Shown here one piece after another: positions 1-64,000 of a stretch of 64,000 nt of DNA. The notes beneath the pieces were generated by a model. It had not been told where the DNA came from and did no database searches. It saw nothing but the letters and a program-made list of their open reading frames with translations. The position numbers and the translations under genes were made by a program. This DNA comes from Veillonella sp. VA142 (GTDB taxonomy: Bacteria > Bacillota > Negativicutes > Veillonellales > Veillonellaceae): NCBI RefSeq assembly GCF_003992135.1, contig NZ_RQVN01000009.1, positions 1 to 64,000 on the forward strand, given 5' to 3'. Position 1 is the stretch's first letter. Each line of letters opens with the position of its first letter.

Positions 1-104
1 TCTGTATATATAGATTGTACTATGCATTGACAAATTCATTTGTGTTTATACTATGACAATATCATATGTCGTTCATAAAAATTGTATAGCCAAGCTCAAA
101 ACAA

Positions 105-134
105 TTGTCATATATTCTAAATATATGATATACT
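105..134 (+). promoter_or_regulatory. Promoter for RNA convergent to the holin-like toxin
   Basis: A -35 TTGTCA (105-110) and an extended -10 TGaTATACT (hexamer 129-134) are 18 bp apart. Transcription would begin near 141 and run toward the toxin gene at 261-341, stopping at the hairpin that ends at 258. Confidence 0.5.
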
Positions 135-140
135 ATAAGT

Positions 141-258
141 AATAAAAGAAGAGCCATCAACGTGTCTAAGGCGTTAGGCTCATCTCAGAATTCTATAACG
201 TGAAATGTGCCTAACGTGTATAAGTGCTTCCGATACTTATTTTGACGTTAGGCTTTTC
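141..258 (+). ncRNA. Putative antitoxin RNA convergent to a holin-like toxin
   Basis: The RNA is inferred from a good upstream promoter and a terminator-like hairpin (GCCTAACGT arms near 215 and 250, then TTTTC). It would be about 118 nt and meet the toxin gene tail to tail, as in TxpA/RatA-type type I modules. Its 5' part (149-186) resembles the toxin-type leader found on the opposite strand at 28751-28782, sharing GAAGAGYCATCAACGTG and GGCTCATCTC. GGCTCATCTC (177-186) is an exact inverted repeat of GAGATGAGCC (368-377) in the toxin leader. No transcription data; an alternative is a relic second toxin leader. Confidence 0.45.
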
Positions 259-260
259 AC

Positions 261-341
261 TTACATTTGCATATAAGTTAAAACTGCTACAACAAGCAAT
301 CCGAATTGAATTAATAACATTAAAACTTCGAACAGTGTCAT
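261..341 (-). CDS. Small holin-like membrane toxin peptide (type I TA candidate)
   Basis: A 26-residue peptide begins MTLFEVLMLLIQFGLL and is a single hydrophobic helix after a short polar start, ending YMQM. The pattern M-T-x-[FY]-E-x-L-x-L-[ML]-I-x-F-G is that of the Firmicute 'putative holin-like toxin' family. The start is fixed by a strong GGAGGAGGTG ribosome binding site seven bases upstream; a longer frame reading upstream lacks such a site. An RNA from the opposite strand appears to end just past the stop codon, which fits a type I toxin-antitoxin pair. Toxicity is inferred from the family, not shown. Confidence 0.7.
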   Translation of the reverse strand: MTLFEVLMLLIQFGLLVVAVLTYMQM

Positions 342-413
342 AGTATCACCTCCTCCTACAATAGGAAGAGATGAGCCCAACTCACATTGTTGGCCCTTCA
401 TATTTATATTATA
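342..413 (-). promoter_or_regulatory. Promoter and leader of the holin-like toxin
   Basis: An extended -10 TGcTATAAT lies on the minus strand (hexamer 413-408) without a convincing -35. The leader contains GTGAGTTGGGCTCATCTCTT and a GGAGGAGG site. The same leader recurs at 28731-28798 without a toxin. GAGATGAGCC here could pair with the 3' part of an extended toxin mRNA (177-186), a possible translation-blocking fold like that of hok-type mRNAs. Confidence 0.55.
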
Positions 414-504
414 GCATAATATATTCGCATTGTTTATGTATGTTATTACCATACCATAAAGCAAAACTAAACAAAACACAAGTTTGCAAATGATTCCCCT
501 TGAG

Positions 505-538
505 GAACGCAGTTAGGCGTAGTAGCCTTATGGCGTTC
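505..538. other. Hairpin GAACGC/GCGTTC of unknown role
   Basis: GAACGC (505-510) pairs with GCGTTC (533-538) and an inner AGGC/GCCT pair closes the loop. No T-tract follows on either strand, so it is not a clear terminator. It lies between the toxin leader and the terminator of the ECF operon. Confidence 0.35.
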
Positions 539-566
539 TTCACTACCTAAATAAAACAAATGCAAG

Positions 567-633
567 AAGAGCACGGTGTGCCCCCGAACAAACATTATGA
601 AATACCGTTTGTGAGGGGGTATACCGTGCTCTT
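567..633 (-). terminator. Large palindromic terminator, copy A of a repeated element
   Basis: AAGAGCACGGT at 567-577 pairs with ACCGTGCTCTT at 623-633, with inner CCCCC/GGGGG and ACAAAC/GTTTGT stems. It follows the ecfT stop, with a T-rich tail on the minus strand. A close relative lies at 27350-27414 downstream of nrdA, in the same orientation relative to its gene. Confidence 0.75.
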
Positions 634-650
634 CCCTTTGCCCTATTCAG

Positions 651-1325
651 TTACGAACGCCACAAGGTGTATAGCGTCACAAGGGTCGCTCCCAACATAA
701 GAAGAACTGCCACATAGTCAACACCTTGAAAACTCACCTTCCGCATAAATGTATGGTTCTGATTTCCAAAGCCTCGAAGCTCCAAAGACAACGCCATTGT
801 TTCAGATCGACTCAAAGATTTCAGCATCAATGGTTGAATCACAGTCATGTAAGATTTTATCTTTGTCAGCCAATTGCCTTCTAACGACATGCCACGGCAA
901 GCCTGTGCTTCTTGTACCGCTTTACTTTCACGTAAAAAGTCTGGCACAAACCGTAAAGCCGCTGTAAACATAAATGCATAAGCATAGGGGATGCGACATT
1001 GTTGTACAAGAGCCACTGTTAAATCCTGTGTTTTTGTTGTCACGATGAGCATCATAAAAATGGTCGTCATCGTCAACATGCGCAAAGCCGTCACAATAGC
1101 CGAGTCCAGAGACCAACTACCCAAGTATTGTACGATACCTAAGAATGCAGAAAACCCAATTAAAGCCAATAAAGGCTTCCATTGACGGAACAAGATGCCA
1201 CCAAGTAGCATTAACAGCACTTCAATGCCAAATAAAGCTAATAATAGTTCCGGAGTTTTCATAGCAATGGCTAAGATGGACACGAAGATGGTTGCCCAAA
1301 TTTTTGTTAATGGTACAAATTTCAT
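651..1325 (-). CDS. ecfT: ECF transporter transmembrane subunit EcfT (CbiQ family)
   Basis: The 224-residue membrane protein is the energy-coupling subunit of an ECF-type vitamin or metabolite importer. It links two ATPases to a substrate-binding S-component in the cytoplasmic membrane. Hydrophobic segments fill residues 10-110 and the C-terminal end. The two cytoplasmic coupling motifs are visible as QACRGMS (about 140) and ELRGFG (about 182), matching the Ala/Leu-Arg-Gly signatures of the CbiQ/EcfT family. It is the last gene of a three-gene operon, starting about 10 bp after the EcfA gene, and is followed by the large terminator at 567-633. Confidence 0.88.
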   Translation of the reverse strand: MKFVPLTKIWATIFVSILAIAMKTPELLLALFGIEVLLMLLGGILFRQWKPLLALIGFSAFLGIVQYLGSWSLDSAIVTALRMLTMTTIFMMLIVTTKTQDLTVALVQQCRIPYAYAFMFTAALRFVPDFLRESKAVQEAQACRGMSLEGNWLTKIKSYMTVIQPLMLKSLSRSETMALSLELRGFGNQNHTFMRKVSFQGVDYVAVLLMLGATLVTLYTLWRS

Positions 1326-1335
1326 CGCTCTCCTC

Positions 1336-2142
1336 CTAACCTTTCACATGCTCTGCATAGCGCAGTTCAAACTCTTTCATAGACTTACAATACCCTAAAT
1401 CTGATACCGTTTCACTAAGCACTACGCTCGGCGGCTTTGTCAAACCAAGTTCCAACAAATCCTCACGGTTGGTAAACAATTCTTCTGGGGATCCATCAAA
1501 GGCTTTCGTGCCGTATCCCATAATGATCACTCGTGTAGAATATTCTGCCATAATTTCCATATCATGGGTAATGAGTAGTATGGTCAAACCTTGGGCTTGT
1601 AATTCTTGCAATAATACCAAGAGTCCCTTAGTTTCCGTCCCATCTTGGCCACTCGTTGGTTCGTCAAGGATTAACAATTTCGATTGCATCGCCAAGGCAG
1701 AGGCGATAGCTACCCGTTGTTTTTCTCCACGGCGTAACCCTAATGGATAGGATTCTGCCAAATGGGAAATACCTACTCGTTCTAAAGCCTCTTTCACGAT
1801 GCTATCCACGGTTGTTTTGTCGTATCCCAACTGTTCAGGACCAAATGCCACCTCTTCTGCCACAGTTTGGCGGAACATTTGACGATCTGGCTGTTGGAAT
1901 ACATAGCCAATAAAACGTCCTCTTTCAGAGGTAGGCATATGCGTAATATCTTGGCCGTCGTAAGAAATCTTACCTTCTACAGGCGTTTCCAAACCGACTA
2001 ATAAACGGGTCACAGTGGTTTTCCCACAACCATTTCGACCACCTAATGTAATGAACTCACCATTGCCGATGGTGAAAGTCACATCTTTCATGATATCTTG
2101 TCCTGGCACATAGGAAAAGCGCAAATTTTCAACTTGTAACAT
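1336..2142 (-). CDS. ecfA: ECF transporter ATPase with variant signature motif
   Basis: This 268-residue ABC ATPase powers the ECF importer. Walker A GGRNGCGKTT lies at 34-43, the Q-loop VFQQPD at 81-86, Walker B LLILDEP at about 156-162 and the switch histidine in LLITHD. The ABC signature is unusual: LGLRRGEKQR replaces LSGGQ(K/R)QR at about 134-143. The partner ATPase domain (2144-3610) has a normal LSGGQRQR but an altered Q-loop, so one of the two composite ATP sites of the heterodimer should be non-canonical. The gene begins one base after the stop of the upstream gene, so the two are translationally close. Confidence 0.9.
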   Translation of the reverse strand: MLQVENLRFSYVPGQDIMKDVTFTIGNGEFITLGGRNGCGKTTVTRLLVGLETPVEGKISYDGQDITHMPTSERGRFIGYVFQQPDRQMFRQTVAEEVAFGPEQLGYDKTTVDSIVKEALERVGISHLAESYPLGLRRGEKQRVAIASALAMQSKLLILDEPTSGQDGTETKGLLVLLQELQAQGLTILLITHDMEIMAEYSTRVIIMGYGTKAFDGSPEELFTNREDLLELGLTKPPSVVLSETVSDLGYCKSMKEFELRYAEHVKG

Positions 2143-2143
2143 A

Positions 2144-3610
2144 TTAGCGTTCTCCTTTCAACAGACTAGACTGAGCAGATTCCAAGGATAACCAAGGTGT
2201 ATCTAAGGCGATTCCTTTCGCTGCCAATGATTTATACGTCACAAATAAGGATGGTAATGCATCTACATAGGTATTGGTATCATACATGTAAGACAACACA
2301 TCTTCTACGGAACTATCGATTTTTAGTTCCCCACCATCGACTAATACCATACGATTTGCATATGGCAATACAGCATGTAAATCGTGGTCGATAACGACAA
2401 CGGTAATACCATGGTCACGATTCAAGGAACCTACTAAGCGATACAATTCTTCTGTTCCTTCTGGATCTAAAGAGCTAGTTGGTTCATCTAAGACTAAAAT
2501 AGATGGATTTACAGCTAATACAGAGGCAATCGCTAACCGTTGACGTTGCCCACCAGACAAGCTGTATACATTGCGGTCTTCTAAGCCCGTCAATCCCACT
2601 TGATCCAATACAATGGCTGTACGCTCTTGGATAGCCTCCGCTGTATACCCACGATTCTCTAGAGCAAACGCTACTTCCTCTGCTACTGTCATCGTAACGA
2701 GTTGTGTATCGTAGTCAGCTAAGACAATACCGATATCATCTGCTACGTCTGGAATTTCTAATTGTGTCACCGCTTTACCGTTGATGAATACCATGCCTTC
2801 CATAGTACCACCATAAAACTTAGGCACAGCTCCTGCCATGGCCATACAGATGGTAGATTTACCACAGCCTGCTGGTCCTGTAATGACAAGGAAATCCCCT
2901 TCGTTTACAACTAAGTTAATATCTTTCACGGCATACTTCGTTTGATTTCCATAGCGATAACTCATATGGTCGATGACGATAGGAGCTTTCACGGATGGTA
3001 CAATGCATAAATCACTGTGATCACTGCTGTCCGTCAATTGTTGCCCTTTCACAGTTTGGCGCGCCAATAATTTTTGCGCCGGAATGTACAAGAATGGTGC
3101 TACTACAGCATTGATAAGAGCCACCATCAACACCAATGGCCACATAGCATTCCAATACACATTGCTTGGTAAGCCTAGTACGAGATACAAGCAAGTAATG
3201 AAAGCGCCACCAGATGCAACCGTACTAACGAAAGAACTCAAAATAGGCATCAAATTTAGTTTACCAATTTTTAAGTTAGATAAATAATGTACTAACACAG
3301 CACACGTGAAAGCCCCCAACGGCTCACTGATCAAATTGCCATATGGCAATGCAGATTTTGAGGTAAATACATTGATCAAGGCTGCTACCAACCCGATACC
3401 CAAACTTTGCCGAAGAGTTGGGCGAGTTAGATTAATTGCTACACAATAGGTAGCTATCGTCCAATTCGGCGTAACCCCTGCTACACTTGGCGATACAGCA
3501 TGTAAAATCGTTCCCAATGCCAGCATGATGGTACTCACCGTTATCCAACGAAACTGACCGCCCTGTACATGGGTATAACTCAGTTTCGACACATCGTTAA
3601 TTTCTTTCAT
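2144..3610 (-). CDS. ECF S-component fused to an ABC ATPase
   Basis: The 488-residue protein joins a membrane domain (about 20-185, five or six hydrophobic segments) to an ABC ATPase (about 208-488). The membrane part (TILHAVSP, then TPNW, then PYGN) resembles the TrpP-type S-component family, so tryptophan or a related aromatic compound is a possible substrate; this is a by-eye match. The ATPase has Walker A GPAGCGKS (245-252), LSGGQRQR (351-358), LVLDEP and a switch histidine (IDHD). Its Q-loop reads VLADYD where VFQxPD is usual, so the glutamine is replaced. Fusion of S and A subunits fixes their stoichiometry. No T-box or riboswitch was recognised upstream. Confidence 0.75.
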   Translation of the reverse strand: MKEINDVSKLSYTHVQGGQFRWITVSTIMLALGTILHAVSPSVAGVTPNWTIATYCVAINLTRPTLRQSLGIGLVAALINVFTSKSALPYGNLISEPLGAFTCAVLVHYLSNLKIGKLNLMPILSSFVSTVASGGAFITCLYLVLGLPSNVYWNAMWPLVLMVALINAVVAPFLYIPAQKLLARQTVKGQQLTDSSDHSDLCIVPSVKAPIVIDHMSYRYGNQTKYAVKDINLVVNEGDFLVITGPAGCGKSTICMAMAGAVPKFYGGTMEGMVFINGKAVTQLEIPDVADDIGIVLADYDTQLVTMTVAEEVAFALENRGYTAEAIQERTAIVLDQVGLTGLEDRNVYSLSGGQRQRLAIASVLAVNPSILVLDEPTSSLDPEGTEELYRLVGSLNRDHGITVVVIDHDLHAVLPYANRMVLVDGGELKIDSSVEDVLSYMYDTNTYVDALPSLFVTYKSLAAKGIALDTPWLSLESAQSSLLKGER

Positions 3611-3739
3611 TCGTTTCTTCCTTTACCTTCTATATGAATCTTAATTATATCTATATCAAAGACATACTATCTTAAAATATAATTATACTATTTTTTCACA
3701 ATTCATGCTATCACTAGGGTAATATTTATATCAACAAAA

Positions 3740-3775
3740 ACCGCAACACTTTCTTCAATAAGAAAATGTTGCGGT
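3740..3775 (-). terminator. Terminator of the peptide/nickel ABC operon
   Basis: ACCGCAACA and TGTTGCGGT arms with an AAGAA/TTCTT continuation form a long stem. On the minus strand it ends in TTTTTG, just downstream of the stop at 3803. Confidence 0.8.
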
Positions 3776-3802
3776 CTTTACCACTTCATAGGCGATAGCC
3801 AT

Positions 3803-4552
3803 TTATCCACGGCTAGCTGCCAATAATTGTTTTGTATACGGATACGTTGCTAGTCCCAAATCTTTTGATGCCAAGGTTTCGACGATAGCGCCGTCTTTCA
3901 TCACAATAATCCGATCGGTAAGCGCTTGCAAAACGCCTAGGTCATGGCTGACGAACACATAGGTAAACGGTTGCTCTTCGTAAACGTTTTGAATCAGTTC
4001 GATGACCCGCGCTTGATTGCACACATCGAGGGCACTCGTCGGCTCATCAAATAAGACAAGCTCAGCGCCGACTGCCATCATGCGGGCTAACACCAATCGC
4101 TGTAACTGGCCTCCGCTCAATTCATGACGGTATTTCTTCCACACCGATGTATCCAATCCCACTTTTGAAAGCCACCATTCACAGCGCTCTTTTGCCTCTT
4201 GTTTTGTGCCTATCCCAAAATTTACGCAAGGCTCTAGCATAAATTCACCTACTGCCATGCGAGGGCTAATGCTGTGAAAGGAGTTTTGGAACATCACTTG
4301 CAAGGAACGATAGAGCTCTCTCTCATTTCCTTTCCATTGGGAAATCGCTTTTCCAAACAAAGAAAGGGTCCCTGAAGTTGGCTCTTCTTGCAAGGACAGC
4401 AATCGCAATAAGGTACTTTTACCAGATCCACTGCCACCTGCAATTCCGATGCGCTCTCGTTCTTGCACGGACAAACTCACATCTTGTAGTGCTGTCACCG
4501 TTTCCCCTTTGCGGGTATATAGTTTGCTGACGCCCTGAACTTCTAGTATCAT
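3803..4552 (-). CDS. ABC importer ATP-binding protein, OppF/NikE type
   Basis: The 249-residue ATPase is the second nucleotide-binding subunit of a peptide/nickel-type importer. Walker A GGSGSGKST (about 38), signature LSGGQLQR, Walker B VLFDEPTSALD and the switch histidine VSHD are all intact. It is short for OppF and lacks the C-terminal oligopeptide-type extension with an iron-sulfur cluster, fitting the NikE-like branch. Its start overlaps the stop of the preceding ATPase gene by four bases (ATGA), indicating translational coupling. The substrate cannot be read from the sequence; nickel, another chelated metal, or a peptide are all possible. Confidence 0.87.
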   Translation of the reverse strand: MILEVQGVSKLYTRKGETVTALQDVSLSVQERERIGIAGGSGSGKSTLLRLLSLQEEPTSGTLSLFGKAISQWKGNERELYRSLQVMFQNSFHSISPRMAVGEFMLEPCVNFGIGTKQEAKERCEWWLSKVGLDTSVWKKYRHELSGGQLQRLVLARMMAVGAELVLFDEPTSALDVCNQARVIELIQNVYEEQPFTYVFVSHDLGVLQALTDRIIVMKDGAIVETLASKDLGLATYPYTKQLLAASRG

Positions 4553-5319
4553 ACTTTCACCTCCTGCAAGGACTGTAAAAGCAGTTTTGTATATTCATGT
4601 TGCGGGTTCGATAAGACATCTTCGGTCTTACCCATTTCCACTAACACACCTTCATGCATAATGCCTACACGATCCGCCAATCTACGGGCTATTTGAATAT
4701 TGTGTGTGATAAACAGCAACGTATTCTGCAACCGCTGTTGCAACTCTTCTAGGACTTTCACAATATCCTGTTGCACCAATACATCAAGAGCGCTAGTCGG
4801 CTCATCTGCAATCAGTAGTTGCGGATGTATGAGTAAACTCATAACGATGGCCACACGTTGTTGCATACCCCCACTCAATTGAAATGGATAGGACTCAAGT
4901 AATGCCTTTCCTTGTGGTAAGGAAACAGCCTCTAGCAGATTCAAAATATCGCCTTCATCGTAGGCCTTTCCATGGGAGGCTAAGATTACTTTCATCTGCT
5001 CTCCAATGCGTTTGAATGGGTTTAAATAATTACCTGGATTTTGGTAAATCATGGCTATATGTACACCACGTACACCTTGCCATTCCTTAGGTCCATAAGT
5101 GAGCAAGTTATCTCCCCCATAGTGGATGGCTCCTGTTAGGTCTGCCTGTTCTAACAAACCTAAGAAAGCTTTCGCTACAGTAGATTTTCCAGACCCACTT
5201 TCACCAATGATGGCAAAAATTTCATTCTGTTTTAACGTGAAAGATACCTCTTTCACGACCTTTATTCCATCGTAAAAGACGGATAAATTATCTACGCTTA
5301 CTAAGTCTGTATGAGTCAA
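4549..5319 (-). CDS. ABC importer ATP-binding protein, OppD/NikD type
   Basis: The 256-residue ATPase pairs with the product of 3803-4552. It carries Walker A GESGSGKST (about 38), Q-loop IYQNPGNYLNPF, signature LSGGMQQR, Walker B LLIADEPTSALD and the switch histidine in ITHN. These are the standard motifs of the OppD/DppD/NikD family. The gene lies 54 bp after the permease stop and overlaps the next gene, so it belongs to the permease-ATPase operon read from about 7140 toward 3800. Confidence 0.88.
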   Translation of the reverse strand: MTHTDLVSVDNLSVFYDGIKVVKEVSFTLKQNEIFAIIGESGSGKSTVAKAFLGLLEQADLTGAIHYGGDNLLTYGPKEWQGVRGVHIAMIYQNPGNYLNPFKRIGEQMKVILASHGKAYDEGDILNLLEAVSLPQGKALLESYPFQLSGGMQQRVAIVMSLLIHPQLLIADEPTSALDVLVQQDIVKVLEELQQRLQNTLLFITHNIQIARRLADRVGIMHEGVLVEMGKTEDVLSNPQHEYTKLLLQSLQEVKV

Positions 5320-5373
5320 TGCTACTATCCTTTGTCATTACACAAGAATCAAATTGGGCTACTATTTCGCCCT

Positions 5374-6183
5374 CTACACATGCCTACCATCTTGTAAGGC
5401 ATCACTAATGTAATTTAATAACACAACAGTGATAAAAATTGCTAACCCTGGATAGATCAACAGCCAAGGCGCTGTTTGCAAGAAATCTCGAGCATTCAGC
5501 AAGATAGCACCCCATTCTGGTGTAGGCGGTTGTACGCCAATGCCGATCAAGGAAAAGCTTGCCACCGTAATAATCGTGTCCCCCATATGTTGAATGATGA
5601 CCAACAATAGAGTCCCTCGAAGATTGGGAATCATGTAGTGACGGATAATGCGCCACAAGGACGCCCCAGACATACGTGCTACAACCACATATTGTGCTTG
5701 TTTTTCCAAATTCACCAAGTTCCGCGTAATCTTTGCGTATTCTGCCCAACGAGTTAGGCACAGTGAAATGATAATATTTTCCACAGACGGCCCCAATATA
5801 CCGATGCAGGCAATGGCCACGATCATGCTAGGGAACCCTAGTATCATATCGATGCAGCGTGATCCCAATTCATCAATATACAAAGGACTCATACTTAACA
5901 AACCACCGATACAAATGCCAATGATACTGCTAATGGCAATGATGGATATGGCTATGAACAACGAATCTTGTCCGCCCCATAATATCCGTGAAAGTACATC
6001 ACGACCCAATTGGTCCGTGCCTAGTAAATGCGTTGTACTTACATCTTGTAATCGAGCCCCTAAATTTGTCTCATTAGGGTCAAAGGGAGCTAACTGAGAA
6101 CCAAATAGAAAGAGTCCCATCCAAAGTATAGTCAGTAAAATGGCCCCTAAGAGCACCTTATCTTGTTTCCATATACGAATCAT
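5374..6183 (-). CDS. ABC importer permease, OppC/NikC type
   Basis: The 269-residue inner-membrane permease has an N-terminal helix (about 12-32), the DPNETNLGARLQ and GTDQLGRDVLSRILWG motifs that mark OppC/DppC/NikC proteins, and the EAA loop around residues 165-195. Five or six hydrophobic segments follow. Its start overlaps the end of the partner permease by four bases. It would form the heterodimeric channel with the product of 6180-7118. Confidence 0.88.
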   Translation of the reverse strand: MIRIWKQDKVLLGAILLTILWMGLFLFGSQLAPFDPNETNLGARLQDVSTTHLLGTDQLGRDVLSRILWGGQDSLFIAISIIAISSIIGICIGGLLSMSPLYIDELGSRCIDMILGFPSMIVAIACIGILGPSVENIIISLCLTRWAEYAKITRNLVNLEKQAQYVVVARMSGASLWRIIRHYMIPNLRGTLLLVIIQHMGDTIITVASFSLIGIGVQPPTPEWGAILLNARDFLQTAPWLLIYPGLAIFITVVLLNYISDALQDGRHV

Positions 6184-7118
6184 GGGCGCCCTCCATATCT
6201 TCTTTCAGGATGAAGTAAATACATCCATATATCCACCGATGTATTGACCACCACATAGACTAGAGAAATCCATACGATATAACTTTGAATCACAATATAA
6301 TCACGACTAATAATACCATGCACCATGAGTTGCCCCATCCCTTTGACAGAAAATACCGTTTCAATCACTGCAGAACCGCCCAACATAGCACCGGTCGTAA
6401 TCCCTAACATGGATAATAGCACAAGGCGCACTTGAGGAATAATGTAATCACGATAGATATATACGGTACGTATACCCATCGTTTTTGCCCCTATCACCGG
6501 CAACGATGCATACGCTTGCACCACTGTGTTGCGAACGCGACGAATGTATAAGCCACAAAACCAAATTGCCAAGGTAATACTCGGCAACACGTAAGCACTT
6601 AACCCCTTCGTATTTGTCACAGAGAAAATAGGAATCTTCACAGCTAGCGCATATAATAACAATAATCCTACCCAAAATGCTGGTACTGCCAATGCTAGAA
6701 ATGATACTATACGCACCACATAATCGATCCAAGTATCTTTATAATGCGCTGCCAGTCCTCCTAACCCTATCGATAGGATGCTACCTAAACCAATGGAAAC
6801 CGCCACCAAGGATAAGGTTCTTGGCAAAGCACTTTGCAACAAATCTACAACAGGCACATTCAGGAAGATAGACTGCCCAAAATCTCCATGTAACATTTGC
6901 CATAACCAACGACCATATTGTATATACCAAGGGTCATTAAGTCCTAACTCTTGTCGAATTTGTTCCACTATAGTGGGATCTGGTGTCATACCTTGCAGAT
7001 AAAACCGTGCTGACACTGGATCTACAGAAGACATTTGCATTAAGAGAAACGTTCCCAATGTGACTGCCAGTAATACACCTACCATAGACGCCAATTTATA
7101 TAATAATACTCGTACCAT
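6180..7118 (-). CDS. ABC importer permease, OppB/NikB type
   Basis: The 312-residue permease starts with a hydrophobic segment and shows the OppB/NikB signatures DPVSARFYLQGMTPD and LGLNDPWYIQYGRWL, with GDFGQSIF near residue 95. The EAA loop is at about 205-230 and MLGGSAVIETVFSVKGMGQLM near 245. It is the first gene of the four-gene operon. A promoter-like TTTACA (7183-7178)/TATACT (7159-7154) pair with an 18-bp spacer precedes it on the minus strand. The binding protein gene is divergent, at 7351. Confidence 0.88.
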   Translation of the reverse strand: MVRVLLYKLASMVGVLLAVTLGTFLLMQMSSVDPVSARFYLQGMTPDPTIVEQIRQELGLNDPWYIQYGRWLWQMLHGDFGQSIFLNVPVVDLLQSALPRTLSLVAVSIGLGSILSIGLGGLAAHYKDTWIDYVVRIVSFLALAVPAFWVGLLLLYALAVKIPIFSVTNTKGLSAYVLPSITLAIWFCGLYIRRVRNTVVQAYASLPVIGAKTMGIRTVYIYRDYIIPQVRLVLLSMLGITTGAMLGGSAVIETVFSVKGMGQLMVHGIISRDYIVIQSYIVWISLVYVVVNTSVDIWMYLLHPERRYGGRP

Positions 7119-7277
7119 ATCAATCCACCTTTCCTCTATATATTTTCTCTTAAAGTATATAGGATAGCCTCTCTCTTTGTAAATATAGCAATTTAATTTT
7201 ATTCTTTATGTCTGATTAAATATATAATTGCAAAAGTATTTAGCAAATCATACGCTTCTAATATATATTCATCTTTA

Positions 7278-7315
7278 TGAGAATTATTGTCTTTTATCGA
7301 GGGATACAGTATACT
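7278..7315 (+). promoter_or_regulatory. Promoter with an overlapping Fur-like box (binding lipoprotein gene)
   Basis: TTGTCT (7287-7292) and TATACT (7310-7315) have a 17-bp spacer. TGAGAATTATTGTCT (7278-7292) covers the -35 and resembles the 7-1-7 Fur-family box TGATAATNATTATCA with a few mismatches. This suggests metal-responsive control, which would favour a metal or metallophore substrate. It is a sequence resemblance only. Confidence 0.45.
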
Positions 7316-7350
7316 ATAGTTATTCTTTAGTTTTTTTATAAGGAGGATAT

Positions 7351-8868
7351 ATGAAAAAATGGGTTGCATTAGCAATGACGCTGTTTGTTGCTATCGGATT
7401 AATTGCTGGCTGTGGTTCTGATGAATCAAACAAAACTGGCAAGCATTTAAATCTTGGATTATATTGGTTTGGTGAAACATTGAATCCTACACATGAATGG
7501 GATGCTTGGACATTGACGCGAATCGGTGCCGGTGAAACGTTAGCAACAGTAAGTTCAGATATGAAATTTGAACCTCAGTTAGCTGATTCCTGGGAAGTGG
7601 TGGATCCTTTAACATGGAAATTCCATATTCGAGAAAATGTAAAATTCCATAATGGTTCTATGATGACACCTACGGCAGTAAAAGCATCTATTGAACGTAC
7701 AATCGCCAATAGCAAGCGTTCCAAAGAAGCTGTAAAGATAGACTCTATTACAGTGGATGGTCAAAATCTAATTATTAAAACAACAGAACCAAATGTTGAT
7801 TTACTAGCTAGTTTAACTGAGCCTGCTTTTGTCATCGTAGATGTACAAGGTACAACAGATATGGATAATGCACCAATTTTGACTGGTCCTTACAAAATTG
7901 TAAAACATACAAAAAAAGAAGAAATTCAGTTAGATAAGTTCAAAGAATACTGGGGTGGAACACCTGCTTTAGATTCTTTAACAGTTAAAGATCTAGAAGA
8001 TAATAATAAACGTGCTATGGCTCTACAGTCTAAAGATGTAGATATGATCCAAAAGGTCGATAGTGCTAATCGAAGTTTATTTGAGAAGGGTGATTATAAC
8101 ATCATTGAGTCCGCAGGGGTTCGCACATATATGCTACAGCTGAATGTCCGTGAAGGCAATGTATTATCAAATCCAACCGTACGATCAGCTATCGCAAATA
8201 TGATTGATTATGATGCATTAGCAAAAGTAATCGGTAATGGTGCCGTTACTGGAGGTGCGCCATTCCCTCCAACAGCCAACCTAGGCTTTGACGAACTAAA
8301 AAATAAACAACATAAAGATTTAGCTAAAGCAGATGAATTACTAAAACAAGCTGGTTACACAAAACAAGGTGATACCTACATGAAAGATGGCAAACCATTA
8401 CACTTAGTGCTAGCTCTTTTTGGTAAAGATAGTAGCGTTTACGAAAAACTTCAAGATGATTTAAACCGAGCTGGTGTTGAAGTCGAATTAAAACGTGTAC
8501 AAGGTCCTGATGAATTACTAACTTTAGCTCCTAATGGTTTTGATATGGGAGAAACAAACTGGGTAACAATGTCCACAAATGATCCATATTGGTTCCTTAG
8601 CCTAGCTTTCAAAAGTGGTGCCAAATCCAATCGTGGCGACTATTCGAATCCGAAGGTTGATGAGTTAATTAATAAAATGACAACCACATTTAACGAAGAA
8701 GAACGCACAGCGATTGTCAAGGATATTCAAAATGTGTTGCTAGAAGATAACGCTGGTTATTTCTTATACTATCCAAGTGCCACTGTAGTAACAACAAAAC
8801 GAGTAAAAAATGTGAAAGTATTCCCTATTGACTACTATGTGATTACAAAAGACACCACTGTAGAATAA
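7351..8868 (+). CDS. Substrate-binding lipoprotein, peptide/nickel family (SBP_bac_5)
   Basis: The 505-residue protein has a lipoprotein signal with lipobox LIAGC and modified Cys21, so it is anchored outside the cytoplasmic membrane. The rest follows the SBP family 5 pattern: LADSWEVVDPLTWKFHIRENV, FHNGSMMTPTAVKASIER, and the C-terminal SNPKVDELINKM. The combination with 'TIKTTEPN' resembles NikA-like proteins more than oligopeptide binders, but substrate is not settled. It is transcribed divergently from the permease/ATPase operon. A strong AAGGAGGATAT site precedes the ATG. Confidence 0.85.
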   Translation: MKKWVALAMTLFVAIGLIAGCGSDESNKTGKHLNLGLYWFGETLNPTHEWDAWTLTRIGAGETLATVSSDMKFEPQLADSWEVVDPLTWKFHIRENVKFHNGSMMTPTAVKASIERTIANSKRSKEAVKIDSITVDGQNLIIKTTEPNVDLLASLTEPAFVIVDVQGTTDMDNAPILTGPYKIVKHTKKEEIQLDKFKEYWGGTPALDSLTVKDLEDNNKRAMALQSKDVDMIQKVDSANRSLFEKGDYNIIESAGVRTYMLQLNVREGNVLSNPTVRSAIANMIDYDALAKVIGNGAVTGGAPFPPTANLGFDELKNKQHKDLAKADELLKQAGYTKQGDTYMKDGKPLHLVLALFGKDSSVYEKLQDDLNRAGVEVELKRVQGPDELLTLAPNGFDMGETNWVTMSTNDPYWFLSLAFKSGAKSNRGDYSNPKVDELINKMTTTFNEEERTAIVKDIQNVLLEDNAGYFLYYPSATVVTTKRVKNVKVFPIDYYVITKDTTVE

Positions 8869-8932
8869 AGGTATACTATGTTCAGCTTCTTTCTTATAAG
8901 AACTGTATAAAATGTAACTATAATAAAATAAA

Positions 8933-9004
8933 AAGAAACATAAGTGAGATGCATGATATATAACTGATTTCAGATATAATAAAGAAGCCTCACTTATGTT
9001 TCTT
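8933..9004 (+). terminator. Terminator after the binding lipoprotein gene
   Basis: AAGAAACATAAGTGAG (8933-8948) pairs with CTCACTTATGTTTCTT (8989-9004), a 16-bp perfect stem with a 40-nt loop, then a T-run. Confidence 0.75.
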
Positions 9005-9060
9005 TTTTTATAGTTTTACTTTTCTCATCGTATGTATTTATGATGTTATATGTAACGTAA

Positions 9061-9090
9061 AAAAAAGGAAGGTCGCAACCGTCCTTTTTT
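9061..9090. terminator. Bidirectional terminator downstream of purB
   Basis: AAAAAAGGA and TCCTTTTTT arms enclose GGTCGCAACC, giving T-runs on both strands. It would serve purB on the minus strand. Confidence 0.7.
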
Positions 9091-9173
9091 TGTTTACAAC
9101 ATATTCGAGTTATCAATTCTTAGTAACTAAGCTTATCATATACCATCCACACTTAAAATATAAGGTATCCCAA

Positions 9174-10469
9174 TTATAATCCAAAGCGCGCCATAATGGT
9201 ATCTACATGACGTAACAATGGTGTTGGATCAAAGCAAGCATCAATTTCTTCTGCACTTAGGTATTTTGCAATCTCTGGATCAGATTTTAATCCTGTAGCG
9301 AAGTCTTTACCTTCTAACCAGCGAGCCATAGCATGACGTTGTACCCAACGATAGGCTTCATCACGAATAGCCCCTTTATCCACCAAATGTGTTAAAATCG
9401 TTTGGCTGAATACAAGACCACCTGTTAAGTTCAAGTTTTTCATCATATTTTCAGGATATACCAATAATTTATCTACCGTACGTGTTGCTAAATGAATCAT
9501 ATAATCCAATGTAATCGTCGCATCTGGTAAAATCACACGTTCTACCGAGCTATGAGAAATATCTCGCTCATGCCATAAGGCTTGGTCTTCAAAGGCCGCT
9601 TGTGCATGACCACGCAATACACGCGCTAAGCCGCAGATTCTTTCACAAGTGATAGGATTTCGTTTATGTGGCATCGCAGAGGAGCCTTTTTGTTTCGGGC
9701 TGAAATATTCTTCCGCTTCACGCACTTCGGTACGTTGCAAGTGCCGAATTTCCAAAGCAATGCGATCCAAGGTACCTCCAATAACAGCAATCATGGACAG
9801 CAATTCAGCATGACGGTCACGAGATACCACCTGTGTCGCTACTTTCACAGGTTCCAAGCCCAATTTTTCACATACATATTGTTCCACAAATGGATCGATA
9901 TTAGAGTATGTTCCTACAGCACCAGACAATTTGCCTACTGCTACAGACTGACGAGCCTGTTCTAAACGAGCAATGTCACGGTCAATTTCGGACATCCAGT
10001 TCACTAGTTTCACGCCAAATGTAATCGGTTCCCCATGAATACCGTGAGTACGACCGATCATCGGCGTATATTTGAATTCTACCGCACGGCGAGCTAGGAC
10101 ATCACGGAAATTACGCAAGCCTTTCAACAATAGGTCACAAGCTTGTTTCATCATGTATCCTAAGGCCGTATCTTTTACATCTGTAGATGTTAAACCAAGA
10201 TGAATGTATTTTGCAAACTCAGGTCCTACATATTCACCTACCGCAGTAACAAAGGAAATGATGTCATGGTTCGTTTCACGTTCGATTTCACGAATACGTT
10301 CCACCTCAAAATTTCCTTTTTCACGAATCGCTACCGCCGCTTCCTTTGGGATAATTCCCAACTCAGCTTGTGCCTCAGATGCCAATATTTCTACTAATAA
10401 CATCGTATCGAACTCATTACGTTCGCTCCAAATATGTCCCATCTCTTCACGAGTGTAGCGATTAATCAT
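9174..10469 (-). CDS. purB: Adenylosuccinate lyase
   Basis: The 431-residue enzyme of the fumarase/aspartase superfamily splits adenylosuccinate to AMP and SAICAR to AICAR, releasing fumarate in purine synthesis. The family signature GSSAMPHKRNPITCE lies near residue 262, with TSTDVKDTA near 94 and RTHGIHGEPITFG near 140. Length and start (MINRYTREEMGHIW) are typical of the short bacterial PurB. It stands alone with its own terminator. No purine riboswitch was recognised in the 137 bp upstream. Confidence 0.95.
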   Translation of the reverse strand: MINRYTREEMGHIWSERNEFDTMLLVEILASEAQAELGIIPKEAAVAIREKGNFEVERIREIERETNHDIISFVTAVGEYVGPEFAKYIHLGLTSTDVKDTALGYMMKQACDLLLKGLRNFRDVLARRAVEFKYTPMIGRTHGIHGEPITFGVKLVNWMSEIDRDIARLEQARQSVAVGKLSGAVGTYSNIDPFVEQYVCEKLGLEPVKVATQVVSRDRHAELLSMIAVIGGTLDRIALEIRHLQRTEVREAEEYFSPKQKGSSAMPHKRNPITCERICGLARVLRGHAQAAFEDQALWHERDISHSSVERVILPDATITLDYMIHLATRTVDKLLVYPENMMKNLNLTGGLVFSQTILTHLVDKGAIRDEAYRWVQRHAMARWLEGKDFATGLKSDPEIAKYLSAEEIDACFDPTPLLRHVDTIMARFGL

Positions 10470-10582
10470 ACCATAACTCCTTTATCTAATCCGTTTTCTC
10501 ATGGATTTTTTGATTATCCATTGTGAAAGTCATCCCTCATAGGGTGTTCTATATACCCTATCATTATACAAAAATCAGAACC

Positions 10583-10607
10583 AACTGTCAGCTATTAGTT
10601 GACAGTT
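10583..10607 (-). terminator. Hairpin abutting the MFS gene stop
   Basis: AACTGTCA (10583-10590) and TGACAGTT (10600-10607) form a perfect 8-bp stem that overlaps the stop codon. The following minus-strand tract (GGTTCTGATTTTTG) is moderately T-rich, so it may end transcription. Confidence 0.5.
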
Positions 10608-11950
10608 CAATTCCGCATATTACGCAAGCCTGCTGGGATAGCCGCTACCAAACAAATCAATCCAAATACAACTAGTGCAACAGTACTGTTATATTCCATC
10701 ATTTGTAGTGCTGCTCTTCCTTCTATTGTATACGCAAGAATAACACCAATCAGAGCCATACTCAAGGTTTGTCCTAATAGGCGTACCGTAGAAATCGTAG
10801 AAGAGGCAAAGCCAATATATGTTTTCGGCACAGAACTCATAATTAGATTGTTATTTGGCGGTGCAAAGCAACTAACTCCAATACCAACAATAGCTAAGCT
10901 TACCATGATAACTGTCATACTTTCAGTGAACGTACCATAGGCCATACTAAGCAACCCTACGCCAGTGAGTACCATCCCCCACCGAGCAAATTGGGATGGA
11001 TTGTATTGATCAGATAACGCCCCCATGCGCGGTGCTAAGAATACCATAATTCCAGTTTGTATGCATAAAGTTAATCCGGTCATACGAGAATCAAAGCCCA
11101 TTATCATTTGCAAAAATAAGGACAATACAAATCCTACGCCAAAAGTGGCGCTAAAGTTCATCATGGCAGCCACACTAGACATAGTAAACCCTAGATTCGA
11201 TACAAATATCTTAACTGGAATGAGTGGATCCTTACTATGCCATTCTACATATCCTAATACACTTAATGCCATCAGCCCTGCTACAAAAGCATAGACACTC
11301 CACCAAAAACGAACCCATTCGGTAATACCAATCATCACTGCACTGATACCCAAGGCATATAAAAGTAAACTTCTCGTAGAAATACTACTATCCGGTGTAT
11401 GTATCCACTCCTTATGTAAAGAGCGAAAGGCCATCACATTTGCCACAACACCTAGTAAAGTAGTAAATACAAAAATACTACGCCATCCATAATAATAATT
11501 TAGAAAGCCACCTAAGGCTGGGCCTAAAGATAACCCTAAATACACCATGCCTCCAATCATCCCGAACGCATATCCCCGTCGTTCCACTGGTACAGATAAA
11601 GTTAAAATAGACATAGACGTAGTATATACAATCCCTAAAGCAATTCCTTGCAAGGCTCGATACACCGTCAGCATCTCTACAGAACCAACGAAGCACATAA
11701 GCCCCGATATAACCGTGAATATAACACTACCCATATAAAATAACTTGCGCTTTCCATAGATATCCGCTAACTTACCAGCAGGAATCACCGCCACAGTACA
11801 GCACAGTAAAAAAGCTTCCACCACCCATGCCATATCATTCGTAGACGCGCCAAACTCGCACATCATATCTGGAAAAGACATAGTAAGAGAACTAGATGCA
11901 AAAGGATTCAAAAACGCCGCTACCATCATCGTATATAAAACAGATTTCAT
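10607..11950 (-). CDS. MFS transporter, multidrug-efflux type
   Basis: The 447-residue membrane protein has about twelve or more hydrophobic segments and the MFS loop motif GKLADIYGKRKLFYMG after the second helix. Motif C-like LGLSLGPALGGFLNYYYGWR near residue 145 places it with the drug:H+ antiporters. Beginning MKSVLYTMMVAAFLNPFASSS is typical of EmrB/QacA-type carriers. The substrate is unknown. It is monocistronic and separated from purB by a hairpin. Confidence 0.82.
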   Translation of the reverse strand: MKSVLYTMMVAAFLNPFASSSLTMSFPDMMCEFGASTNDMAWVVEAFLLCCTVAVIPAGKLADIYGKRKLFYMGSVIFTVISGLMCFVGSVEMLTVYRALQGIALGIVYTTSMSILTLSVPVERRGYAFGMIGGMVYLGLSLGPALGGFLNYYYGWRSIFVFTTLLGVVANVMAFRSLHKEWIHTPDSSISTRSLLLYALGISAVMIGITEWVRFWWSVYAFVAGLMALSVLGYVEWHSKDPLIPVKIFVSNLGFTMSSVAAMMNFSATFGVGFVLSLFLQMIMGFDSRMTGLTLCIQTGIMVFLAPRMGALSDQYNPSQFARWGMVLTGVGLLSMAYGTFTESMTVIMVSLAIVGIGVSCFAPPNNNLIMSSVPKTYIGFASSTISTVRLLGQTLSMALIGVILAYTIEGRAALQMMEYNSTVALVVFGLICLVAAIPAGLRNMRN

Positions 11951-12078
11951 CTAATTATCACTCCTAGTTTCAATATACTCTCATTATAGCAATACAAATG
12001 AGATTTTGAAAGTTCCCTCCCTCTAGAGTGCCCCCAATAGAAACAACATATCTCCTCCCGAAGTATTATATGCAAAAG

Positions 12079-12141
12079 AAAAGCCGTATAACTTCAAGAA
12101 AACTTTCGCGTAGGGCAGTTTTCTGAAGTTGTACGGCTTTT
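12079..12141 (-). terminator. Terminator of the kor operon
   Basis: AAAAGCCGTA/TACGGCTTTT arms continue through AACTTCA(A)GAAAACT/AGTTTTCTGAAGTT, forming an extended stem of more than 20 bp with a T-tail on both strands. Confidence 0.85.
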
Positions 12142-12177
12142 GACATCATTTACACTCTTGTAAGAGATATGTCGTTT

Positions 12178-13050
12178 CTATTTGAACTCGTTGCAAAGAG
12201 CTGCAAACATCTCTGCATCTGGTTTCACCACGTCATGTATTAATGCACGAGCATGTGGACCACCGTTAGCAGCATATAACGCTTGTTCAAAGGATGGTTT
12301 TGTTGTATCTTGGTAAATCAAACCTGTTACAAGACCATTTGTTTCACCTAGTGTAGCAAATGCTTGTGCACGATTTGTTGGATCATAACCTTCTGGCAAA
12401 TTCACCAAATTATCTTTGAAGTAATCATAGCCATTTTGTTTATTATACGTTACACAAGGGCTGAATACGTTGATGAAAGAGAATCCTTCATGTTGCATAC
12501 CTTGTTTGATTAAATCCACTAATTGTGCACGGTTTACCATGTAACTTTGCGCTACAAAAGTAGCACCAGAAGCGATGGCTGTTTCACAGATTGGCAATGG
12601 ACTTTCAAAAGAACCATGAGGAGATGTTTTTGTCACAAATCCCACGTCAGAACGAGGAGATGTTTGGCCTTTTGTCAAACCATATACATGGTTATCCATA
12701 ACCACATAGGTAATATTTACATTACGTTTGAAAGCATGAATCGTATGGCCCATACCGATCGCGAAGGCATCACCATCACCACCGCAAACCACAACGTTCA
12801 TATCTTCATTCGCCAATTTCACACCTTGTGCATACGGAAGTGCACGACCATGTGTAGTATGCGCACCATAGGCATAGAAGTAACCACCGATACGGCTAGA
12901 GCAACCGATACCAGAGATAACAGCCAATTTTTCAGGCGCAATATCAAGAGCTGCTACTGCATCAGCAATAGCTGCTTGTACCCCGTAATGACCACAACCT
13001 GGACACCAGTTAGGGCGGATATCATTTCTATATTCATTTGCTGTTGCCAT
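12178..13050 (-). CDS. korB: 2-oxoacid:ferredoxin oxidoreductase, beta subunit
   Basis: The 290-residue subunit holds the thiamine diphosphate site: GDGDAFAIG (about 91) followed by the conserved asparagine in VVMDNHVYG. NWCPGCGHYG near residue 15 and GIGCSSRIGGYF near 50 supply conserved cysteines for a [4Fe-4S] cluster. Together with the alpha subunit it oxidises a 2-oxoacid, most likely 2-oxoglutarate, to the acyl-CoA while reducing ferredoxin; the exact substrate cannot be fixed from sequence. The start overlaps the alpha-subunit stop (TAATG), so translation is coupled. Confidence 0.88.
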   Translation of the reverse strand: MATANEYRNDIRPNWCPGCGHYGVQAAIADAVAALDIAPEKLAVISGIGCSSRIGGYFYAYGAHTTHGRALPYAQGVKLANEDMNVVVCGGDGDAFAIGMGHTIHAFKRNVNITYVVMDNHVYGLTKGQTSPRSDVGFVTKTSPHGSFESPLPICETAIASGATFVAQSYMVNRAQLVDLIKQGMQHEGFSFINVFSPCVTYNKQNGYDYFKDNLVNLPEGYDPTNRAQAFATLGETNGLVTGLIYQDTTKPSFEQALYAANGGPHARALIHDVVKPDAEMFAALCNEFK

Positions 13051-14801
13051 TATAAAACCTCCTTAATTGCCGCTTTTACATAAGATGTTGTAAATGGATT
13101 ACCATCGTATTTTAAGCAACTAGAAAGTTTTTCTTTATTCGGCATATGAATGCGGAACAAGTTAGTTAATTGACCTGTCGCATTTTGCTCGCAGATCACA
13201 ACCTTTTTAGCACTATTATAGAATGGTAGCAATTGTTCTTTCGGGAATGGTTTAATCAAACGAAGTTGTAAATGGTTCACTTTGTGACCTTCTGCCTCCA
13301 ATTCCACTACTGCTTCTTCAATAGCACCACGGCTAGAGTTAATACCGATCACAAGAACATCTGCTTCCTCATGTTTTGCATTGTTCAAGAATGGTTCATA
13401 TACATCCGCTACTGTAGATAATTTACGGAAACGTTTGTCTGTTTGTGCCACGTGCATAGAAGGTGCTTCTGCTGGTTTACCTTCTTCGTTATGCTCTAGA
13501 CCTGTAGACAAGAATAATCCGTTTTTCATACCTGGTATGGTACGAGGGGAAATACCGCTTTCAGTCAATTCAAAACGTTTGAAGTATTTAGGATTTTCCA
13601 ATGCGGGTAAATCTTCTTCTTTCATCAAATTACCACGTTCGATACCAACACGGTTCAAATCAAATGTTGGTACAGATTGTTTATTCAAGCCTTGTTGCAA
13701 ATCAGGCATAAAAATAACTGGACATTGGTATTGTTCCGCCAAGTTGAAAGCATGTTGAATTTCGTAGAAACATTCTTCAATACTTGTTGGAGCAATAACG
13801 ATATTGGAATAATCGCCATGCGCATTATAGCAAGCTGCATCGATATCGGATGTTTCCACTTTTGTAGCCATACCTGTAGATGGGCCAGAACGTTGTACAT
13901 CGATGATTAGCATTGGCAATTCAGCCATAGATGCCATAGATAAAGACTCAGCCATCAAGCTCAAGCCAGGGCCAGATGTACATGTGAAGCCACGAACACC
14001 AGCGTATACGCCACCCATAGCCATCATACATGCAGCAATTTCATCTTCTGTTTGTACCACAGTAGCACCAATTTTATCCATTTTCTTAATCATGTATTCC
14101 ATCACTTCAGATGCTGGAGTAATCGGATAGGATGCCATGAAACGAGAACCTGCTGCAATGGCACCCAATGCTAATGCTTCATTACCAAGCAAGAACATTT
14201 GATCTTTTGGCTCTGGTTTATCTAATGTATCTACTTCTACATCGCCCAATTGTTCTTTTACAAGTTGATAGCCCAATTGGAATGCTTGTAAGTTTTTGTT
14301 AATAATATCTTCAGATTTTTTCGCAAAACGAGCTTTAATAGCTGTTAAGAACAACTCTGTTTCAAAGCCTAATAAGGCAACGGACATGCCCAATGCCACG
14401 ATATTACGCATCAACAAGGAGCCTTGTTGTAATGCTGTTTCGGAAATTGGTAATGCTAAGCATGTTACACCAGTACCTGTGAAAGCTTCAAAATTAGGAT
14501 TTACTTTGCTATCACAAATAATAAAGCCGCCATCGCGCACTTCTTTACCGTGCATATCTACAGTTTCTTGGTCAAGTGCTACCAAGAAGTCGATATGCTC
14601 GCCGACTGTCATAATTTGTTCTAATGCGATACGTAATGCAAATGTTGTGTGACCACCTTTGATACGAGATGCAAACAAACGTTGGCTGTACAAGGAATAA
14701 CCTTCTTTGGCAAGAATAGTAGCTAAAATTTCGCCACAACTTTCAATACCTTCACCTTGCTGACCGCCCATTTTCCAGATAAAATCTTTACGTTTTTGCA
14801 A
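13050..14801 (-). CDS. korA: 2-oxoacid:ferredoxin oxidoreductase, fused gamma-alpha subunit
   Basis: The roughly 583-residue protein fuses a gamma domain (GGQQGEGIESCGEILATI, then RIKGGHTTF near residue 50) to the alpha pyrimidine-binding domain (about 205 onward, YPITPASEVMEYM). This is the KorA layout. A TTG codon at 14801 is nine bases after GGAGG and is preferred; the alternative GTG at 14810 directly abuts the site and would add three residues. Regulation may involve the FNR-type box at 14865-14878 and the structured RNA just upstream. It works with the beta subunit in ferredoxin-linked carbon metabolism. Confidence 0.87.
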   Translation of the reverse strand: MQKRKDFIWKMGGQQGEGIESCGEILATILAKEGYSLYSQRLFASRIKGGHTTFALRIALEQIMTVGEHIDFLVALDQETVDMHGKEVRDGGFIICDSKVNPNFEAFTGTGVTCLALPISETALQQGSLLMRNIVALGMSVALLGFETELFLTAIKARFAKKSEDIINKNLQAFQLGYQLVKEQLGDVEVDTLDKPEPKDQMFLLGNEALALGAIAAGSRFMASYPITPASEVMEYMIKKMDKIGATVVQTEDEIAACMMAMGGVYAGVRGFTCTSGPGLSLMAESLSMASMAELPMLIIDVQRSGPSTGMATKVETSDIDAACYNAHGDYSNIVIAPTSIEECFYEIQHAFNLAEQYQCPVIFMPDLQQGLNKQSVPTFDLNRVGIERGNLMKEEDLPALENPKYFKRFELTESGISPRTIPGMKNGLFLSTGLEHNEEGKPAEAPSMHVAQTDKRFRKLSTVADVYEPFLNNAKHEEADVLVIGINSSRGAIEEAVVELEAEGHKVNHLQLRLIKPFPKEQLLPFYNSAKKVVICEQNATGQLTNLFRIHMPNKEKLSSCLKYDGNPFTTSYVKAAIKEVL

Positions 14802-14864
14802 GAGATTCACCCTCCTTAGGATTGTAATATAGGACCACAGAAAGACTGTATTTATTCAGTGTTT

Positions 14865-14878
14865 TTGATACACATCAA
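14865..14878. promoter_or_regulatory. Perfect FNR-type box upstream of korA
   Basis: TTGATACACATCAA matches TTGATNNNNATCAA exactly. A candidate korA promoter (-10 TATACT, 14918-14913) lies upstream of it, which would put the box about 35-48 bases inside the transcript, a position more consistent with repression. A promoter nearer the gene is possible. Confidence 0.55.
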
Positions 14879-14927
14879 TCTCTCAAAGTTCACCTCTTAT
14901 AATAGCATTTTTAGTATATTTCATCAA

Positions 14928-15162
14928 TAAAAAATACAAAAACCTCGGCCAAGAGAATAAAGCCGAGGTTTTTGTATTTGAGAAAAAAGAGAGAGAACAT
15001 TTGAAATAGATTCAAATGTTTTGTTGGGGCAATGGGGGGCGCCCCATCGGTAAAAGTAGGGTCTTTTACCTGGGAAGGTATAAGATGAACCCTTCCCTAT
15101 TGTAAGTTAGGTAGATAAAGAGAGAGATCTTTATCCAGCAAAGGTAGTGTGAACCCTTTGCT
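14928..15162 (-). ncRNA. Structured RNA of six tandem hairpins plus terminator
   Basis: On the minus strand a promoter (TTTACT, 17 bp, extended TGcTATAAT with hexamer 15174-15169) points into six consecutive hairpins. Arms: 15138-15144/15155-15161, 15114-15120/15129-15135, 15072-15078/15091-15097, 15049-15056/15063-15070, 15026-15030/15041-15045, 14996-15005/15011-15020. An intrinsic terminator follows at 14938-14973. RNA loops are pyrimidine-rich (ACCCUA, CCCCCC, AUCUCUCU, GUUCA twice). There is no open reading frame of note. It may be a trans-acting RNA binding purine-rich ribosome sites, a protein-sequestering RNA, or an attenuating leader for kor. I do not recognise a known family. Confidence 0.7.
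14938..14973 (-). terminator. Terminator of the six-hairpin RNA
   Basis: AAAACCTCGGC and GCCGAGGTTTT arms form a perfect stem, followed on the minus strand by TTTTTGTATTTTTT. Confidence 0.85.
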
Positions 15163-15297
15163 TGAGTTATTATAGCAAATGATTGTGTAAAAGTAAACAC
15201 ATGAATTCATAAATTCCTAGCTTTTTTATATATTTTTTATATATAACACTATAAATTATTAGCATCACAACCTATGAATCCGTCTACTACTAGGTTT
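15163..15297. other. Intergenic promoter region between structured RNA and GntR gene
   Basis: This AT-rich stretch holds the minus-strand promoter of the six-hairpin RNA (-35 TTTACT near 15192-15197, -10 at 15174-15169). Nothing else was recognised. Confidence 0.6.
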
Positions 15298-15993
15298 TTA
15301 CTTTTCTTTCTGTTTTGCCAACAGCTCTGCATGGGCCTTTTTAAATACAAATGCATTGCGAACATGCGCCCGCATCCGTTCTTCTGCTAATTGCCCATTA
15401 CGCTCATGGATTGCTTCCATAATTTGTTGATGTTCTAAATCACAAGAAATGGTACGCGTTTTATCTGACGTACTAATATACATATCACGGTTCACCATCT
15501 CTCGAAAATCTGCTAAATAATCTGCCACACGATCATTACCAGAAAATTCCGCAATCAATGTGTGAAAGCGACTATTAATGGCTACCCGCTCCTCTGGATT
15601 TTCCGTATGAATTCCTGCATCGCACACTTCTTGTAATTCTGATAACTGCTCCTCTGTGCATCGTTCTGCACAAAGTCTAGCACCCAAGCCTTCCATTACT
15701 TCGCGACATTGATACATGGCTACAATCTCCTCCGGAGAGTAGCCTTTCACCGTAACGCCTTTCCACGGTTTAATCACTACAAGATTATCTTTTGCCAGTT
15801 TACGAAATGCTTCCCGTACTGGTGTGGCGCTCACATTTAATTGTTCTGCAATACGCACTTCACTTAATTTCACTTTTGGCTTTAAAGACCCCGTTAAAAT
15901 AGCTTGCTTTAACGACATATATACTTGCTCGCTCAGCGGCAGTCGTCCAATTGAGTCAATACTATGTAAACGATACTCTTCCGTCTTATCCAT
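15298..15993 (-). CDS. GntR-family regulator, FadR/FCD type
   Basis: The 231-residue protein has an N-terminal winged helix-turn-helix (about 18-85: PLSEQVYMSLKQAILTG, then VSATPVREAFRKLA) and a C-terminal all-helical FCD ligand domain (about 95-220) with histidines that normally bind a metal and a carboxylate ligand (SRFHTLIAEFSG, LEHQQIMEAI). Such regulators respond to organic acids. It lies next to the kor operon and the structured RNA, but its target is not evident. It runs on the same strand. Confidence 0.87.
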   Translation of the reverse strand: MDKTEEYRLHSIDSIGRLPLSEQVYMSLKQAILTGSLKPKVKLSEVRIAEQLNVSATPVREAFRKLAKDNLVVIKPWKGVTVKGYSPEEIVAMYQCREVMEGLGARLCAERCTEEQLSELQEVCDAGIHTENPEERVAINSRFHTLIAEFSGNDRVADYLADFREMVNRDMYISTSDKTRTISCDLEHQQIMEAIHERNGQLAEERMRAHVRNAFVFKKAHAELLAKQKEK

Positions 15994-16160
15994 CGAATCC
16001 CCTCCAGGATGTTACTATTCTATACTTTCACCTAGTCTTGGCATACGTAACATATTTCTTTCATTATACGTGAAATAGGTCCTAAAAATCAATGAAATCT
16101 AATGTCCCTGTGATATAATAGTAATAACTAATGTATCTGTGTATAGAATAGGAATCAACT

Positions 16161-17105
16161 ATGAGTCGTTGTCTAATTATCATAAACCCTGTATCAGGTG
16201 GTGGTCGGGCTCGCCGATACGTAATGGAACTACAATGGCAACTAAGCGCCCTCTTTGATCGCTTAGAAGTAAAATTTACCCGACAATCCGGCGATGCTAC
16301 CCGCTTCGCCATCGAAGCCTCTAACGAAGGATTCGATGCCATCTTTTGCATGGGCGGTGATGGAACCATCAATGAAACTGTCAACGGTATTGTGAAAGCT
16401 GGCTGTCGTGCCAAATTCGGTTTCATCCCCCTTGGCACTGTCAACGATATGAGCCGTGCTTTGGGCATCCCCTTACAACCATTAGAAGCTATTCACGGCT
16501 TAAAAAATAGCACCATTCGCCATGTCGATGTAGGTCGTTGTAATGATTCGTTTTTTTGCAACAATATCGCCATTGGGGTCATCCCCGAGGTCGTTGCCTC
16601 CGTCACTCCAAAGGAAAAGCAATTACTAGGTCCCTTAGCCTACTTTGCCAAAGGTGGTCAAGCCTTATTTACAACCAAAGATTACCGGTTCCGCATTACT
16701 ACCGAAGAGGGGACCCAAGAGTTCATGTCACCATTGGTCATCGCATTGCTAACCAATGTAGTCTCTAGCTTTGAACATTTCATGCCTACCGCTTCCGTAG
16801 ATGACGGGTACATGCGTATTATCATCTTTAAAGAATACTTCATTATGAACCTATTTTTTATTTTACCACTGATTCTAAGCGGTTCTATTTATAATTCAAA
16901 ATATGTAACCATTTTGAAAGTCAAACAAGCTCGTATCGAAGTATGTGATACTATGGATGCATCCACCAACATGGACGGAGATATCGGTCCTGATGCTCCA
17001 GTAGACTTAGAAGTATTACCTAAGTTTTTACAAGTGTACGTTCCTAACAAGCGTCGCAAAAAAACACAAGGATTATTCTACAACCCCTTACAACCTAAAA
17101 TCTAG
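16161..17105 (+). CDS. Diacylglycerol kinase-family lipid kinase (YegS/DgkB type)
   Basis: The 314-residue cytoplasmic enzyme has the DAGK catalytic fold: INPVSGGGRARR near residue 9 for the nucleotide site and MGGDGTINETVNGI near 64 with the GGDGT motif. GFIPLGTVNDMSRALGIP at about 94 is the second conserved block. Members phosphorylate diacylglycerol or related lipids with ATP in phospholipid recycling. The acidic segment near the C-terminus (NMDGDIGPDAPVD) fits the family metal/lipid site. It is monocistronic, facing the neighbouring minus-strand gene. Confidence 0.88.
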   Translation: MSRCLIIINPVSGGGRARRYVMELQWQLSALFDRLEVKFTRQSGDATRFAIEASNEGFDAIFCMGGDGTINETVNGIVKAGCRAKFGFIPLGTVNDMSRALGIPLQPLEAIHGLKNSTIRHVDVGRCNDSFFCNNIAIGVIPEVVASVTPKEKQLLGPLAYFAKGGQALFTTKDYRFRITTEEGTQEFMSPLVIALLTNVVSSFEHFMPTASVDDGYMRIIIFKEYFIMNLFFILPLILSGSIYNSKYVTILKVKQARIEVCDTMDASTNMDGDIGPDAPVDLEVLPKFLQVYVPNKRRKKTQGLFYNPLQPKI

Positions 17106-17127
17106 CCCTAATAGATACTGAATATAC

Positions 17128-17163
17128 AACAGAGGAGAGTTGAATCATCAACTCTCCTCTGTT
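17128..17163. terminator. Bidirectional terminator between convergent genes
   Basis: AACAGAGGAGAGTTGA (17128-17143) pairs perfectly with TCAACTCTCCTCTGTT (17148-17163) around ATCA, serving both the lipid kinase and the GH28-like gene. Confidence 0.85.
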
Positions 17164-17174
17164 ATTTGTTAGCT

Positions 17175-18626
17175 TTACAATTCCACCGTAGTACGAATCC
17201 ATTCGATAGGACTATTCCGTTTGCTTCCTATATCTATTTGTTGCGCAATCCCTCGCAATCGAGCATCTCGTACCGCAATATCACGAATACCTCCACCTAT
17301 GGTTGTAGTCTCACGAACACGCATAGCTAGTAGTACCTCCTCCATAGTCAATCCTTGTAAGTATATATGCTGAATCCAAGTATTTCCTGTATTGGTAAAC
17401 ACAATGCCTGCACGGCTATGGCGAATCTGTAGAGCGTATGCATTCCACTGTTCCGTAACACTAGATCCTACAGGATATCCTGCTAACACCACAATTCCTT
17501 GTTGCATACGTTCCATCACAAGGTTATTCGTCATCAAGCCTATACCATCCCAATGTAAGCCATCCCCGCTGTACATTCCTTCCATGCGCACATCTTGGAT
17601 GCCTAGTTGGTTCACTTGAGTAGCATCTACCATATGAGCTGATGCATTTCTTAACACCGTATGTTCCAAGAAAATATCTTTCCCATAATGGATAACGACT
17701 AAAGAAGATCTTGTAGTATTCCCCTTTTCATAGCTAGCCCCTCTGCGCATAGCCGCTTGTACTTCCGATTTACTTAATAAACCATTTCTATCAATCGTAT
17801 CTTGCGTTACTATATCCGTATCAGGAGCACTTTCCGTTTGTAAAAGTTCTTCCTTCCACCCATAACCATCAATCGTACCGCCACGAATCACAACCCGTTC
17901 TATGGGGCCCTGGTCATCGCCTTCTAAATTTAACAGTCCTAAGTACGGTGTACCTCCTGTTAGCACATAATTAGGTTTCACAAACGCAGCGCTATCATTA
18001 ACCGCCATTAACACAGCTCCTTCATCTAACTCTAACGTCATATAGCTGTGCAAGAATAACGCACCTGTACGGTACACCCCTCTACTTAGATGTAAAATAC
18101 CTCCTGCCGGAGTGTCATGTATTGCTTTTTGCAAGGCCTCTGTGTTATCTGTCACTCCATCAGCTACAGCACCATAAGCGGTCGCCTCCAGGCGTGGTTC
18201 TTTGGGCAATGTTTTCACTGGTACTTTGGAAGAGTTTGCTAGGATCGAGCCACCTTCATCAACCATCTTTATTTGCACTACATAGACTGTATCAGCCTCT
18301 AATCCACCTAAATCCACCCTCGGAATGATAAATTCCCCGTTTGCACTAGGACGAATCTCTTTCACTTTTTCTTGATTAACGTAAATATCATACCCCGTTA
18401 AGCGATTATCATTCACTGGGTTCCAAACCAAGGAAATCGTTGTACTAGTAACACCTAACTTAGGTACTTGCAACTCAAAATCGCCTGCTTCTAGCACATA
18501 TTTCGTCACCGGCGTTGTATATTTCACATACAGATTCCAACCTAACCCTAGTAGCGCCAAGAGTATCCCTACTCCTATGGCCCACCATATATAGGCTCTA
18601 TATCGTTTTTGTTTCATTATGTCCAT
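17175..18626 (-). CDS. Membrane-anchored FN3 + GH28-like beta-helix protein
   Basis: The 483-residue protein has an N-terminal transmembrane anchor (about 14-34), a fibronectin type III domain (about 52-137) and a right-handed beta-helix like glycoside hydrolase family 28 (about 146-483: YGAVADGVTDNTEALQKAI at the start). It would face outward. In GH28 polygalacturonases an NTD, a DD pair and a GHG motif supply catalysis. Here SGDGLHWDG seems to match the first, but the DD position reads MQQG and no clear GHG is seen. It may bind or cleave a different polysaccharide or be catalytically altered; this alignment was made by eye. Confidence 0.72.
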   Translation of the reverse strand: MDIMKQKRYRAYIWWAIGVGILLALLGLGWNLYVKYTTPVTKYVLEAGDFELQVPKLGVTSTTISLVWNPVNDNRLTGYDIYVNQEKVKEIRPSANGEFIIPRVDLGGLEADTVYVVQIKMVDEGGSILANSSKVPVKTLPKEPRLEATAYGAVADGVTDNTEALQKAIHDTPAGGILHLSRGVYRTGALFLHSYMTLELDEGAVLMAVNDSAAFVKPNYVLTGGTPYLGLLNLEGDDQGPIERVVIRGGTIDGYGWKEELLQTESAPDTDIVTQDTIDRNGLLSKSEVQAAMRRGASYEKGNTTRSSLVVIHYGKDIFLEHTVLRNASAHMVDATQVNQLGIQDVRMEGMYSGDGLHWDGIGLMTNNLVMERMQQGIVVLAGYPVGSSVTEQWNAYALQIRHSRAGIVFTNTGNTWIQHIYLQGLTMEEVLLAMRVRETTTIGGGIRDIAVRDARLRGIAQQIDIGSKRNSPIEWIRTTVEL

Positions 18627-18713
18627 CCTACTCTCATGTATTCGCCATCGCTTTCCTATCTAGCATACAGCTTATATGTACCATTCTACATGATTTACAA
18701 AAATGGTCAATAC

Positions 18714-19046
18714 TCAGCCAATGGTGGTAACCCTCATAATATGAGACATAGGTACAATCACCCCTTCTACAGTCATCGTTCGATACACCCTATCCATCTG
18801 TTCTAATCGCCCTTGCACCGTATCATAGACGCGCCCATTATGATACACCACACTAACTAAATTCCCTATCACTAATCCTTTACACTGTTTGTCCAATACT
18901 TCTAATTGTTCCTCTGAAAGTTCTTTACGACTCTCTTTATATTGCGCCGTTTCCTCCAACAACTCCTGAAACCCCTTTAATGCCGCAAAAGGCATAAATT
19001 GTTTAGCCCGCTGTAACAAAGTCATTTTCGGTCGTTTATGTTGCAT
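18714..19046 (-). CDS. YolD-like protein
   Basis: The 110-residue protein begins MQHKRPKMTLLQRAKQFMPF and contains the FAALKGF block of the YolD family, small proteins commonly encoded beside UmuC-type polymerases in Firmicutes. The start at 19046 follows a GGAGGG site and overlaps the end of the polymerase gene by about ten bases. A longer reading frame exists upstream but runs inside the polymerase gene. Its role is uncertain; it probably accompanies the polymerase in damage tolerance. Confidence 0.78.
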   Translation of the reverse strand: MQHKRPKMTLLQRAKQFMPFAALKGFQELLEETAQYKESRKELSEEQLEVLDKQCKGLVIGNLVSVVYHNGRVYDTVQGRLEQMDRVYRTMTVEGVIVPMSHIMRVTTIG

Positions 19047-20298
19047 TATGCCCTCCCACCAATGTATTACGAAACTGCATAGTCCCCTCTTCTTGTAAAC
19101 TGCTAGCACGAAGAATAGAATTACCACCGAACTTTTCTTTTATGGTCAATACTGTCCGTTCCACTTGATATGCTTTTTCTTCCCCATCCTGAGAGGTAGA
19201 AAATAAATCTTCTTCCCAAGGTATGGCCTCACGGTTCACCAAGTCATCAAATCCTACCGATAACTGTCGAATCTCTTGATGTGGGTGGGTAGTTTCTTTA
19301 TACAGATCTAATACTGCCTGTGAAAGTACCTCTAAGGAGCATGTATACTTCGATAAACGTCGCGATCCACCAGTACCTTTCACGGTCCTATCTGCATACC
19401 TCACACCTAAGGAGATGTATTTCGTCAGTGCTTTCTCTGCAATCAGTTCTAACAACAAAGATTCCACCATCTCCCGAAGAGGCACAAAACACTCCTCATA
19501 AGAATAATTCCGCAGCAGAATTTGTCCCCTCGACAACGAATGTTTAGCCGGTCGATAGGCATGAATCTCTTTCATCGTGCACGTCTCACGCCCCCAAGCA
19601 TGATCAATGAGCAGTTCTGCATTGACCCCAAACTCCTTATACCATCGTTCCTCAGACACAGTTGTAATACCATGTAGATCTACTACGCCATATTTATGAA
19701 GCCGATTAGCAATCCCCTTCCCGATTTGCCAAATATCTGTGATGGGTTGATGATGCCATATCTTTTCTTTAAACAGCGCCTCGTTAAGGACTCCAATTCC
19801 CTGTGGTGCATGCTTAGCTAACACATCGAGAGCCACCTTGGCTAAAAACAAATTACTTCCTAAGCCGACTGTGGCATGAATATGAGTCTGTTCTAGTACC
19901 TTCTGTTTGAATAGCAACGCTAGTTCACGCCATGTTTTCTTATATAACCGGCTATATGGTGTCACATCAATAAAATATTCATCAATGGAATACACATGAA
20001 TATCTTCTGGTGCCACATAGTCCAATAAGACGCCATAAATGGAGGCAGATACTTCCATATATCGTCGCATCCTTGGTTTTACCGCCATATATTCAATAGT
20101 GGATGGAATCTCAAACAAACGGCATCGATTTTTGACACCTAATTGCTTCAATGCCGGAGAAATAGCTAGTGTAATCGCCCCTAGCCCACGTGATGCATCT
20201 GCTACTACCAAGGGAGTTGTAAAAGGATCTACCCCTAAATCTGCACACTCTACAGAGGCATAAAAACTCTTCAAATCTAAACACATATACACGGCCAT
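19036..20298 (-). CDS. Y-family DNA polymerase, UmuC/UvrX type
   Basis: The 420-residue translesion polymerase starts MAVYMCLDLKSFYASVECAD, with the metal-binding aspartate in the first motif, and has VYSIDEYFIDVTPY near residue 105 for the second catalytic acidic pair. VGLGSNLFLAKVALD and the helix-hairpin-helix region near 190-215 are typical. The form is that of Firmicute UvrX/UmuC-like proteins rather than DinB; a second Y-family enzyme is at 42298. The YolD-like gene follows in the same operon. Two GAAC half-sites 22 bp apart flank the -35, suggesting LexA control. Confidence 0.88.
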   Translation of the reverse strand: MAVYMCLDLKSFYASVECADLGVDPFTTPLVVADASRGLGAITLAISPALKQLGVKNRCRLFEIPSTIEYMAVKPRMRRYMEVSASIYGVLLDYVAPEDIHVYSIDEYFIDVTPYSRLYKKTWRELALLFKQKVLEQTHIHATVGLGSNLFLAKVALDVLAKHAPQGIGVLNEALFKEKIWHHQPITDIWQIGKGIANRLHKYGVVDLHGITTVSEERWYKEFGVNAELLIDHAWGRETCTMKEIHAYRPAKHSLSRGQILLRNYSYEECFVPLREMVESLLLELIAEKALTKYISLGVRYADRTVKGTGGSRRLSKYTCSLEVLSQAVLDLYKETTHPHQEIRQLSVGFDDLVNREAIPWEEDLFSTSQDGEEKAYQVERTVLTIKEKFGGNSILRASSLQEEGTMQFRNTLVGGHNAT

Positions 20299-20320
20299 AC
20301 TACCCCTCCTCTATAGGAGT

Positions 20321-20360
20321 ATAATAGCATATTTGTTCTATATTTTCAATATATATGTTC
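20321..20360 (-). promoter_or_regulatory. Polymerase promoter with possible LexA half-sites
   Basis: TTGAAA (20349-20344) and TATTAT (20326-20321) are 17 bp apart on the minus strand. GAAC occurs at 20360-20357 and 20338-20335. Neither completes a full GAACNNNNGTTC box, so SOS control is a suggestion. Confidence 0.35.
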
Positions 20361-20497
20361 GCTATATTAAACCTGTAATACCATAGTGATACATATTATT
20401 TTCAAGAGATGATTATATAATACTCTCCACACTTGACTTAGCTCATTGCTATTAAAACCACCTCATTTTGGTCTATAACCCAAGAATAGATGAAGAA

Positions 20498-20525
20498 AAC
20501 AGGCTGCCCCAAAGGACAACCTGTT
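20498..20525 (-). terminator. Terminator of the fumarate reductase operon
   Basis: AACAGG(C)TG(C)CC and GG(A)CA(A)CCTGTT arms pair around CAAA, with TTTTCTTC following on the minus strand. Confidence 0.75.
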
Positions 20526-20556
20526 GTAAGTTTGTGTAATTCAATTGTATTTCTGA

Positions 20557-21429
20557 TTATAAGAAGCGGTTCAAGGAAGCAGTGCTTGCCAAGTGACGAT
20601 CTGTCATACCCATTTCTGCTGGAGTGCAACCCAACGCAAGACCAATTAATTGGCTCATGTGGATGATAGGCATATCACCATTCATTGGAACAGTTGCTTT
20701 TGCTTCTTTTTGGAACATATCCAATTGCATTTGGCAAAGTGGGCATGGTGTTACCACACAATCAGCACCTTCTTTTTGTGCATCTGCATTGATAGAACCA
20801 GTCATTTGCATTACAGAATCATGTGCAGGGTATACTGCATGGAAGCCACAGCAATCTAATTTACGAGAGAAATCGATTGGAGTCGCACCTAATGCTGTAA
20901 TTAAATCAGCCAAGCTTGTTGGGATTTGCATATCTTCAAAGCCCATTTCTTCTTCTGGACGAAGGATATGGCAACCATAATATTCAGCAACGCGAAGGCC
21001 AGTCAACGGACGAGTCACTTTTGCTTTCAAATTATCTAAACCATATTCGCGGATAAGAACCCACAAGAAATGTGTTACTTCGCTAGTACCTTTGTAGTTC
21101 ATACCAGCTTCGCCAAGAATGTTGTTTACTTGTTGACGAGTTACTTCATGATCATCAAGCTCTTTTTTAGCTTCACGAAGCATTAACGTACAAGTGTTAC
21201 ACACCGTAAGAATATCTAGACCTTCTTTTTCAGCCAACGCGATATTACGAGCGTTAGTGGAAAGAGTCAATAATGGATCGATATCTTGAACATGGGACGC
21301 GCCACAGCAAGTCCATCCGTCTAATTCTTGGATTTCGATACCTAATTTTTTCGCTACTGCAACGGTTGCTAAGTAGTCTTCTTTAGATGCGCCTTCTAAT
21401 ACGCAACCTGGGAAAAATCCGTATTTCAT
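20557..21429 (-). CDS. HdrB-like membrane-anchor subunit of fumarate reductase/succinate dehydrogenase (SdhE type)
   Basis: The 290-residue protein contains two CCG domains (GWTCCGASH near 40 with VCNTC near 76, and LDCCGFHAVYP near 195 with TPCPLC near 230) like subunit B of heterodisulfide reductase. In the SdhABE class this replaces the heme-containing membrane subunits and passes electrons between quinone and the iron-sulfur subunit. The start overlaps the stop of the iron-sulfur subunit gene by one base. It lacks long hydrophobic helices, so membrane contact may be amphipathic. Confidence 0.85.
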   Translation of the reverse strand: MKYGFFPGCVLEGASKEDYLATVAVAKKLGIEIQELDGWTCCGASHVQDIDPLLTLSTNARNIALAEKEGLDILTVCNTCTLMLREAKKELDDHEVTRQQVNNILGEAGMNYKGTSEVTHFLWVLIREYGLDNLKAKVTRPLTGLRVAEYYGCHILRPEEEMGFEDMQIPTSLADLITALGATPIDFSRKLDCCGFHAVYPAHDSVMQMTGSINADAQKEGADCVVTPCPLCQMQLDMFQKEAKATVPMNGDMPIIHMSQLIGLALGCTPAEMGMTDRHLASTASLNRFL

Positions 21430-22385
21430 TATTTTCCAGCCTCCTCTACTGCACGACCGATTGTACGAACACCTTCAATACCATTTACTGGTTTATGAGG
21501 AACTACCAATTCAAATGGATTGATTTTGCCATGTTTCCATAAACGAAGAGCATATAGACCTTGTTTTGCGGAATCCAATAATCCGTCTGTTTTTAAGCTC
21601 ATTGTAACTTCGTTTAGACGACCAGTTTGTAACAAGTCTTGTTTGAACGCGATAGCATGACGAGTACCTTTGTTGGACAAGCCAGCTTGTGTCGCTACAC
21701 GGCGAAGGTTGGAAATATCTTTTTCTGGTTTCAAATGTTTTGGACAACGAGTGATACAGTTCATGCAATGTACACATTTCCACAAGCCATGGTTGAAAGC
21801 TGGTGTAGTATGCGCCATTGGGGACACATCACGGGAATCCATTACAAAGCGGTTAGCTTTTGTATATACATATGGATCCAAGAAGTCTTCACGGTTAGCA
21901 GACAATTTATTACATTCGGAAGCACAGCATCCGCAAAGGATACATTCTGTGTTCATAACGAATTTTTTGAAATCTGCTGCTGTTTGACGAGTACCAGTTT
22001 TAGTCGTGAATTCTGGTTTTACGAAAATCCAAGGAGCTACTTCTTTCAAGCGACTAACTTTTGCTTCCCAGTCAACTACTAAGTCACGGATTACATCAAA
22101 GTTACCGATTGGTGCTACTGTGATTTCATCAGAACCGAAACGTTCTGTAATTTCGTCGATTTTAGCTTCACAACCAAGCATTGCTTGACCATTAACTTTC
22201 ACGGAGCAAGCGCCACATACTGCGGAACGGCAAGCTGCTACGAAAGTTAATGTTGGATCTAATGTATCTTTAATTTTTTGTAAGCCCCAAAGGATAGTAC
22301 GGTCTGCTTCATAATCGAAAGTATAAGACTGTACATACGCGCGGCCTTCGTTAAAGCGGTGGATATGATAAGTAATTTGTCTCAT
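21429..22385 (-). CDS. sdhB: Fumarate reductase/succinate dehydrogenase iron-sulfur subunit
   Basis: The 318-residue subunit carries the plant-type [2Fe-2S] motif CRSAVCGACSVKVNGQAMLGC at about 51-71 and two further cluster motifs, CILCGCCASECNKL (about 145) and CVHCMNCITRCPKHLKP (about 200). It relays electrons between the flavoprotein and the HdrB-like subunit. The gene starts one base after the flavoprotein gene stop, so the three genes form a tight operon. The extra C-terminal length beyond about 245 residues is usual in the SdhABE class. Confidence 0.9.
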   Translation of the reverse strand: MRQITYHIHRFNEGRAYVQSYTFDYEADRTILWGLQKIKDTLDPTLTFVAACRSAVCGACSVKVNGQAMLGCEAKIDEITERFGSDEITVAPIGNFDVIRDLVVDWEAKVSRLKEVAPWIFVKPEFTTKTGTRQTAADFKKFVMNTECILCGCCASECNKLSANREDFLDPYVYTKANRFVMDSRDVSPMAHTTPAFNHGLWKCVHCMNCITRCPKHLKPEKDISNLRRVATQAGLSNKGTRHAIAFKQDLLQTGRLNEVTMSLKTDGLLDSAKQGLYALRLWKHGKINPFELVVPHKPVNGIEGVRTIGRAVEEAGK

Positions 22386-22386
22386 C

Positions 22387-24105
22387 TTAGTACTTCCTTT
22401 CTTGTGGTTCGTATTTAGTGAACACTACATCGCGTTCGGACATTACGTATTCGCCATTTTCGCCAAGTTTCCAAATAGCGTGTTTTAAGTATTGGGAATC
22501 ATCACGTTTAGGGAATTCTTCACGAACGTGAGCACCACGAGATTCTTTACGGTGTAAAGCACCTAAAGCAATAGCTTTCGCAACTGTCAACATAGATTTG
22601 ATTTCTACATAGTTAACGAATGCCATATTGTAAGTACGGTTGGAGTCACCTACATAGCAAGTTTCATATTCTTTAGTTAAACGTTCGATTACTTCAAGAG
22701 CTTCATTGATACCTGTTTCGTTACGGAAGATACCTACTTTATTCCACATAGCTACTGCTAATTCATCACGAATTTCAGCTACTGGACGACCAGAAGTACG
22801 GGATGTAACTTCAACGAATTTAGCTTCCCATTCTTCAGCTTTTGCTTGTAATTCAGCATCACAATCTGCGAATGTGTTAGTTTGCGCATAATCAGCAGCA
22901 CCTGCACCAGATACTTTACCGAATACAACGCCATCAGCTAAAGAGTTACCACCTAAACGGTTAGCACCATGGATAGAAATACAAGATGCTTCACCAGATG
23001 CAAAGATACCAGGAATTTCTGTAGCACAAGTTTTGTAGTCAACTACGTCGATACCGCCCATGATGTAATGGCAAGTAGGACGAATTGGCACTGGATCTGT
23101 TAAAGGATCGCAATGTTCAAAGCAAAGAGCCAAGTCACGGATACCATGAAGTTTTTCAATGATAACTTCTGGTCCTAAGTGACGAAGGTCAGCTACTACG
23201 TATGCATCAAGGCCAGTTCCGTTGAAACCACGACCAGCTGCGATTTCATCTTCGATTGCTTTCGCTACAACGTCACGAGATGCTAATTCCATTTTGTTAG
23301 GAGCGTATTTTTTCATAAAACGTTCGCCCTCAACGTTTAACAAGTATCCGCCTTCACCACGAACAGCTTCGGACATCAAGATACCAGTTTTACCAAGACC
23401 TGTTGGATGGAATTGGATCATTTCCATATCTTTTAAGCCTACACCAGCACGGAAAGCTACTGCCATACCATCACCAGTAGAAAGGAATGGGTTAGTTGTA
23501 CGAGTCCAGAATACACGGCCAGCACCACCAGTAGATAATACGATGGATTTAGCTTTGATAATTTCTACTCTACCTTTTTTCATATTCCAGATAATAGCAC
23601 CACCAGCTTTACCGTCTTTTACAACGATATCTAATAGGTACCATTCTTGTAAGAAGTGTACACCTTCTTTAAGACATTGTTCATATGTTGTATGAAGAAT
23701 TACGTGACCAGTTTTATCCGCACTATAGCATGTACGTGGATAGGATTGTCCACCAAAGTTACGTTGTGCGATTTTGCCTTCATCTGTACGAGAGAAAGGA
23801 GTTCCCATGAAATCCATTTCTAATACGCCTTCTGGGCAACGTTGACAGAAGAATTCGATAGCATCTTGATCGCCAAGATAGTCAGAACCTTTAACAGTAT
23901 CGAATGTGTGAACTTCAGTGGAGTCTTCTTTTGCTACGTTATTTAACGCCGCATTAACACCACCTTGTGCCATTGCTGTGGCAGAACGTGTTGGGAAAAT
24001 TTTTGTGATTAATGCTACACGCAAACCATCGCGTCGTGCAGCTTCTAAAGCAGCTCGTTGGCCTGCTCCACCACTACCTACTACGAGAACATCATATTGT
24101 TCCAT
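22387..24105 (-). CDS. sdhA: Fumarate reductase/succinate dehydrogenase flavoprotein subunit
   Basis: The 572-residue flavoprotein begins with the FAD-binding VLVVGSGGAGQRAALEAAR motif, then FPTRSATAMAQGGVNAAL and the substrate-site HPTGL (near 232) and RLGGNSLAD (near 390). It interconverts fumarate and succinate. No twin-arginine or other signal is present, so it acts in the cytoplasm, unlike the periplasmic MfrA relatives. In a lactate-fermenting Negativicute it would chiefly reduce fumarate on the route to succinate and propionate. A promoter with a CRP/FNR-like palindrome lies at 24226-24263. Confidence 0.92.
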   Translation of the reverse strand: MEQYDVLVVGSGGAGQRAALEAARRDGLRVALITKIFPTRSATAMAQGGVNAALNNVAKEDSTEVHTFDTVKGSDYLGDQDAIEFFCQRCPEGVLEMDFMGTPFSRTDEGKIAQRNFGGQSYPRTCYSADKTGHVILHTTYEQCLKEGVHFLQEWYLLDIVVKDGKAGGAIIWNMKKGRVEIIKAKSIVLSTGGAGRVFWTRTTNPFLSTGDGMAVAFRAGVGLKDMEMIQFHPTGLGKTGILMSEAVRGEGGYLLNVEGERFMKKYAPNKMELASRDVVAKAIEDEIAAGRGFNGTGLDAYVVADLRHLGPEVIIEKLHGIRDLALCFEHCDPLTDPVPIRPTCHYIMGGIDVVDYKTCATEIPGIFASGEASCISIHGANRLGGNSLADGVVFGKVSGAGAADYAQTNTFADCDAELQAKAEEWEAKFVEVTSRTSGRPVAEIRDELAVAMWNKVGIFRNETGINEALEVIERLTKEYETCYVGDSNRTYNMAFVNYVEIKSMLTVAKAIALGALHRKESRGAHVREEFPKRDDSQYLKHAIWKLGENGEYVMSERDVVFTKYEPQERKY

Positions 24106-24225
24106 ACGTACCTCCTCAAAAACACTTGTCTTATTTTGAACTATACCTCTTACATACTGTTCTTAAAATAAGGAACTATGTTTAACTGCATACATGACTG
24201 ACATATGCATCAATCTTATAGCCTT

Positions 24226-24263
24226 ATTATATACGGTATTCTAAAGTGTTACAATTGTCACAC
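24226..24263 (-). promoter_or_regulatory. sdhA promoter with overlapping CRP/FNR-like palindrome
   Basis: TTGTAA (24254-24249) and TATAAT (24231-24226) have a 17-bp spacer on the minus strand. Over the -35 lies GTGTTACAATTGTCACAC (24246-24263), palindromic at all but one pair. It matches the CRP-type TGTGAN6TCACA with one mismatch. Confidence 0.6.
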
Positions 24264-25037
24264 TACCTCCTTAAAAGCCCCTTTTTTACAAGGGATTAAG
24301 CCGTTTTGATAACGTTTTTCACAGGTTTGAACTGAGTATATAACAACATATTATTTTCAAGGTGATTCTCATTCAATTTATACTTATACAGTGTACTTTT
24401 ATCTTTTCCCCTAACGCTCTTGTTATTACACAATTTTTTAGGTTATATAATTTTTTGTCATTATTAAATTTCAGTTTACAGACATAATAACAAAATACTT
24501 CTAAAACATTTGCTTTTCTTTACATGATATTTTTTCTCATTAATTATTTTCATATCCTATTATACTTATTTTGCATTAATATCATGATTTTATTTTATAA
24601 CACAATATATTGATTTTTATCACACATCAACTACAAGTTATATCTATTTTTTTCATTTTTCTTTTTCTGAAAGTACCCATTGTAAACTGTCTAACAAAAA
24701 TACAACGGAACTTTTCATCGTCTTTATTTTGTAAAGTATCTTTTCCTCATTATGGTATGCATTTTTGACATTACTAAACCATTGTGAAAAAACAACTGGT
24801 ATAGTATAATTTTAGAAGATGTTGTGCCAAAGCGCTTCATCTCTATACAATATATTGATATTGAGTCCGTGTGAAAACATATCTATGCACTCTCATTTAC
24901 AAGCTGTAAGTGGGAGTCCTTTTATGGTCAAGGCCTACTACATATGTTAAACGGATATGCTTTCACATATATTCAATATATGTGCATACTCTTTACAATG
25001 GATACAAAAACTACATCGTCAGAAAAAGGAGACACTC
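24264..25037 (+). promoter_or_regulatory. Long AT-rich region, nrdA promoter and leader
   Basis: No gene is visible in 24264-24780. TTGTGA (24782-24787) and TATAAT (24805-24810), 17 bp apart, could start a 220-nt nrdA leader. In it, ATACAATATATTGATA (24845-24860) contains CAATATATTG, the core of the NrdR box CWATATATWG. ACTCTCATTTAC (24889-24900) pairs with GTAAGTGGGAGT with wobbles, and CACATATAT/ATATATGTG (24964-24984) is a perfect 9-3-9 inverted repeat. Only one NrdR box is clear. Confidence 0.4.
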
Positions 25038-27320
25038 ATGAGCATTATGATCAAGAAACGTGATGGCCATTATGAGCCATTGTCGGTAGAAAAAACAAAG
25101 AAAATGGTAGCCTTTGCTTGTTTAGGCTTAGATTCTTGTGACCCTATCGAACTAGAAATGGATTGTAAGTTACAATTCGTAGACGGTATGACTACGAAAC
25201 AAATTCAACAAACCCTTGTACAAACTGCTATCGAGAAAGTCATCCAAAAGGTAGACGATGGTTTTGGCAACATGGTAAACCGCATGAACCAAGATTGGCA
25301 GTTCGTAGCGGCTCGTCTATACTTATTCGATTTGTACAAAGAGGCTGCTATCAACCGCAAGTACAAAGCTTTTGGGTATGGCAACTTCACTAATTTAGTA
25401 AAAACATTAGTGGATGCTGGTCGCTATGCAGACTTTTTCTTAACACAATATACAGAATCTGAATTAGAAGAACTAGGCGACTATATCAAGCCAAAACGTG
25501 ACTACTTGTTTAACTATGAAGGTATTAAACTATTAGCTGACCGCTATCTAGTAAAAGGCTTCAATAAAGAAATTTTTGAACTTCCTCAAGAACGTTTCAT
25601 GGCCATCGCCATGCACCTAGCTGTCATTGAAGGCGACAAAAAGGTATACTATGCGAAAAAGTTCTATGACTTGATGAGCGAACTTAAAATGACCACTGCT
25701 ACTCCAACATTGGCGAATGCAGGTACACCATTCCATCAACTTAGCTCTTGCTTTATCTCTGGTGTAGAAGATAATCTATGGTCCATTTACGATGTAAATG
25801 CAAAGTTCTCCCGTGTGTCTAAACATGGTGGCGCTCTTGGTATTTATCTTGGTAAAGTACGTGCCTTGAACTCCGACATTCGTGGCTATAAAAATTCTTC
25901 TGGCGGTGTTATCCCTTGGATTCGTTTATACAACGATACAGCCGTTGCCGTAGACCAATTGGGGAAACGTAAAGGTGGCGCTACCGTAACACTCGACGTA
26001 TGGCATAAAGACTTCTACGAATTTGTTGAACTTCGTACGAACAATGGTGATGACCGTCGTAAAGCACATGATATCTTCCCAGCTCTATCTGTACCAGATA
26101 TTTTCATGGAACGTGTTATCAATCGTGAGCACTTCACATTGTTCGATCCACATGAAGTATCTCGTGTGATGGGCTTTCATTTAGAAGACTATTACGATGA
26201 CGATACGAATAAAGCATTCACGGAAAAATATTTAGCTTGTGAAGCTAGCCCTGATCTACATGGCATCGAAGTCAGCGCCTTAGATATGATGAAAAAAATT
26301 ATGCGCTCTGCCGTAGAAACTGGTACGCCGTTCATCTTCTTCCGGGATACGACAAACCGCGCGAACCCTAATAAGCATGCAGGTATGATTTATGCATCCA
26401 ACTTATGCCATGAAATCGCACAAAACGTTGGGTTTACTGATTTAGAAGAAGAAATGATTCAAGATGACGGTTCCATTGTAACTCGCACGAAAGCGGGGGA
26501 CATGGTAACGTGTAATTTGAACTCCATCAACTTGGGTCAAACCTCTGACGAAGAATTGGAAGAAACCATCGCTTTACAAGTCCGTATGTTGGACAACGTT
26601 ATTACCATCAACCAATTCCCTGTGCCTGAAACTCGTGTAACCAGCGAAAAATATCGTGCTATCGGCCTCGGTACTAGTGGCTACCATCACTATTTAGTAA
26701 AACATAAAGTACAATGGGAAAGTGATGCACACTTGGAAATCGCTGACACATTATTTGAAAATATTGCCTACGCAGCCATCAAAGCATCTATGGAATTGGC
26801 AAAAGAAAAAGGTGCCTACCCTGCTTTCAAAGGGTCTCAATGGGAAACTGGTGAATATTTTGAACGCCGTGGTTATACCTCTGAAAGATGGCAACAACTG
26901 CGAGCAGATGTTGCAAAATATGGTATCCGCAATGGCTACTTAATGGCTATTGCCCCTACAGGCAGTACATCCAACATTGCTAACACCACAGCTGGTATTG
27001 ACCCAATCTTTAAAAAATTCTTCATTGAAGAGAAAAAAGGTAGCTTCACTCCAAAAACAGCACCTGATTTGAGCAACGAAACAATGTGGTTCTACAAAGA
27101 AGCTCATACCATCGATCAACAATGGTCCATCAAAGCGTGCGGTATCCGCCAACGCCATATCGACCAAGCGCAGTCTTTCAACTTGTATATTACGCCACAA
27201 ATGAAAGCGAAAGAAATTCTTGATTTATATGTGGAAGCGTATAAACAAGGTATTAAGACAATTTACTATGTCCGCAACCAATCCTTAGAAATGGATGAAT
27301 GCACTAGCTGTTCCTCCTAA
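25038..27320 (+). CDS. nrdA: Class Ia ribonucleoside-diphosphate reductase, alpha subunit
   Basis: The 760-residue catalytic subunit reduces ribonucleoside diphosphates to deoxy forms. It has an N-terminal ATP-cone (about 1-90), the cysteines of the active site in SSCFISGVED, ASNLCHEI and VTCNLNSIN, the radical-transfer pair IYYVRNQ near 745, and a C-terminal CTSCSS tail for re-reduction. The start at 25038 follows AAAGGAGA; an earlier in-frame ATG at 24957 lacks a site. Its partner nrdB lies 6.7 kb away beyond an accessory block, and a terminator follows nrdA directly. Confidence 0.94.
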   Translation: MSIMIKKRDGHYEPLSVEKTKKMVAFACLGLDSCDPIELEMDCKLQFVDGMTTKQIQQTLVQTAIEKVIQKVDDGFGNMVNRMNQDWQFVAARLYLFDLYKEAAINRKYKAFGYGNFTNLVKTLVDAGRYADFFLTQYTESELEELGDYIKPKRDYLFNYEGIKLLADRYLVKGFNKEIFELPQERFMAIAMHLAVIEGDKKVYYAKKFYDLMSELKMTTATPTLANAGTPFHQLSSCFISGVEDNLWSIYDVNAKFSRVSKHGGALGIYLGKVRALNSDIRGYKNSSGGVIPWIRLYNDTAVAVDQLGKRKGGATVTLDVWHKDFYEFVELRTNNGDDRRKAHDIFPALSVPDIFMERVINREHFTLFDPHEVSRVMGFHLEDYYDDDTNKAFTEKYLACEASPDLHGIEVSALDMMKKIMRSAVETGTPFIFFRDTTNRANPNKHAGMIYASNLCHEIAQNVGFTDLEEEMIQDDGSIVTRTKAGDMVTCNLNSINLGQTSDEELEETIALQVRMLDNVITINQFPVPETRVTSEKYRAIGLGTSGYHHYLVKHKVQWESDAHLEIADTLFENIAYAAIKASMELAKEKGAYPAFKGSQWETGEYFERRGYTSERWQQLRADVAKYGIRNGYLMAIAPTGSTSNIANTTAGIDPIFKKFFIEEKKGSFTPKTAPDLSNETMWFYKEAHTIDQQWSIKACGIRQRHIDQAQSFNLYITPQMKAKEILDLYVEAYKQGIKTIYYVRNQSLEMDECTSCSS

Positions 27321-27349
27321 CCTTTGGTGGGGGTAATCCTAATGAATGA

Positions 27350-27414
27350 AAAGAGCACGGCATGCTCCTCACAAACGGCATTTCATGATGTTCGTTCGGG
27401 GCACATCGTGCTCT
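27350..27414 (+). terminator. Large palindromic terminator, copy B of a repeated element
   Basis: AAGAGCACGGCATG... and ...CACATCGTGCTCTT arms mirror copy A at 567-633; the reverse complement aligns with copy A almost base for base, with a two-base gap. It closes the nrdA transcript and is followed by a T-rich tail. Confidence 0.75.
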
Positions 27415-27486
27415 TTTGGTATTTTTTGACAATATAAATAACGATCTAAAGATAAAAGCGGAATAAAAAGAATCCATCATCAAAGA

Positions 27487-28512
27487 TTACTTTTTCGCGT
27501 AATTTTTTAATACTCTTTCAACCTGCTCTTCTAAATCTTCTCTGTTTGGAATATATAACGTATATCGAGAAGCAAATATCTGATTGGACAAACTACCAAG
27601 TGCATATTCTGCCTGTATATTATCCTTATCAGTACAAAGAATAATCCCAATAGGTTCATTATCTGTATCATCATTAATCTCCATTTTGTAATAATTAAGA
27701 TACATATTAATTTGACCTACTGCTTCCGGCATTAACTTTCCTGTTTTTAACTCAATCAAAACATAGCTTCTTAGTATCTTATTATAAAATACCATGTCTA
27801 CATAATAATGCGTATTTCCCAATGTTACTCTTTGTTGTGAACCTACATACATAAATCCCTTACCAAGTTCCAGCAAAAATTTCTCAATATGACTAATCAA
27901 TGCCTTTTCTAAATCACTCTCCATAATTACAGATTCACCTGGTATCCCTAAAAACTCAAATACATAAGGGTCTTTTACAATATCGCTTGCCTTATCTATT
28001 TCATTGCCATGTAAAGCCAGCTCCCATACTTTTTCTTTATTTTTATCTCCTACTGAAAGTAAAAGTCTTTCAAATAGTGATGTTTTTATTTGCCTTTTTA
28101 ATTCTCTCACTGACCAATTCGCATTAATCGTTTCTTTTTCATAAAAATTTCTTTTCTGTTCATCGCTTATAGAAAGCAATTCACAATAATGCGACCAGCT
28201 TAATTTGCTAGACACTGTCTGGCAAATTGGATATGACAAATAAAAGTTCCTCATATTTTGCAAATTCGACCTTGAAAATCCCTTACCATATTCTCTTGTT
28301 AATTTCTTCGATAATTCTATTATTAACTGTTTTCCGTATTCAGCTCTATTACAATGCCCCTGTTCCTCCTCAACTATAATTCGTCCAATCTCCCAATACG
28401 TTTGAACAAGAATATTGTTAACTGATCGTGCAATATTATTTCTTGCAGAATCCATCAAAGCTTTAATACTACAATACACATCTCTATGAATTGTATCTAT
28501 TATATCATCCAT
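27487..28512 (-). CDS. DUF1016/YhcG-family PD-(D/E)XK nuclease protein
   Basis: The 341-residue protein has the DUF1016 N-terminal domain (about 10-160: VQTYWEIGRIIVEEEQG, KKLTREYGKGFSRSNLQNMR, LSWSHYCELL) and a C-terminal PD-(D/E)XK nuclease fold (about 180-335). The catalytic pattern is visible as YYVDMVFYN followed by VLIELKTGKL, with D and E-x-K. Such proteins are often found in restriction or mobile-element contexts; the exact target is not known. It is the first gene of the block separating nrdA and nrdB. Confidence 0.85.
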   Translation of the reverse strand: MDDIIDTIHRDVYCSIKALMDSARNNIARSVNNILVQTYWEIGRIIVEEEQGHCNRAEYGKQLIIELSKKLTREYGKGFSRSNLQNMRNFYLSYPICQTVSSKLSWSHYCELLSISDEQKRNFYEKETINANWSVRELKRQIKTSLFERLLLSVGDKNKEKVWELALHGNEIDKASDIVKDPYVFEFLGIPGESVIMESDLEKALISHIEKFLLELGKGFMYVGSQQRVTLGNTHYYVDMVFYNKILRSYVLIELKTGKLMPEAVGQINMYLNYYKMEINDDTDNEPIGIILCTDKDNIQAEYALGSLSNQIFASRYTLYIPNREDLEEQVERVLKNYAKK

Positions 28513-28735
28513 ATACGTACCAACTCTTTAGCCCCTCACTGTATTTATTTTTATATTATATCACAGTTTATGTAAATAGTCGTTCTCTTGGCTAATATCA
28601 ATAATGTAGATTTAATCCATTTTGTGGTGTCATAGTAAATCTATTAAGACTAGCCTCATTTCTAAACGTGTCAAATTGCACACGCTTAAAGTCTCTATTA
28701 TACTCTTTTATTCTCATTTTGTTATAACACCACCT
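28513..28735. other. Intergenic stretch with a doubtful 39-codon reading frame
   Basis: A minus-strand frame from ATG at 28717 to TGA at 28598 starts MRIKEYNRDFKR. Its GGAGG site is about 15 bases upstream, too far to be convincing. It sits where the toxin gene would be expected after the toxin-type leader at 28731-28798. Confidence 0.25.
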
Positions 28736-28798
28736 CCTCCCATAATAGGAAGAGATGAGCCCAACTCACGTTGATGACTCTTCTTTGTCTTTATTATA
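28731..28798 (-). promoter_or_regulatory. Orphan toxin-type promoter and leader
   Basis: An extended -10 TGaTATAAT (hexamer 28798-28793) is followed by GAAGAGTCATCAACGTG, GTTGGGCTCATCTCTTCC and GGGAGGAGG. This leader is nearly the same as that of the holin-like toxin at 342-413, but the sequence after the ribosome site does not encode a membrane peptide. It looks like a remnant or a decoy. Confidence 0.55.
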
Positions 28799-28859
28799 TC
28801 ACAAATGTTTACGATATGTTGATATTCTATAGGTTTTATATCGTAAGACTTCCATAAGT

Positions 28860-28995
28860 ATCGATTATAATCGAATCTACGCTAATATTATCTAATAATT
28901 TCGAATATAGTCGAAATGATATACATAAGCGCTAATGATTTCGAGTACAATCGAAATCATTATTGGAATATACATATACTTCGAGTATAATAGAA
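28860..28995. repeat. Four 16-bp palindromes at exact 40-bp spacing
   Basis: Boxes at 28860-28875, 28900-28915, 28940-28955 and 28980-28995 follow TTCGANTANAATCGAA, with one or two mismatches in boxes 1, 2 and 4. The starts are exactly 40 bp apart, whereas the DNA between them is poorly conserved. Box 4 covers the -10 hexamer (28986-28991) of the ATPase gene. The arrangement suggests an operator array for a dimeric regulator bound on one face of the helix. Confidence 0.7.
28963..28991 (+). promoter_or_regulatory. Promoter of the DUF4143 ATPase gene
   Basis: TTGGAA (28963-28968) and TATAAT (28986-28991) are 17 bp apart. The -10 lies inside the fourth palindrome, so a bound protein would block the polymerase. 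Confidence 0.55.
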
Positions 28996-29018
28996 TCAAT
29001 GAAAGTGAGGTGTTAGCT

Positions 29019-30227
29019 GTGGAATATATTAAACGTCCTAAGTACTTAACCCAAATAAAACCATTCATTGATAAGCCTGTAATTAAAATTCTCACAGGCA
29101 TGCGCCGTGTTGGGAAGTCTACTTTATTAACGATAATTAAAGACACTATCTTACAAGAGGTACCTGATGAACGTAAAGTTTATATTAACTTTGAATCCTT
29201 AGAATTTTTAGAGATAAACAATGCCACATTATTGGCAAAATATCTCATAGAAACAACAAAACACTTGGATGGAAAACTTTACTATTTCTTTGACGAGATA
29301 CAGTTAGTGGAAGATTGGGAAAAAGTTGTAAATGGTCTACGCGTCGATAAAGATTGCGACATCTATATTACCGGTTCCAACTCGACCTTAATCTCTGGCG
29401 AACTTGCTACACTTCTTGCTGGCAGATATGTAGAATTTGAAATACAGCCATTTACATTTGATGAGTTTGTAGAAGTATTCCAAGAAAAACAGCTTAGCAA
29501 GGAAGAGCTATTCACTAAGTTCATCCAATTAGGTGGTATGCCTACCTTAAAATACTTTAACTTAGAGGAAAATAGTAGTTATAAATATTTAAATGATGTG
29601 TATCATACGGTTTTAATCAAAGACGTGTTAACGCACAATAAGATTCGAGATGTAGATATTTTTAATCACATCCTATCATTTACCATACAAAACATAGGGT
29701 CCCCCGTTTCTGCAACTAGTATTAAAAAATATTTAAAGAGCGAGCATCGGGATGTTTCCATTGATACTATACTAAATTATTTAGACTATTGTCAGCAAGC
29801 TTTCATCCTGAAAAAGGTGCCTAGATTCGATACGGTCGGTAAAAAGAATCTTAAAATCGACGAAAAATATTACCTTACAGATCATGGATTTCGGGCTGCC
29901 AAAGGGTATTCTAATACGAAAGATATTGAAAGAGCCCTGGAAAATATTGTATATATTGAGCTGATTTCCAGAGGATATACCGTAGAAATCGGTAAAGTAA
30001 AAGATATGGAAATCGATTTTATCGCCACTAAAGATAAAGAACGAATATACTATCAAGTATCCTATCTTATGGAAACAGAAGCTACACGACAACGCGAATT
30101 TGGTGTGTATGCGCATGTACAAGATAATTACCCTAAGTTTGTTCTCTCCATGGATACCGTTGACTTTAGCCAAGATGGAATTATTCACAAACATGTGATT
30201 GATTTTTTGTTGGAAAACAGTTTATAA
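29019..30227 (+). CDS. AAA-type ATPase with DUF4143 domain
   Basis: The 402-residue protein has an N-terminal ATPase domain with Walker A GMRRVGKSTLL (about 25), Walker B LYYFFDEIQLVEDW and the sensor ITGSNS, followed by a DUF4143 domain (about 200-370) ending in EIDFIATKDKERIYYQVS, a PD-(D/E)XK-like end. The start is a GTG at 29019 after GTGAGGTG; an upstream ATG at 28935 falls inside the palindrome array and has no site. The biological role of this widespread family is unclear. The regular operator array upstream is notable. Confidence 0.83.
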   Translation: MEYIKRPKYLTQIKPFIDKPVIKILTGMRRVGKSTLLTIIKDTILQEVPDERKVYINFESLEFLEINNATLLAKYLIETTKHLDGKLYYFFDEIQLVEDWEKVVNGLRVDKDCDIYITGSNSTLISGELATLLAGRYVEFEIQPFTFDEFVEVFQEKQLSKEELFTKFIQLGGMPTLKYFNLEENSSYKYLNDVYHTVLIKDVLTHNKIRDVDIFNHILSFTIQNIGSPVSATSIKKYLKSEHRDVSIDTILNYLDYCQQAFILKKVPRFDTVGKKNLKIDEKYYLTDHGFRAAKGYSNTKDIERALENIVYIELISRGYTVEIGKVKDMEIDFIATKDKERIYYQVSYLMETEATRQREFGVYAHVQDNYPKFVLSMDTVDFSQDGIIHKHVIDFLLENSL

Positions 30228-30316
30228 ATGTATAAATGCTATCATAAGAATGTACAGAAATGATGATATAAGGCTGTATTAAATGAATAGCCCCTACATT
30301 CTAATAGAAAGTATAC

Positions 30317-30347
30317 AAAAGCACAGGGCTCGCGTTCCTGTGCTTTT
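30317..30347. terminator. Terminator resembling that of the Fst-type locus
   Basis: AAAAGCACAGG and CCTGTGCTTTT arms give a stem nearly identical to the terminator at 33582-33614, without any toxin frame nearby. It may be a relic of a second locus. Confidence 0.65.
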
Positions 30348-30373
30348 TATATACCATATTTTTCATAAAAAAT

Positions 30374-30417
30374 GCCTAACGTATAAACCAGCCTCAACCT
30401 TAATACGTTAGGCTTTT
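30374..30417. terminator. Terminator GCCTAACGTAT/ATACGTTAGGC
   Basis: A perfect 11-bp stem with a long loop, followed by TTTT on the plus strand. The stem sequence recalls that of the hairpin at 215-258 beside the holin-like toxin. Confidence 0.65.
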
Positions 30418-30502
30418 CATTATTTGAGCTAATCTAGCACCAATTGAATAATAACCACTCTTCTTACAATGATAATGGTACCTACTAGGAAATACCCAGA
30501 TT

Positions 30503-33292
30503 TTATTTCTCTAGCAACGCCTGATACAGTTTCATTAACTCTGCCACACACGCTTCTTCTGTCATTTTAAAGTCAAAGCCATAGGCCCGCATCACAGCTC
30601 GATTGTTATCACGATGGGCTTCTCTCAATTCGATTGGCATAGTTACTTCATCGTATAGCTCTGCCAAGGTGGAGTTAGGGTACAGTTTTCTAGCCTCTAA
30701 AATTTGTTTTGCTGTCTTTTCAATGGCTACTCGATGTTGTTCTTGTAATTTTGGCCATGGGAATGTGTTATAAACTACATCCTTAGAATACCTATATCGC
30801 ATTTCTAATCGACCTGCAAAGGCACGCATCCATGCCATGTGAACATTAGAATTAACGATACCAAAGTCAACTAAATCTGCATTAGGTATTATTAATGTGC
30901 CCATAACAGGAATGGTCTCTTTATCTAAAAAACCAATAGGAATATATCTTCTTTTTTCAGAAGATACTCCAGGTATAATTAAATAATGTTCTGGGTTTAG
31001 TTGTTCCCTAAACAATGTCGGCGTTAATGCTAACTTTTTGGACTCCGCTGTATTCGCAGCCAGTCTTGCCTCTTGACAGGCCTTTACTCGTTTTAATACC
31101 ATCGGCATCTGCTTTAACTCATTCGGTGAGCAACCAACTAACCACAAGCAATATCTTTCTTTATTGTTAATAAATTCTGTCGCCCCTACCATTCGTTTAA
31201 TCCACTTTAATGATTGAGGACATTTTTCTTTAAACTCTAAAAATTCATCTGGTTCAATTTTTAAATGATTATAATCACAGGGTTTATTGGGAGCAACCAT
31301 CGGTTTTTGTCCAAATAATGGTTTAGAAATGCTTGTGACAACTCCGTCAAATCCTGCTACTAGATATGGACTTATTTTTTCAGTATATGAAGATAGTCCA
31401 TCTGCATATAACACTTTTTTTATACTATTTTGTTTCCCACTAAATCCTATAATTACACAATGTACTGCTGCGCCATCTGTTGATTCACTACTCCATTTGA
31501 AAGTTCTATGTGCAAAAATGATTTCTACATCCATGGCATATAAAATATTCCATAATAGTGCTACTTGTTCCCCTTGCGTAATGGAGTTTGTAGATACAAA
31601 TGCGCATTGTATATCATTATTTTTCTGTATTAATTCAGCTGATTTTATATACCAAGAGGAAACGTAGTCTAACTTTCTATATTTTTTTGAGTACACATTA
31701 AATACTTTATCCATATCCTTCTTTTGTGATTCGGATGCATACTTTGATCCTACAAATGGAGGGTTTCCTATAATATATGATATCTGCTCAGATGGAATCA
31801 CAGTCTCCCAATCCATTTGCAAGGAGTTACCTTCATGAATGTTTGCATTCGTATGAAGTGGTAAGAAATCCATCTCTTTATGAATAATCTCTTCTGTTTC
31901 TTTGAACATCTGTGCCTCTGCAATCCAAATGGCCGTTTTAGCAACAGACACAGCGAAGTCATTAATTTCTATGCCATAAAACTGTTGAATACTCACCTTA
32001 ATAGGGTTAAATTCTTCTTCATCAAATCCAAGTACCCCTGTACCAGCTGCATCTGTTATGGTTTCTCTAAGGATATCATTTTCTAATCTTCGTAAGGATA
32101 AGTAAGATTCTGTTAAAAAGTTACCCGACCCTGCTGCTGGATCAAAAAATGTTTTCGATGCCATTGATTCTTGCAACTGTTTCAGAGCTTTCATCCTAGC
32201 CTTGCCAGTTTTTAATGTCATCGCTTCTTTATATTCATTTTTGAATGCATCTAAAAATAAGGGATCAATAAGTTTATGAATATTTTCAATACTTGTATAA
32301 TGCATACCTCCGTGACGTCTTGTTTCCGGATTCAATGTACTTTCAAAGATAGCACCAAATATGGTCGGAGATATTTCACTCCAATCAAAATTACATGCAT
32401 CTTGCAATATTAGCTGAATGGCTTCTTCTGAGAATTGGGGAATTTCTACAGCATCGCTAAATAAACTACCATTCACATAAGGAAAGGCTAACAAGCTTTC
32501 AGTTTCATAGGGACTACGATTGCTTTCTGGCGTATCCAAAATACGAAATAAGTCCATCAAAGCGTTACGAACTTGATGAGGTTGGAAATCTTTTAAATAA
32601 TCATGAAATATATTTTTCTTACCAAATAAACCAGAATCTTCTGCATATAGACAAAACACAAGTTTTACACAGAGCTTATTAATATTATGTAAAATCTCAT
32701 CTTCTGTTAGAAGTGCATTAATTTTATATTGTTGTAATAAACAATCATATAATCTACCAACTAATTCGCCAGCGCCTTTTGAAATTTCCATCTCTCGTTC
32801 TATATGACTACTTTTCACATCTACTAAGAAATTAAGCCGATAAAAATCAGTACCTAATTTTTTCAACTCTATAATTTCCACTGAATCATTAGGACGCTCC
32901 ATATCTAATACATGAAACTCTTTGAAATTACAGCTCACAATCCATCTAGCTCGTTTACTATAGGACAAGTTAGCCGCGTACCGTTTCGCTTGCTCTACTG
33001 GTGTTAATTCAGTACCATCTGATTGACGAATAGGCGCATGTAAATCCTTCCCTAAACTTTTTTGTTCAATCAGTGTATGTGTTGCTGGAATCATAGCATC
33101 AATATAGCTAGTATGTTCCAGTTGCACACGTTCTTCAAAACAAATCATATCCGCTGGATTCTCCACCCCATACACGGTTTGTAATAATTCCATCCAAAAC
33201 CTTTGTGTATCCTGCTTTTCATCACCCTTATTTTCCCACTTCTTAGCAAACTCTTTGGCTGCTTTCTCTTGTTGCTTCAGTGTTAATTGCAT
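30503..33292 (-). CDS. MmeI-like single-polypeptide restriction-modification enzyme
   Basis: The 929-residue protein combines nuclease, methyltransferase and specificity functions. A PD-(D/E)XK centre is seen as D65 and E76-x-K78 (TLIEQKSLGKDL). A helical spacer follows, then an N6-adenine methyltransferase with motif I FFDPAAGSGNF (382-392) and motif IV GNPPF (509-513), VSTNSITQGEQVALLW near 575, and a C-terminal target-recognition part. This is the type IIG/IIL arrangement of MmeI, which has a similar length. Its recognition sequence cannot be predicted here. No separate methyltransferase gene is adjacent. Confidence 0.87.
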   Translation of the reverse strand: MQLTLKQQEKAAKEFAKKWENKGDEKQDTQRFWMELLQTVYGVENPADMICFEERVQLEHTSYIDAMIPATHTLIEQKSLGKDLHAPIRQSDGTELTPVEQAKRYAANLSYSKRARWIVSCNFKEFHVLDMERPNDSVEIIELKKLGTDFYRLNFLVDVKSSHIEREMEISKGAGELVGRLYDCLLQQYKINALLTEDEILHNINKLCVKLVFCLYAEDSGLFGKKNIFHDYLKDFQPHQVRNALMDLFRILDTPESNRSPYETESLLAFPYVNGSLFSDAVEIPQFSEEAIQLILQDACNFDWSEISPTIFGAIFESTLNPETRRHGGMHYTSIENIHKLIDPLFLDAFKNEYKEAMTLKTGKARMKALKQLQESMASKTFFDPAAGSGNFLTESYLSLRRLENDILRETITDAAGTGVLGFDEEEFNPIKVSIQQFYGIEINDFAVSVAKTAIWIAEAQMFKETEEIIHKEMDFLPLHTNANIHEGNSLQMDWETVIPSEQISYIIGNPPFVGSKYASESQKKDMDKVFNVYSKKYRKLDYVSSWYIKSAELIQKNNDIQCAFVSTNSITQGEQVALLWNILYAMDVEIIFAHRTFKWSSESTDGAAVHCVIIGFSGKQNSIKKVLYADGLSSYTEKISPYLVAGFDGVVTSISKPLFGQKPMVAPNKPCDYNHLKIEPDEFLEFKEKCPQSLKWIKRMVGATEFINNKERYCLWLVGCSPNELKQMPMVLKRVKACQEARLAANTAESKKLALTPTLFREQLNPEHYLIIPGVSSEKRRYIPIGFLDKETIPVMGTLIIPNADLVDFGIVNSNVHMAWMRAFAGRLEMRYRYSKDVVYNTFPWPKLQEQHRVAIEKTAKQILEARKLYPNSTLAELYDEVTMPIELREAHRDNNRAVMRAYGFDFKMTEEACVAELMKLYQALLEK

Positions 33293-33519
33293 AATATATC
33301 CCTTTATAGTAAACTGTCATCACCTAAATTTGTATCTGTAGATATTCTTTTTACTCGCACCCGATTCAATGTATCTCTTTCTTATATCATTGCTTCTATT
33401 ATATCATATGCGTATCTGATACTAACTCTACTGAAAGCTATTGCAACCCATTTTACTACTTTTTATTATCTGCTACTATTCTAGTAACAAAGACTACTTT
33501 CCTCTTCCTATATCTCTAC

Positions 33520-33614
33520 TATCATGCTATAATAAAGGCGTACTAAATTAACAGGAAACGTATTCTAGCGTAGGGTACACCAAAAAGCACAGGACTGGTA
33601 CTCCTGTGCTTTTT
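33520..33614 (+). ncRNA. Putative Fst-type antitoxin RNA (RNA II-like)
   Basis: A -10 TATAAT near 33527 (TGcTATAAT) lacks a strong -35. The RNA would run through AATTAACAGGA (33546-33556) and AGCGTAGGGTACACC (33567-33581) to a terminator at 33582-33614. The two segments are complementary to the toxin mRNA within its coding region (33716-33726) and at its ribosome site and start codon (33738-33752). Only a G-U pair departs from perfect pairing at the start codon. This is the layout of RNA II of the pAD1 par locus. Confidence 0.7.
33582..33614. terminator. Shared bidirectional terminator of the Fst-type locus
   Basis: AAAAAGCACAGGA (33582-33594) pairs perfectly with TCCTGTGCTTTTT (33602-33614). 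It has T-runs on both strands, so it can end the toxin mRNA and the antitoxin RNA. Confidence 0.8.
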
Positions 33615-33649
33615 GCTTGTTATCCGATAAAATAACAATAGGCCAGTCA

Positions 33650-33742
33650 CTATTTACTGTTACTATCTAGCCATTTGCAAATGAAAAAACTAATTACATT
33701 TGCCATGATGGAAACAATTAACAGGATAACTAAATCAAGCAT
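33650..33742 (-). CDS. Fst/Ldr-like small membrane toxin peptide
   Basis: The 30-residue peptide starts MLDLVILLIVSIMANVISFF and ends ICKWLDSNSK: a hydrophobic helix with a charged tail, like Fst-family toxins. The start follows a GGAGGTGTACCCT site; a longer frame upstream has no comparable site. The mRNA promoter has an extended -10 TGtTATACT near 33800. Paired direct repeats and a shared terminator with the convergent RNA make a type I toxin-antitoxin module very likely. Chromosomal or integrated-element location in a Negativicute would be unusual. Confidence 0.72.
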   Translation of the reverse strand: MLDLVILLIVSIMANVISFFICKWLDSNSK

Positions 33743-33935
33743 AGGGTACACCTCCTTCCTGTCACGGAGTCGGTATAGTGACACTTTTAGTATAACATAA
33801 ATATTATGATGTTTATTCGTATTTTCTGCCAATATACTAGATAGAAAAATTTGAAACTTTTATCCCTGTTTAGTATAATAAAAATAATCCCTAAGAGGGC
33901 AAAATGTATATTATATAATTGTATTAGTGATTGTC

Positions 33936-33973
33936 ATCTCCTATGTTGACTTTCACCTAAACACATAGGAGAT
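33936..33973 (+). promoter_or_regulatory. Hairpin sequestering the nrdB ribosome binding site
   Basis: ATCTCCTATGT (33936-33946) pairs perfectly with ACATAGGAGAT (33963-33973). The AGGAG at 33967-33971 is the nrdB Shine-Dalgarno site, seven bases before the ATG. A TATAAT at 33914-33919 would start the transcript at about 33926, so the hairpin would sit at the 5' end of the mRNA. Confidence 0.6.
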
Positions 33974-33978
33974 ATCTC

Positions 33979-35007
33979 ATGGAAAAGAAACTGATTTTTA
34001 ACGAACATGGTGACCGTGGCACACAAAGTATGGTGGGCGGTAATACGACGAATTTACGGGAATGGAATCGTATTAAGTACGATTGGGCGAATACGTTATA
34101 TCGTACGATGCTGAACAATTTCTGGATTCCTGAAGAAATTTCTTTGAACGAAGATATTAAGCAATTCCCATACTTAACAGATAGCGAGCGCCGTGCGTTT
34201 GACAAAATTATTTCTTTCTTAAACTTCTTGGACTCCATTCAAAGCGAGAACTTGCCAAACTTGAGCCGTTATATTACGGCATCTGAAGTGGCTTCTTTAT
34301 TGAATATCCAAGCATTCCAAGAAGAAATTCACGCACAATCCTATTCTTACATTTTAGATACGGTAACGAATCCAATTACTCGTGACCGCATTTATGATGA
34401 GTGGCGTACAGATGAACATTTACTAGCTCGTAACCGCTTCATCGCTGACATTTACCAACGTTTTAGTGATGAGCCATCGGAGCACAATTTAATCCGCACT
34501 GTCATGGCAAACTATATTTTAGAAGGTATCTATTTCTACTCTGGATTTAGCTTCTTCTACACCTTGGCTCGCCAAGGTAAAATGACCGCAACTTCCACGA
34601 TCTTTAAATACATCAATCGTGACGAAGTGACTCACTTAGTATTGTTCCAAAATATTATCCGTGAGCTTCGCATCGAGCGTCCTGAACTCTTCACTACTGA
34701 ACTGGAAGCTGAATTAACACAAATGCTTCGTGAAGGTACAGAAAATGAAATCGCTTGGGGTCAATACATTACAGATGATAAAATTCTTGGTATCAACAAC
34801 ACATTGATCGAACGCTACATCAAATACTTAGCGAACCAACGTGCTGATTCCATCGGCTTGCAACCGCTATATCCAGACATTAAGGAAAATCCTATGGCTT
34901 GGATTGAAAGTTTCTCCAACTTAAACAGCACAAAAACTGACTTTTTCGAGGCAAAAGTTACAAACTATACAAAAGCAGCAGCCTTCGACTTCGATGATTT
35001 AGAATAA
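33979..35007 (+). CDS. nrdB: Class Ia ribonucleoside-diphosphate reductase, beta subunit
   Basis: The 342-residue subunit houses the diiron-tyrosyl radical. The metal ligands appear as D85 (FLDSIQ), E115 and H118 (EEIH), with the radical tyrosine at Y122 (HAQSY), followed by the later E and E-x-x-H in LEGIYFYSG and DEVTHLVLF. So it is an oxygen-dependent tyrosyl-radical enzyme, not the Phe-type class Ic. It pairs with NrdA at 25038-27320. Distance from nrdA and its own promoter imply independent expression. Confidence 0.93.
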   Translation: MEKKLIFNEHGDRGTQSMVGGNTTNLREWNRIKYDWANTLYRTMLNNFWIPEEISLNEDIKQFPYLTDSERRAFDKIISFLNFLDSIQSENLPNLSRYITASEVASLLNIQAFQEEIHAQSYSYILDTVTNPITRDRIYDEWRTDEHLLARNRFIADIYQRFSDEPSEHNLIRTVMANYILEGIYFYSGFSFFYTLARQGKMTATSTIFKYINRDEVTHLVLFQNIIRELRIERPELFTTELEAELTQMLREGTENEIAWGQYITDDKILGINNTLIERYIKYLANQRADSIGLQPLYPDIKENPMAWIESFSNLNSTKTDFFEAKVTNYTKAAAFDFDDLE

Positions 35008-35031
35008 GAATACTTGTAAAATCATATACAT

Positions 35032-35070
35032 AAAAGCTACACGTAGATATGTTCTACTGTGTAGCTTTTT
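35032..35070 (+). terminator. nrdB terminator
   Basis: AAAAGCTACAC and GTGTAGCTTTT arms with an inner AGTAG(A)-type pairing, followed by T-rich sequence. Confidence 0.8.
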
Positions 35071-35122
35071 GTTTTCTCTATAACCCTACATCAAACCGTT
35101 ATACCTATGTAATGATAAAAAA

Positions 35123-35158
35123 ATATTGGAACCATTCGTATATGAATAGTTCCAATAT
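35123..35158 (-). terminator. brnQ terminator
   Basis: ATATTGGAAC/GTTCCAATAT arms plus ATTC/GAAT form the stem; on the minus strand seven T bases follow. Confidence 0.8.
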
Positions 35159-35182
35159 ATAGTATAGAGCTATAAAGTTATC

Positions 35183-36514
35183 TTACTCAGCTTTCACCAA
35201 CGCCCGATGAATCAAGCCAATCACTAGGCCTATACCACCAAACACAATCCAATCCATACCAATCGTATGCATTGGCACTTGTGACGCGAAGAATTGTCCT
35301 ACGCTCCCCAAGTCTACTTTTGCTGTTTCCAATCCAGACACAAGGGCTGTAATGAACGTACACGCCACTGTCCAAGCATACACACATTGACGGCCTTTGA
35401 AAAGGGGATGTAAGAATGCTAATAAAATCAACACGATGGCCAATGGATACAAGAACATCAATACAGGAATCGCGGATGTAATGATGGTTTTCAATCCAAA
35501 CATGCCTACACCAGTAGAAACTACAGAAAATAGAACGGCATACCATTTGTAAGAAATTCCACCAAATTGTGTGCTAAAGTACTGCGCACAAGATGTAACA
35601 AGGCCAATGCTTGTAGTTAAGCAGGCTAATAGGACAATAACTGCCAAGATCATAGCTCCTAATTCACCGAATAGCAAGCGAGCTGATTCTGCTAATACAG
35701 GGGCTCCTGTATCTAAGATACCTAGCTGTTCTACGCTGGTAGCGCCCAAGCTAGCAATGAAGATGTACACCACGCCTAAACAACCTACAGCAATTAGACC
35801 TGCTTTCAGTGTAGCCCGTGTAATTTCATCTCGTGTTTGTGCCCCTGAAAGTGTGACAAATTCAATAACCAAGATACCAAATACGAAGGATGCCAAGGCA
35901 TCTAATGTGTTATATCCCTCTAAAAAGCCTTGTAAAAAAGCAGAGCTACTAGTAGCATATTCTACTGTTGGTGCACCATATCCTCCTAACGGAGTGATTA
36001 ATGATTTCACAATTAGCACGACGATGGTAAGTAATAACACTGGTGTCAGCACATTACCAATGCGGTTAACTAGCTTTTTAGGGTTAATTGACAACCACAG
36101 GGTAAGAGCAAAAAATACAATCAGGAATACCATTTGCGCTGTATCTGAGGCAGCACCATCCAAGAATGGTTTTACAGCAATCTCATAGGATACTGTGCCT
36201 GTACGTGGTATCGCAAAAGCTGGACCAATAGATATATATAATGCCAATGTAAATAAAACGCCAAATACTGGGTGTACGCGACTAGCTAAACTTTGTACAT
36301 TACGGCTACCAGAATATCCCATGGCCATAACCCCTAATAGTGGTAACCCTACACCGGTTACGATAAAACCTAAGATGCCCCACCACACATTAGTGCCTGC
36401 ATGTTGACCTAAGGTAGCAGGGAAGATTAAGTTACCGGCTCCAAAGAATAACGCGAACAGCATCAGGCCGATAGCAATATAGGCTCGCCCTGATAATTGA
36501 GTATGATCTGACAT
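35183..36514 (-). CDS. brnQ: Branched-chain amino acid transporter, BrnQ/LIVCS family
   Basis: The 443-residue cytoplasmic-membrane protein has about twelve hydrophobic segments. GLMLFALFFGAGNLIFPATLGQ at the start is the hallmark of the LIVCS family, which imports leucine, isoleucine and valine with Na+ or H+. The start at 36514 follows AAAGGAGATAGT; a start eighteen bases upstream lacks this spacing. It is monocistronic between two terminators. Confidence 0.92.
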   Translation of the reverse strand: MSDHTQLSGRAYIAIGLMLFALFFGAGNLIFPATLGQHAGTNVWWGILGFIVTGVGLPLLGVMAMGYSGSRNVQSLASRVHPVFGVLFTLALYISIGPAFAIPRTGTVSYEIAVKPFLDGAASDTAQMVFLIVFFALTLWLSINPKKLVNRIGNVLTPVLLLTIVVLIVKSLITPLGGYGAPTVEYATSSSAFLQGFLEGYNTLDALASFVFGILVIEFVTLSGAQTRDEITRATLKAGLIAVGCLGVVYIFIASLGATSVEQLGILDTGAPVLAESARLLFGELGAMILAVIVLLACLTTSIGLVTSCAQYFSTQFGGISYKWYAVLFSVVSTGVGMFGLKTIITSAIPVLMFLYPLAIVLILLAFLHPLFKGRQCVYAWTVACTFITALVSGLETAKVDLGSVGQFFASQVPMHTIGMDWIVFGGIGLVIGLIHRALVKAE

Positions 36515-36612
36515 ACTATCTCCTTTCAAATACATTCTATACTAACAAATATACACTATATACAAACATATTTTATGCTTATTTTTTCATTATAACTAAT
36601 TATAAGTAAAAT

Positions 36613-36645
36613 AAAAAGCCATTCCCCCAAAGGAAATGGCTTTTT
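36613..36645. terminator. Terminator between the molybdopterin enzyme and brnQ
   Basis: AAAAAGCCATTcC and G(A)AATGGCTTTTT arms pair around CCCCAAAG, with T-runs on both strands. Confidence 0.75.
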
Positions 36646-36726
36646 CTATATCAATTATGCATATAATAATATTCTATAATCGATAATGCATACGCATCTA
36701 TTAACTATAACAATAGACGCAGTTAA

Positions 36727-38733
36727 TCAATCACACGATTCTACATCTACTTTCACATCATAAAATGTACTACCCCAACCATAATCAGTAGGACGTGAGG
36801 CAGTCAATACATTCATGGTATGTTCCAAATCATGGGACTGCGATTGCCACCACACACCAGAACTTACAATGGTCCCTTTTGGCACTGCGTCATCAATAAC
36901 TAAGGCAATGCGCAAAGACCCTCGCTTATTGTATAAACGCACAAACTCGTTATTCCCCACACCCTTACGTTCTGCATCCTCCGGGTGCATACGAGCTATC
37001 ATCTGAGGTGTCTCATCTTGTAACTCGCAAAAAGAAGAGTCCAATATACGTGGATCCGTTCCATTAATGAGGAAGAACTCCGCTGTATCCCCATGAGCTT
37101 CACGGTACACAGGATATGGATCAGCTTCTACTGGATTGTATAACTCGATTTTACCTGATGGTGTATCATACTCCAATTTATACGTATCTGATAGATCCAT
37201 CTCCACCAGCTCCCCTGCCAAGATTCTATCTTGTACTTCCGTTGGAATCGAAGCGTGGCGTACAATGTCTTCAATCATTTCAAGTTCTGACATGGCAAAT
37301 ACAGGGTGGTCAATTTCCATAGCTCTGGCAATACTACAGATAGTATTCCAGTTAGATCGGCTTTCACCTACAGGTGGTATAGCTTGATAGCCACAGCCAA
37401 TCGTGTAATGACCATAGGAATTATATACATCATTATGCTCTACAGACGATGTGGCAGGCAATACAATGTCCGCATACTTCGCTGTATCTGTCATAAACCG
37501 TTCGTGTACCACTGTGAATAAATCTTCTCTTGCTAATCCTTTGCGCGTCACCGTTTGGTCAGGTGAGGTTATCGCCGGATTGCTAGAGTATATATAGAGG
37601 GCTTTAATCGGTGGGTTATCGGCCTCTGTTAACATTGGACCTAGACGAATCATAGGATTTAATCGTGTATCTTTTATCTGAAAGCGTTCCCAACTAACAC
37701 GCTTACCACCCACGAATTGACTTCCCGATGCACTAGACAAGAGCCCTCCCCCTGTATGCAAGTAGGCTCCCACTAGAGCAGGTAAAGATACTACACACCT
37801 CACGGTATTGGCTCCATTTCCATAACGGGACAATCCACTGCCTAATCGTATAAAAGGCGCTACTGCCTGTCCATAGGCTCTGGCAAACTCAATAATACGC
37901 TCCTCTGATACTCCCGTTATACTAGCCACTTTCGATGGATTATATTGAGATACAACGGTATCTCGAAATCCTTCATAACCTTGTACATAACGTTCAACAA
38001 ACTCTTCATTGACCAACCCCTCTTTACCAAGAATATAAGCCACACCTAAGGCAAAGGCTCCATCCGTACCAGGTCTCAAGATAATTACTTCATCTGCTAG
38101 CTTAGCTGTCTCCGTATGGTGCGTATCAATGACCCACAGTTTGGCTCCACGTTGACGAGCTATTGTCACATCGTGTAAAACATGCACATCCGTAGCCACT
38201 GCATTAAGACTCCACAACACTACACAATCACTGTGTTGTATATCTTGCGGTCGATTCCCTAAGGTATTTCCCATAAGACTTACCCAGCCATAGCGTTTCG
38301 CTGGGGAACAAATCCCCTTATCTTGACGAGTGGCACCCAGCATAGCAAACAAAGGATCACCTGCACTCTTTTGTAAAATCCCCATCGTTCCCGCATAGGA
38401 GTAAGGCATAATACTTTCAGAACCATACGTATCAATACAATATTGAAACTTCTCAGCAATTTCTTGTAATGCCTCATCCCATGAAATCGGCTCAAATTGA
38501 CCACTTCCCTTAGGACCAATGCGGCGCAAAGGGGTTGTCAGCCGTCCACTGTGATGGACAGTTCGCTCGTAATGTTGCATTTTTTGACACAAAGTTCCTC
38601 TCGTGAAACTATGCGTTTTCATGCCTCGCACCTGTTGCAATCGGTCTTCCTCAACGGTCAACGTTAATCCACAGGCATCTGGGCAATCATAGGGACATAC
38701 TGATGTCCTTGTATCTATAGGCTTTTTCATCAT
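36727..38733 (-). CDS. Molybdopterin oxidoreductase (DMSO reductase family)
   Basis: The 668-residue protein begins with an iron-sulfur motif, C13-x3-C17-x3-C21 and C49, the arrangement of the molybdopterin-guanine dinucleotide enzymes. It continues through the molybdopterin domain (about 60-500) and the C-terminal dinucleotide-binding domain (about 555-668, NGTDPRILDSSFCE). No twin-arginine signal is present, so it should be cytoplasmic. There are no subunit genes for electron transfer nearby. The substrate is unknown; relatives include formate, thiosulfate and polysulfide enzymes. The upstream acidic gene is on the same strand with a 10-bp gap. Confidence 0.82.
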   Translation of the reverse strand: MMKKPIDTRTSVCPYDCPDACGLTLTVEEDRLQQVRGMKTHSFTRGTLCQKMQHYERTVHHSGRLTTPLRRIGPKGSGQFEPISWDEALQEIAEKFQYCIDTYGSESIMPYSYAGTMGILQKSAGDPLFAMLGATRQDKGICSPAKRYGWVSLMGNTLGNRPQDIQHSDCVVLWSLNAVATDVHVLHDVTIARQRGAKLWVIDTHHTETAKLADEVIILRPGTDGAFALGVAYILGKEGLVNEEFVERYVQGYEGFRDTVVSQYNPSKVASITGVSEERIIEFARAYGQAVAPFIRLGSGLSRYGNGANTVRCVVSLPALVGAYLHTGGGLLSSASGSQFVGGKRVSWERFQIKDTRLNPMIRLGPMLTEADNPPIKALYIYSSNPAITSPDQTVTRKGLAREDLFTVVHERFMTDTAKYADIVLPATSSVEHNDVYNSYGHYTIGCGYQAIPPVGESRSNWNTICSIARAMEIDHPVFAMSELEMIEDIVRHASIPTEVQDRILAGELVEMDLSDTYKLEYDTPSGKIELYNPVEADPYPVYREAHGDTAEFFLINGTDPRILDSSFCELQDETPQMIARMHPEDAERKGVGNNEFVRLYNKRGSLRIALVIDDAVPKGTIVSSGVWWQSQSHDLEHTMNVLTASRPTDYGWGSTFYDVKVDVESCD

Positions 38734-38743
38734 TCATTCCTTA

Positions 38744-39229
38744 CTAATCATTATCAAAGTCATCAAACAAGTCAAAGTCAACGTCAAAGTCGAAGTCAAA
38801 ACTATCTCCAGAATCATAACTGGAGTGATCGTAATCATCAGAGCCATCGGATCCTTGCTGGTCATATTCTAACTCATCTTCCATAATATCATTGTAGTTG
38901 TTATGGAAAAATCAGTCCTGTTCTGTTTCATTTGCACCAGAAAAATCATACCCTTCATCAGAATCCTCTGGCAATACATCCAATTGACTATAATTACGAA
39001 TCGTCATTGCCTCATAAGGGTCCACGGGTCCACGGGGTTCTTCTGAATCTCCCACCTCCACCATATCCATGGCTCGGTTCAAATCCTTTGACGTCCCCTC
39101 TTGTTGCACCATATCCAAAAACTCATCCGAACTCACTTCACTTACTAGCGTGTCCATATCATCTACTACGGAAGTATCCTTCTGCGGCTCTATAGTTTGT
39201 AATTGTCCCCGTCGCAAAAATCGATTCAT
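38744..39229 (-). pseudogene. Acidic protein gene interrupted by an in-frame TGA
   Basis: From ATG 39229 a 105-codon frame ends in TGA at 38914-38912. The same frame continues without another stop for 55 codons to TAG at 38746-38744. Both halves are very acidic: the first has VVDDMDTLVSEVSSDEF and VLPEDSDEGYDFSG, the second DSFDFDFDVDFDLFDDFDND. This continuity suggests one original gene of about 161 codons with a nonsense change, or recoding at UGA. No SECIS-like hairpin is obvious. The second half could also start at ATG 38884, though no ribosome site is seen there. The family is not recognised. Confidence 0.55.
38912..39229 (-). CDS. Acidic hypothetical protein, upstream half of the interrupted gene
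   Basis: This 105-residue product (MNRFLRRGQLQTIEPQKD at the start) begins basic and turns strongly acidic, with no recognised domain. AAAGGGG lies before the ATG. If UGA is a true stop, this is the only product. Position just upstream of the molybdopterin oxidoreductase may be a shared operon, though function is unknown. Confidence 0.5.
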   Translation of the reverse strand: MNRFLRRGQLQTIEPQKDTSVVDDMDTLVSEVSSDEFLDMVQQEGTSKDLNRAMDMVEVGDSEEPRGPVDPYEAMTIRNYSQLDVLPEDSDEGYDFSGANETEQD

Positions 39230-39343
39230 CCTCTATCGCCCCTTTCACAACCTCTCTCGCATTACTTGTATTGTACCATCTAGTATAGACCTTTCACAAT
39301 ATACGGTTAATTATCACCTATCAAAGGTATACCCTATATACTG

Positions 39344-39376
39344 AAAGGACCCCTGCAATTAGCAAGGGTCCCCTTT
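39344..39376 (+). terminator. Hairpin between Dps and acidic gene
   Basis: AAAGGACCC and GGGTCCCCTTT arms pair around CTGCAATTAGCAA with a bulged C. A modest T-rich tail follows on the plus strand only, so its role as a terminator for the minus-strand dps gene is uncertain. Confidence 0.5.
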
Positions 39377-39476
39377 GTATTTATTGTATAGTTGTATAGT
39401 TTTAGTAATGTTCAGGATAGTATTCACACATAGGAAGTCTCTATGTGATTAGTTCTATGTCATTTCTAGTGAGGAA

Positions 39477-39911
39477 TTAACCTAAAGTAGCACGTAAGAA
39501 CCACAATTGTTTTTCATAGTAAGCAATATGGTCTTCCATGATAGCTACTAGTCCGAAGTTACCTTCTTCATCAGCAGATTCACGGATAGCAATAGCTTCT
39601 TTACGTAATAATGTAAAGTCTCCTACCAAGAAATTATATACTTGTTCTACAGAGAATTTGTTGCCTGGTTCTTCTTTTAAAGATGCAATTTCCAAGTATT
39701 TTGCCACATGTACTACAGGTTCTTCACCTTGCATTTTTACATGTTCAGCTACTGCATCATAATAATCAAACGCTACATCGTAGACTTCTTCTAAATATTT
39801 GTGAGCTGGTACAAATTGAGATCCTACTGCGTTAAAATGGAAATTGTGAAGTTTAATGTTCCAAATTGCTAAGTTTGCAATATATTGATTTACTGCTTGT
39901 AAGTTTTTCAT
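39477..39911 (-). CDS. dps: Dps-family ferritin-like DNA protection protein
   Basis: The 144-residue protein carries the Dps ferroxidase pattern: LHNFHFNAVGSQFVPAHKYLEEVYDVAFDYYDA, with histidines and acidic residues at subunit interfaces. It forms a cage that oxidises and stores iron, removing peroxide. It is somewhat short (E. coli Dps has 167), with little DNA-binding N-terminal extension (MKNLQAVNQYIANL), so DNA binding is doubtful. A 10-3-10 inverted repeat lies just upstream of its ribosome site. Confidence 0.88.
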   Translation of the reverse strand: MKNLQAVNQYIANLAIWNIKLHNFHFNAVGSQFVPAHKYLEEVYDVAFDYYDAVAEHVKMQGEEPVVHVAKYLEIASLKEEPGNKFSVEQVYNFLVGDFTLLRKEAIAIRESADEEGNFGLVAIMEDHIAYYEKQLWFLRATLG

Positions 39912-39935
39912 AACTATTTCTCCTTTTCTTAGTTT

Positions 39936-39958
39936 TTGCTAATTAGTTTAATTAGCAA
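39936..39958. promoter_or_regulatory. 10-3-10 inverted repeat upstream of dps
   Basis: TTGCTAATTA and TAATTAGCAA are perfect inverted repeats around GTT, about 25 bp before the dps ATG. TAATAATTATTA follows at 39960 onward. It could be an operator for an iron or peroxide regulator or an mRNA hairpin. Confidence 0.5.
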
Positions 39959-40053
39959 TTAATAATTATTATTTATTATGTACATATCTTAACATAGTAT
40001 ATTAGAAAATGCAATAGTTTTTCATATAGTTTATCGAAATATTTGAATATAAA

Positions 40054-40086
40054 AAGTTCCCATTACCTATAACGTAATGAGAACTT
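40054..40086 (-). terminator. Terminator of the TauE-containing operon
   Basis: AAGTTC-CATTAC and GTAATG-GAACTT arms pair around CTATAAC with one bulge on each side, followed by a T-rich minus-strand tail. Confidence 0.7.
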
Positions 40087-40096
40087 ATATCATATG

Positions 40097-40519
40097 TTAT
40101 TCAATTTTCTTAATAAGCCCTTGTGTGGCGTTATACAAACAGAACCATACAAAGAAACTAGCCCCAGTAATAATCAAATACATAGTATCCGTTAATTCCC
40201 CCGACCGATACATCGCCAAGGTATAAAAGAAGGCTGTCATCGTCATCAAAATATAAGATAATACATAGCGCATACCTCTCTCTACCTCTTTATCGGTAAA
40301 CATTTCTTTCTTAAAACGCATCCAGTAGATGCCACAAAGAACTATACCACCTAACATATTGGCAGCCATTAAACGTATATCAGCCCGACCATTAAAGAAC
40401 CAGGACAAAGCTACATGATTAATAAATAGCATCCATTTAATGATTGATGTCAAACGGGCTGTTGTAATCGTTTGTGGTTGCTGTGGTTGATGTTGTTTCC
40501 TTTTCTTTCCCTTTCCCAT
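40097..40519 (-). CDS. Hypothetical membrane protein with four helices
   Basis: The 140-residue protein has a basic, glutamine-rich N-terminus (about 1-20) and roughly four hydrophobic segments (about 28-45, 52-67, 88-105, 112-132). No family was recognised. It starts 33 bp after the TauE-type gene and ends at a terminator, so it is likely the last gene of that operon. Confidence 0.65.
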   Translation of the reverse strand: MGKGKKRKQHQPQQPQTITTARLTSIIKWMLFINHVALSWFFNGRADIRLMAANMLGGIVLCGIYWMRFKKEMFTDKEVERGMRYVLSYILMTMTAFFYTLAMYRSGELTDTMYLIITGASFFVWFCLYNATQGLIKKIE

Positions 40520-40552
40520 AGTATCCTCTCTAATAAATCTATTCCCTATTTC

Positions 40553-41338
40553 TTAGAATAATACGTGCGATGTGTAGATCAAACGCAAGGCCAAGATGCC
40601 AACTCCAATAGATAATCCAATCAAAATTGTTTTTGCCCGCAAACGTTTCGCAATAAAAGCCCCTAATTGACCACCCAATAAAGCACCAATACCACACGGG
40701 ATAGCCACTTCAAAATGGATATGTCCGCTCAAGAAGTGAGTTAGTGTACCAACAGATGTGGATGTGGCCAAGATAAAATGGCTAGTAGCCGTCGCCATAT
40801 GGGTAGGGAATCCCATCATATAAATTAGCGCTGGCACATGAATGAGTCCACCACCAATACCAAATAAACTGGATAGAAATCCTACTACTACGCTAACGAG
40901 GATGCCCACCACTTTATTATACGTCAATTCTTCTAACTGCAAGGATTCTTCTTTACGTTCTCCTTTTCTCAAATTTTTATAGCCAATAAAACCGGACATG
41001 ATAAGCAAGAAGGACCCAAACCAGAATCGGAATCCGCTAGCATCAAAATATTCCGCCACATGAGCCCCAATAATAGACCCAGGGAAGGTAGCAATACTAA
41101 ACAAAATGGCTGCACTATAGAGAATTTTCTTTTGTTTCACATAGGCGATGGTTCCAGAAATCGCATTACAGGTTACGGTAAATAAGGATGTACCTACCAC
41201 CATGGCTGGTGTCCACTCAGGGAAAAAATACAAAAATACAGGTACAAAGATAATGCCACCGCCAGCACCGATGATGGTTCCCAAGGTAGCTACCGCAATT
41301 CCCAATAATACAAATCCTAATATACTTATTACTTCCAT
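40553..41338 (-). CDS. TauE/SafE-family sulfite or organosulfur exporter
   Basis: The 261-residue protein has eight hydrophobic segments in two halves, each with the family motif: GAGGGIIFVP near residue 25 and SSLFGIGGGLIHVPALIY near 160. Members export sulfite, sulfoacetate or similar anions. It follows the 314-residue hypothetical gene by three bases, so the two are coupled. Substrate cannot be told from sequence. Confidence 0.85.
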   Translation of the reverse strand: MEVISILGFVLLGIAVATLGTIIGAGGGIIFVPVFLYFFPEWTPAMVVGTSLFTVTCNAISGTIAYVKQKKILYSAAILFSIATFPGSIIGAHVAEYFDASGFRFWFGSFLLIMSGFIGYKNLRKGERKEESLQLEELTYNKVVGILVSVVVGFLSSLFGIGGGLIHVPALIYMMGFPTHMATATSHFILATSTSVGTLTHFLSGHIHFEVAIPCGIGALLGGQLGAFIAKRLRAKTILIGLSIGVGILALRLIYTSHVLF

Positions 41339-41341
41339 ACC

Positions 41342-42286
41342 TTAGTCCTCCTTAGTTAGCTTGGCAAATCGATCTAACTTATGTTTTTTAAAGACTGCTT
41401 TCATCCCATGTTTTTCCGCTTTTTTCTCTGCCTTTTTCGCTACTTTTTGCAACACCTTTTCTGTCCATGCATCACCATGTTCTTCTGCATAGCGTTCCCA
41501 TTTAGACAGCTTTTTTGCCCACTTATCTATAGAAGGAGTCTCTTTTTTATGTTTCGACTTCTCTTTACTTTTTTCCTTCTTTTTCTTTTTTTCTTGTTTT
41601 ACAATACAACATTTTTCTCGCTCTTCTGGAATGGGAGAATTTTCTGTACAATGTTTACAACGCTTTTTATGTTTCTTTTTTGGTTTTGCCATCTCGAAGG
41701 CATCATACAAATTAGACTTCATACTAGTTTGTTTGGTTAGCTCTATAGCAACATCCTCTTGACCAGAGTCCGCACTGTCCTCATCTGCAAACTCCCAGTC
41801 CTCATAGTCATACTCATTGATACGTTTCGTTTCGCTAGCACTGCTAAATAAATCCATAAATGAACTGGATATTGGTTTCCGTTCAACAGTTTTCACAACT
41901 TCTTCAACAGGCTCTTCTTCCTGGTCAGCCATCGCAAAGTCTACTCCTAAGGCAACACCCACATCATAGCCTTCCACACCCTCATCAGCCACTGGCGTTA
42001 CTTCTATTAGCTCTTCTAAAGAGGATATCATGTCATACAAATAATGCTCCATTACCATACTTTGGATCCCACGTAACTCTTCCCATTGTTTTCCTAGTAA
42101 AACCAACATATGAGCAAAGTTTTCCAAGTCTTCTACCACTTCCATAGCCATCTCTGGAGATTCCATATATTGCGTCTCTAAATTCGCCACATATTGCTGT
42201 TGCACTTCCTTACAGTGACCATACGCTTCGTGCAAGCCTTGTAACAATTCCTCAATCCGTTCCTGATCCAATATATATTGTTGCAT
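41342..42286 (-). CDS. Hypothetical protein with acidic middle and lysine-rich tail
   Basis: The 314-residue protein has a helical, probably coiled-coil N-terminus (1-100), an acidic middle (about 100-190) and a lysine-rich C-terminal third with CKHC near 213 and CC near 226, a possible metal-binding site. The tail (about 230-305) is helical and very basic, which suggests nucleic acid binding. No known family was recognised. It lies between dinB and the TauE gene with short gaps, in one operon. Confidence 0.55.
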   Translation of the reverse strand: MQQYILDQERIEELLQGLHEAYGHCKEVQQQYVANLETQYMESPEMAMEVVEDLENFAHMLVLLGKQWEELRGIQSMVMEHYLYDMISSLEELIEVTPVADEGVEGYDVGVALGVDFAMADQEEEPVEEVVKTVERKPISSSFMDLFSSASETKRINEYDYEDWEFADEDSADSGQEDVAIELTKQTSMKSNLYDAFEMAKPKKKHKKRCKHCTENSPIPEEREKCCIVKQEKKKKKEKSKEKSKHKKETPSIDKWAKKLSKWERYAEEHGDAWTEKVLQKVAKKAEKKAEKHGMKAVFKKHKLDRFAKLTKED

Positions 42287-42297
42287 ACTATCCTCCC

Positions 42298-43479
42298 CTA
42301 GGACGATGTCGTGTCATCCTTCAACTTTCGTTTCCACAAAGCTCCCGTGGTAACAATATCTTCTCCAAATCGTTCTTCCAATGTATCTAGCACTTGTGCT
42401 AACCGATCTGGCTCTGTTTCTTCACTCTGAAAGAGCGACTCTTGTTCCACCTGTTGGTGAAAGCCACTAACCGTGATCCCCAATAAGCGGAACGGCCCCT
42501 GTACATTAAGTTTATTATATAATACACTCGCTGTCTCATACAATACATCTTCCCTATCCGTCTGATAAGATAGTCGTTTTTGCCTTGTTTTGGTTACAAA
42601 GTTTGGCAACCTCACTTTAATAGCAATCGTATGCCCTTTAAGCCCTTTTTGACGCAGCCGCTTAGCCACATGGTGCGCAAAATATCGCCATTCGTTGTCT
42701 ATCTCCTCTGGGTCCACTAAGTCCCTTTCATACGTCAATTCATTACCTACAGATTGCAACTCTCGATTCCACTCAATGGGACGAGTATCGATACCTTTAG
42801 ACAATAAATAGATACGTTCACTTTGATGACCACAATAAGGTTCTAGTTCATGATACGAATCCAGCTGTGCAATATCTTGAATCTTATGAAAGCCGCCTCG
42901 TTGTAATGCCTGTTCCATATGGGCCCCTACACCCCACAATCTACGAACAGGTAAATGTTTAATGTGAGTTTCTTCTTGTCCATGTGGAATAATATATAAA
43001 CCATCTGGTTTTTTCAAATCCGAGGCCAATTTCGCTAAAAACTTATTCGGTCCAATCCCGACCGATGCAACCAGACCTGTCAACTCCTTAATTTGTTCTT
43101 TCACAGCACGACCCACTGCCATAGGCGATTCATAAAGCTTTCCTAGTCCTGAAATATCTAGGAAGGCCTCATCTAAAGAAATAGGCTCTAAATACGGGCT
43201 AAACCGATGTAACACTTCATGGATTTGATCTGAAATTTCGTGATACCGTTCAATCCGAGGTAACAAATACATACCATCTGGACATAATTTTCTAGCCTTC
43301 CCAATAGGCATGGCAGAACGCACACCAAACTTTCGCGCTTCATAACTGCACGTAGCTACCACACCACGTGAAGAAAGGCCACCCACGATAACAGGGTGAC
43401 CTTGTAATTCTGGATAATCATGTTGTTCTACTGATGCGAAAAAAGCATCCATGTCTACATGCATAATCCAACGTTTCAT
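42298..43479 (-). CDS. dinB: DNA polymerase IV
   Basis: The 393-residue Y-family polymerase starts MKRWIMHVDMDAFFASVEQ, with the catalytic aspartate and SLDEAFLDISGLG (about 100) for the second acidic pair. VASVGIGPNKFLAKLAS and the little finger domain (about 235-345) are standard. The start at 43479 lies just after the ArsR-family gene stop (43481); a longer frame overlapping that gene is unlikely. Co-transcription with ArsR-family regulator is unusual. It adds to the UmuC-type polymerase at 19036. Confidence 0.92.
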   Translation of the reverse strand: MKRWIMHVDMDAFFASVEQHDYPELQGHPVIVGGLSSRGVVATCSYEARKFGVRSAMPIGKARKLCPDGMYLLPRIERYHEISDQIHEVLHRFSPYLEPISLDEAFLDISGLGKLYESPMAVGRAVKEQIKELTGLVASVGIGPNKFLAKLASDLKKPDGLYIIPHGQEETHIKHLPVRRLWGVGAHMEQALQRGGFHKIQDIAQLDSYHELEPYCGHQSERIYLLSKGIDTRPIEWNRELQSVGNELTYERDLVDPEEIDNEWRYFAHHVAKRLRQKGLKGHTIAIKVRLPNFVTKTRQKRLSYQTDREDVLYETASVLYNKLNVQGPFRLLGITVSGFHQQVEQESLFQSEETEPDRLAQVLDTLEERFGEDIVTTGALWKRKLKDDTTSS

Positions 43480-43480
43480 A

Positions 43481-43831
43481 TTATTCTGCCACCGCTTGTG
43501 GAGCATCCTCAATACGGCAGTACTTGATTTGTGCACAAATGCACTCATCTTTTGTTTTATATAATTCAGGCAAGAATTTTACAAATTCATCAAATGCTTC
43601 TTCATTAATGGAATAGCGTGTCCACAAACCGCTACGCACAGAATTTACAATACCTGCATCAATCAATATTTTCATATGATAACTAAGAGTCGATTGAGAT
43701 AACTCAAAGCTAGCCAAAATATCACAAGCACATAATTCATTACAAGACAACATGTCTACAATGTGCAATCTAGTTTCATCACTAAGGGCTTTAAAAATCG
43801 CCGCCAAACGTTCGTATGTAACTTCTAACAT
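43481..43831 (-). CDS. ArsR-family transcriptional regulator
   Basis: The 116-residue winged-helix repressor has the recognition region FELSQSTLSYHMKILIDAGIVNSVRSG and an N-terminal ELCACDI cysteine motif typical of metal or metalloid sensing; CICAQIKYC near the end adds three cysteines. The start at 43831 follows AGGAG by seven bases; an ATG six bases upstream is possible. It lies directly before dinB, so its signal might also control DNA repair. Confidence 0.87.
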   Translation of the reverse strand: MLEVTYERLAAIFKALSDETRLHIVDMLSCNELCACDILASFELSQSTLSYHMKILIDAGIVNSVRSGLWTRYSINEEAFDEFVKFLPELYKTKDECICAQIKYCRIEDAPQAVAE

Positions 43832-43960
43832 TCCCATTCTCCTATATGTATTCTACTGTAACCTTACCCCCTTATTATATACAAATTCCCAAACTAAATC
43901 TAATAATTTAAATGAATAAAGGATACTTTTTAGTAATACAACCATGTGATTTTGGAAAGA

Positions 43961-43993
43961 TAAAGACGACAAAGCATAGCTTTGTCGTCTTTA
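43961..43993. terminator. Bidirectional terminator
   Basis: TAAAGACGACAAAGC and GCTTTGTCGTCTTTA pair perfectly around ATA, lying between ahpC and the ArsR-dinB operon. 43994-44138 holds nothing else I recognise. Confidence 0.8.
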
Positions 43994-44138
43994 TGGGAAG
44001 TAAAGGATCTAAGATGTGTTCTTAGGAAAGTTTACAAATATAGTCAACATACTCATATAGTGCATCATGTACCGTCAAAGACTCGAGAGAGGGAGAGGAG
44101 CCTTCAACCATAACTACTACAGGAGCCGTTTATTTACA

Positions 44139-44702
44139 TTAGATTTTGCCAACTAAGCCAAGATCTGTTGGGTTCAATGTTTTTTCACCAGGAGTCCATT
44201 TTGCTGGGCACACTTCACCATACTTTGCAACAAATTGGCAAGCTTGTACTTTGCGTACTAACTCAGCAGCGGAACGGCCTACACCCATATCACAGATTTC
44301 TGCGGCACGAACGATGCCTTCTGGGTCTACCACGAAAGAACCACGATATGCTTGGCCGTCTTCTTCAGAGAATGTATCGAAGAAGTCAGCTAATTCATGT
44401 TTAATATCGGATAACATAGTATATTCGATTTTATTGATTGTAGGGGATGCATCAGACCACGCTTTGTGAACAAAAGCAGAGTCAACAGATACAGAAAATA
44501 CTTCTACGCCCAATTCTTTCAATTCTGCGTATTGATCTTGTAAGTCTGCCAATTCTGTTGGACACACAAATGTGAAGTCTGCTGGATAGAATACAAACAC
44601 ACTCCATTTACCTTTGATATCTGTATTGCTTACTTTAATGATTTCCGGTTTACGGAATGCATCCAATTCAAAAGCTGGTAGTTGTTTACCGATGATTGCC
44701 AT
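44139..44702 (-). CDS. ahpC: Alkyl hydroperoxide reductase subunit C (2-Cys peroxiredoxin)
   Basis: The 187-residue peroxiredoxin has the peroxidatic cysteine in FYPADFTFVCPTE (about 47) and the resolving cysteine in VCPAKWTPGEK (about 165). It reduces hydrogen peroxide and organic peroxides. No ahpF follows, so electrons must come from another reductase. The AhpC subfamily is clear from GEVCPAKW. A palindromic TAGAATTGTTATCATTCT lies beside its promoter. Confidence 0.93.
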   Translation of the reverse strand: MAIIGKQLPAFELDAFRKPEIIKVSNTDIKGKWSVFVFYPADFTFVCPTELADLQDQYAELKELGVEVFSVSVDSAFVHKAWSDASPTINKIEYTMLSDIKHELADFFDTFSEEDGQAYRGSFVVDPEGIVRAAEICDMGVGRSAAELVRKVQACQFVAKYGEVCPAKWTPGEKTLNPTDLGLVGKI

Positions 44703-44779
44703 TCTAATATCTCCTTCAATGTTACAACCTATACATAGTACATACTAGGTATGTGACCATGGAATCAATTTATGTATCT

Positions 44780-44830
44780 ATCATACACCATACTTTTAGA
44801 AAAATCAATATAGAATTGTTATCATTCTCT
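44780..44830 (-). promoter_or_regulatory. ahpC promoter with Fur/PerR-like box
   Basis: TTGATT (44808-44803) and TATGAT (44785-44780) are 17 bp apart on the minus strand. TAGAATTGTTATCATTCT (44811-44828) abuts the -35 and resembles a PerR/Fur-type dyad. Confidence 0.45.
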
Positions 44831-44848
44831 ATACCGATAATGCATAGA

Positions 44849-46090
44849 TTACTTTTCCAACATGGTTTCTAAGATAACAACATCAGTTTGTTTCATTCCT
44901 TCACGCGCGATAGTTGCCACAGTTTGCACGGTATGGTCAATGTCTTCTTTTACGATTCCTTGGCCTGCTTTAAAGCTATTTTCCGTCTTTGCCTGTGTAT
45001 ATGCCAACAAAGAATTACCAAGAGCCATACCAATTTTCATAGCACAAGATGCTTTCGCTCCATCGCAAACAACACCAGATGTACCTGCTAAAGCATTTGA
45101 TAATGTTTCCCAAATTACTTCTTTAGATTCATTGAGCAAAAATGCTACCCCAGAAGCTGTGGCAGAGGCCGCACTCACTACACCACAGTAAGCGCTTAAC
45201 CGACCAATATATTGTTTAATGTATAGGGCCAACACATTAGCCAAGGCCAAGGCGCGCAAGGTATGACTGCGATCAATACCATATTCTTTGGCATACATCA
45301 TGATAGGTACAGATAATGTAATACCCTGGTTACCACTACCGCAGTTAATCATAACCGGCATAGAACAACCATCCATACGCGCATCAGATCCAGCCGCTGC
45401 ATAGGCACGCGCTCTATCCGCAATAGAGGAAGAGTTGGAAATAATCAATTTACCAATATTGGAACCATAGTTATTTTTCATCCCTTCTTCAGCAATGGCC
45501 ATATTCAAGTCCAATTGTGGTCCTAGAATCTCTTCTAATTCCTTTGCATCCACAGTACTGGCAAACTCATAGCAAGAATCAAAGCACAATTCTATGGTAT
45601 GCTTTGCCACTTCTTCCGGAGATAAAGCAATGACCACTTCCCCATCTTTTTCTGCATAAGAAATAGTAGTATGTGTATTTTGAACAATCACCTTCGATGT
45701 ATGTTCACCTGCCACGGCAGTGACTTCAATGAACAAGTTTTCTACCCCTTCTGCAAGTTCAACAGAGCAGTAATCCGCTTCAAATAAATGATCTGCTTCT
45801 ATCACTTGTTCATGGGTAAGGTCTTCTAACACTTCTAGCTCTTTCTCCGCAGTTCCTACTAAAGTTCCTAATATAAGGCTATAATAAATACCTGTCCGTC
45901 CTTCTGAGTTAGGAATCGTCACACTTTTCGCATTTTTAATAATATTACCGCTCAAGCGGCCATGAACGTGATCTGGGCGAACACCCAACAGTTCCGCTGC
46001 TTTCGCTGCTGCAAAGGCTAAGGCGATGGGCTCTGTACAACCAAAAGCTGGCTTTACCTCACGTTTTAATAATTCTATGTACTCAATCAT
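44849..46090 (-). CDS. cyuA: UPF0597-family L-cysteine desulfidase (CyuA/YhaM-like)
   Basis: The 413-residue enzyme has the UPF0597 start KREVKPAFGCTEPIALA and conserved cysteines in MDGCSMPVMINCGSGNQG (about 250) and VCDGAKASCAMKIG (about 345), which bind a [4Fe-4S] cluster. Relatives degrade L-cysteine to pyruvate, ammonia and sulfide. It resembles the serine dehydratase alpha family, so serine may be a substrate. It is monocistronic between ahpC and men genes. Confidence 0.82.
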   Translation of the reverse strand: MIEYIELLKREVKPAFGCTEPIALAFAAAKAAELLGVRPDHVHGRLSGNIIKNAKSVTIPNSEGRTGIYYSLILGTLVGTAEKELEVLEDLTHEQVIEADHLFEADYCSVELAEGVENLFIEVTAVAGEHTSKVIVQNTHTTISYAEKDGEVVIALSPEEVAKHTIELCFDSCYEFASTVDAKELEEILGPQLDLNMAIAEEGMKNNYGSNIGKLIISNSSSIADRARAYAAAGSDARMDGCSMPVMINCGSGNQGITLSVPIMMYAKEYGIDRSHTLRALALANVLALYIKQYIGRLSAYCGVVSAASATASGVAFLLNESKEVIWETLSNALAGTSGVVCDGAKASCAMKIGMALGNSLLAYTQAKTENSFKAGQGIVKEDIDHTVQTVATIAREGMKQTDVVILETMLEK

Positions 46091-46235
46091 ACAAACCTCC
46101 TACTTACCTATGTATAACAACAATACATTCCACCTCTACTTGAAATACATCGTGTCTGTATATGTCATATAGTCTCATAAACTACTGGCGTCTTGTATCA
46201 TGCACATCCATACCCTGTGAAAATATATAAATCAC

Positions 46236-47375
46236 TTATAGGTGCCATAATTTCTTACGCTTACAACGTGTCTCTATCATTTCTAAATCAACGTCTACAC
46301 CCAATCCAGCACCCTTAGGTACCTCAATACATTGTGAAAGTCCCTCGGCGCCACAGTCTTTCCTTATACTAACAATCGGTGGACGAGTCAAATCCTGCTC
46401 AAAATAGCGTAAAGAATCTGACAAATCTCCTGGCATATAGGCATCTCCCAAGGCTGCTAATTGTACATGCATCCATTTAGAAATACTAGATTCCACCATG
46501 GAGCCAATCCAATACTGGATTCCATGGTCACGACAATACTGAATCATCTTAGCCGTTTCTCTGAGACCACCTAACCGCCCTACTTTCACATTGAGTATAT
46601 CCAACAAGCCATGAGTATGCGCATAGACCAAATCATCATAATTCAAAATTGATTCATCTAAACATATAGGGGTTGTAATGCTCCACTCATGAGTTGTCTT
46701 AAAGCGATTATACTCTTCTAGACTATATATCTGAAAAGGCTCTTCTATACATGCCAAATTAAATGTATTCAAAGCCCGTACCTTATCCATATCTTGGTAG
46801 CTATAACTTTGATTCGCATCCACCGCTAACATAAGGTCTGGATAGGCTGAACGCACTCGCTGTACTCGTTCATAGCCATCCTTGGGGGATACTTTCAGTT
46901 TAATACGCTGACACCCTTGAGATACATACCCAGTCACAGCATCCACCAAGGTATCCAAAGGGACATCACCTATAACGATACCCGTAGGCACAGTTGGTAT
47001 TAACGGCTGCTGTAATACATATTCCACCGTATTGACCCCTAAGTGAGCACATTGTAGATGGAGCAAGGCATTTTCCACCGATGCCACAGTCATAGGCATC
47101 CCTTCTGACAACCATCGCTTCGGTAATGTCATGGTTGCTTCTTTCCCCAATACGTTTGGCAAATACTGTGTACATAACACATCCCAACAAGAGGCTACCG
47201 TTTCCTTTGTATAAAAAGGTTCTACGAAGGCCACGCATTCCCCGTAGCCTACATAGCCCGCTTCGTCTTCCAAACGAACAATGAGAGTATCCCTAACACC
47301 TAGTTCGCCCTTTGCGGTTTTGAAAGTGAACTTCATCGGTAATTGCACATGGTACAGGGTGATATTTGTAATCAT
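46236..47375 (-). CDS. menC: o-Succinylbenzoate synthase
   Basis: The 379-residue enolase-superfamily enzyme dehydrates SHCHC to o-succinylbenzoate in menaquinone synthesis. The catalytic lysine motif IKLKVSPKD (about 160), metal ligands AVDANQSY, CIEEPF and CLDES, and LNVKVGRLGG (about 265) are present. The gene ends the men run and has a 71-bp gap to menH. Some relatives are promiscuous N-acylamino acid racemases, but the men context makes MenC the preferred call. Confidence 0.88.
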   Translation of the reverse strand: MITNITLYHVQLPMKFTFKTAKGELGVRDTLIVRLEDEAGYVGYGECVAFVEPFYTKETVASCWDVLCTQYLPNVLGKEATMTLPKRWLSEGMPMTVASVENALLHLQCAHLGVNTVEYVLQQPLIPTVPTGIVIGDVPLDTLVDAVTGYVSQGCQRIKLKVSPKDGYERVQRVRSAYPDLMLAVDANQSYSYQDMDKVRALNTFNLACIEEPFQIYSLEEYNRFKTTHEWSITTPICLDESILNYDDLVYAHTHGLLDILNVKVGRLGGLRETAKMIQYCRDHGIQYWIGSMVESSISKWMHVQLAALGDAYMPGDLSDSLRYFEQDLTRPPIVSIRKDCGAEGLSQCIEVPKGAGLGVDVDLEMIETRCKRKKLWHL

Positions 47376-47446
47376 AGGATACCTCTCATTTCTATCATAT
47401 CACTAGTGTACACAGTCAATACAGAGACATTCGCTAGTAGTGACAG

Positions 47447-48274
47447 TTATAGGAAAAATTGTTTTAAAATCTGCCGATACACCTCTGGTGCTTCCACATG
47501 CACATTATGACCTACCTGCAGCACGATGTGGTGGGCATCTCGAAAATACTGTGCGCCAATAGCTGTATATTTCGTATCTAATTCACCGCTAATATAACAT
47601 ATGGGTATCGTTAAGTCCGATAATCGATGGCCTACGTAAGGCATACTCCCCTGTCCGCTTCCTTCCAAGGTGAAAGCCAACGCATGAGGGCTATTGAGTA
47701 ATCGCCGTCGTTGAATCTTCTGTTGTACCTTTGCAGGCAAACCTTGTTGTGTCTTGAAAATCTCTAGCTTAGCCCAAGTCTCGCTAAACCAAGTGATATC
47801 ATGTACCCGAATCCGTTCAGCCAATGCTTGATCGCCTACATAGCGGTCTTGTCGTTTCCCTTCATCTTCTATCCCTACAGATCCACTTTCCAAGACTAGG
47901 TGAGTCACTTCCTCTGGATACTCCAATGCATATAATAAAGCCATCCTCGCCCCCATAGAATACCCCATAAGAGCATATCTTTCTCCTGCTACGGCATAGA
48001 TAACTCTATGTAAGTCGCCTAGCATCTGTGGCAATGTATAAGGTTGTAATTTCATAGGTCGTGCAGACCTACCATGCCCCATACTATCAATACGTATCAG
48101 CCGATAGCCTACTACCTCAATACCATCCCAAGTAGACCCAGATTCCGAAAATCCATGGAAACAAACTAGCGGTTTCCCTGTACCAGCTACGCTCACTCCA
48201 TAGTAATACTCGCCTATATTGATCTGCATACGTTGTATATCTAATGTTTGCATATCTTGAATCATTGCTTTCAT
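47447..48274 (-). CDS. menH: SHCHC synthase (alpha/beta hydrolase)
   Basis: The 275-residue alpha/beta-hydrolase-fold enzyme eliminates pyruvate from SEPHCHC to give SHCHC. Nucleophile motif GYSMGARM lies near residue 100, CFHGFSESGSTWDG near 38 forms the oxyanion region, and the histidine is in VGHNVHVEAP near the end. The start at 48274 overlaps the menD stop (TGATATG). Earlier starts inside menD are less likely. Confidence 0.83.
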   Translation of the reverse strand: MKAMIQDMQTLDIQRMQINIGEYYYGVSVAGTGKPLVCFHGFSESGSTWDGIEVVGYRLIRIDSMGHGRSARPMKLQPYTLPQMLGDLHRVIYAVAGERYALMGYSMGARMALLYALEYPEEVTHLVLESGSVGIEDEGKRQDRYVGDQALAERIRVHDITWFSETWAKLEIFKTQQGLPAKVQQKIQRRRLLNSPHALAFTLEGSGQGSMPYVGHRLSDLTIPICYISGELDTKYTAIGAQYFRDAHHIVLQVGHNVHVEAPEVYRQILKQFFL

Positions 48275-48275
48275 A

Positions 48276-50090
48276 TCATTGCACCCGATACACCTTGTGC
48301 AATTCACGACTACCTTCCTTAGAGGTAGGCACTTCTATCACATGAATACCCGCTGTCCCAATATAGCGCTGCATCGCCTGTTCTAACTCTGCATTGGTAG
48401 TGACTTTCACATAATCTAAGCCATACATGGTCGCTAACCCACTGTAATCAATGCCTTGCGGTGTATTGAATAGATAATCAAAATCGTCCGTTCCTTTTTG
48501 TGGCAAGTATTGGAAAATCCCTCCCCCATCATTATTATGCAAGATAATGGTCAAGTTCATACCATGCGTTTTTCCAATGGCTAAGCCGTTCAAATCGTGA
48601 AAGAAACTTAAATCCCCTGTGACCATAACGGTAGATTTTCCATTTGTACTAATCCCTAACGCCGTAGACACCGTCCCATCTATGCCATTAGTACCACGGT
48701 TGCCGTACACCATGGCTTGAGAGCGTCCTGATGCCCAAAAATAGTCCATATCCCGAATAGACATACTATTCGCTACTAGAATTTGTCCCTCATTAGGCAT
48801 CATTTGTTGCAACATGTAAATCGTACGCCCTTCAAATAAAGTTGGTTCCTCTTGTACTTTGTCTAGCTGTTCACGACTGTTGGATTCTATATCTTGCCAT
48901 GCTTTTACATACTCTATATCAGCTATTGTATTCTGAGCAGACACAACACTGCCTTCCTCTGCTTTATGTATCTTATCTATATTTTCTTGTTGCCATCTTA
49001 ATGCATCGTCATCGGTACTTGAGCCATCACATTCCGCATCAGTCTTATCTAGAGAGCCATGCGCTTTATCTCTTATTCTACTGCCTCTCTCCGGTACACC
49101 AAATAATCCTCTATACGCTTCTACTAAAAATACATCTATATCAGTCATGACATGTATAGTCGTCGTCAAACTAGGATTTATCACATCTGCATTAGGGCTC
49201 ACCGTAATATAGTCGATGTCCGTCAAGGTCGTCATCCATTGTTGAATCCGCTTCGACACTGGAATTTGTCCCAATTGGATCACCACATCTGGTCGCAATT
49301 CCTTCCATCGTTCATGATGATCCAAGAACGCATCGTAGGTGCTGATTACTCCCTCGTATTGGCGCAAATTAGACAAAGGGTCTGCTATCACAACAGCGCC
49401 GATTCGGTCTGCAAATTCTACCACTGCTTTAGGATTCGTCACATTAGGCCCACCCAAGATGAGCACTCGCTTTCCGCCCAATAACGGTGCCAATGTTGGT
49501 ATTTTCTCATGTTTCACGAGGTAGAATGGTTTCTCACTGCGTCCCTGTGTAAAATATTCTTCCTCACAATTAGGCACCAAGGGCTCAAACAAAGGTACAT
49601 TGATGTGTACCGGTCCCAGTTTGTGGTCATTCGCTTTCAAATAGGCACGGCGTGCTACTTGACGAGGGTATGTATAATAGTGACTTTCACCAGGCACAGA
49701 CAATTCCTCATAATAGTTCACGGCAGTGCCAAAATATTTCTGTTGGTCAATGGTCTGCGGTGCCCCTACCTGTTGCAAGGTGTACGGACGGTCCGCGGAC
49801 AAGATAATCATAGGCACACCGCTGTGCTTCGCTTCCACTACAGCAGGACCATAATGTGCCAAAGCAGACCCCGATGTGCATACCAATACGGCAGGCTCAC
49901 CCTGCGCTTTGGCAATGCCCAATGCCATAAACCCAGCGGACCGCTCATCAATATTCATATATGTATGAAAGCCTCCATGGCTTTGAAAGAGCATGGCTAA
50001 TGTAGTCGACCGTGAACCGGGGCTAAACACCGCATGGCGCACCCCTAATTGGTACAACTCATCCACCAAACTTGCTATATATTCGTTCAT
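48276..50090 (-). CDS. menD: SEPHCHC synthase
   Basis: The 604-residue thiamine diphosphate enzyme condenses isochorismate with 2-oxoglutarate. The start YQLGVRHAVFSPGSRSTTLAM and DERSAGFMALGIAKA (about 50) are MenD signatures, and TGDLSFFHDLNG (about 495) with HNNDGGGIF binds the cofactor. The region about 340-420 is poorly conserved and polar, longer than in E. coli MenD (556). The gene begins after its own promoter region, since a terminator closes menF upstream. Confidence 0.92.
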   Translation of the reverse strand: MNEYIASLVDELYQLGVRHAVFSPGSRSTTLAMLFQSHGGFHTYMNIDERSAGFMALGIAKAQGEPAVLVCTSGSALAHYGPAVVEAKHSGVPMIILSADRPYTLQQVGAPQTIDQQKYFGTAVNYYEELSVPGESHYYTYPRQVARRAYLKANDHKLGPVHINVPLFEPLVPNCEEEYFTQGRSEKPFYLVKHEKIPTLAPLLGGKRVLILGGPNVTNPKAVVEFADRIGAVVIADPLSNLRQYEGVISTYDAFLDHHERWKELRPDVVIQLGQIPVSKRIQQWMTTLTDIDYITVSPNADVINPSLTTTIHVMTDIDVFLVEAYRGLFGVPERGSRIRDKAHGSLDKTDAECDGSSTDDDALRWQQENIDKIHKAEEGSVVSAQNTIADIEYVKAWQDIESNSREQLDKVQEEPTLFEGRTIYMLQQMMPNEGQILVANSMSIRDMDYFWASGRSQAMVYGNRGTNGIDGTVSTALGISTNGKSTVMVTGDLSFFHDLNGLAIGKTHGMNLTIILHNNDGGGIFQYLPQKGTDDFDYLFNTPQGIDYSGLATMYGLDYVKVTTNAELEQAMQRYIGTAGIHVIEVPTSKEGSRELHKVYRVQ

Positions 50091-50448
50091 ATGTTATCTC
50101 CCATACCAACCTGTGGTATTGTGTTATCGTTAATAGTAACTATCTACTATGTATTATACCATTGTTTATACATTCTGTGCGTATTCTCCTATCCTACACA
50201 GCTTTTTTTAATACCTACAGTAACACGAATCATTTCTCATAGAATTGTTTCTACTACTCATGCTACAAACTATTTGTAACATATGTTAAGAAATAGCAAA
50301 GAGTTTCAAAACATTATACTAAAAAGGAATGTCGACTTCTCAACATTCCTTTTTAATTTCCTATATCTATTCAATATATTTGTGCGGATTCATCATCCTA
50401 TCCTGCTCGATTGCATCCCTAATTTAATCTATACATCAATGTATAATC
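50091..50448. other. Gap between menF and menD with a menF terminator
   Basis: AAAAAGGAATGT (50321-50332) and ACATTCCTTTTT (50343-50354) form a terminator. The rest is AT-rich and without recognised genes; the menD promoter must lie here. Confidence 0.6.
50321..50354 (-). terminator. menF terminator
   Basis: A perfect 12-bp stem around CGACTTCTCA, with T-runs on both strands. Confidence 0.8.
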
Positions 50449-51591
50449 CTATAACGCATCCAATATAGTACCCATTTTATTGATAGTTTCTTCATATTCT
50501 TCATTACTGTTGGATTCACTCACAATACCGCATCCTGCATAGGCATAGAGTCGGTTGCCTATGATAAGGGCAGACCGAATAGCAACCACTAGAATACCAT
50601 CCCCCATATCTTTCATAAATCCGAAAGGCGCCGCATACATGCCACGCTCATGAGCTTCGTACTTCGCCAGCAAATCCATGGCCAGATCTCGTGGCTCTCC
50701 ACCTAAGGCTGGTGTAGGATGTAATAATTGACCCCATTCGATGAGGGATTTCGTGCTATCCTTGGCGGTGATGATAGTCCGCAAATGGTATAACCGAGAC
50801 AGTTCCATAATGCCCGTTTCTCCTACGGTCACGTCCTCCGTCACTTGCCGCATCGTTTGTACAATACGATCTCGCACAATATTGTGCTCCACTCGATTTT
50901 TATGGTCATTTAGGAATCGTTCTTTCGTCCACGCCTTAGGACCAAACTTCGGTGCCGTTCCTGCCAAAGCATAGCTTAGAATTTCATCGCCCCGATGGCG
51001 CACGAGAATTTCAGGGGAGGCCCCCACAAAAGTACGCCCCTCTTTCTCATATCCAAAAATAAAGCAATTCGGATTGTTCTCCACCAAGCGGTCCAATATG
51101 CTCACCACATCAAACGTTGTAGGGCTAGTAAACTCTACCTCACGAGAGGAAACCACCTTCGTCATGCTCCCTGCGTGAATATTTGTCAAAATGGCATCCA
51201 TCAAGGTGTCCCAATCTTGTCTATCATCACTGGTCTCTGTAAACGTATGGTCTATGCGCTCAATCCTATGGCGTTGTATATCCACGCCCTCCCCTGAGTG
51301 CAGGTAAAAGGACTCCCCATTTTCTACAATATAATAATGGGTAAAAGCCACCATTTCATGGCCCATATTACACCATTTTTCATCTTTCACCGTCGGAAAG
51401 AACGTGCCACCATAAAATACGTACGCATATTGTTCCCGGTCGCTATCGTCTTTCACCACAGCCAATCGTTTGGCTCCTACCACCACACGATCGCTTTGAC
51501 GGTCCACCCAAAAGACCCGTTCCTCTCCGTCGAAGTTTAGCCAAAACTCCAAAGGATTATCTAATTGTAAAGGCTCCTTAGTATATTTCAT
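50449..51591 (-). CDS. menF: Isochorismate synthase
   Basis: The 380-residue chorismate-binding enzyme makes isochorismate, the first step of menaquinone synthesis. It has VGASPEILVRHRGDEILSYALAGTAP (about 195), ELSRLYHLRTIITA (about 262), LHPTPALGGEP and the C-terminal YAGCGIVSESNSNEEY. The start at 51591 follows GAGGAG; a start fifteen bases upstream also exists. It is separated from menD by a terminator but belongs to the same pathway. menE, menB and menA are not in this window. Confidence 0.9.
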   Translation of the reverse strand: MKYTKEPLQLDNPLEFWLNFDGEERVFWVDRQSDRVVVGAKRLAVVKDDSDREQYAYVFYGGTFFPTVKDEKWCNMGHEMVAFTHYYIVENGESFYLHSGEGVDIQRHRIERIDHTFTETSDDRQDWDTLMDAILTNIHAGSMTKVVSSREVEFTSPTTFDVVSILDRLVENNPNCFIFGYEKEGRTFVGASPEILVRHRGDEILSYALAGTAPKFGPKAWTKERFLNDHKNRVEHNIVRDRIVQTMRQVTEDVTVGETGIMELSRLYHLRTIITAKDSTKSLIEWGQLLHPTPALGGEPRDLAMDLLAKYEAHERGMYAAPFGFMKDMGDGILVVAIRSALIIGNRLYAYAGCGIVSESNSNEEYEETINKMGTILDAL

Positions 51592-52404
51592 ATGACTCCT
51601 CATCATTCGTAGTGTATCTACTGCTATCTATGCTCTATATAGCAAGTTATTCCACGTGTTAGCTTAGGTCTATATAAGCACATATCTAGCAATCTACATG
51701 TTACTATTCCTAACGCAATCTTTCTATAACCCCTATCCCGTATAGCTAGGAAGCACTAGAAAACTTGCTACATCATACTTTATTACAATTATACCACATG
51801 CATCACATAGTATAGGCTACATAATAGTCTGAGAGATTACTATTTGACTGTATTACAATTATCCCCCCCTTCAACGGCTGACAGAACTTCAAGATTAGTA
51901 GGCCTCATTACACGCTTTTCTTCACACTACCTTGTATAAACAAAGGTCCTTCTACTGGCTTTGCTGACGATGCCTTAGATTACGGTGTGAACAAATAGTT
52001 CTCGCAAACTCATATTCCCTATTTCGTCCCATGCGTCTTTCCATTTGTCTTTCCAATTCATATTCATACCTCTTTCTGTCATCAAAAATACAATAATGGG
52101 TGCTTTCAGTATAGCGAATCAGAATGACAAAATATGTCATTATGAAAGAGAATTTTTAATAAAAAAATACATGCTAGGATTCCCCACATGCATTTCATTA
52201 TTCTTTTACTACCTCTACATCAAAAGGTTTCAGCAGTATATAACTTTACAACCGTTCCTTCCTATCCTGTATATCCTACATCATCAGCTAGTATATAAAT
52301 TGCCCTATTTCTGATATACTTATAGATACATAACTATATGAAATAAACTACTTACTATAACTTGCGAGTCGGTCTACGACATCTCAGATAACAAAGGAGT
52401 TTTT
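51592..52404. other. About 800-bp region without a confident gene
   Basis: A 62-codon minus-strand frame (51952-52140) lacks a ribosome site and resembles no family. An extended -10 TGaTATACT (hexamer 52315-52320) precedes the methyltransferase gene. I see no repeats or RNA genes; the stretch may hold decayed sequence. Confidence 0.5.
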
Positions 52405-54159
52405 ATGCGATATACTACACGAATGACTAAAGAGCAAGCCAAAGAAATCTATGCTGACCTAGGGTATCTGTCTCAACCTTTCCCCTATGCGTCTGCCCCA
52501 TTTCTTGAAAGTTACGCTCGTCTGTTAGGACTTTCACCAGCCCCTGCTAGTACAGCACGTATTTTAGAAATCGGATCTTCCTACGGCGGTAATTTAATTT
52601 CCCAGGCTCTGTTCTATCCGCATGCGACTTTCACAGGTATCGAAATTGCCCCAACCCAAGTGAGCGTAGGTAAGACCTACATCGACCAATTGGGCATCAC
52701 GAACCTTGGTTTGTTAGAAGGTGATGTGAATGAAAGTCACGAACACCTAGGCACTTACGATTACATCATTGCCCATGGTTTCTATTCTTGGGTCGACGAG
52801 GAAACGAAAGACAATTTCCTTCGCCTCTGCAAAGAACATCTAGCAGAGAATGGTATCCTGTACATGTCCTATAATACCTACCCAGGTTGGCATAAAATGG
52901 ACAGTGTTCGCTCTCTCTTAGAGTTTGCCAATAAAGATATCGACACCTTAAACCATCGCGAAAAAGTACGTCACGGTAAAACAGTAGCCAGTAAACTAGG
53001 TGCTCTCATGCTCGAATACGATACAGTAAAAACCCAACAGGCATCATTTTTACAATCTTTGCGTCATACATTACAAAAGCAAGATTGCTACGTTGGCCAT
53101 GATCATTTAGAACCAGTGAACACACCAATGTACTTTCACCAATGCATGGACCATATGGCAGAACATGGATTTACCTACCTCTGTGACTGCGATCTAAATT
53201 TATCATTCTCGGATGTGTATGATGAAACATTGCGTACTAAATTACAAGAGCTTGCGCCTCATGATCCATTGGCACGAGAACAGTACATCGATTTCATGCT
53301 GAACACAGCATTCCGTAAATCCTTGTTCACCCACAAAGGGGCTACGCCAAAACGCATCACGAAAGCATCTGTCACAGATACAGGATTCCAACACAGCTTG
53401 GGGCAATTCCTATTCACACTACGCATTCCATCGGAACATTTAGAGTCTATCTTTGAAGACTTGGCAAAACGGATGCCAGCCTCTGCAACAGATGCTACTA
53501 ATGAACATGTAAATGCATTGTCTACCGATAGCGATACTAATAATGCTGATGCATCTAATGATAACTCTGGCGATACCTCTGATAATGCTGGTAATACTAA
53601 TCATACTGAATCTATAACTAAGGGCTTGGCAAATTTGTTCCAACAAGAGGGCCCACATTTCTATGTGAAAAACAACACCTTAGTGACCTATACAGGAGAA
53701 CATCCAATCCCTGACATGTGCTTACCATGGTTCTATCAATTCTTAGTAGAGCACATCATCCAAGGTGGTATTAGCCTATCTGTGTTGGAGACAGAGCATC
53801 CTTTCAAGCATCATGTATTTGAAGAAAACAAAAGCTTCATCCCTGAGCGATATATCCCATTCGTAGAGGTTATGCCACAAGAAGGTGTGAACGCTTACAT
53901 CTACCCTGGCAATCGTTACAATGATCCTATTTCTGATTTCAACGAAGAAGATTTAGAGTTCATGAAGCTCCTCAGTAAACCAACCACAAAATATGATATA
54001 ATGTGCAAAATCTACGAGGCCATGACAGAAGAACGCATTAGCCCTTTAGCTCTACAACAATCTAATAAATACACCATGATTCTCGCTTTCTATGAAGAAA
54101 TGATTCGTCGTATGGAATACTTTGGATTCTTAGAAGTGGACGAAACACAATTTAGTTGA
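52405..54159 (+). CDS. SAM-dependent methyltransferase with regulatory domain
   Basis: The 584-residue protein has a class I methyltransferase domain (about 40-200): motif I ILEIGSSYGGNLISQA, TGIEIAP and DYIIAHGFYSWV. A 'methyltransferase regulatory domain' follows (about 215-330). A low-complexity Asp/Asn/Thr/Ser segment at about 370-410 precedes a C-terminal part (about 415-584) with winged-helix character. Relatives in Rickettsia methylate lysines of surface proteins, so a surface protein substrate is possible. It is monocistronic, with AAAGGAG before the ATG. Confidence 0.8.
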   Translation: MRYTTRMTKEQAKEIYADLGYLSQPFPYASAPFLESYARLLGLSPAPASTARILEIGSSYGGNLISQALFYPHATFTGIEIAPTQVSVGKTYIDQLGITNLGLLEGDVNESHEHLGTYDYIIAHGFYSWVDEETKDNFLRLCKEHLAENGILYMSYNTYPGWHKMDSVRSLLEFANKDIDTLNHREKVRHGKTVASKLGALMLEYDTVKTQQASFLQSLRHTLQKQDCYVGHDHLEPVNTPMYFHQCMDHMAEHGFTYLCDCDLNLSFSDVYDETLRTKLQELAPHDPLAREQYIDFMLNTAFRKSLFTHKGATPKRITKASVTDTGFQHSLGQFLFTLRIPSEHLESIFEDLAKRMPASATDATNEHVNALSTDSDTNNADASNDNSGDTSDNAGNTNHTESITKGLANLFQQEGPHFYVKNNTLVTYTGEHPIPDMCLPWFYQFLVEHIIQGGISLSVLETEHPFKHHVFEENKSFIPERYIPFVEVMPQEGVNAYIYPGNRYNDPISDFNEEDLEFMKLLSKPTTKYDIMCKIYEAMTEERISPLALQQSNKYTMILAFYEEMIRRMEYFGFLEVDETQFS

Positions 54160-54166
54160 TACTACA

Positions 54167-54207
54167 ACAGCGACTCCATTCCACCGGATAGAGTCGCTGT
54201 TTTTTTG
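54167..54207 (+). terminator. Methyltransferase gene terminator
   Basis: ACAGCGACTC and GAGTCGCTGT arms with a 14-base loop, then seven T bases. Confidence 0.85.
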
Positions 54208-54223
54208 GTACTAAAGCAAAAAA

Positions 54224-54262
54224 GGCTGCAACAGAATGAGTAAAACTCATCCTATTACAACC
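54224..54262 (-). terminator. Terminator of the ribosomal protein cluster
   Basis: On the minus strand an 18-bp stem (18-base arms ending 54262 and 54224) pairs throughout with several G-U pairs around TTT, followed by a T-run. It ends the rplQ transcript. Confidence 0.85.
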
Positions 54263-54275
54263 AAATTGCGTTTGA

Positions 54276-54614
54276 TTATACAAGCTCAAGAATAGCCAAT
54301 GGAGCTGCATCGCCTTTACGAAGGCCAAGTTTGATTACACGAGTGTAACCACCTTTACGCTCAGCATATTTTGGAGCAATTTCATCAAATAATTTTTTTA
54401 CTGCATCTTCGTTCATAAGAAAAGCAAGAACTTGACGACGAGCATGTAAGTCGCCACGTTTGCCCAATGTAATCATTTCATCAACATATTTGCGAAGCTC
54501 TTTTGCTTTTGCTTCTGTTGTTTCAATGCGTTCATGTACGAAGAGAGATGTTACCATACCGCGGAACAACGCTTTACGAGCGGAACTGTTGCGGCCTAAT
54601 TTTCTGTATGCCAT
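54276..54614 (-). CDS. rplQ: 50S ribosomal protein L17
   Basis: This 112-residue L17 starts [20 protein letters not shown], the family signature, and ends with the LG(L)[13 protein letters not shown] pattern. It binds 23S rRNA near the exit tunnel. It is the last gene of the alpha operon, 14 bp after rpoA, followed by a strong terminator. Confidence 0.96.
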
Positions 54615-54628
54615 TAGTCTTTCTCCTC

Positions 54629-55636
54629 TTATTCGCTTTGAGATGTTAAGGAATTATTACCCTCATTGTAAGATTGTAATTTCTCTAGAATTTCTTCTAC
54701 AGATTTTTTCCCTAAATTGCGGATTTTTCCTAATTCGTCTTCTGTTTTACCAGTTAAGTCACCGATTGTGTGAATGTTAGCACGTTTCAAGCAATTGAAC
54801 GCACGAACAGACAACTCAAGATCTTCAATAGGAATTGTCGTTGGTCCTTTAGGTTCAGCATCTTTATCGCCACCTTCTTGACCATTTGCACTTGTAAATT
54901 CAGCTTCGCTTTCACCCACATCAATCATGTCATAAGAATGCGCTAGGCGAGTAAAGTTTCCTAAATAGGAAATCATAATAGCTGCTGATTTAGCAATTGC
55001 ATCAGATGCTGTAATAGAACCATTTGTCCAAACTTCTAAAGTAAGCTTATCAAAGTCCATTTCATTGCCCACACGGACATCGCTGACTTCATATTTTGCT
55101 CTTAGAATTGGCGAGAAGATAGAATCAATTGGAATTTGTCCAATCACATCATCTTCACGTTTATTCTTAGTAGATGGTACATATCCTTTACCGCGCTCGA
55201 TACGCACATCCATAACAAGATGAGCTGCTTCATCCATTGTAGCAATTACCAATTCTGGATTTAAGACTTCGATTTCCGGCGGCATGAATTGAATCAAATC
55301 AGCTGCTGTTAATACTCCATCCTTACGAACATCGATATGTACATCCATCGGTACAGGTGCTTCATCTTCAAGACGAATGCACAACTGTTTAAGGTTCAGA
55401 ATAATATCGGATACATCCTCACGAACACCTTCAATCGTAGAGAACTCATGAAGTACTCCGCCAATTTTGATGGAAGTAATTGCTGCTCCATCTAAGGATG
55501 AAAGCAAAATGCGACGCAAGCTATTACCGAGAGTAATACCATAACCACGATCCAATGGTTCGCATACGAATTTACCGTAGCGACCATCTTCAGTCATTTC
55601 TACTTTCTCGATTCTAAGTTTTTTTTCTTCGCTCAT
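54629..55636 (-). CDS. rpoA: RNA polymerase alpha subunit
   Basis: The 335-residue subunit has an N-terminal assembly domain (about 1-230: [18 protein letters not shown]) and a C-terminal domain (about 250-320: [22 protein letters not shown]) that contacts activators and DNA. The ATG at 55636 is nine bases after GAGGAGG; a TTG frame eighteen bases upstream is disregarded. An acidic linker rich in Glu/Asp/Gly sits near 240. It lies between rpsK and rplQ as usual. Confidence 0.97.
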
Positions 55637-55687
55637 CAGGTATACCCTCCTCAAAAACTTGTCACTATTCTAAGTATATAGCTCAGA

Positions 55688-56077
55688 TTATACGCGACGA
55701 CGTTTTGGAGGACGACAGCCGTTATGAGGAATTGGAGTCACATCTTTAATGCTAGTTACTTCAAGACCAGCTGCTTGCAACGCACGAATCGCTGCTTCAC
55801 GACCAGATCCTGGACCTTTAACAAATACTTCTACAGTGCGAAGACCGTGTTCCATAGCTGCTTTTGCTGCTTGTTCAGCTGCCATTTGTGCTGCAAATGG
55901 AGTGGATTTACGGGAACCACGGAAACCTAGACCACCAGCAGATGCCCAAGAAAGAGCATTACCGTTTACGTCTGTTACTGTAACGATAGTGTTGTTAAAA
56001 GTGGAGCGAATATGCGCTGCACCAGATTCGATATGTTTCTTTTCTTTTCTTTTGGATCTAACTGTTTTCTTAGCCAC
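55688..56077 (-). CDS. rpsK: 30S ribosomal protein S11
   Basis: The 129-residue protein has the S11 pattern [17 protein letters not shown] and ends [18 protein letters not shown]. It forms part of the platform of the small subunit. It sits between rpsM and rpoA, with an AAGGAGGGATA site before its ATG. Confidence 0.97.
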
Positions 56078-56092
56078 AATATCCCTCCTTTA

Positions 56093-56461
56093 TTATTTCT
56101 TCTTACCTGCGATTGCTTTACGAGGACCCTTACGAGTACGAGCATTTGTCTTCGTACGTTGACCACGACATGGAAGTCCCATACGATGACGTTTACCGCG
56201 ATAGGAGTTGATTTCAATTAAGCGTTTAATGTTAAGGGCTTCTTCACGACGAAGGTCACCTTCTACTTTATACTCTGCATCAAGAAGCTCACGAATTTTA
56301 GCTACTTCATCTTCACTTAAATCACGAACGCGAGTATCTGGATTGATACCAGTTTTTGCTAATACTTCTTTAGCAAGAGTAAGACCGATACCGTAAATAT
56401 AAGTTAAACCAATTTCCACACGTTTGTCACGTGGTAAATCTACACCGGCTATACGTGCCAT
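56093..56461 (-). CDS. rpsM: 30S ribosomal protein S13
   Basis: The 122-residue protein starts [26 protein letters not shown] and ends with [13 protein letters not shown], both S13 hallmarks. It contacts 16S rRNA and the P-site tRNA. It follows rpmJ in the alpha operon. Confidence 0.97.
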
Positions 56462-56483
56462 CTATTCATCCACCTCCTATCAA

Positions 56484-56597
56484 TTATCCTTGTTTTTGTT
56501 TATGTTTTGGGTTTTCGCAAATAACCATTACACGGCCTTTACGTTTAATAATTTTACATTTTTCGCATATCTTTTTAACTGATGGTTTAACCTTCAT
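56484..56597 (-). CDS. rpmJ: 50S ribosomal protein L36
   Basis: A 37-residue protein [20 protein letters not shown] with the zinc-binding pattern C-x2-C...C...H ([14 protein letters not shown]). It is the zinc-containing form. AGGAGGT lies before the ATG, and it fits between infA and rpsM as in other Firmicutes. Confidence 0.96.
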
Positions 56598-56623
56598 AAG
56601 TACCTCCTTTGTGGATCCTATGC

Positions 56624-56842
56624 TTACTTAAAGCGATAGGTGATGCGACCACGGCTTAAGTCATATGGTGTCAGTTCCATAGTAACTTTATCACCAGGAA
56701 GGATACGGATAAAATTCATACGCATTTTACCTGACACATGAGCCAACACCACATGACCATTTTCCAATTCTACTTGGAACATAGCATTTGGCAATGCCTC
56801 AACGACCGTACCTTCCACTTCAATAACGTCTTCTTTTGACAT
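56624..56842 (-). CDS. infA: Translation initiation factor IF-1
   Basis: The 72-residue OB-fold protein begins [22 protein letters not shown] and ends RGRITYRFK. It binds the A site of the 30S subunit during initiation. The ATG at 56842 is nine bases after GGAGG; a start nine bases upstream would abut that site and is rejected. Confidence 0.97.
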
Positions 56843-56865
56843 ATCTTTCATCCTCCGGTTACTGG

Positions 56866-57636
56866 TTATTGTATTAACCTCGGTGTATCACGCATAGTAA
56901 GAATTTCTGTACCACGTTCAGTAATGGCTACAGTGTGTTCAAAGTGTGCCGCTGGTTTACGGTCCATTGTGACCGCTGTCCAGTTATCTTCAAGCACTCT
57001 TACTTTGTGCGTGCCCATAGTAATCATTGGCTCAATACAGATGACCATTCCTGGTCTAAGTTCTGGACCTTTGCCCTTAGTACCATAATTTGGAACTTGT
57101 GGATCTTCATGCATGTTTTTCCCTAAACCATGTCCCACAAAATCTCGCACAACGCCATATCTATGACGTTCTGCATGAGATTGTACTGCATGGGAAATAT
57201 CTCCTACATGATTGCCTGCTACAGCTTGTTCGATCCCTTTAAAGAGACATTCTTCTGTAACTTTTAGCAATGCATATACTTTAGGACTTACTTCTCCTAC
57301 TGGAACTGTAATTGCAGAATCCCCATGATATCCATTCACAGATGATACTAAATCAATACTGATGACATCGCCATCTTTTAGTATACGAGATGCGCTTGGA
57401 ATCCCATGTACCACTTCATGATTTATGGAAGCACAGATAGTTGCTGGATACCCATAGTAACCAATGCAGCTTGGAATTCCTCCATGACTGCGAATATATT
57501 CTTCGGCAAATTGGTCTAACTCAAGCGTTGATACGCCCGGCTTTACTAATTTAGAAAGCTCGGTTAACGTCGCTGCTGTCAGTTGAGATGCCTTTCGGAT
57601 ATGCTCAATTTCTTCGGGCGATTTAAAAATAATCAT
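56866..57636 (-). CDS. map: Methionine aminopeptidase, type I
   Basis: The 256-residue metalloenzyme removes N-terminal methionine from new proteins. The two metal-binding aspartates are in [19 protein letters not shown], the histidine in [14 protein letters not shown], and the glutamates in GMVICIEPM and ERGTEIL. It lies between adk and infA, a common order in this cluster. Confidence 0.96.
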
Positions 57637-57639
57637 CGA

Positions 57640-58203
57640 TTATTTCTCCAAAGCCGTAACGATATTTGCAAATACTGTGTCCACATCCTGTAAGCCGTTG
57701 ATTTCTACATATTGACCATTATTACGGTAGTAATCGATCAATGGTTTAGTAGACTCTTCGTATACAGCAAGACGTTTCTGTACTGTTTCCGGTTTGTCAT
57801 CATCACGATTTTCAAGACGTGCTCTTTCACTGATGCGTCGAACCAACTCTTCAGATGGAACACTTAAATTAAGTACAGCATCAAGAACTATGTTCATTTC
57901 TTTTAAAATCGCATCCAAGGAAACAGCCTGTGCTGTAGTTCGAGGGAAGCCATCTAAAATGAAACCTTGTTTACAGTCATCCTTGGACAAGCGTTCACGA
58001 ACGATGCCAATGGTAACACTATCTGGAACAAGTTGTCCAGCATCCATATATTTCTTAGCTTCTAATCCTAATGGAGTAGATTCTTTTACAGCGGCACGGA
58101 ACATGTCACCTGTAGAAATTTGAGGGATACCATATTTTTCAATCAGACGAGCTGCCTGCGTGCCTTTTCCAGCACCTGGAGGTCCCATTAATAAAATATA
58201 CAT
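57640..58203 (-). CDS. adk: Adenylate kinase
   Basis: The 187-residue enzyme interconverts ATP + AMP and two ADP. P-loop GPPGAGKGTQAARL (about 7-20), the AMP-binding STGDMFRAA and ILDGFPRTTAQ are conserved. The lid is the short form, without the zinc-binding cysteines of long adenylate kinases. It follows secY by about 11 bp. Confidence 0.96.
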   Translation of the reverse strand: MYILLMGPPGAGKGTQAARLIEKYGIPQISTGDMFRAAVKESTPLGLEAKKYMDAGQLVPDSVTIGIVRERLSKDDCKQGFILDGFPRTTAQAVSLDAILKEMNIVLDAVLNLSVPSEELVRRISERARLENRDDDKPETVQKRLAVYEESTKPLIDYYRNNGQYVEINGLQDVDTVFANIVTALEK

Positions 58204-58214
58204 ATCATAATCTC

Positions 58215-59477
58215 CTATTTCACAAAGCCCTTATATTGGCGTGTTAATACTAAAGATTCTACTTGTTGCATTGTATCTAATGCTACGCCCACTACGATGA
58301 GTAGTGCTGTACCACCAAAGTACACACCTTGAATACCTGTCAATCCACCAATCATATTAGGTAAAATTGCAACGAAAGCTAAGAAAAATGCACCTACTAA
58401 TGTAATTCGAGTCATTACTCGGTCTACATAGTCAGCAGTTGGTTTTCCTGGGCGAATACCTGGGATAAAACCACCGTGTTTTTTCATATTATCTGCCATA
58501 TCCGTAATATTGATTGAGATAGCTGTATAGAAGTATGTAAAAAATAAAATCAATACAGCATACAAAATAGTTTGTATCGGCGTTCCCCATTGGAAATAAC
58601 TTGCTACAGTTTGTACCCAAGGTACTTGTACAAATTGTGCCAATGTAGCTGGGAACATCAATATGGATGACGCAAAGATAATTGGGATAACCCCTGCTTG
58701 ATTGACTTTCAAAGGCAGGAATGTTGAGTGACCACCATACATTTTTCGTCCTACCACACGCTTAGCGTATTGGATAGGGATACGACGTTGGCCTTGTGTC
58801 ACAGCAATTACAAGAACTATCATAGCCACCGCGATGATAGCAAATAGAATCGCTTGAAATACATTAATTGTACCTACTTGTAGGTATTGGTAAATGGTTT
58901 GAACCCCATCAGGGAATCGTGCCACGATACCAGCAAAGATAATGAGTGAAATACCATTACCTATGCCATGAGCTGTAATTTGTTCCCCTACCCACATCAA
59001 CAAGCATGTACCTGCTGTTAAGATAATAGAAATCCAAATAACAGACATGAAGCTATTGTCTATAAGCGCATTGCTTGCACGTAATGCATAGGTCATACCA
59101 AAGGCTTGGATAAAGCCGAGAATGACTGTACCATAACGTGTTACTTTTGCAATTTTCTTACGCCCTTCTTCTCCATCTTTACTCCATGCTTCAAATGTTG
59201 GTACCACTGCCCCTAACAGTTGCATGATAATGGATGCATTGATATATGGTGTAATACTCATTGCAAAGATAGAGAATTTACTTAACGCACCACCGGCGAA
59301 CAAATCTAGTAAACCAAATAAGTTACCACTGGTGAATAAGCTTTCAATAACAGATGCCTCTACGCCAGGTACCGGGATATGGATACCTAAACGAAAGACA
59401 ATGAACATAAGTAATGTATAGACTACTTTGTTGCGTAATTCCGTTACTTTAGTGATGTTCAAGAGGCTATCTAGCAC
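58215..59477 (-). CDS. secY: Protein translocase subunit SecY
   Basis: The 420-residue channel protein has ten transmembrane helices, the plug region after helix 1, and MLDSLLNITKVTELRNKV at the start. GMYGGHSTFLPLKVNQAGVIPIIFA is a strongly conserved cytosolic loop near 240. It uses a GTG start almost touching the rplO stop, so the two are coupled. It forms SecYEG for protein export. Confidence 0.96.
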   Translation of the reverse strand: MLDSLLNITKVTELRNKVVYTLLMFIVFRLGIHIPVPGVEASVIESLFTSGNLFGLLDLFAGGALSKFSIFAMSITPYINASIIMQLLGAVVPTFEAWSKDGEEGRKKIAKVTRYGTVILGFIQAFGMTYALRASNALIDNSFMSVIWISIILTAGTCLLMWVGEQITAHGIGNGISLIIFAGIVARFPDGVQTIYQYLQVGTINVFQAILFAIIAVAMIVLVIAVTQGQRRIPIQYAKRVVGRKMYGGHSTFLPLKVNQAGVIPIIFASSILMFPATLAQFVQVPWVQTVASYFQWGTPIQTILYAVLILFFTYFYTAISINITDMADNMKKHGGFIPGIRPGKPTADYVDRVMTRITLVGAFFLAFVAILPNMIGGLTGIQGVYFGGTALLIVVGVALDTMQQVESLVLTRQYKGFVK

Positions 59478-59478
59478 C

Positions 59479-59919
59479 CTAGATCACCTCTACTTTTCCA
59501 CCTGCTGCTTCGATTTTTTCTACTGCAGATTTTGTAAAGCCGTTAGCGATAACAGTTAATTTACGTTCTAAAGTTCCGTTACCAAGGATACGGATACCAT
59601 CACGTACATTTTTCAAAATACCAGCTTCAATAAGAGCTACTGGATCTACAGTTGCACCGTCTTCAAAACGATTCAATTGGGACACATTAACTTCTGCATA
59701 TTGAAGTGCAAAGATATTTTTGAAACCACGTTTTGGTAAACGACGATAAAGAGGCATTTGGCCACCTTCGAAGCCAGTGCGCACACCGCCACCACTACGA
59801 GAATTTTGACCTTTTTGACCACGACCGGAAGTTTTACCTAAACCGGATCCAAGACCACGACCTACACGAGTACGAGTTTTTTTGGAACCTGCAGCCGGAG
59901 CTAATTCATGAAGTTTCAT
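59479..59919 (-). CDS. rplO: 50S ribosomal protein L15
   Basis: The 146-residue protein starts [22 protein letters not shown] and has [13 protein letters not shown], the L15 signature. It is a late-assembly 23S rRNA binder. It lies between rpmD and secY, as usual in the spc operon. Confidence 0.97.
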
Positions 59920-59938
59920 TCGTGCACCTCCTTATCTA

Positions 59939-60118
59939 TTATACTTCTTCTACTTTTACTAAATGTCTAACTTTATGAAGCATACCTTCGATTTGAGGTG
60001 TCACTTCTTTAACTACTTGGGAGTTAGTTTTTTTCAATCCAAGAGCTTTAACAGTCGCACGTTGATCTGCAGGACGACCGATTAAGCTTTTTGTTAATGT
60101 TACTTTAACTTGTGCCAT
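59939..60118 (-). CDS. rpmD: 50S ribosomal protein L30
   Basis: A 59-residue protein [20 protein letters not shown], then [15 protein letters not shown] and [10 protein letters not shown] at the end, as in L30. It sits between rpsE and rplO with a clear AAGGAGA site. Confidence 0.95.
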
Positions 60119-60132
60119 TATTGGTCTCCTTA

Positions 60133-60633
60133 TTAACCGTAAATTTCTTCAAGAGTTTTGCCACGAAGTGCAGCTACGTCTTGAGCTCGTTTTAATTGAG
60201 CTAAACCTTCTAGTGTTGCGCGAACCATGTTGTTAGGATTAGATGATCCTAAGGATTTAGTCAAGATGTTACGAACACCCACTAATTCCAATACGGCACG
60301 AACTGGGCCACCAGCGATAACTCCAGTACCTTCTGCAGCTGGTTTCAAGAATACGCGGCCAGCGCCGAATGTTCCTGTAACTGTGTGAGGGATTGTACCA
60401 TTTTTAATAACAACATGAATAAGGTTTTTCTTAGCATCATCAATGCCTTTACGGATTGCATCAGGTACTTCCGCAGCTTTACCTAAGCCAACACCTACAT
60501 GACCGTTGCCGTCACCAACAACTACAAGGGCGCTGAAGGAAAAACGACGACCACCTTTAACAACTTTGGCTACGCGGTTGATGAATACTACTCTTTCTTT
60601 AAGATCAAGAGTTGTGTAATCAATTCTTGCCAT
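60133..60633 (-). CDS. rpsE: 30S ribosomal protein S5
   Basis: The 166-residue protein has the S5 RNA-binding domain ([31 protein letters not shown]) and the C-terminal [16 protein letters not shown]. It helps maintain decoding accuracy. It is flanked by rplR and rpmD. Confidence 0.97.
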
Positions 60634-60651
60634 GTCTATAGTTCCTCCTTC

Positions 60652-61014
60652 TTAGAATTTTAAGCCTGCTTCACGAGCACCTTCTGCAAGGGCTGCTACA
60701 CGACCATGATAAATGTAACCACCGCGGTCGAATACTACTGTATCGATACCTGCAGCAATTGCTTTTTTCGCAACAGCTTCACCAACTGCTTTAGCAGCAG
60801 CTACGTTACCACCGTAGGAAAGATTTAATTCTTTATCTTGAGAGCTAGCAGATACTAATGTTTTGCCAGCCACGTCATCAATGACTTGAGCATAAATATT
60901 GCTTAAAGAACGGAATACGTTCAAGCGAGGACGTGCAGCCGTACCGGAAATGTGACGACGTAAACGTAAATGACGTTTTGCACGAGCAATTTTGCGTTTG
61001 GATGTTCCTGCCAA
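60652..61014 (-). CDS. rplR: 50S ribosomal protein L18
   Basis: The 120-residue protein has [26 protein letters not shown] and [19 protein letters not shown], matching L18, which binds 5S rRNA. The likely start is a TTG at 61014, eight bases after AAAGGAG; a GTG nine bases upstream abuts that site. This makes rplR one of the few TTG-started genes here. Confidence 0.94.
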
Positions 61015-61045
61015 GATGTCCACTCCTTTCTAATGTAAACTGTTA

Positions 61046-61591
61046 TTACTTACCTTTAGCGCCAGCTTTACCTGCTTTACGACGAACAACTTCGCCTTCG
61101 TAACGAATACCTTTACCTTTGTAAGGTTCTGGTTTTCTCCATTTACGGATATCAGCTGCAACCGCACCAACCACTTCTTTGTCAGCACCGGATACAACGA
61201 TTTTATTAGGAGCTGGGACATCGATTGTAATACCAGCAGGAGCTTCCATCTCTACTGGATGGGAGAAGCCCAATGTTAAAGCAAGTTTGTTGCCTTGCTT
61301 AGCCGCTCTGTAACCAACGCCATTGATTTCTAAAGTTTTAGTAAAGCCTTCATGTACGCCTGTTACCATATTTGCAACAAGAGCACGAGTTAAACCGTGT
61401 AAAGAACGGTGTTCTTTTCCATCGCTAGGACGAGTTACTGTGATTACATTTTCTTCAACAGCAATATTGATGTCCGGATGGAAAGTACGAGTTAATTCAC
61501 CTTTTGCACCCTTAACTGTTAACGTATTCTCGTTTTGAGATACTGTTACGCCAGCTGGGATCTCGATAGGCATTCTACCGACACGTGACAT
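61046..61591 (-). CDS. rplF: 50S ribosomal protein L6
   Basis: The 181-residue protein begins [17 protein letters not shown] and ends with the L6 signature [22 protein letters not shown]. It lies near the GTPase centre. It lies between rpsH and rplR. Confidence 0.97.
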
Positions 61592-61615
61592 TCTTTCTAC
61601 CTCCTATTGCTATGA

Positions 61616-62014
61616 TTACCAAACGTAAGCGATTACTTCGCCACCTAAACCTTCTTTACGAGCTTGTTTGTCGCTCATAATGCCTTTAGATGTAGAAATA
61701 ACTGCGATACCTAAACCACCAAGTACGCGAGGAAGTTCTTCCTTTTTCGCGTATACACGTAGACCTGGTTTAGAGATACGTTTAATACCGGTAATTACTT
61801 TTTCATTATTAGAACCATATTTCAATGTTACTTTTAAAGTAGCATGTTTTTCATTTTCAATTGTTTCAACTTCCTTAACGAAACCTTCGTCTTTAAGGAT
61901 AGCTAAAACAGCAGCCTTCATTCTAGAAGCAGGGATTTCAACTGTTTCATGAAGTGCAGAGTTTGCATTACGGATGCGTGTCAGCATATCCGCAATCGGA
62001 TCTGTCATTACCAT
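61616..62014 (-). CDS. rpsH: 30S ribosomal protein S8
   Basis: The 132-residue protein begins [17 protein letters not shown] and ends with the S8 signature [27 protein letters not shown]8 binds 16S rRNA and in many bacteria represses its own operon. The first ATG has the better spacing to AGGAGG. Confidence 0.97.
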
Positions 62015-62042
62015 CTTCTAAAAACCTCCTCTCGTTATCCTA

Positions 62043-62312
62043 TTACCAACTAGCTTTTTTCACGCCAGGAATTTGTCCTTTGTACGCCAATTCACGGAAC
62101 GCAATACGGCTAATACCGAATTTACGCATATAACCATGAGGACGACCTGTTAAGTTGCAACGGTTGTGCAAGCGTGTTGGGGATGCGTTGGCAGGTAATT
62201 TGGATAAACCTTCATAATCGCCTGCTGCCTTTAACGCTTCGCGTTTTGCTGCATATTTTGCAACGATACGTGCACGTTTTTTCTCACGTTCGATCATAGA
62301 TTTTTTAGCCAT
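62043..62312 (-). CDS. rpsN: 30S ribosomal protein S14
   Basis: The 89-residue form lacks the CxxC zinc motifs of the 61-residue type; it starts [17 protein letters not shown] and has [29 protein letters not shown]. So this is the zinc-independent long S14, which is unusual only in that Firmicutes often have the short type here. Confidence 0.96.
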
Positions 62313-62329
62313 CTATCGTTTCCTCCTAA

Positions 62330-62869
62330 TTATTTTTCAAAAGGCATGCCGAATTGTGCCAATAATTCACGAGCTTCTTCGTCAGTGTTAGCTGTTGTTA
62401 CGAAGATAATATCCATACCTGTTACTCGTTCTACTTGATCGTATTCGATTTCAGGGAAGATTAATTGCTCTTTTAGGCCTAATGCATAGTTACCACGGCC
62501 ATCAAACGCTTTTGCGCTGATACCACGGAAGTCACGCACGCGAGGCAATGCCGCATTAATCAATTTATCGAGGAATTCATACATGCGTTCGCCACGAAGA
62601 GTTACTTTTGTGCCAAGAGGCATACCTTCACGAACTTTGAAGTTCGCAATGGATTTTTTCGCGCGAGTTACAACTGGTTTTTGACCAGCGATAATTTCTA
62701 AATCTTTAACAGCTGCATCCAATGCTTTGGAGTTACCAACAGCATCGCCTACGCCGATATTGATTACGATTTTTTCTAATTTAGGAATTTCCATTACGTT
62801 GCCATATTGGAATTTCTCTTGTAAAGCCTTCTTAATTTCAGAAGTATATTTTTCTTGTAAACGAGACAT
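62330..62869 (-). CDS. rplE: 50S ribosomal protein L5
   Basis: The 179-residue protein begins [20 protein letters not shown] and has [17 protein letters not shown], typical L5, which binds 5S r[23 protein letters not shown] lies at the end. It is between rplX and rpsN. Confidence 0.97.
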
Positions 62870-62897
62870 TTTGTAAAAGACCTCCTTTCCTTATCAA

Positions 62898-63215
62898 TTA
62901 AAGTTTAGCGCCACTTTTAACAGCTACACGAACGAAAGAACCATTTTCTTCAACTTTTTTAGTGCGAGTTGGAACTTTTTGTTCAGGATCTAACACCATT
63001 ACGTTGGATACATGGATTGTACCTTCTTTTTCAATGATGCCACCTTGAGGGTTCGCTTGGCTAGGTTTTGTATGACGTTTAACTAGGTTAAGACCTTTTA
63101 CAGTTACTCGTTCTTTTTTGATATCAACAGCGATGATTTCGCCTTGTTTACCTTTTTCCTTGCCGGAGATAACAACAACTGTATCACCTTTTTTAACATG
63201 TAGTTTTTGGGACAT
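62898..63215 (-). CDS. rplX: 50S ribosomal protein L24
   Basis: The 105-residue protein starts [25 protein letters not shown], the KOW motif of L24, a primary assembly initiator of the large subunit. The start at 63215 follows AGGAGGAG; a longer frame upstream overlaps rplN and is not used. Confidence 0.97.
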
Positions 63216-63231
63216 GTTGAGCTCCTCCTTC

Positions 63232-63600
63232 TTATAACACTTCTGGAGCAAGGGAGATAATTTTCATGAAGTCTTTTTCACGAAGTTCTCTTGCTACAGG
63301 TCCGAAAATACGAGTTCCGCGAGGGCTTTTGTCGTCTTTAATAACTACAGCAGCGTTCTCATCGAAACGAATATAGGAACCATCTTGACGACGGATACCT
63401 TTTTTAGAACGAACAATAACGGCTTTTACAACGTCGCCTTTCTTGACAACGCCACCGGGTGATGCATCTTTTACAGAAGCAACGATTACGTCACCAATAT
63501 TGCCAAATTTACGGTAAGAACCGCCCATCACTTGGATGCACATAATGCGTTTCGCACCAGTGTTATCGGCAACATTCAAAATTGTTTGTTGCTGGATCAT
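63232..63600 (-). CDS. rplN: 50S ribosomal protein L14
   Basis: The 122-residue protein starts [22 protein letters not shown], the L14 signature, and ends [17 protein letters not shown]. It binds 23S rRNA and contacts L19. It precedes rplX. Confidence 0.97.
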
Positions 63601-63624
63601 GACTTTTCCTCCTTACATCACTGA

Positions 63625-63885
63625 TTATTTTTGTCTTTCAATAATTTCTACAACTCTCCAACGTTTATCTTTAGATAATGGACGAGTTTCTACGATTTTT
63701 ACGATATCGCCAACTAAGCATTCGTTATTTTCATCATGAGCTTTAAAACGTTTGCTTGTTACCATTGGCTTGCTATATAATTCGTGAGGTACTTTACGAT
63801 CGATTTGTACAACAACTGTTTTGTCCATTTTGTTGCTTACAACTTTACCTACACGTGCTTTTCGTACATTTCTTACTTCTGCCAC
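63625..63885 (-). CDS. rpsQ: 30S ribosomal protein S17
   Basis: The 86-residue protein begins with [24 protein letters not shown], then [20 protein letters not shown] of the S17 family. GTG at 63885 is nine bases after AGGAGG; the longer reading frame upstream overlaps rpmC and is rejected. It binds the 5' domain of 16S rRNA. Confidence 0.96.
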
Positions 63886-63924
63886 GACTTTAAGCCTCCT
63901 ATTCAATCCAAACAAAATTTGTTA

Positions 63925-64000
63925 TTATGCGTTACCTTTAATTTCTTCTTCTCGTTGTACAGTTTTGATACGAGCGATAGTTTTTTTAACTTCACGGATA
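63925..64000 (-). CDS. rpmC: 50S ribosomal protein L29, C-terminal part
   Basis: The last bases hold a minus-strand frame ending in TAA at 63927-63925. Its residues (IREVKKTIARIKTVQREEEI) match the end of L29. The 5' part lies beyond the window. The position before rpsQ is the normal order. Confidence 0.85.
   Translation of the reverse strand, partial: IREVKKTIARIKTVQREEEIKGNA

Follow-up and report, generated by a model that had tools for sequence, protein, structure and literature searches.

A putative C/U-rich small RNA conserved behind a GntR-type regulator gene in four genera of the Veillonellaceae

Small RNAs (sRNAs) that set C-rich segments against purine-rich partners are described in several Firmicutes. 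FsrA and RoxS/RsaE of Bacillus use C-rich regions against G-rich partners, and RosA is a stand-alone G-rich sponge (accessible parts of PMC8216469). The staphylococcal IsrR acts on purine-rich leaders (accessible parts of PMC9410917). LhrC of Listeria acts on the ribosome-binding site, its stem opens on binding and Hfq is dispensable, according to the sections available of PMC4132741. Veillonella itself has the ilvD motif WRC-18-2, an RNA element associated with a gene for branched-chain amino acids, for which the authors leave an sRNA role open in the accessible text (PMC8632094). No description of a trans-acting sRNA in Veillonella or other Negativicutes was found in the open-licence literature, including the accessible parts of PMC8632094, PMC7160235, PMC9410917, PMC4132741 and PMC8216469.

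The locus presented here belongs to Veillonella sp. VA142 and lies in a window of 64,000 nucleotides, the whole stretch of DNA analysed (positions 1 to 64,000 of contig NZ_RQVN01000009.1). With the working class of trans-acting C/U-rich sRNAs of Firmicutes, which is no homology family, the RNA shares an intergenic promoter and a terminator of its own, as sequence features, and C- or CU-rich segments that are unpaired by prediction and conserved among species.

Fold, promoter and distribution of the RNA

The initial annotation read on the minus strand a promoter (TTTACT/17/TATAAT with a TG before the -10) leading into six hairpins with perfect arms and a terminator. The promoter is present and matches the consensus at 10 of 12 bases (Table 1). 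Folding of 14928-15162(-) bears out the hairpins, with stems of 8, 9, 7, 8, 7 and 10 bp followed by a 19-bp terminator stem, and the pyrimidine-rich loops that had been named (GUUCA twice, AUCUCUCU, ACCCUA and CCCCCC) all appear in the fold. Its energy is -89.5 kcal/mol versus -42.0 (sd 3.8) in shuffles (z -12.5; 0 of 200 shuffles as good). The opposite strand of the locus also folds better than chance (z -7.9), as inverted repeats lead one to expect. A program scan of the region for terminators, which permits loops of 3-8 only, lists none; the terminator is read from its stem and U-rich 3' side because its 10-base loop exceeds that range.

Taken alone the promoter match says little, since a scan of the 701-base region gives 3 promoter-like sites versus 2.4 expected. 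Its value comes from conservation: the layout of TTTAC, a spacer of 17 or 18 and TATAAT or TATACT is kept in 16 of 16 homologues. We infer that the locus is transcribed, with the 5' end of the RNA some 7-12 nt after the -10. An inverted repeat around TTTGCAT...ATGCAAA is seen upstream of the sRNA -35 in most of the sister genus g4, the genus of V. ratti, V. seminalis and V. intestinalis (L008, L010-L014), in which it is a possible regulator site.

Table 1. Features of the RNA locus in window coordinates and, in the last two rows, GA-rich RNA candidates of the sister genus
Feature	Position	Strand	Remarks
GntR-type regulator gene	15298..15993	-	Upstream of the RNA on the same strand in 16 of 16 carriers, by coordinates
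sRNA promoter	15169..15197	-	TTTACT (15197-15192), spacer 17, TATAAT (15174-15169); extended -10 (TG before the -10)
Small RNA (putative transcript)	14932..15162	-	About 231-235 nt; from fold, homologues and conserved promoter
Hairpin 1	15137..15162	-	8 bp, GUUCA in loop; among the genomes compared, in the window's genus only
Hairpin 2	15113..15136	-	9 bp, loop within AUCUCUCU
Hairpin 3	15072..15097	-	7 bp, GUUCA loop (second occurrence); differs in 2 of the 6 window-genus genomes
Hairpin 4	15049..15070	-	8 bp, loop in the GACCCUA region
Hairpin 5	15025..15046	-	GGGGC/GCCCC stem, CCCCCC loop (15039-15034); conserved in four genera
Hairpin 6	14996..15020	-	AACAUUUGAAU stem; sequence near-invariant in four genera
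Tract UCUCUCUCUUUUUUCUCAA	14978..14996	-	Between hairpin 6 and terminator; unpaired by prediction; proposed target-binding segment
Intrinsic terminator	14932..14979	-	19-bp stem and U-rich end; both-side changes in six pairs
kor promoter-like site	14899..14927	-	TTGATG-17-TATTAT, 9 of 12 bases; after the RNA terminator
kor, 2-oxoacid:acceptor oxidoreductase alpha subunit	13050..14810	-	Neighbour, not part of the RNA
GA-rich RNA candidate	L297:500-800	+	V. ratti/V. seminalis/V. intestinalis genus
GA-rich RNA candidate, other copies	L295, L296, L298	-	Same genus

DNA searches find a single copy of the RNA in its own genome (no second one at E 0.001), almost complete copies in each of the 6 genomes of the window's genus, and partial matches in three further genera among the 28 genomes of the family that were searched. 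Matches at E up to 0.1 are present in 23 of the 28, with 16 at 6e-13 or better. A covariance model derived from the core alignment, which holds 14 of the 16 carriers with two near-duplicates left out, was run under stricter filters over 380 genomes of the class and returns the same 16 genomes at 102.8-134.4 bits. The carriers are distributed over the window's genus g1 (6 of 6 genomes), g2 (1 of 1), g3 (2 of 14) and g4 (7 of 7). At E 0.01, 37 of the 380 genomes pass, the 21 non-carriers reaching at most 41.5 bits; none of the 14 of these loci inspected by eye has the C-loop hairpin plus the CU tract. The loci L056 and L049 have C/U-rich stretches ahead of a terminator-like hairpin. Scanning the genomes of 84,980 species for the exact tract gives 25 stretches, of which 14 are the sRNA (13 confirmed from the hairpin beside it, one truncated where the locus ends), 2 lie antisense to ilvA/ilvB leaders of V. 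ratti and V. seminalis, and 9 belong to other organisms. The scan places the RNA in Veillonella sp. VA137, VA139 (the truncated one), CHU740, 3310, 3891, R32 and KGMB01456, together with V. magna, V. ratti, V. seminalis, V. intestinalis, V. montpellierensis and two uncultured Negativicutes.

The relative in the other genera is about 140 nt long and consists of one 5' hairpin of other sequence, the C-loop hairpin, the AACATTTGAAT hairpin, the CU tract and the terminator. Only hairpins 5 and 6, the tract and the terminator are found there besides that unlike 5' hairpin, which takes the position of hairpin 4; judged by sequence comparison, three of the 5' hairpins are additions of the window's genus. 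Within this genus the window RNA has 92-99% identity to that of five other genomes, compared with 56-82% for the upstream spacer and 14-32% for the 150 nt downstream. Stem and loop of hairpin 2 are identical in the six genomes except at the first base pair position. The most constant part of the RNA is the unpaired CU tract (14996-14978), kept while the 5' hairpins differ among genera and the same in 14 of 14 aligned sequences except for one extra CU in nine.

The three-helix structure pairs in 98.4% of 372 cells; with sliding pairing partners as control, pairing falls below 50%. Seven pairs are changed on both sides versus 3.5 in shuffles (2 of 500 as high) and the covariation score is 0.183 versus 0.109 (0 of 500 as high), with no excess of further pair types (14 versus 13.9). 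Six of the seven pairs belong to the terminator and one to hairpin 6, in which 8 of 10 pairs never vary. The C-loop stem of hairpin 5 has no compensatory change in the 14-sequence alignment, and in one sequence, L017, two of its pairs are open, probably through a shifted alignment; the g4 5' hairpin shows by eye one G-C to A-U exchange. The initial annotation had named compensatory changes as a test: they exist in the terminator and hairpin 6, and none is seen in the four hairpins that precede the core, whose variation within g1 is too small for such a test. Its discrete structured RNA is backed by conservation and by the promoter of the 16 homologues, and in part by covariation.

The view that no coding frame explains the RNA is upheld, since among frames of at least 8 codons none is common to the genera examined (11 of 16 carriers). 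Three candidates were rejected: a TTG frame of 14 codons across hairpin 2 persists in the six window-genus genomes, where the DNA hardly varies, and is absent elsewhere; an ATG frame over hairpin 5 is present in just 2 of these 6; and frames from the ATG of hairpin 6 are shifted by the 2-nt length difference of the tract. The absence of an Rfam-like layout agrees with a covariance search with 4227 Rfam families, which gives 0 hits at gathering score in the 64-kb window. All 45 matches to the RNA at E up to 10 stay below gathering, mostly on the terminator. FsrA (RF02273) scores 26.1 bits against a gathering score of 80, over hairpin 6, tract and terminator, and RsaE/RoxS (RF01820) 21.8 bits against 79; the repeated GGA in loops of the CsrB/RsmY type is not found in the RNA. 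The locus very likely defines a new sRNA family.

Predicted unpaired C/U-rich segments and candidate targets

We privilege the reading, probable from sequence, promoter layout, predicted fold, conservation and synteny, that the RNA is a free-standing trans-acting sRNA of the C/U-rich pairing type of Firmicutes. A vegetative-type promoter would start it and its own terminator would end it. The hairpins would expose C/U-rich segments, namely the CCCCCC loop of hairpin 5 and the UCUCUCUCUUUUUUCUCAA tract, to which AUCUCUCU and ACCCUA would add further exposed loops in the window's genus. These segments would pair with purine-rich stretches of mRNA leaders and so block ribosome entry or alter mRNA stability, without Hfq. 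A search with one Hfq model gives no match in 28 of 28 family genomes, the control being positive in 5 of 14 named genomes, E. coli and B. subtilis among them.

Binding to purine-rich ribosome sites is the best supported of three ideas put forward in the initial annotation, but in the own genome the fit is no better than with reversed or shuffled letters. Over 382 genes, taken from 400 kb plus the window, the mean pairing energy of the tract is -8.96 for ribosome-binding regions versus -5.96 for coding interiors. The reversed and shuffled tracts reach -9.00 and -9.76 on the same ribosome-binding regions, as good or better, and the preference is therefore one of composition. The C loop has no preference for ribosome-binding regions of these 382 genes (p 0.42), and the leuA and ilvB leaders of this genome are without a motif complementary to the tract. 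A search for the tract complement with 3 mismatches finds nine places including the RNA itself. Five of the other eight were discarded as lying by eye in coding sequence, C6:82714 precedes a frame by about 380 nt, and C12:39540 is a further place. Among the seven places inspected, C2:10174 alone qualifies as a leader candidate in the own genome: AGAAGAGAGAGAACAU stands there 58 nt ahead of a frame of 45 codons whose product is unknown. The leader (L323:280 in G000; L321, L322) carries GGGGACATAGAAGAGAGAGAACATG, a 16-nt match to the RNA with one G-U, and is present in three window-genus genomes.

Sequence complementarity in g4 suggests the leaders of Leu, Ile/Val, Met and Trp genes as candidate targets. 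The complement of the tract, TTGAGNNANNAGAGAG, is matched exactly at 38 sites outside the RNA, spread over all 7 g4 genomes (3 in G021, 5 in G022, 2 in G023, 8 in G024, 8 in G025, 7 in G026 and 5 in G027), which are not independent, the genomes being related and some leaders having several copies. One exact match is found in the nine other carriers (in G005), eight of which have none, and 0 in twelve non-carriers; the same sequence backwards gives 1 in 15 genomes. When one mismatch is permitted, six g4 genomes have 75 matches (6 being the RNA itself) versus 44 for the backwards control, and seven other carriers 36 versus 46. Leu, Ile/Val, Met or Trp genes are preceded by 29 of the 38 exact sites. 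By our count the 38 sites comprise leuA 14 (three within a possible longer leuA frame, counted as leader), metA 7, ilvB 3, trpE 3 (473 to 562 nt upstream), metQ 1 and a YeiH-like transporter 1; three more lie in the interior of an aroA-like gene, named by eye, 5 in stand-alone GA-rich RNA candidates and 1 in a relative of the latter that leads into a metE-like gene. Gene names follow from one protein each for LeuA, IlvB, IlvA, MetA, MetQ, TrpE, MetE-like and YeiH-like compared with NCBIfam, several scoring below the curated cut-off. Rfam search of 19 loci reveals T-boxes before leuA in five, including the own genome, and a SAM riboswitch before metQ. Uninterrupted complementarity to the RNA extends over 19 nt in the metA leader of G022; in the leuA leader of G024 it reaches 20 nt, one G-U pair included. 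Whole-RNA duplexes beat all 200 shuffles in 4 of 17 leader regions and did not in 13, energies that are mostly uninformative because they ignore internal structure.

The leuA, metA, ilvB/ilvA and trpE leaders of g4 have UUGAGNNANNAGAGAG blocks, often repeated and some with GGUGAGAG hairpins (L186, L189-L191, L299-L302, L305, L161, L152, L293, L294). In the leuA leaders these blocks are placed behind T-boxes wherever T-boxes were found.

For these leaders alone, a different explanation is quite possible, though somewhat less likely than not: they could be bound by a GAG-binding protein or form an unrelated riboswitch-like element, complementarity to the RNA being a by-product of their purine-rich composition. 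The leaders have their own repeated GGUGAGAG-loop hairpins, and many of their motifs read UUGAGNGAGNAGAGAG, a form that pairs with the RNA imperfectly, through a mismatch and G-U pairs, and whose conservation may have another cause; the motif is also lacking in the 8 of 9 other carriers mentioned above. GGGG occurs within 12 nt downstream of 9 of 36 GA blocks (2.5 in random windows, 0 of 2000 as high), a post hoc observation rejected as evidence since 6 of 36 blocks have it upstream and it is not directional enough; its presence on both sides suits the explanation by a protein or switch. Against a mere by-product, the match reaches past the purines, UUGAG answering the CUCAA end of the tract, while GAGAGAGAACAUUU in the ilvA/ilvB leaders answers AAAUGUUCUCUCUC, hairpin arm included, and the motif is found in 0 of the 12 genomes without the RNA. 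The g4 leaders cannot explain the constant tract elsewhere, since their motif is confined to one genus and the tract is constant in four.

The GA-rich RNA candidate of g4 has a conserved -10 of its own, a terminator-like hairpin in all four copies read (L295-L298), and repeated hairpins with GGGGUGAGAGCC-like or GGUGAGAG loops in 3 of 4. In three of the four copies no same-strand frame of 90 codons is found within 600 nt; in L298 such a frame starts at 462 nt, behind the terminator. A fifth copy, at a contig end of G026, is proposed from pattern and weak DNA similarity, and the relative leading into the metE-like gene is that of L306. The GA-rich RNA may bind the sRNA, duplex energies (z -0.6 to -1.8) being not clearly beyond shuffles. 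In the 6 genomes of the window's genus no convincing GA-rich partner was found, with one weak match at E 0.0075.

A broader scheme built on the pairing sRNA is possible but, as a whole, not likely. In g4, which would represent Hfq-free double-membraned Firmicutes, an RNA-only circuit with this RNA as its hub might operate, in which the CU tract and the C loop pair with GA-rich leu, ilv, met and trp leaders, those of leuA and metQ following a T-box or a SAM switch. Leader pairing would open hairpin 6 by strand exchange, the GA-rich hairpin RNA would act as a sponge, and the RNA of the window's genus would have been enlarged by loops for other targets.

Protein binding and the neighbouring genes

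CsrB-type RNAs hold several copies of CsrA, a protein that needs GGA in loops. The RNA could similarly be a titrating RNA, as the initial annotation considered, or a scaffold RNA, its hairpins with pyrimidine loops and its CU tract holding several copies of an RNA-binding protein by way of another motif, which we regard as unlikely. Repeated hairpins with similar loops, such as GUUCA twice, would be in keeping with this role, and so would hairpin 6, whose invariant pairs mean a sequence conserved beyond pairing needs. However, the other genera lack three of the hairpins and retain a single C loop, a variable 5' hairpin and the tract, and both GGA triplets of the RNA (positions 27 and 67) are within stems.

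Even less probable is that the RNA is the 3' end of the GntR mRNA, processed off, or just the GntR terminator region. In all 16 carriers the RNA comes directly 3' of GntR on the same strand, and a divergent lipid-kinase frame precedes GntR in 10 of the 11 loci listed, L017 having an overlapping frame there. Yet all 16 keep the RNA's own promoter layout, and GntR is kept in 12 g3 genomes without the RNA. In 11 of these 12 (L077, L079-L087, L089) no RNA relative is found behind GntR; a simple other terminator is seen there by eye and the genes after GntR are also kept.

Downstream of the RNA stands kor in the four g1 loci examined; elsewhere, by eye, g4 has a gene of another kind, g3 crcB-like and regulator frames and g2 an S-layer-like frame. 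With the RNA staying behind GntR and the following gene changing from genus to genus, the RNA appears to be a gene of its own and not a kor leader. The attenuator leader for kor considered in the initial annotation, or any cis-acting leader of that operon, T-box or other, is hardly credible: the RNA does lie upstream of kor on the same strand in those four genomes, but it has no Rfam leader match, its own promoter and terminator come before a separate kor promoter-like site (9/12), the sequence past the terminator is the poorly conserved part (14-32%), and in the three other genera, which have other genes in place of kor, the RNA remains beside GntR. Between the kor promoter-like site and the kor alpha gene, a perfect inverted repeat, TTGATGTGTATCAA, is present at window positions 14878-14865 (-); we take it to resemble FNR/CRP-type operators.

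Comparison with described systems

As a putative pairing sRNA kept across four genera, with a near-fixed tract and testable leaders in one of them, the RNA would offer an entry into post-transcriptional control of common mouth and gut bacteria. The gain of hairpins in one genus and the absence of the gene in most of another would make a natural comparison for sRNA target change.

IsrR, as presented in the accessible parts of PMC9410917, resembles the Veillonella RNA as an independent sRNA with several hairpins and a terminator, with C-rich unpaired regions in loops and beside a stem, and with two sequence-conserved stems that show little covariation. The two differ in that no Rfam or sequence link was found between them, the Fur control and iron-enzyme targets reported for IsrR in these parts are not seen here, and the Veillonella RNA has a CU-repeat tract besides its C run. 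From FsrA and RsaE it is set apart by Rfam scores that stay well short of gathering. LhrC has several copies and carries UCCC motifs in the sections available of PMC4132741, whereas the Veillonella RNA has one copy and no UCCC in its tract. WRC-18-2 is a leader of ilvD, unlike this probably free-standing RNA, a distinction made from the description in the accessible text (PMC8632094). The GA-rich RNA of g4 would be the counterpart of RosA, the sponge of C-rich sRNAs, as far as PMC8216469 is accessible. By analogy with these systems, as their sources describe them in part, the RNA probably works like FsrA, RoxS, IsrR or LhrC, with exposed C-rich regions set against purine-rich ribosome-binding sites. 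The sRNA family is very likely new, and its probable working principle is a known one.
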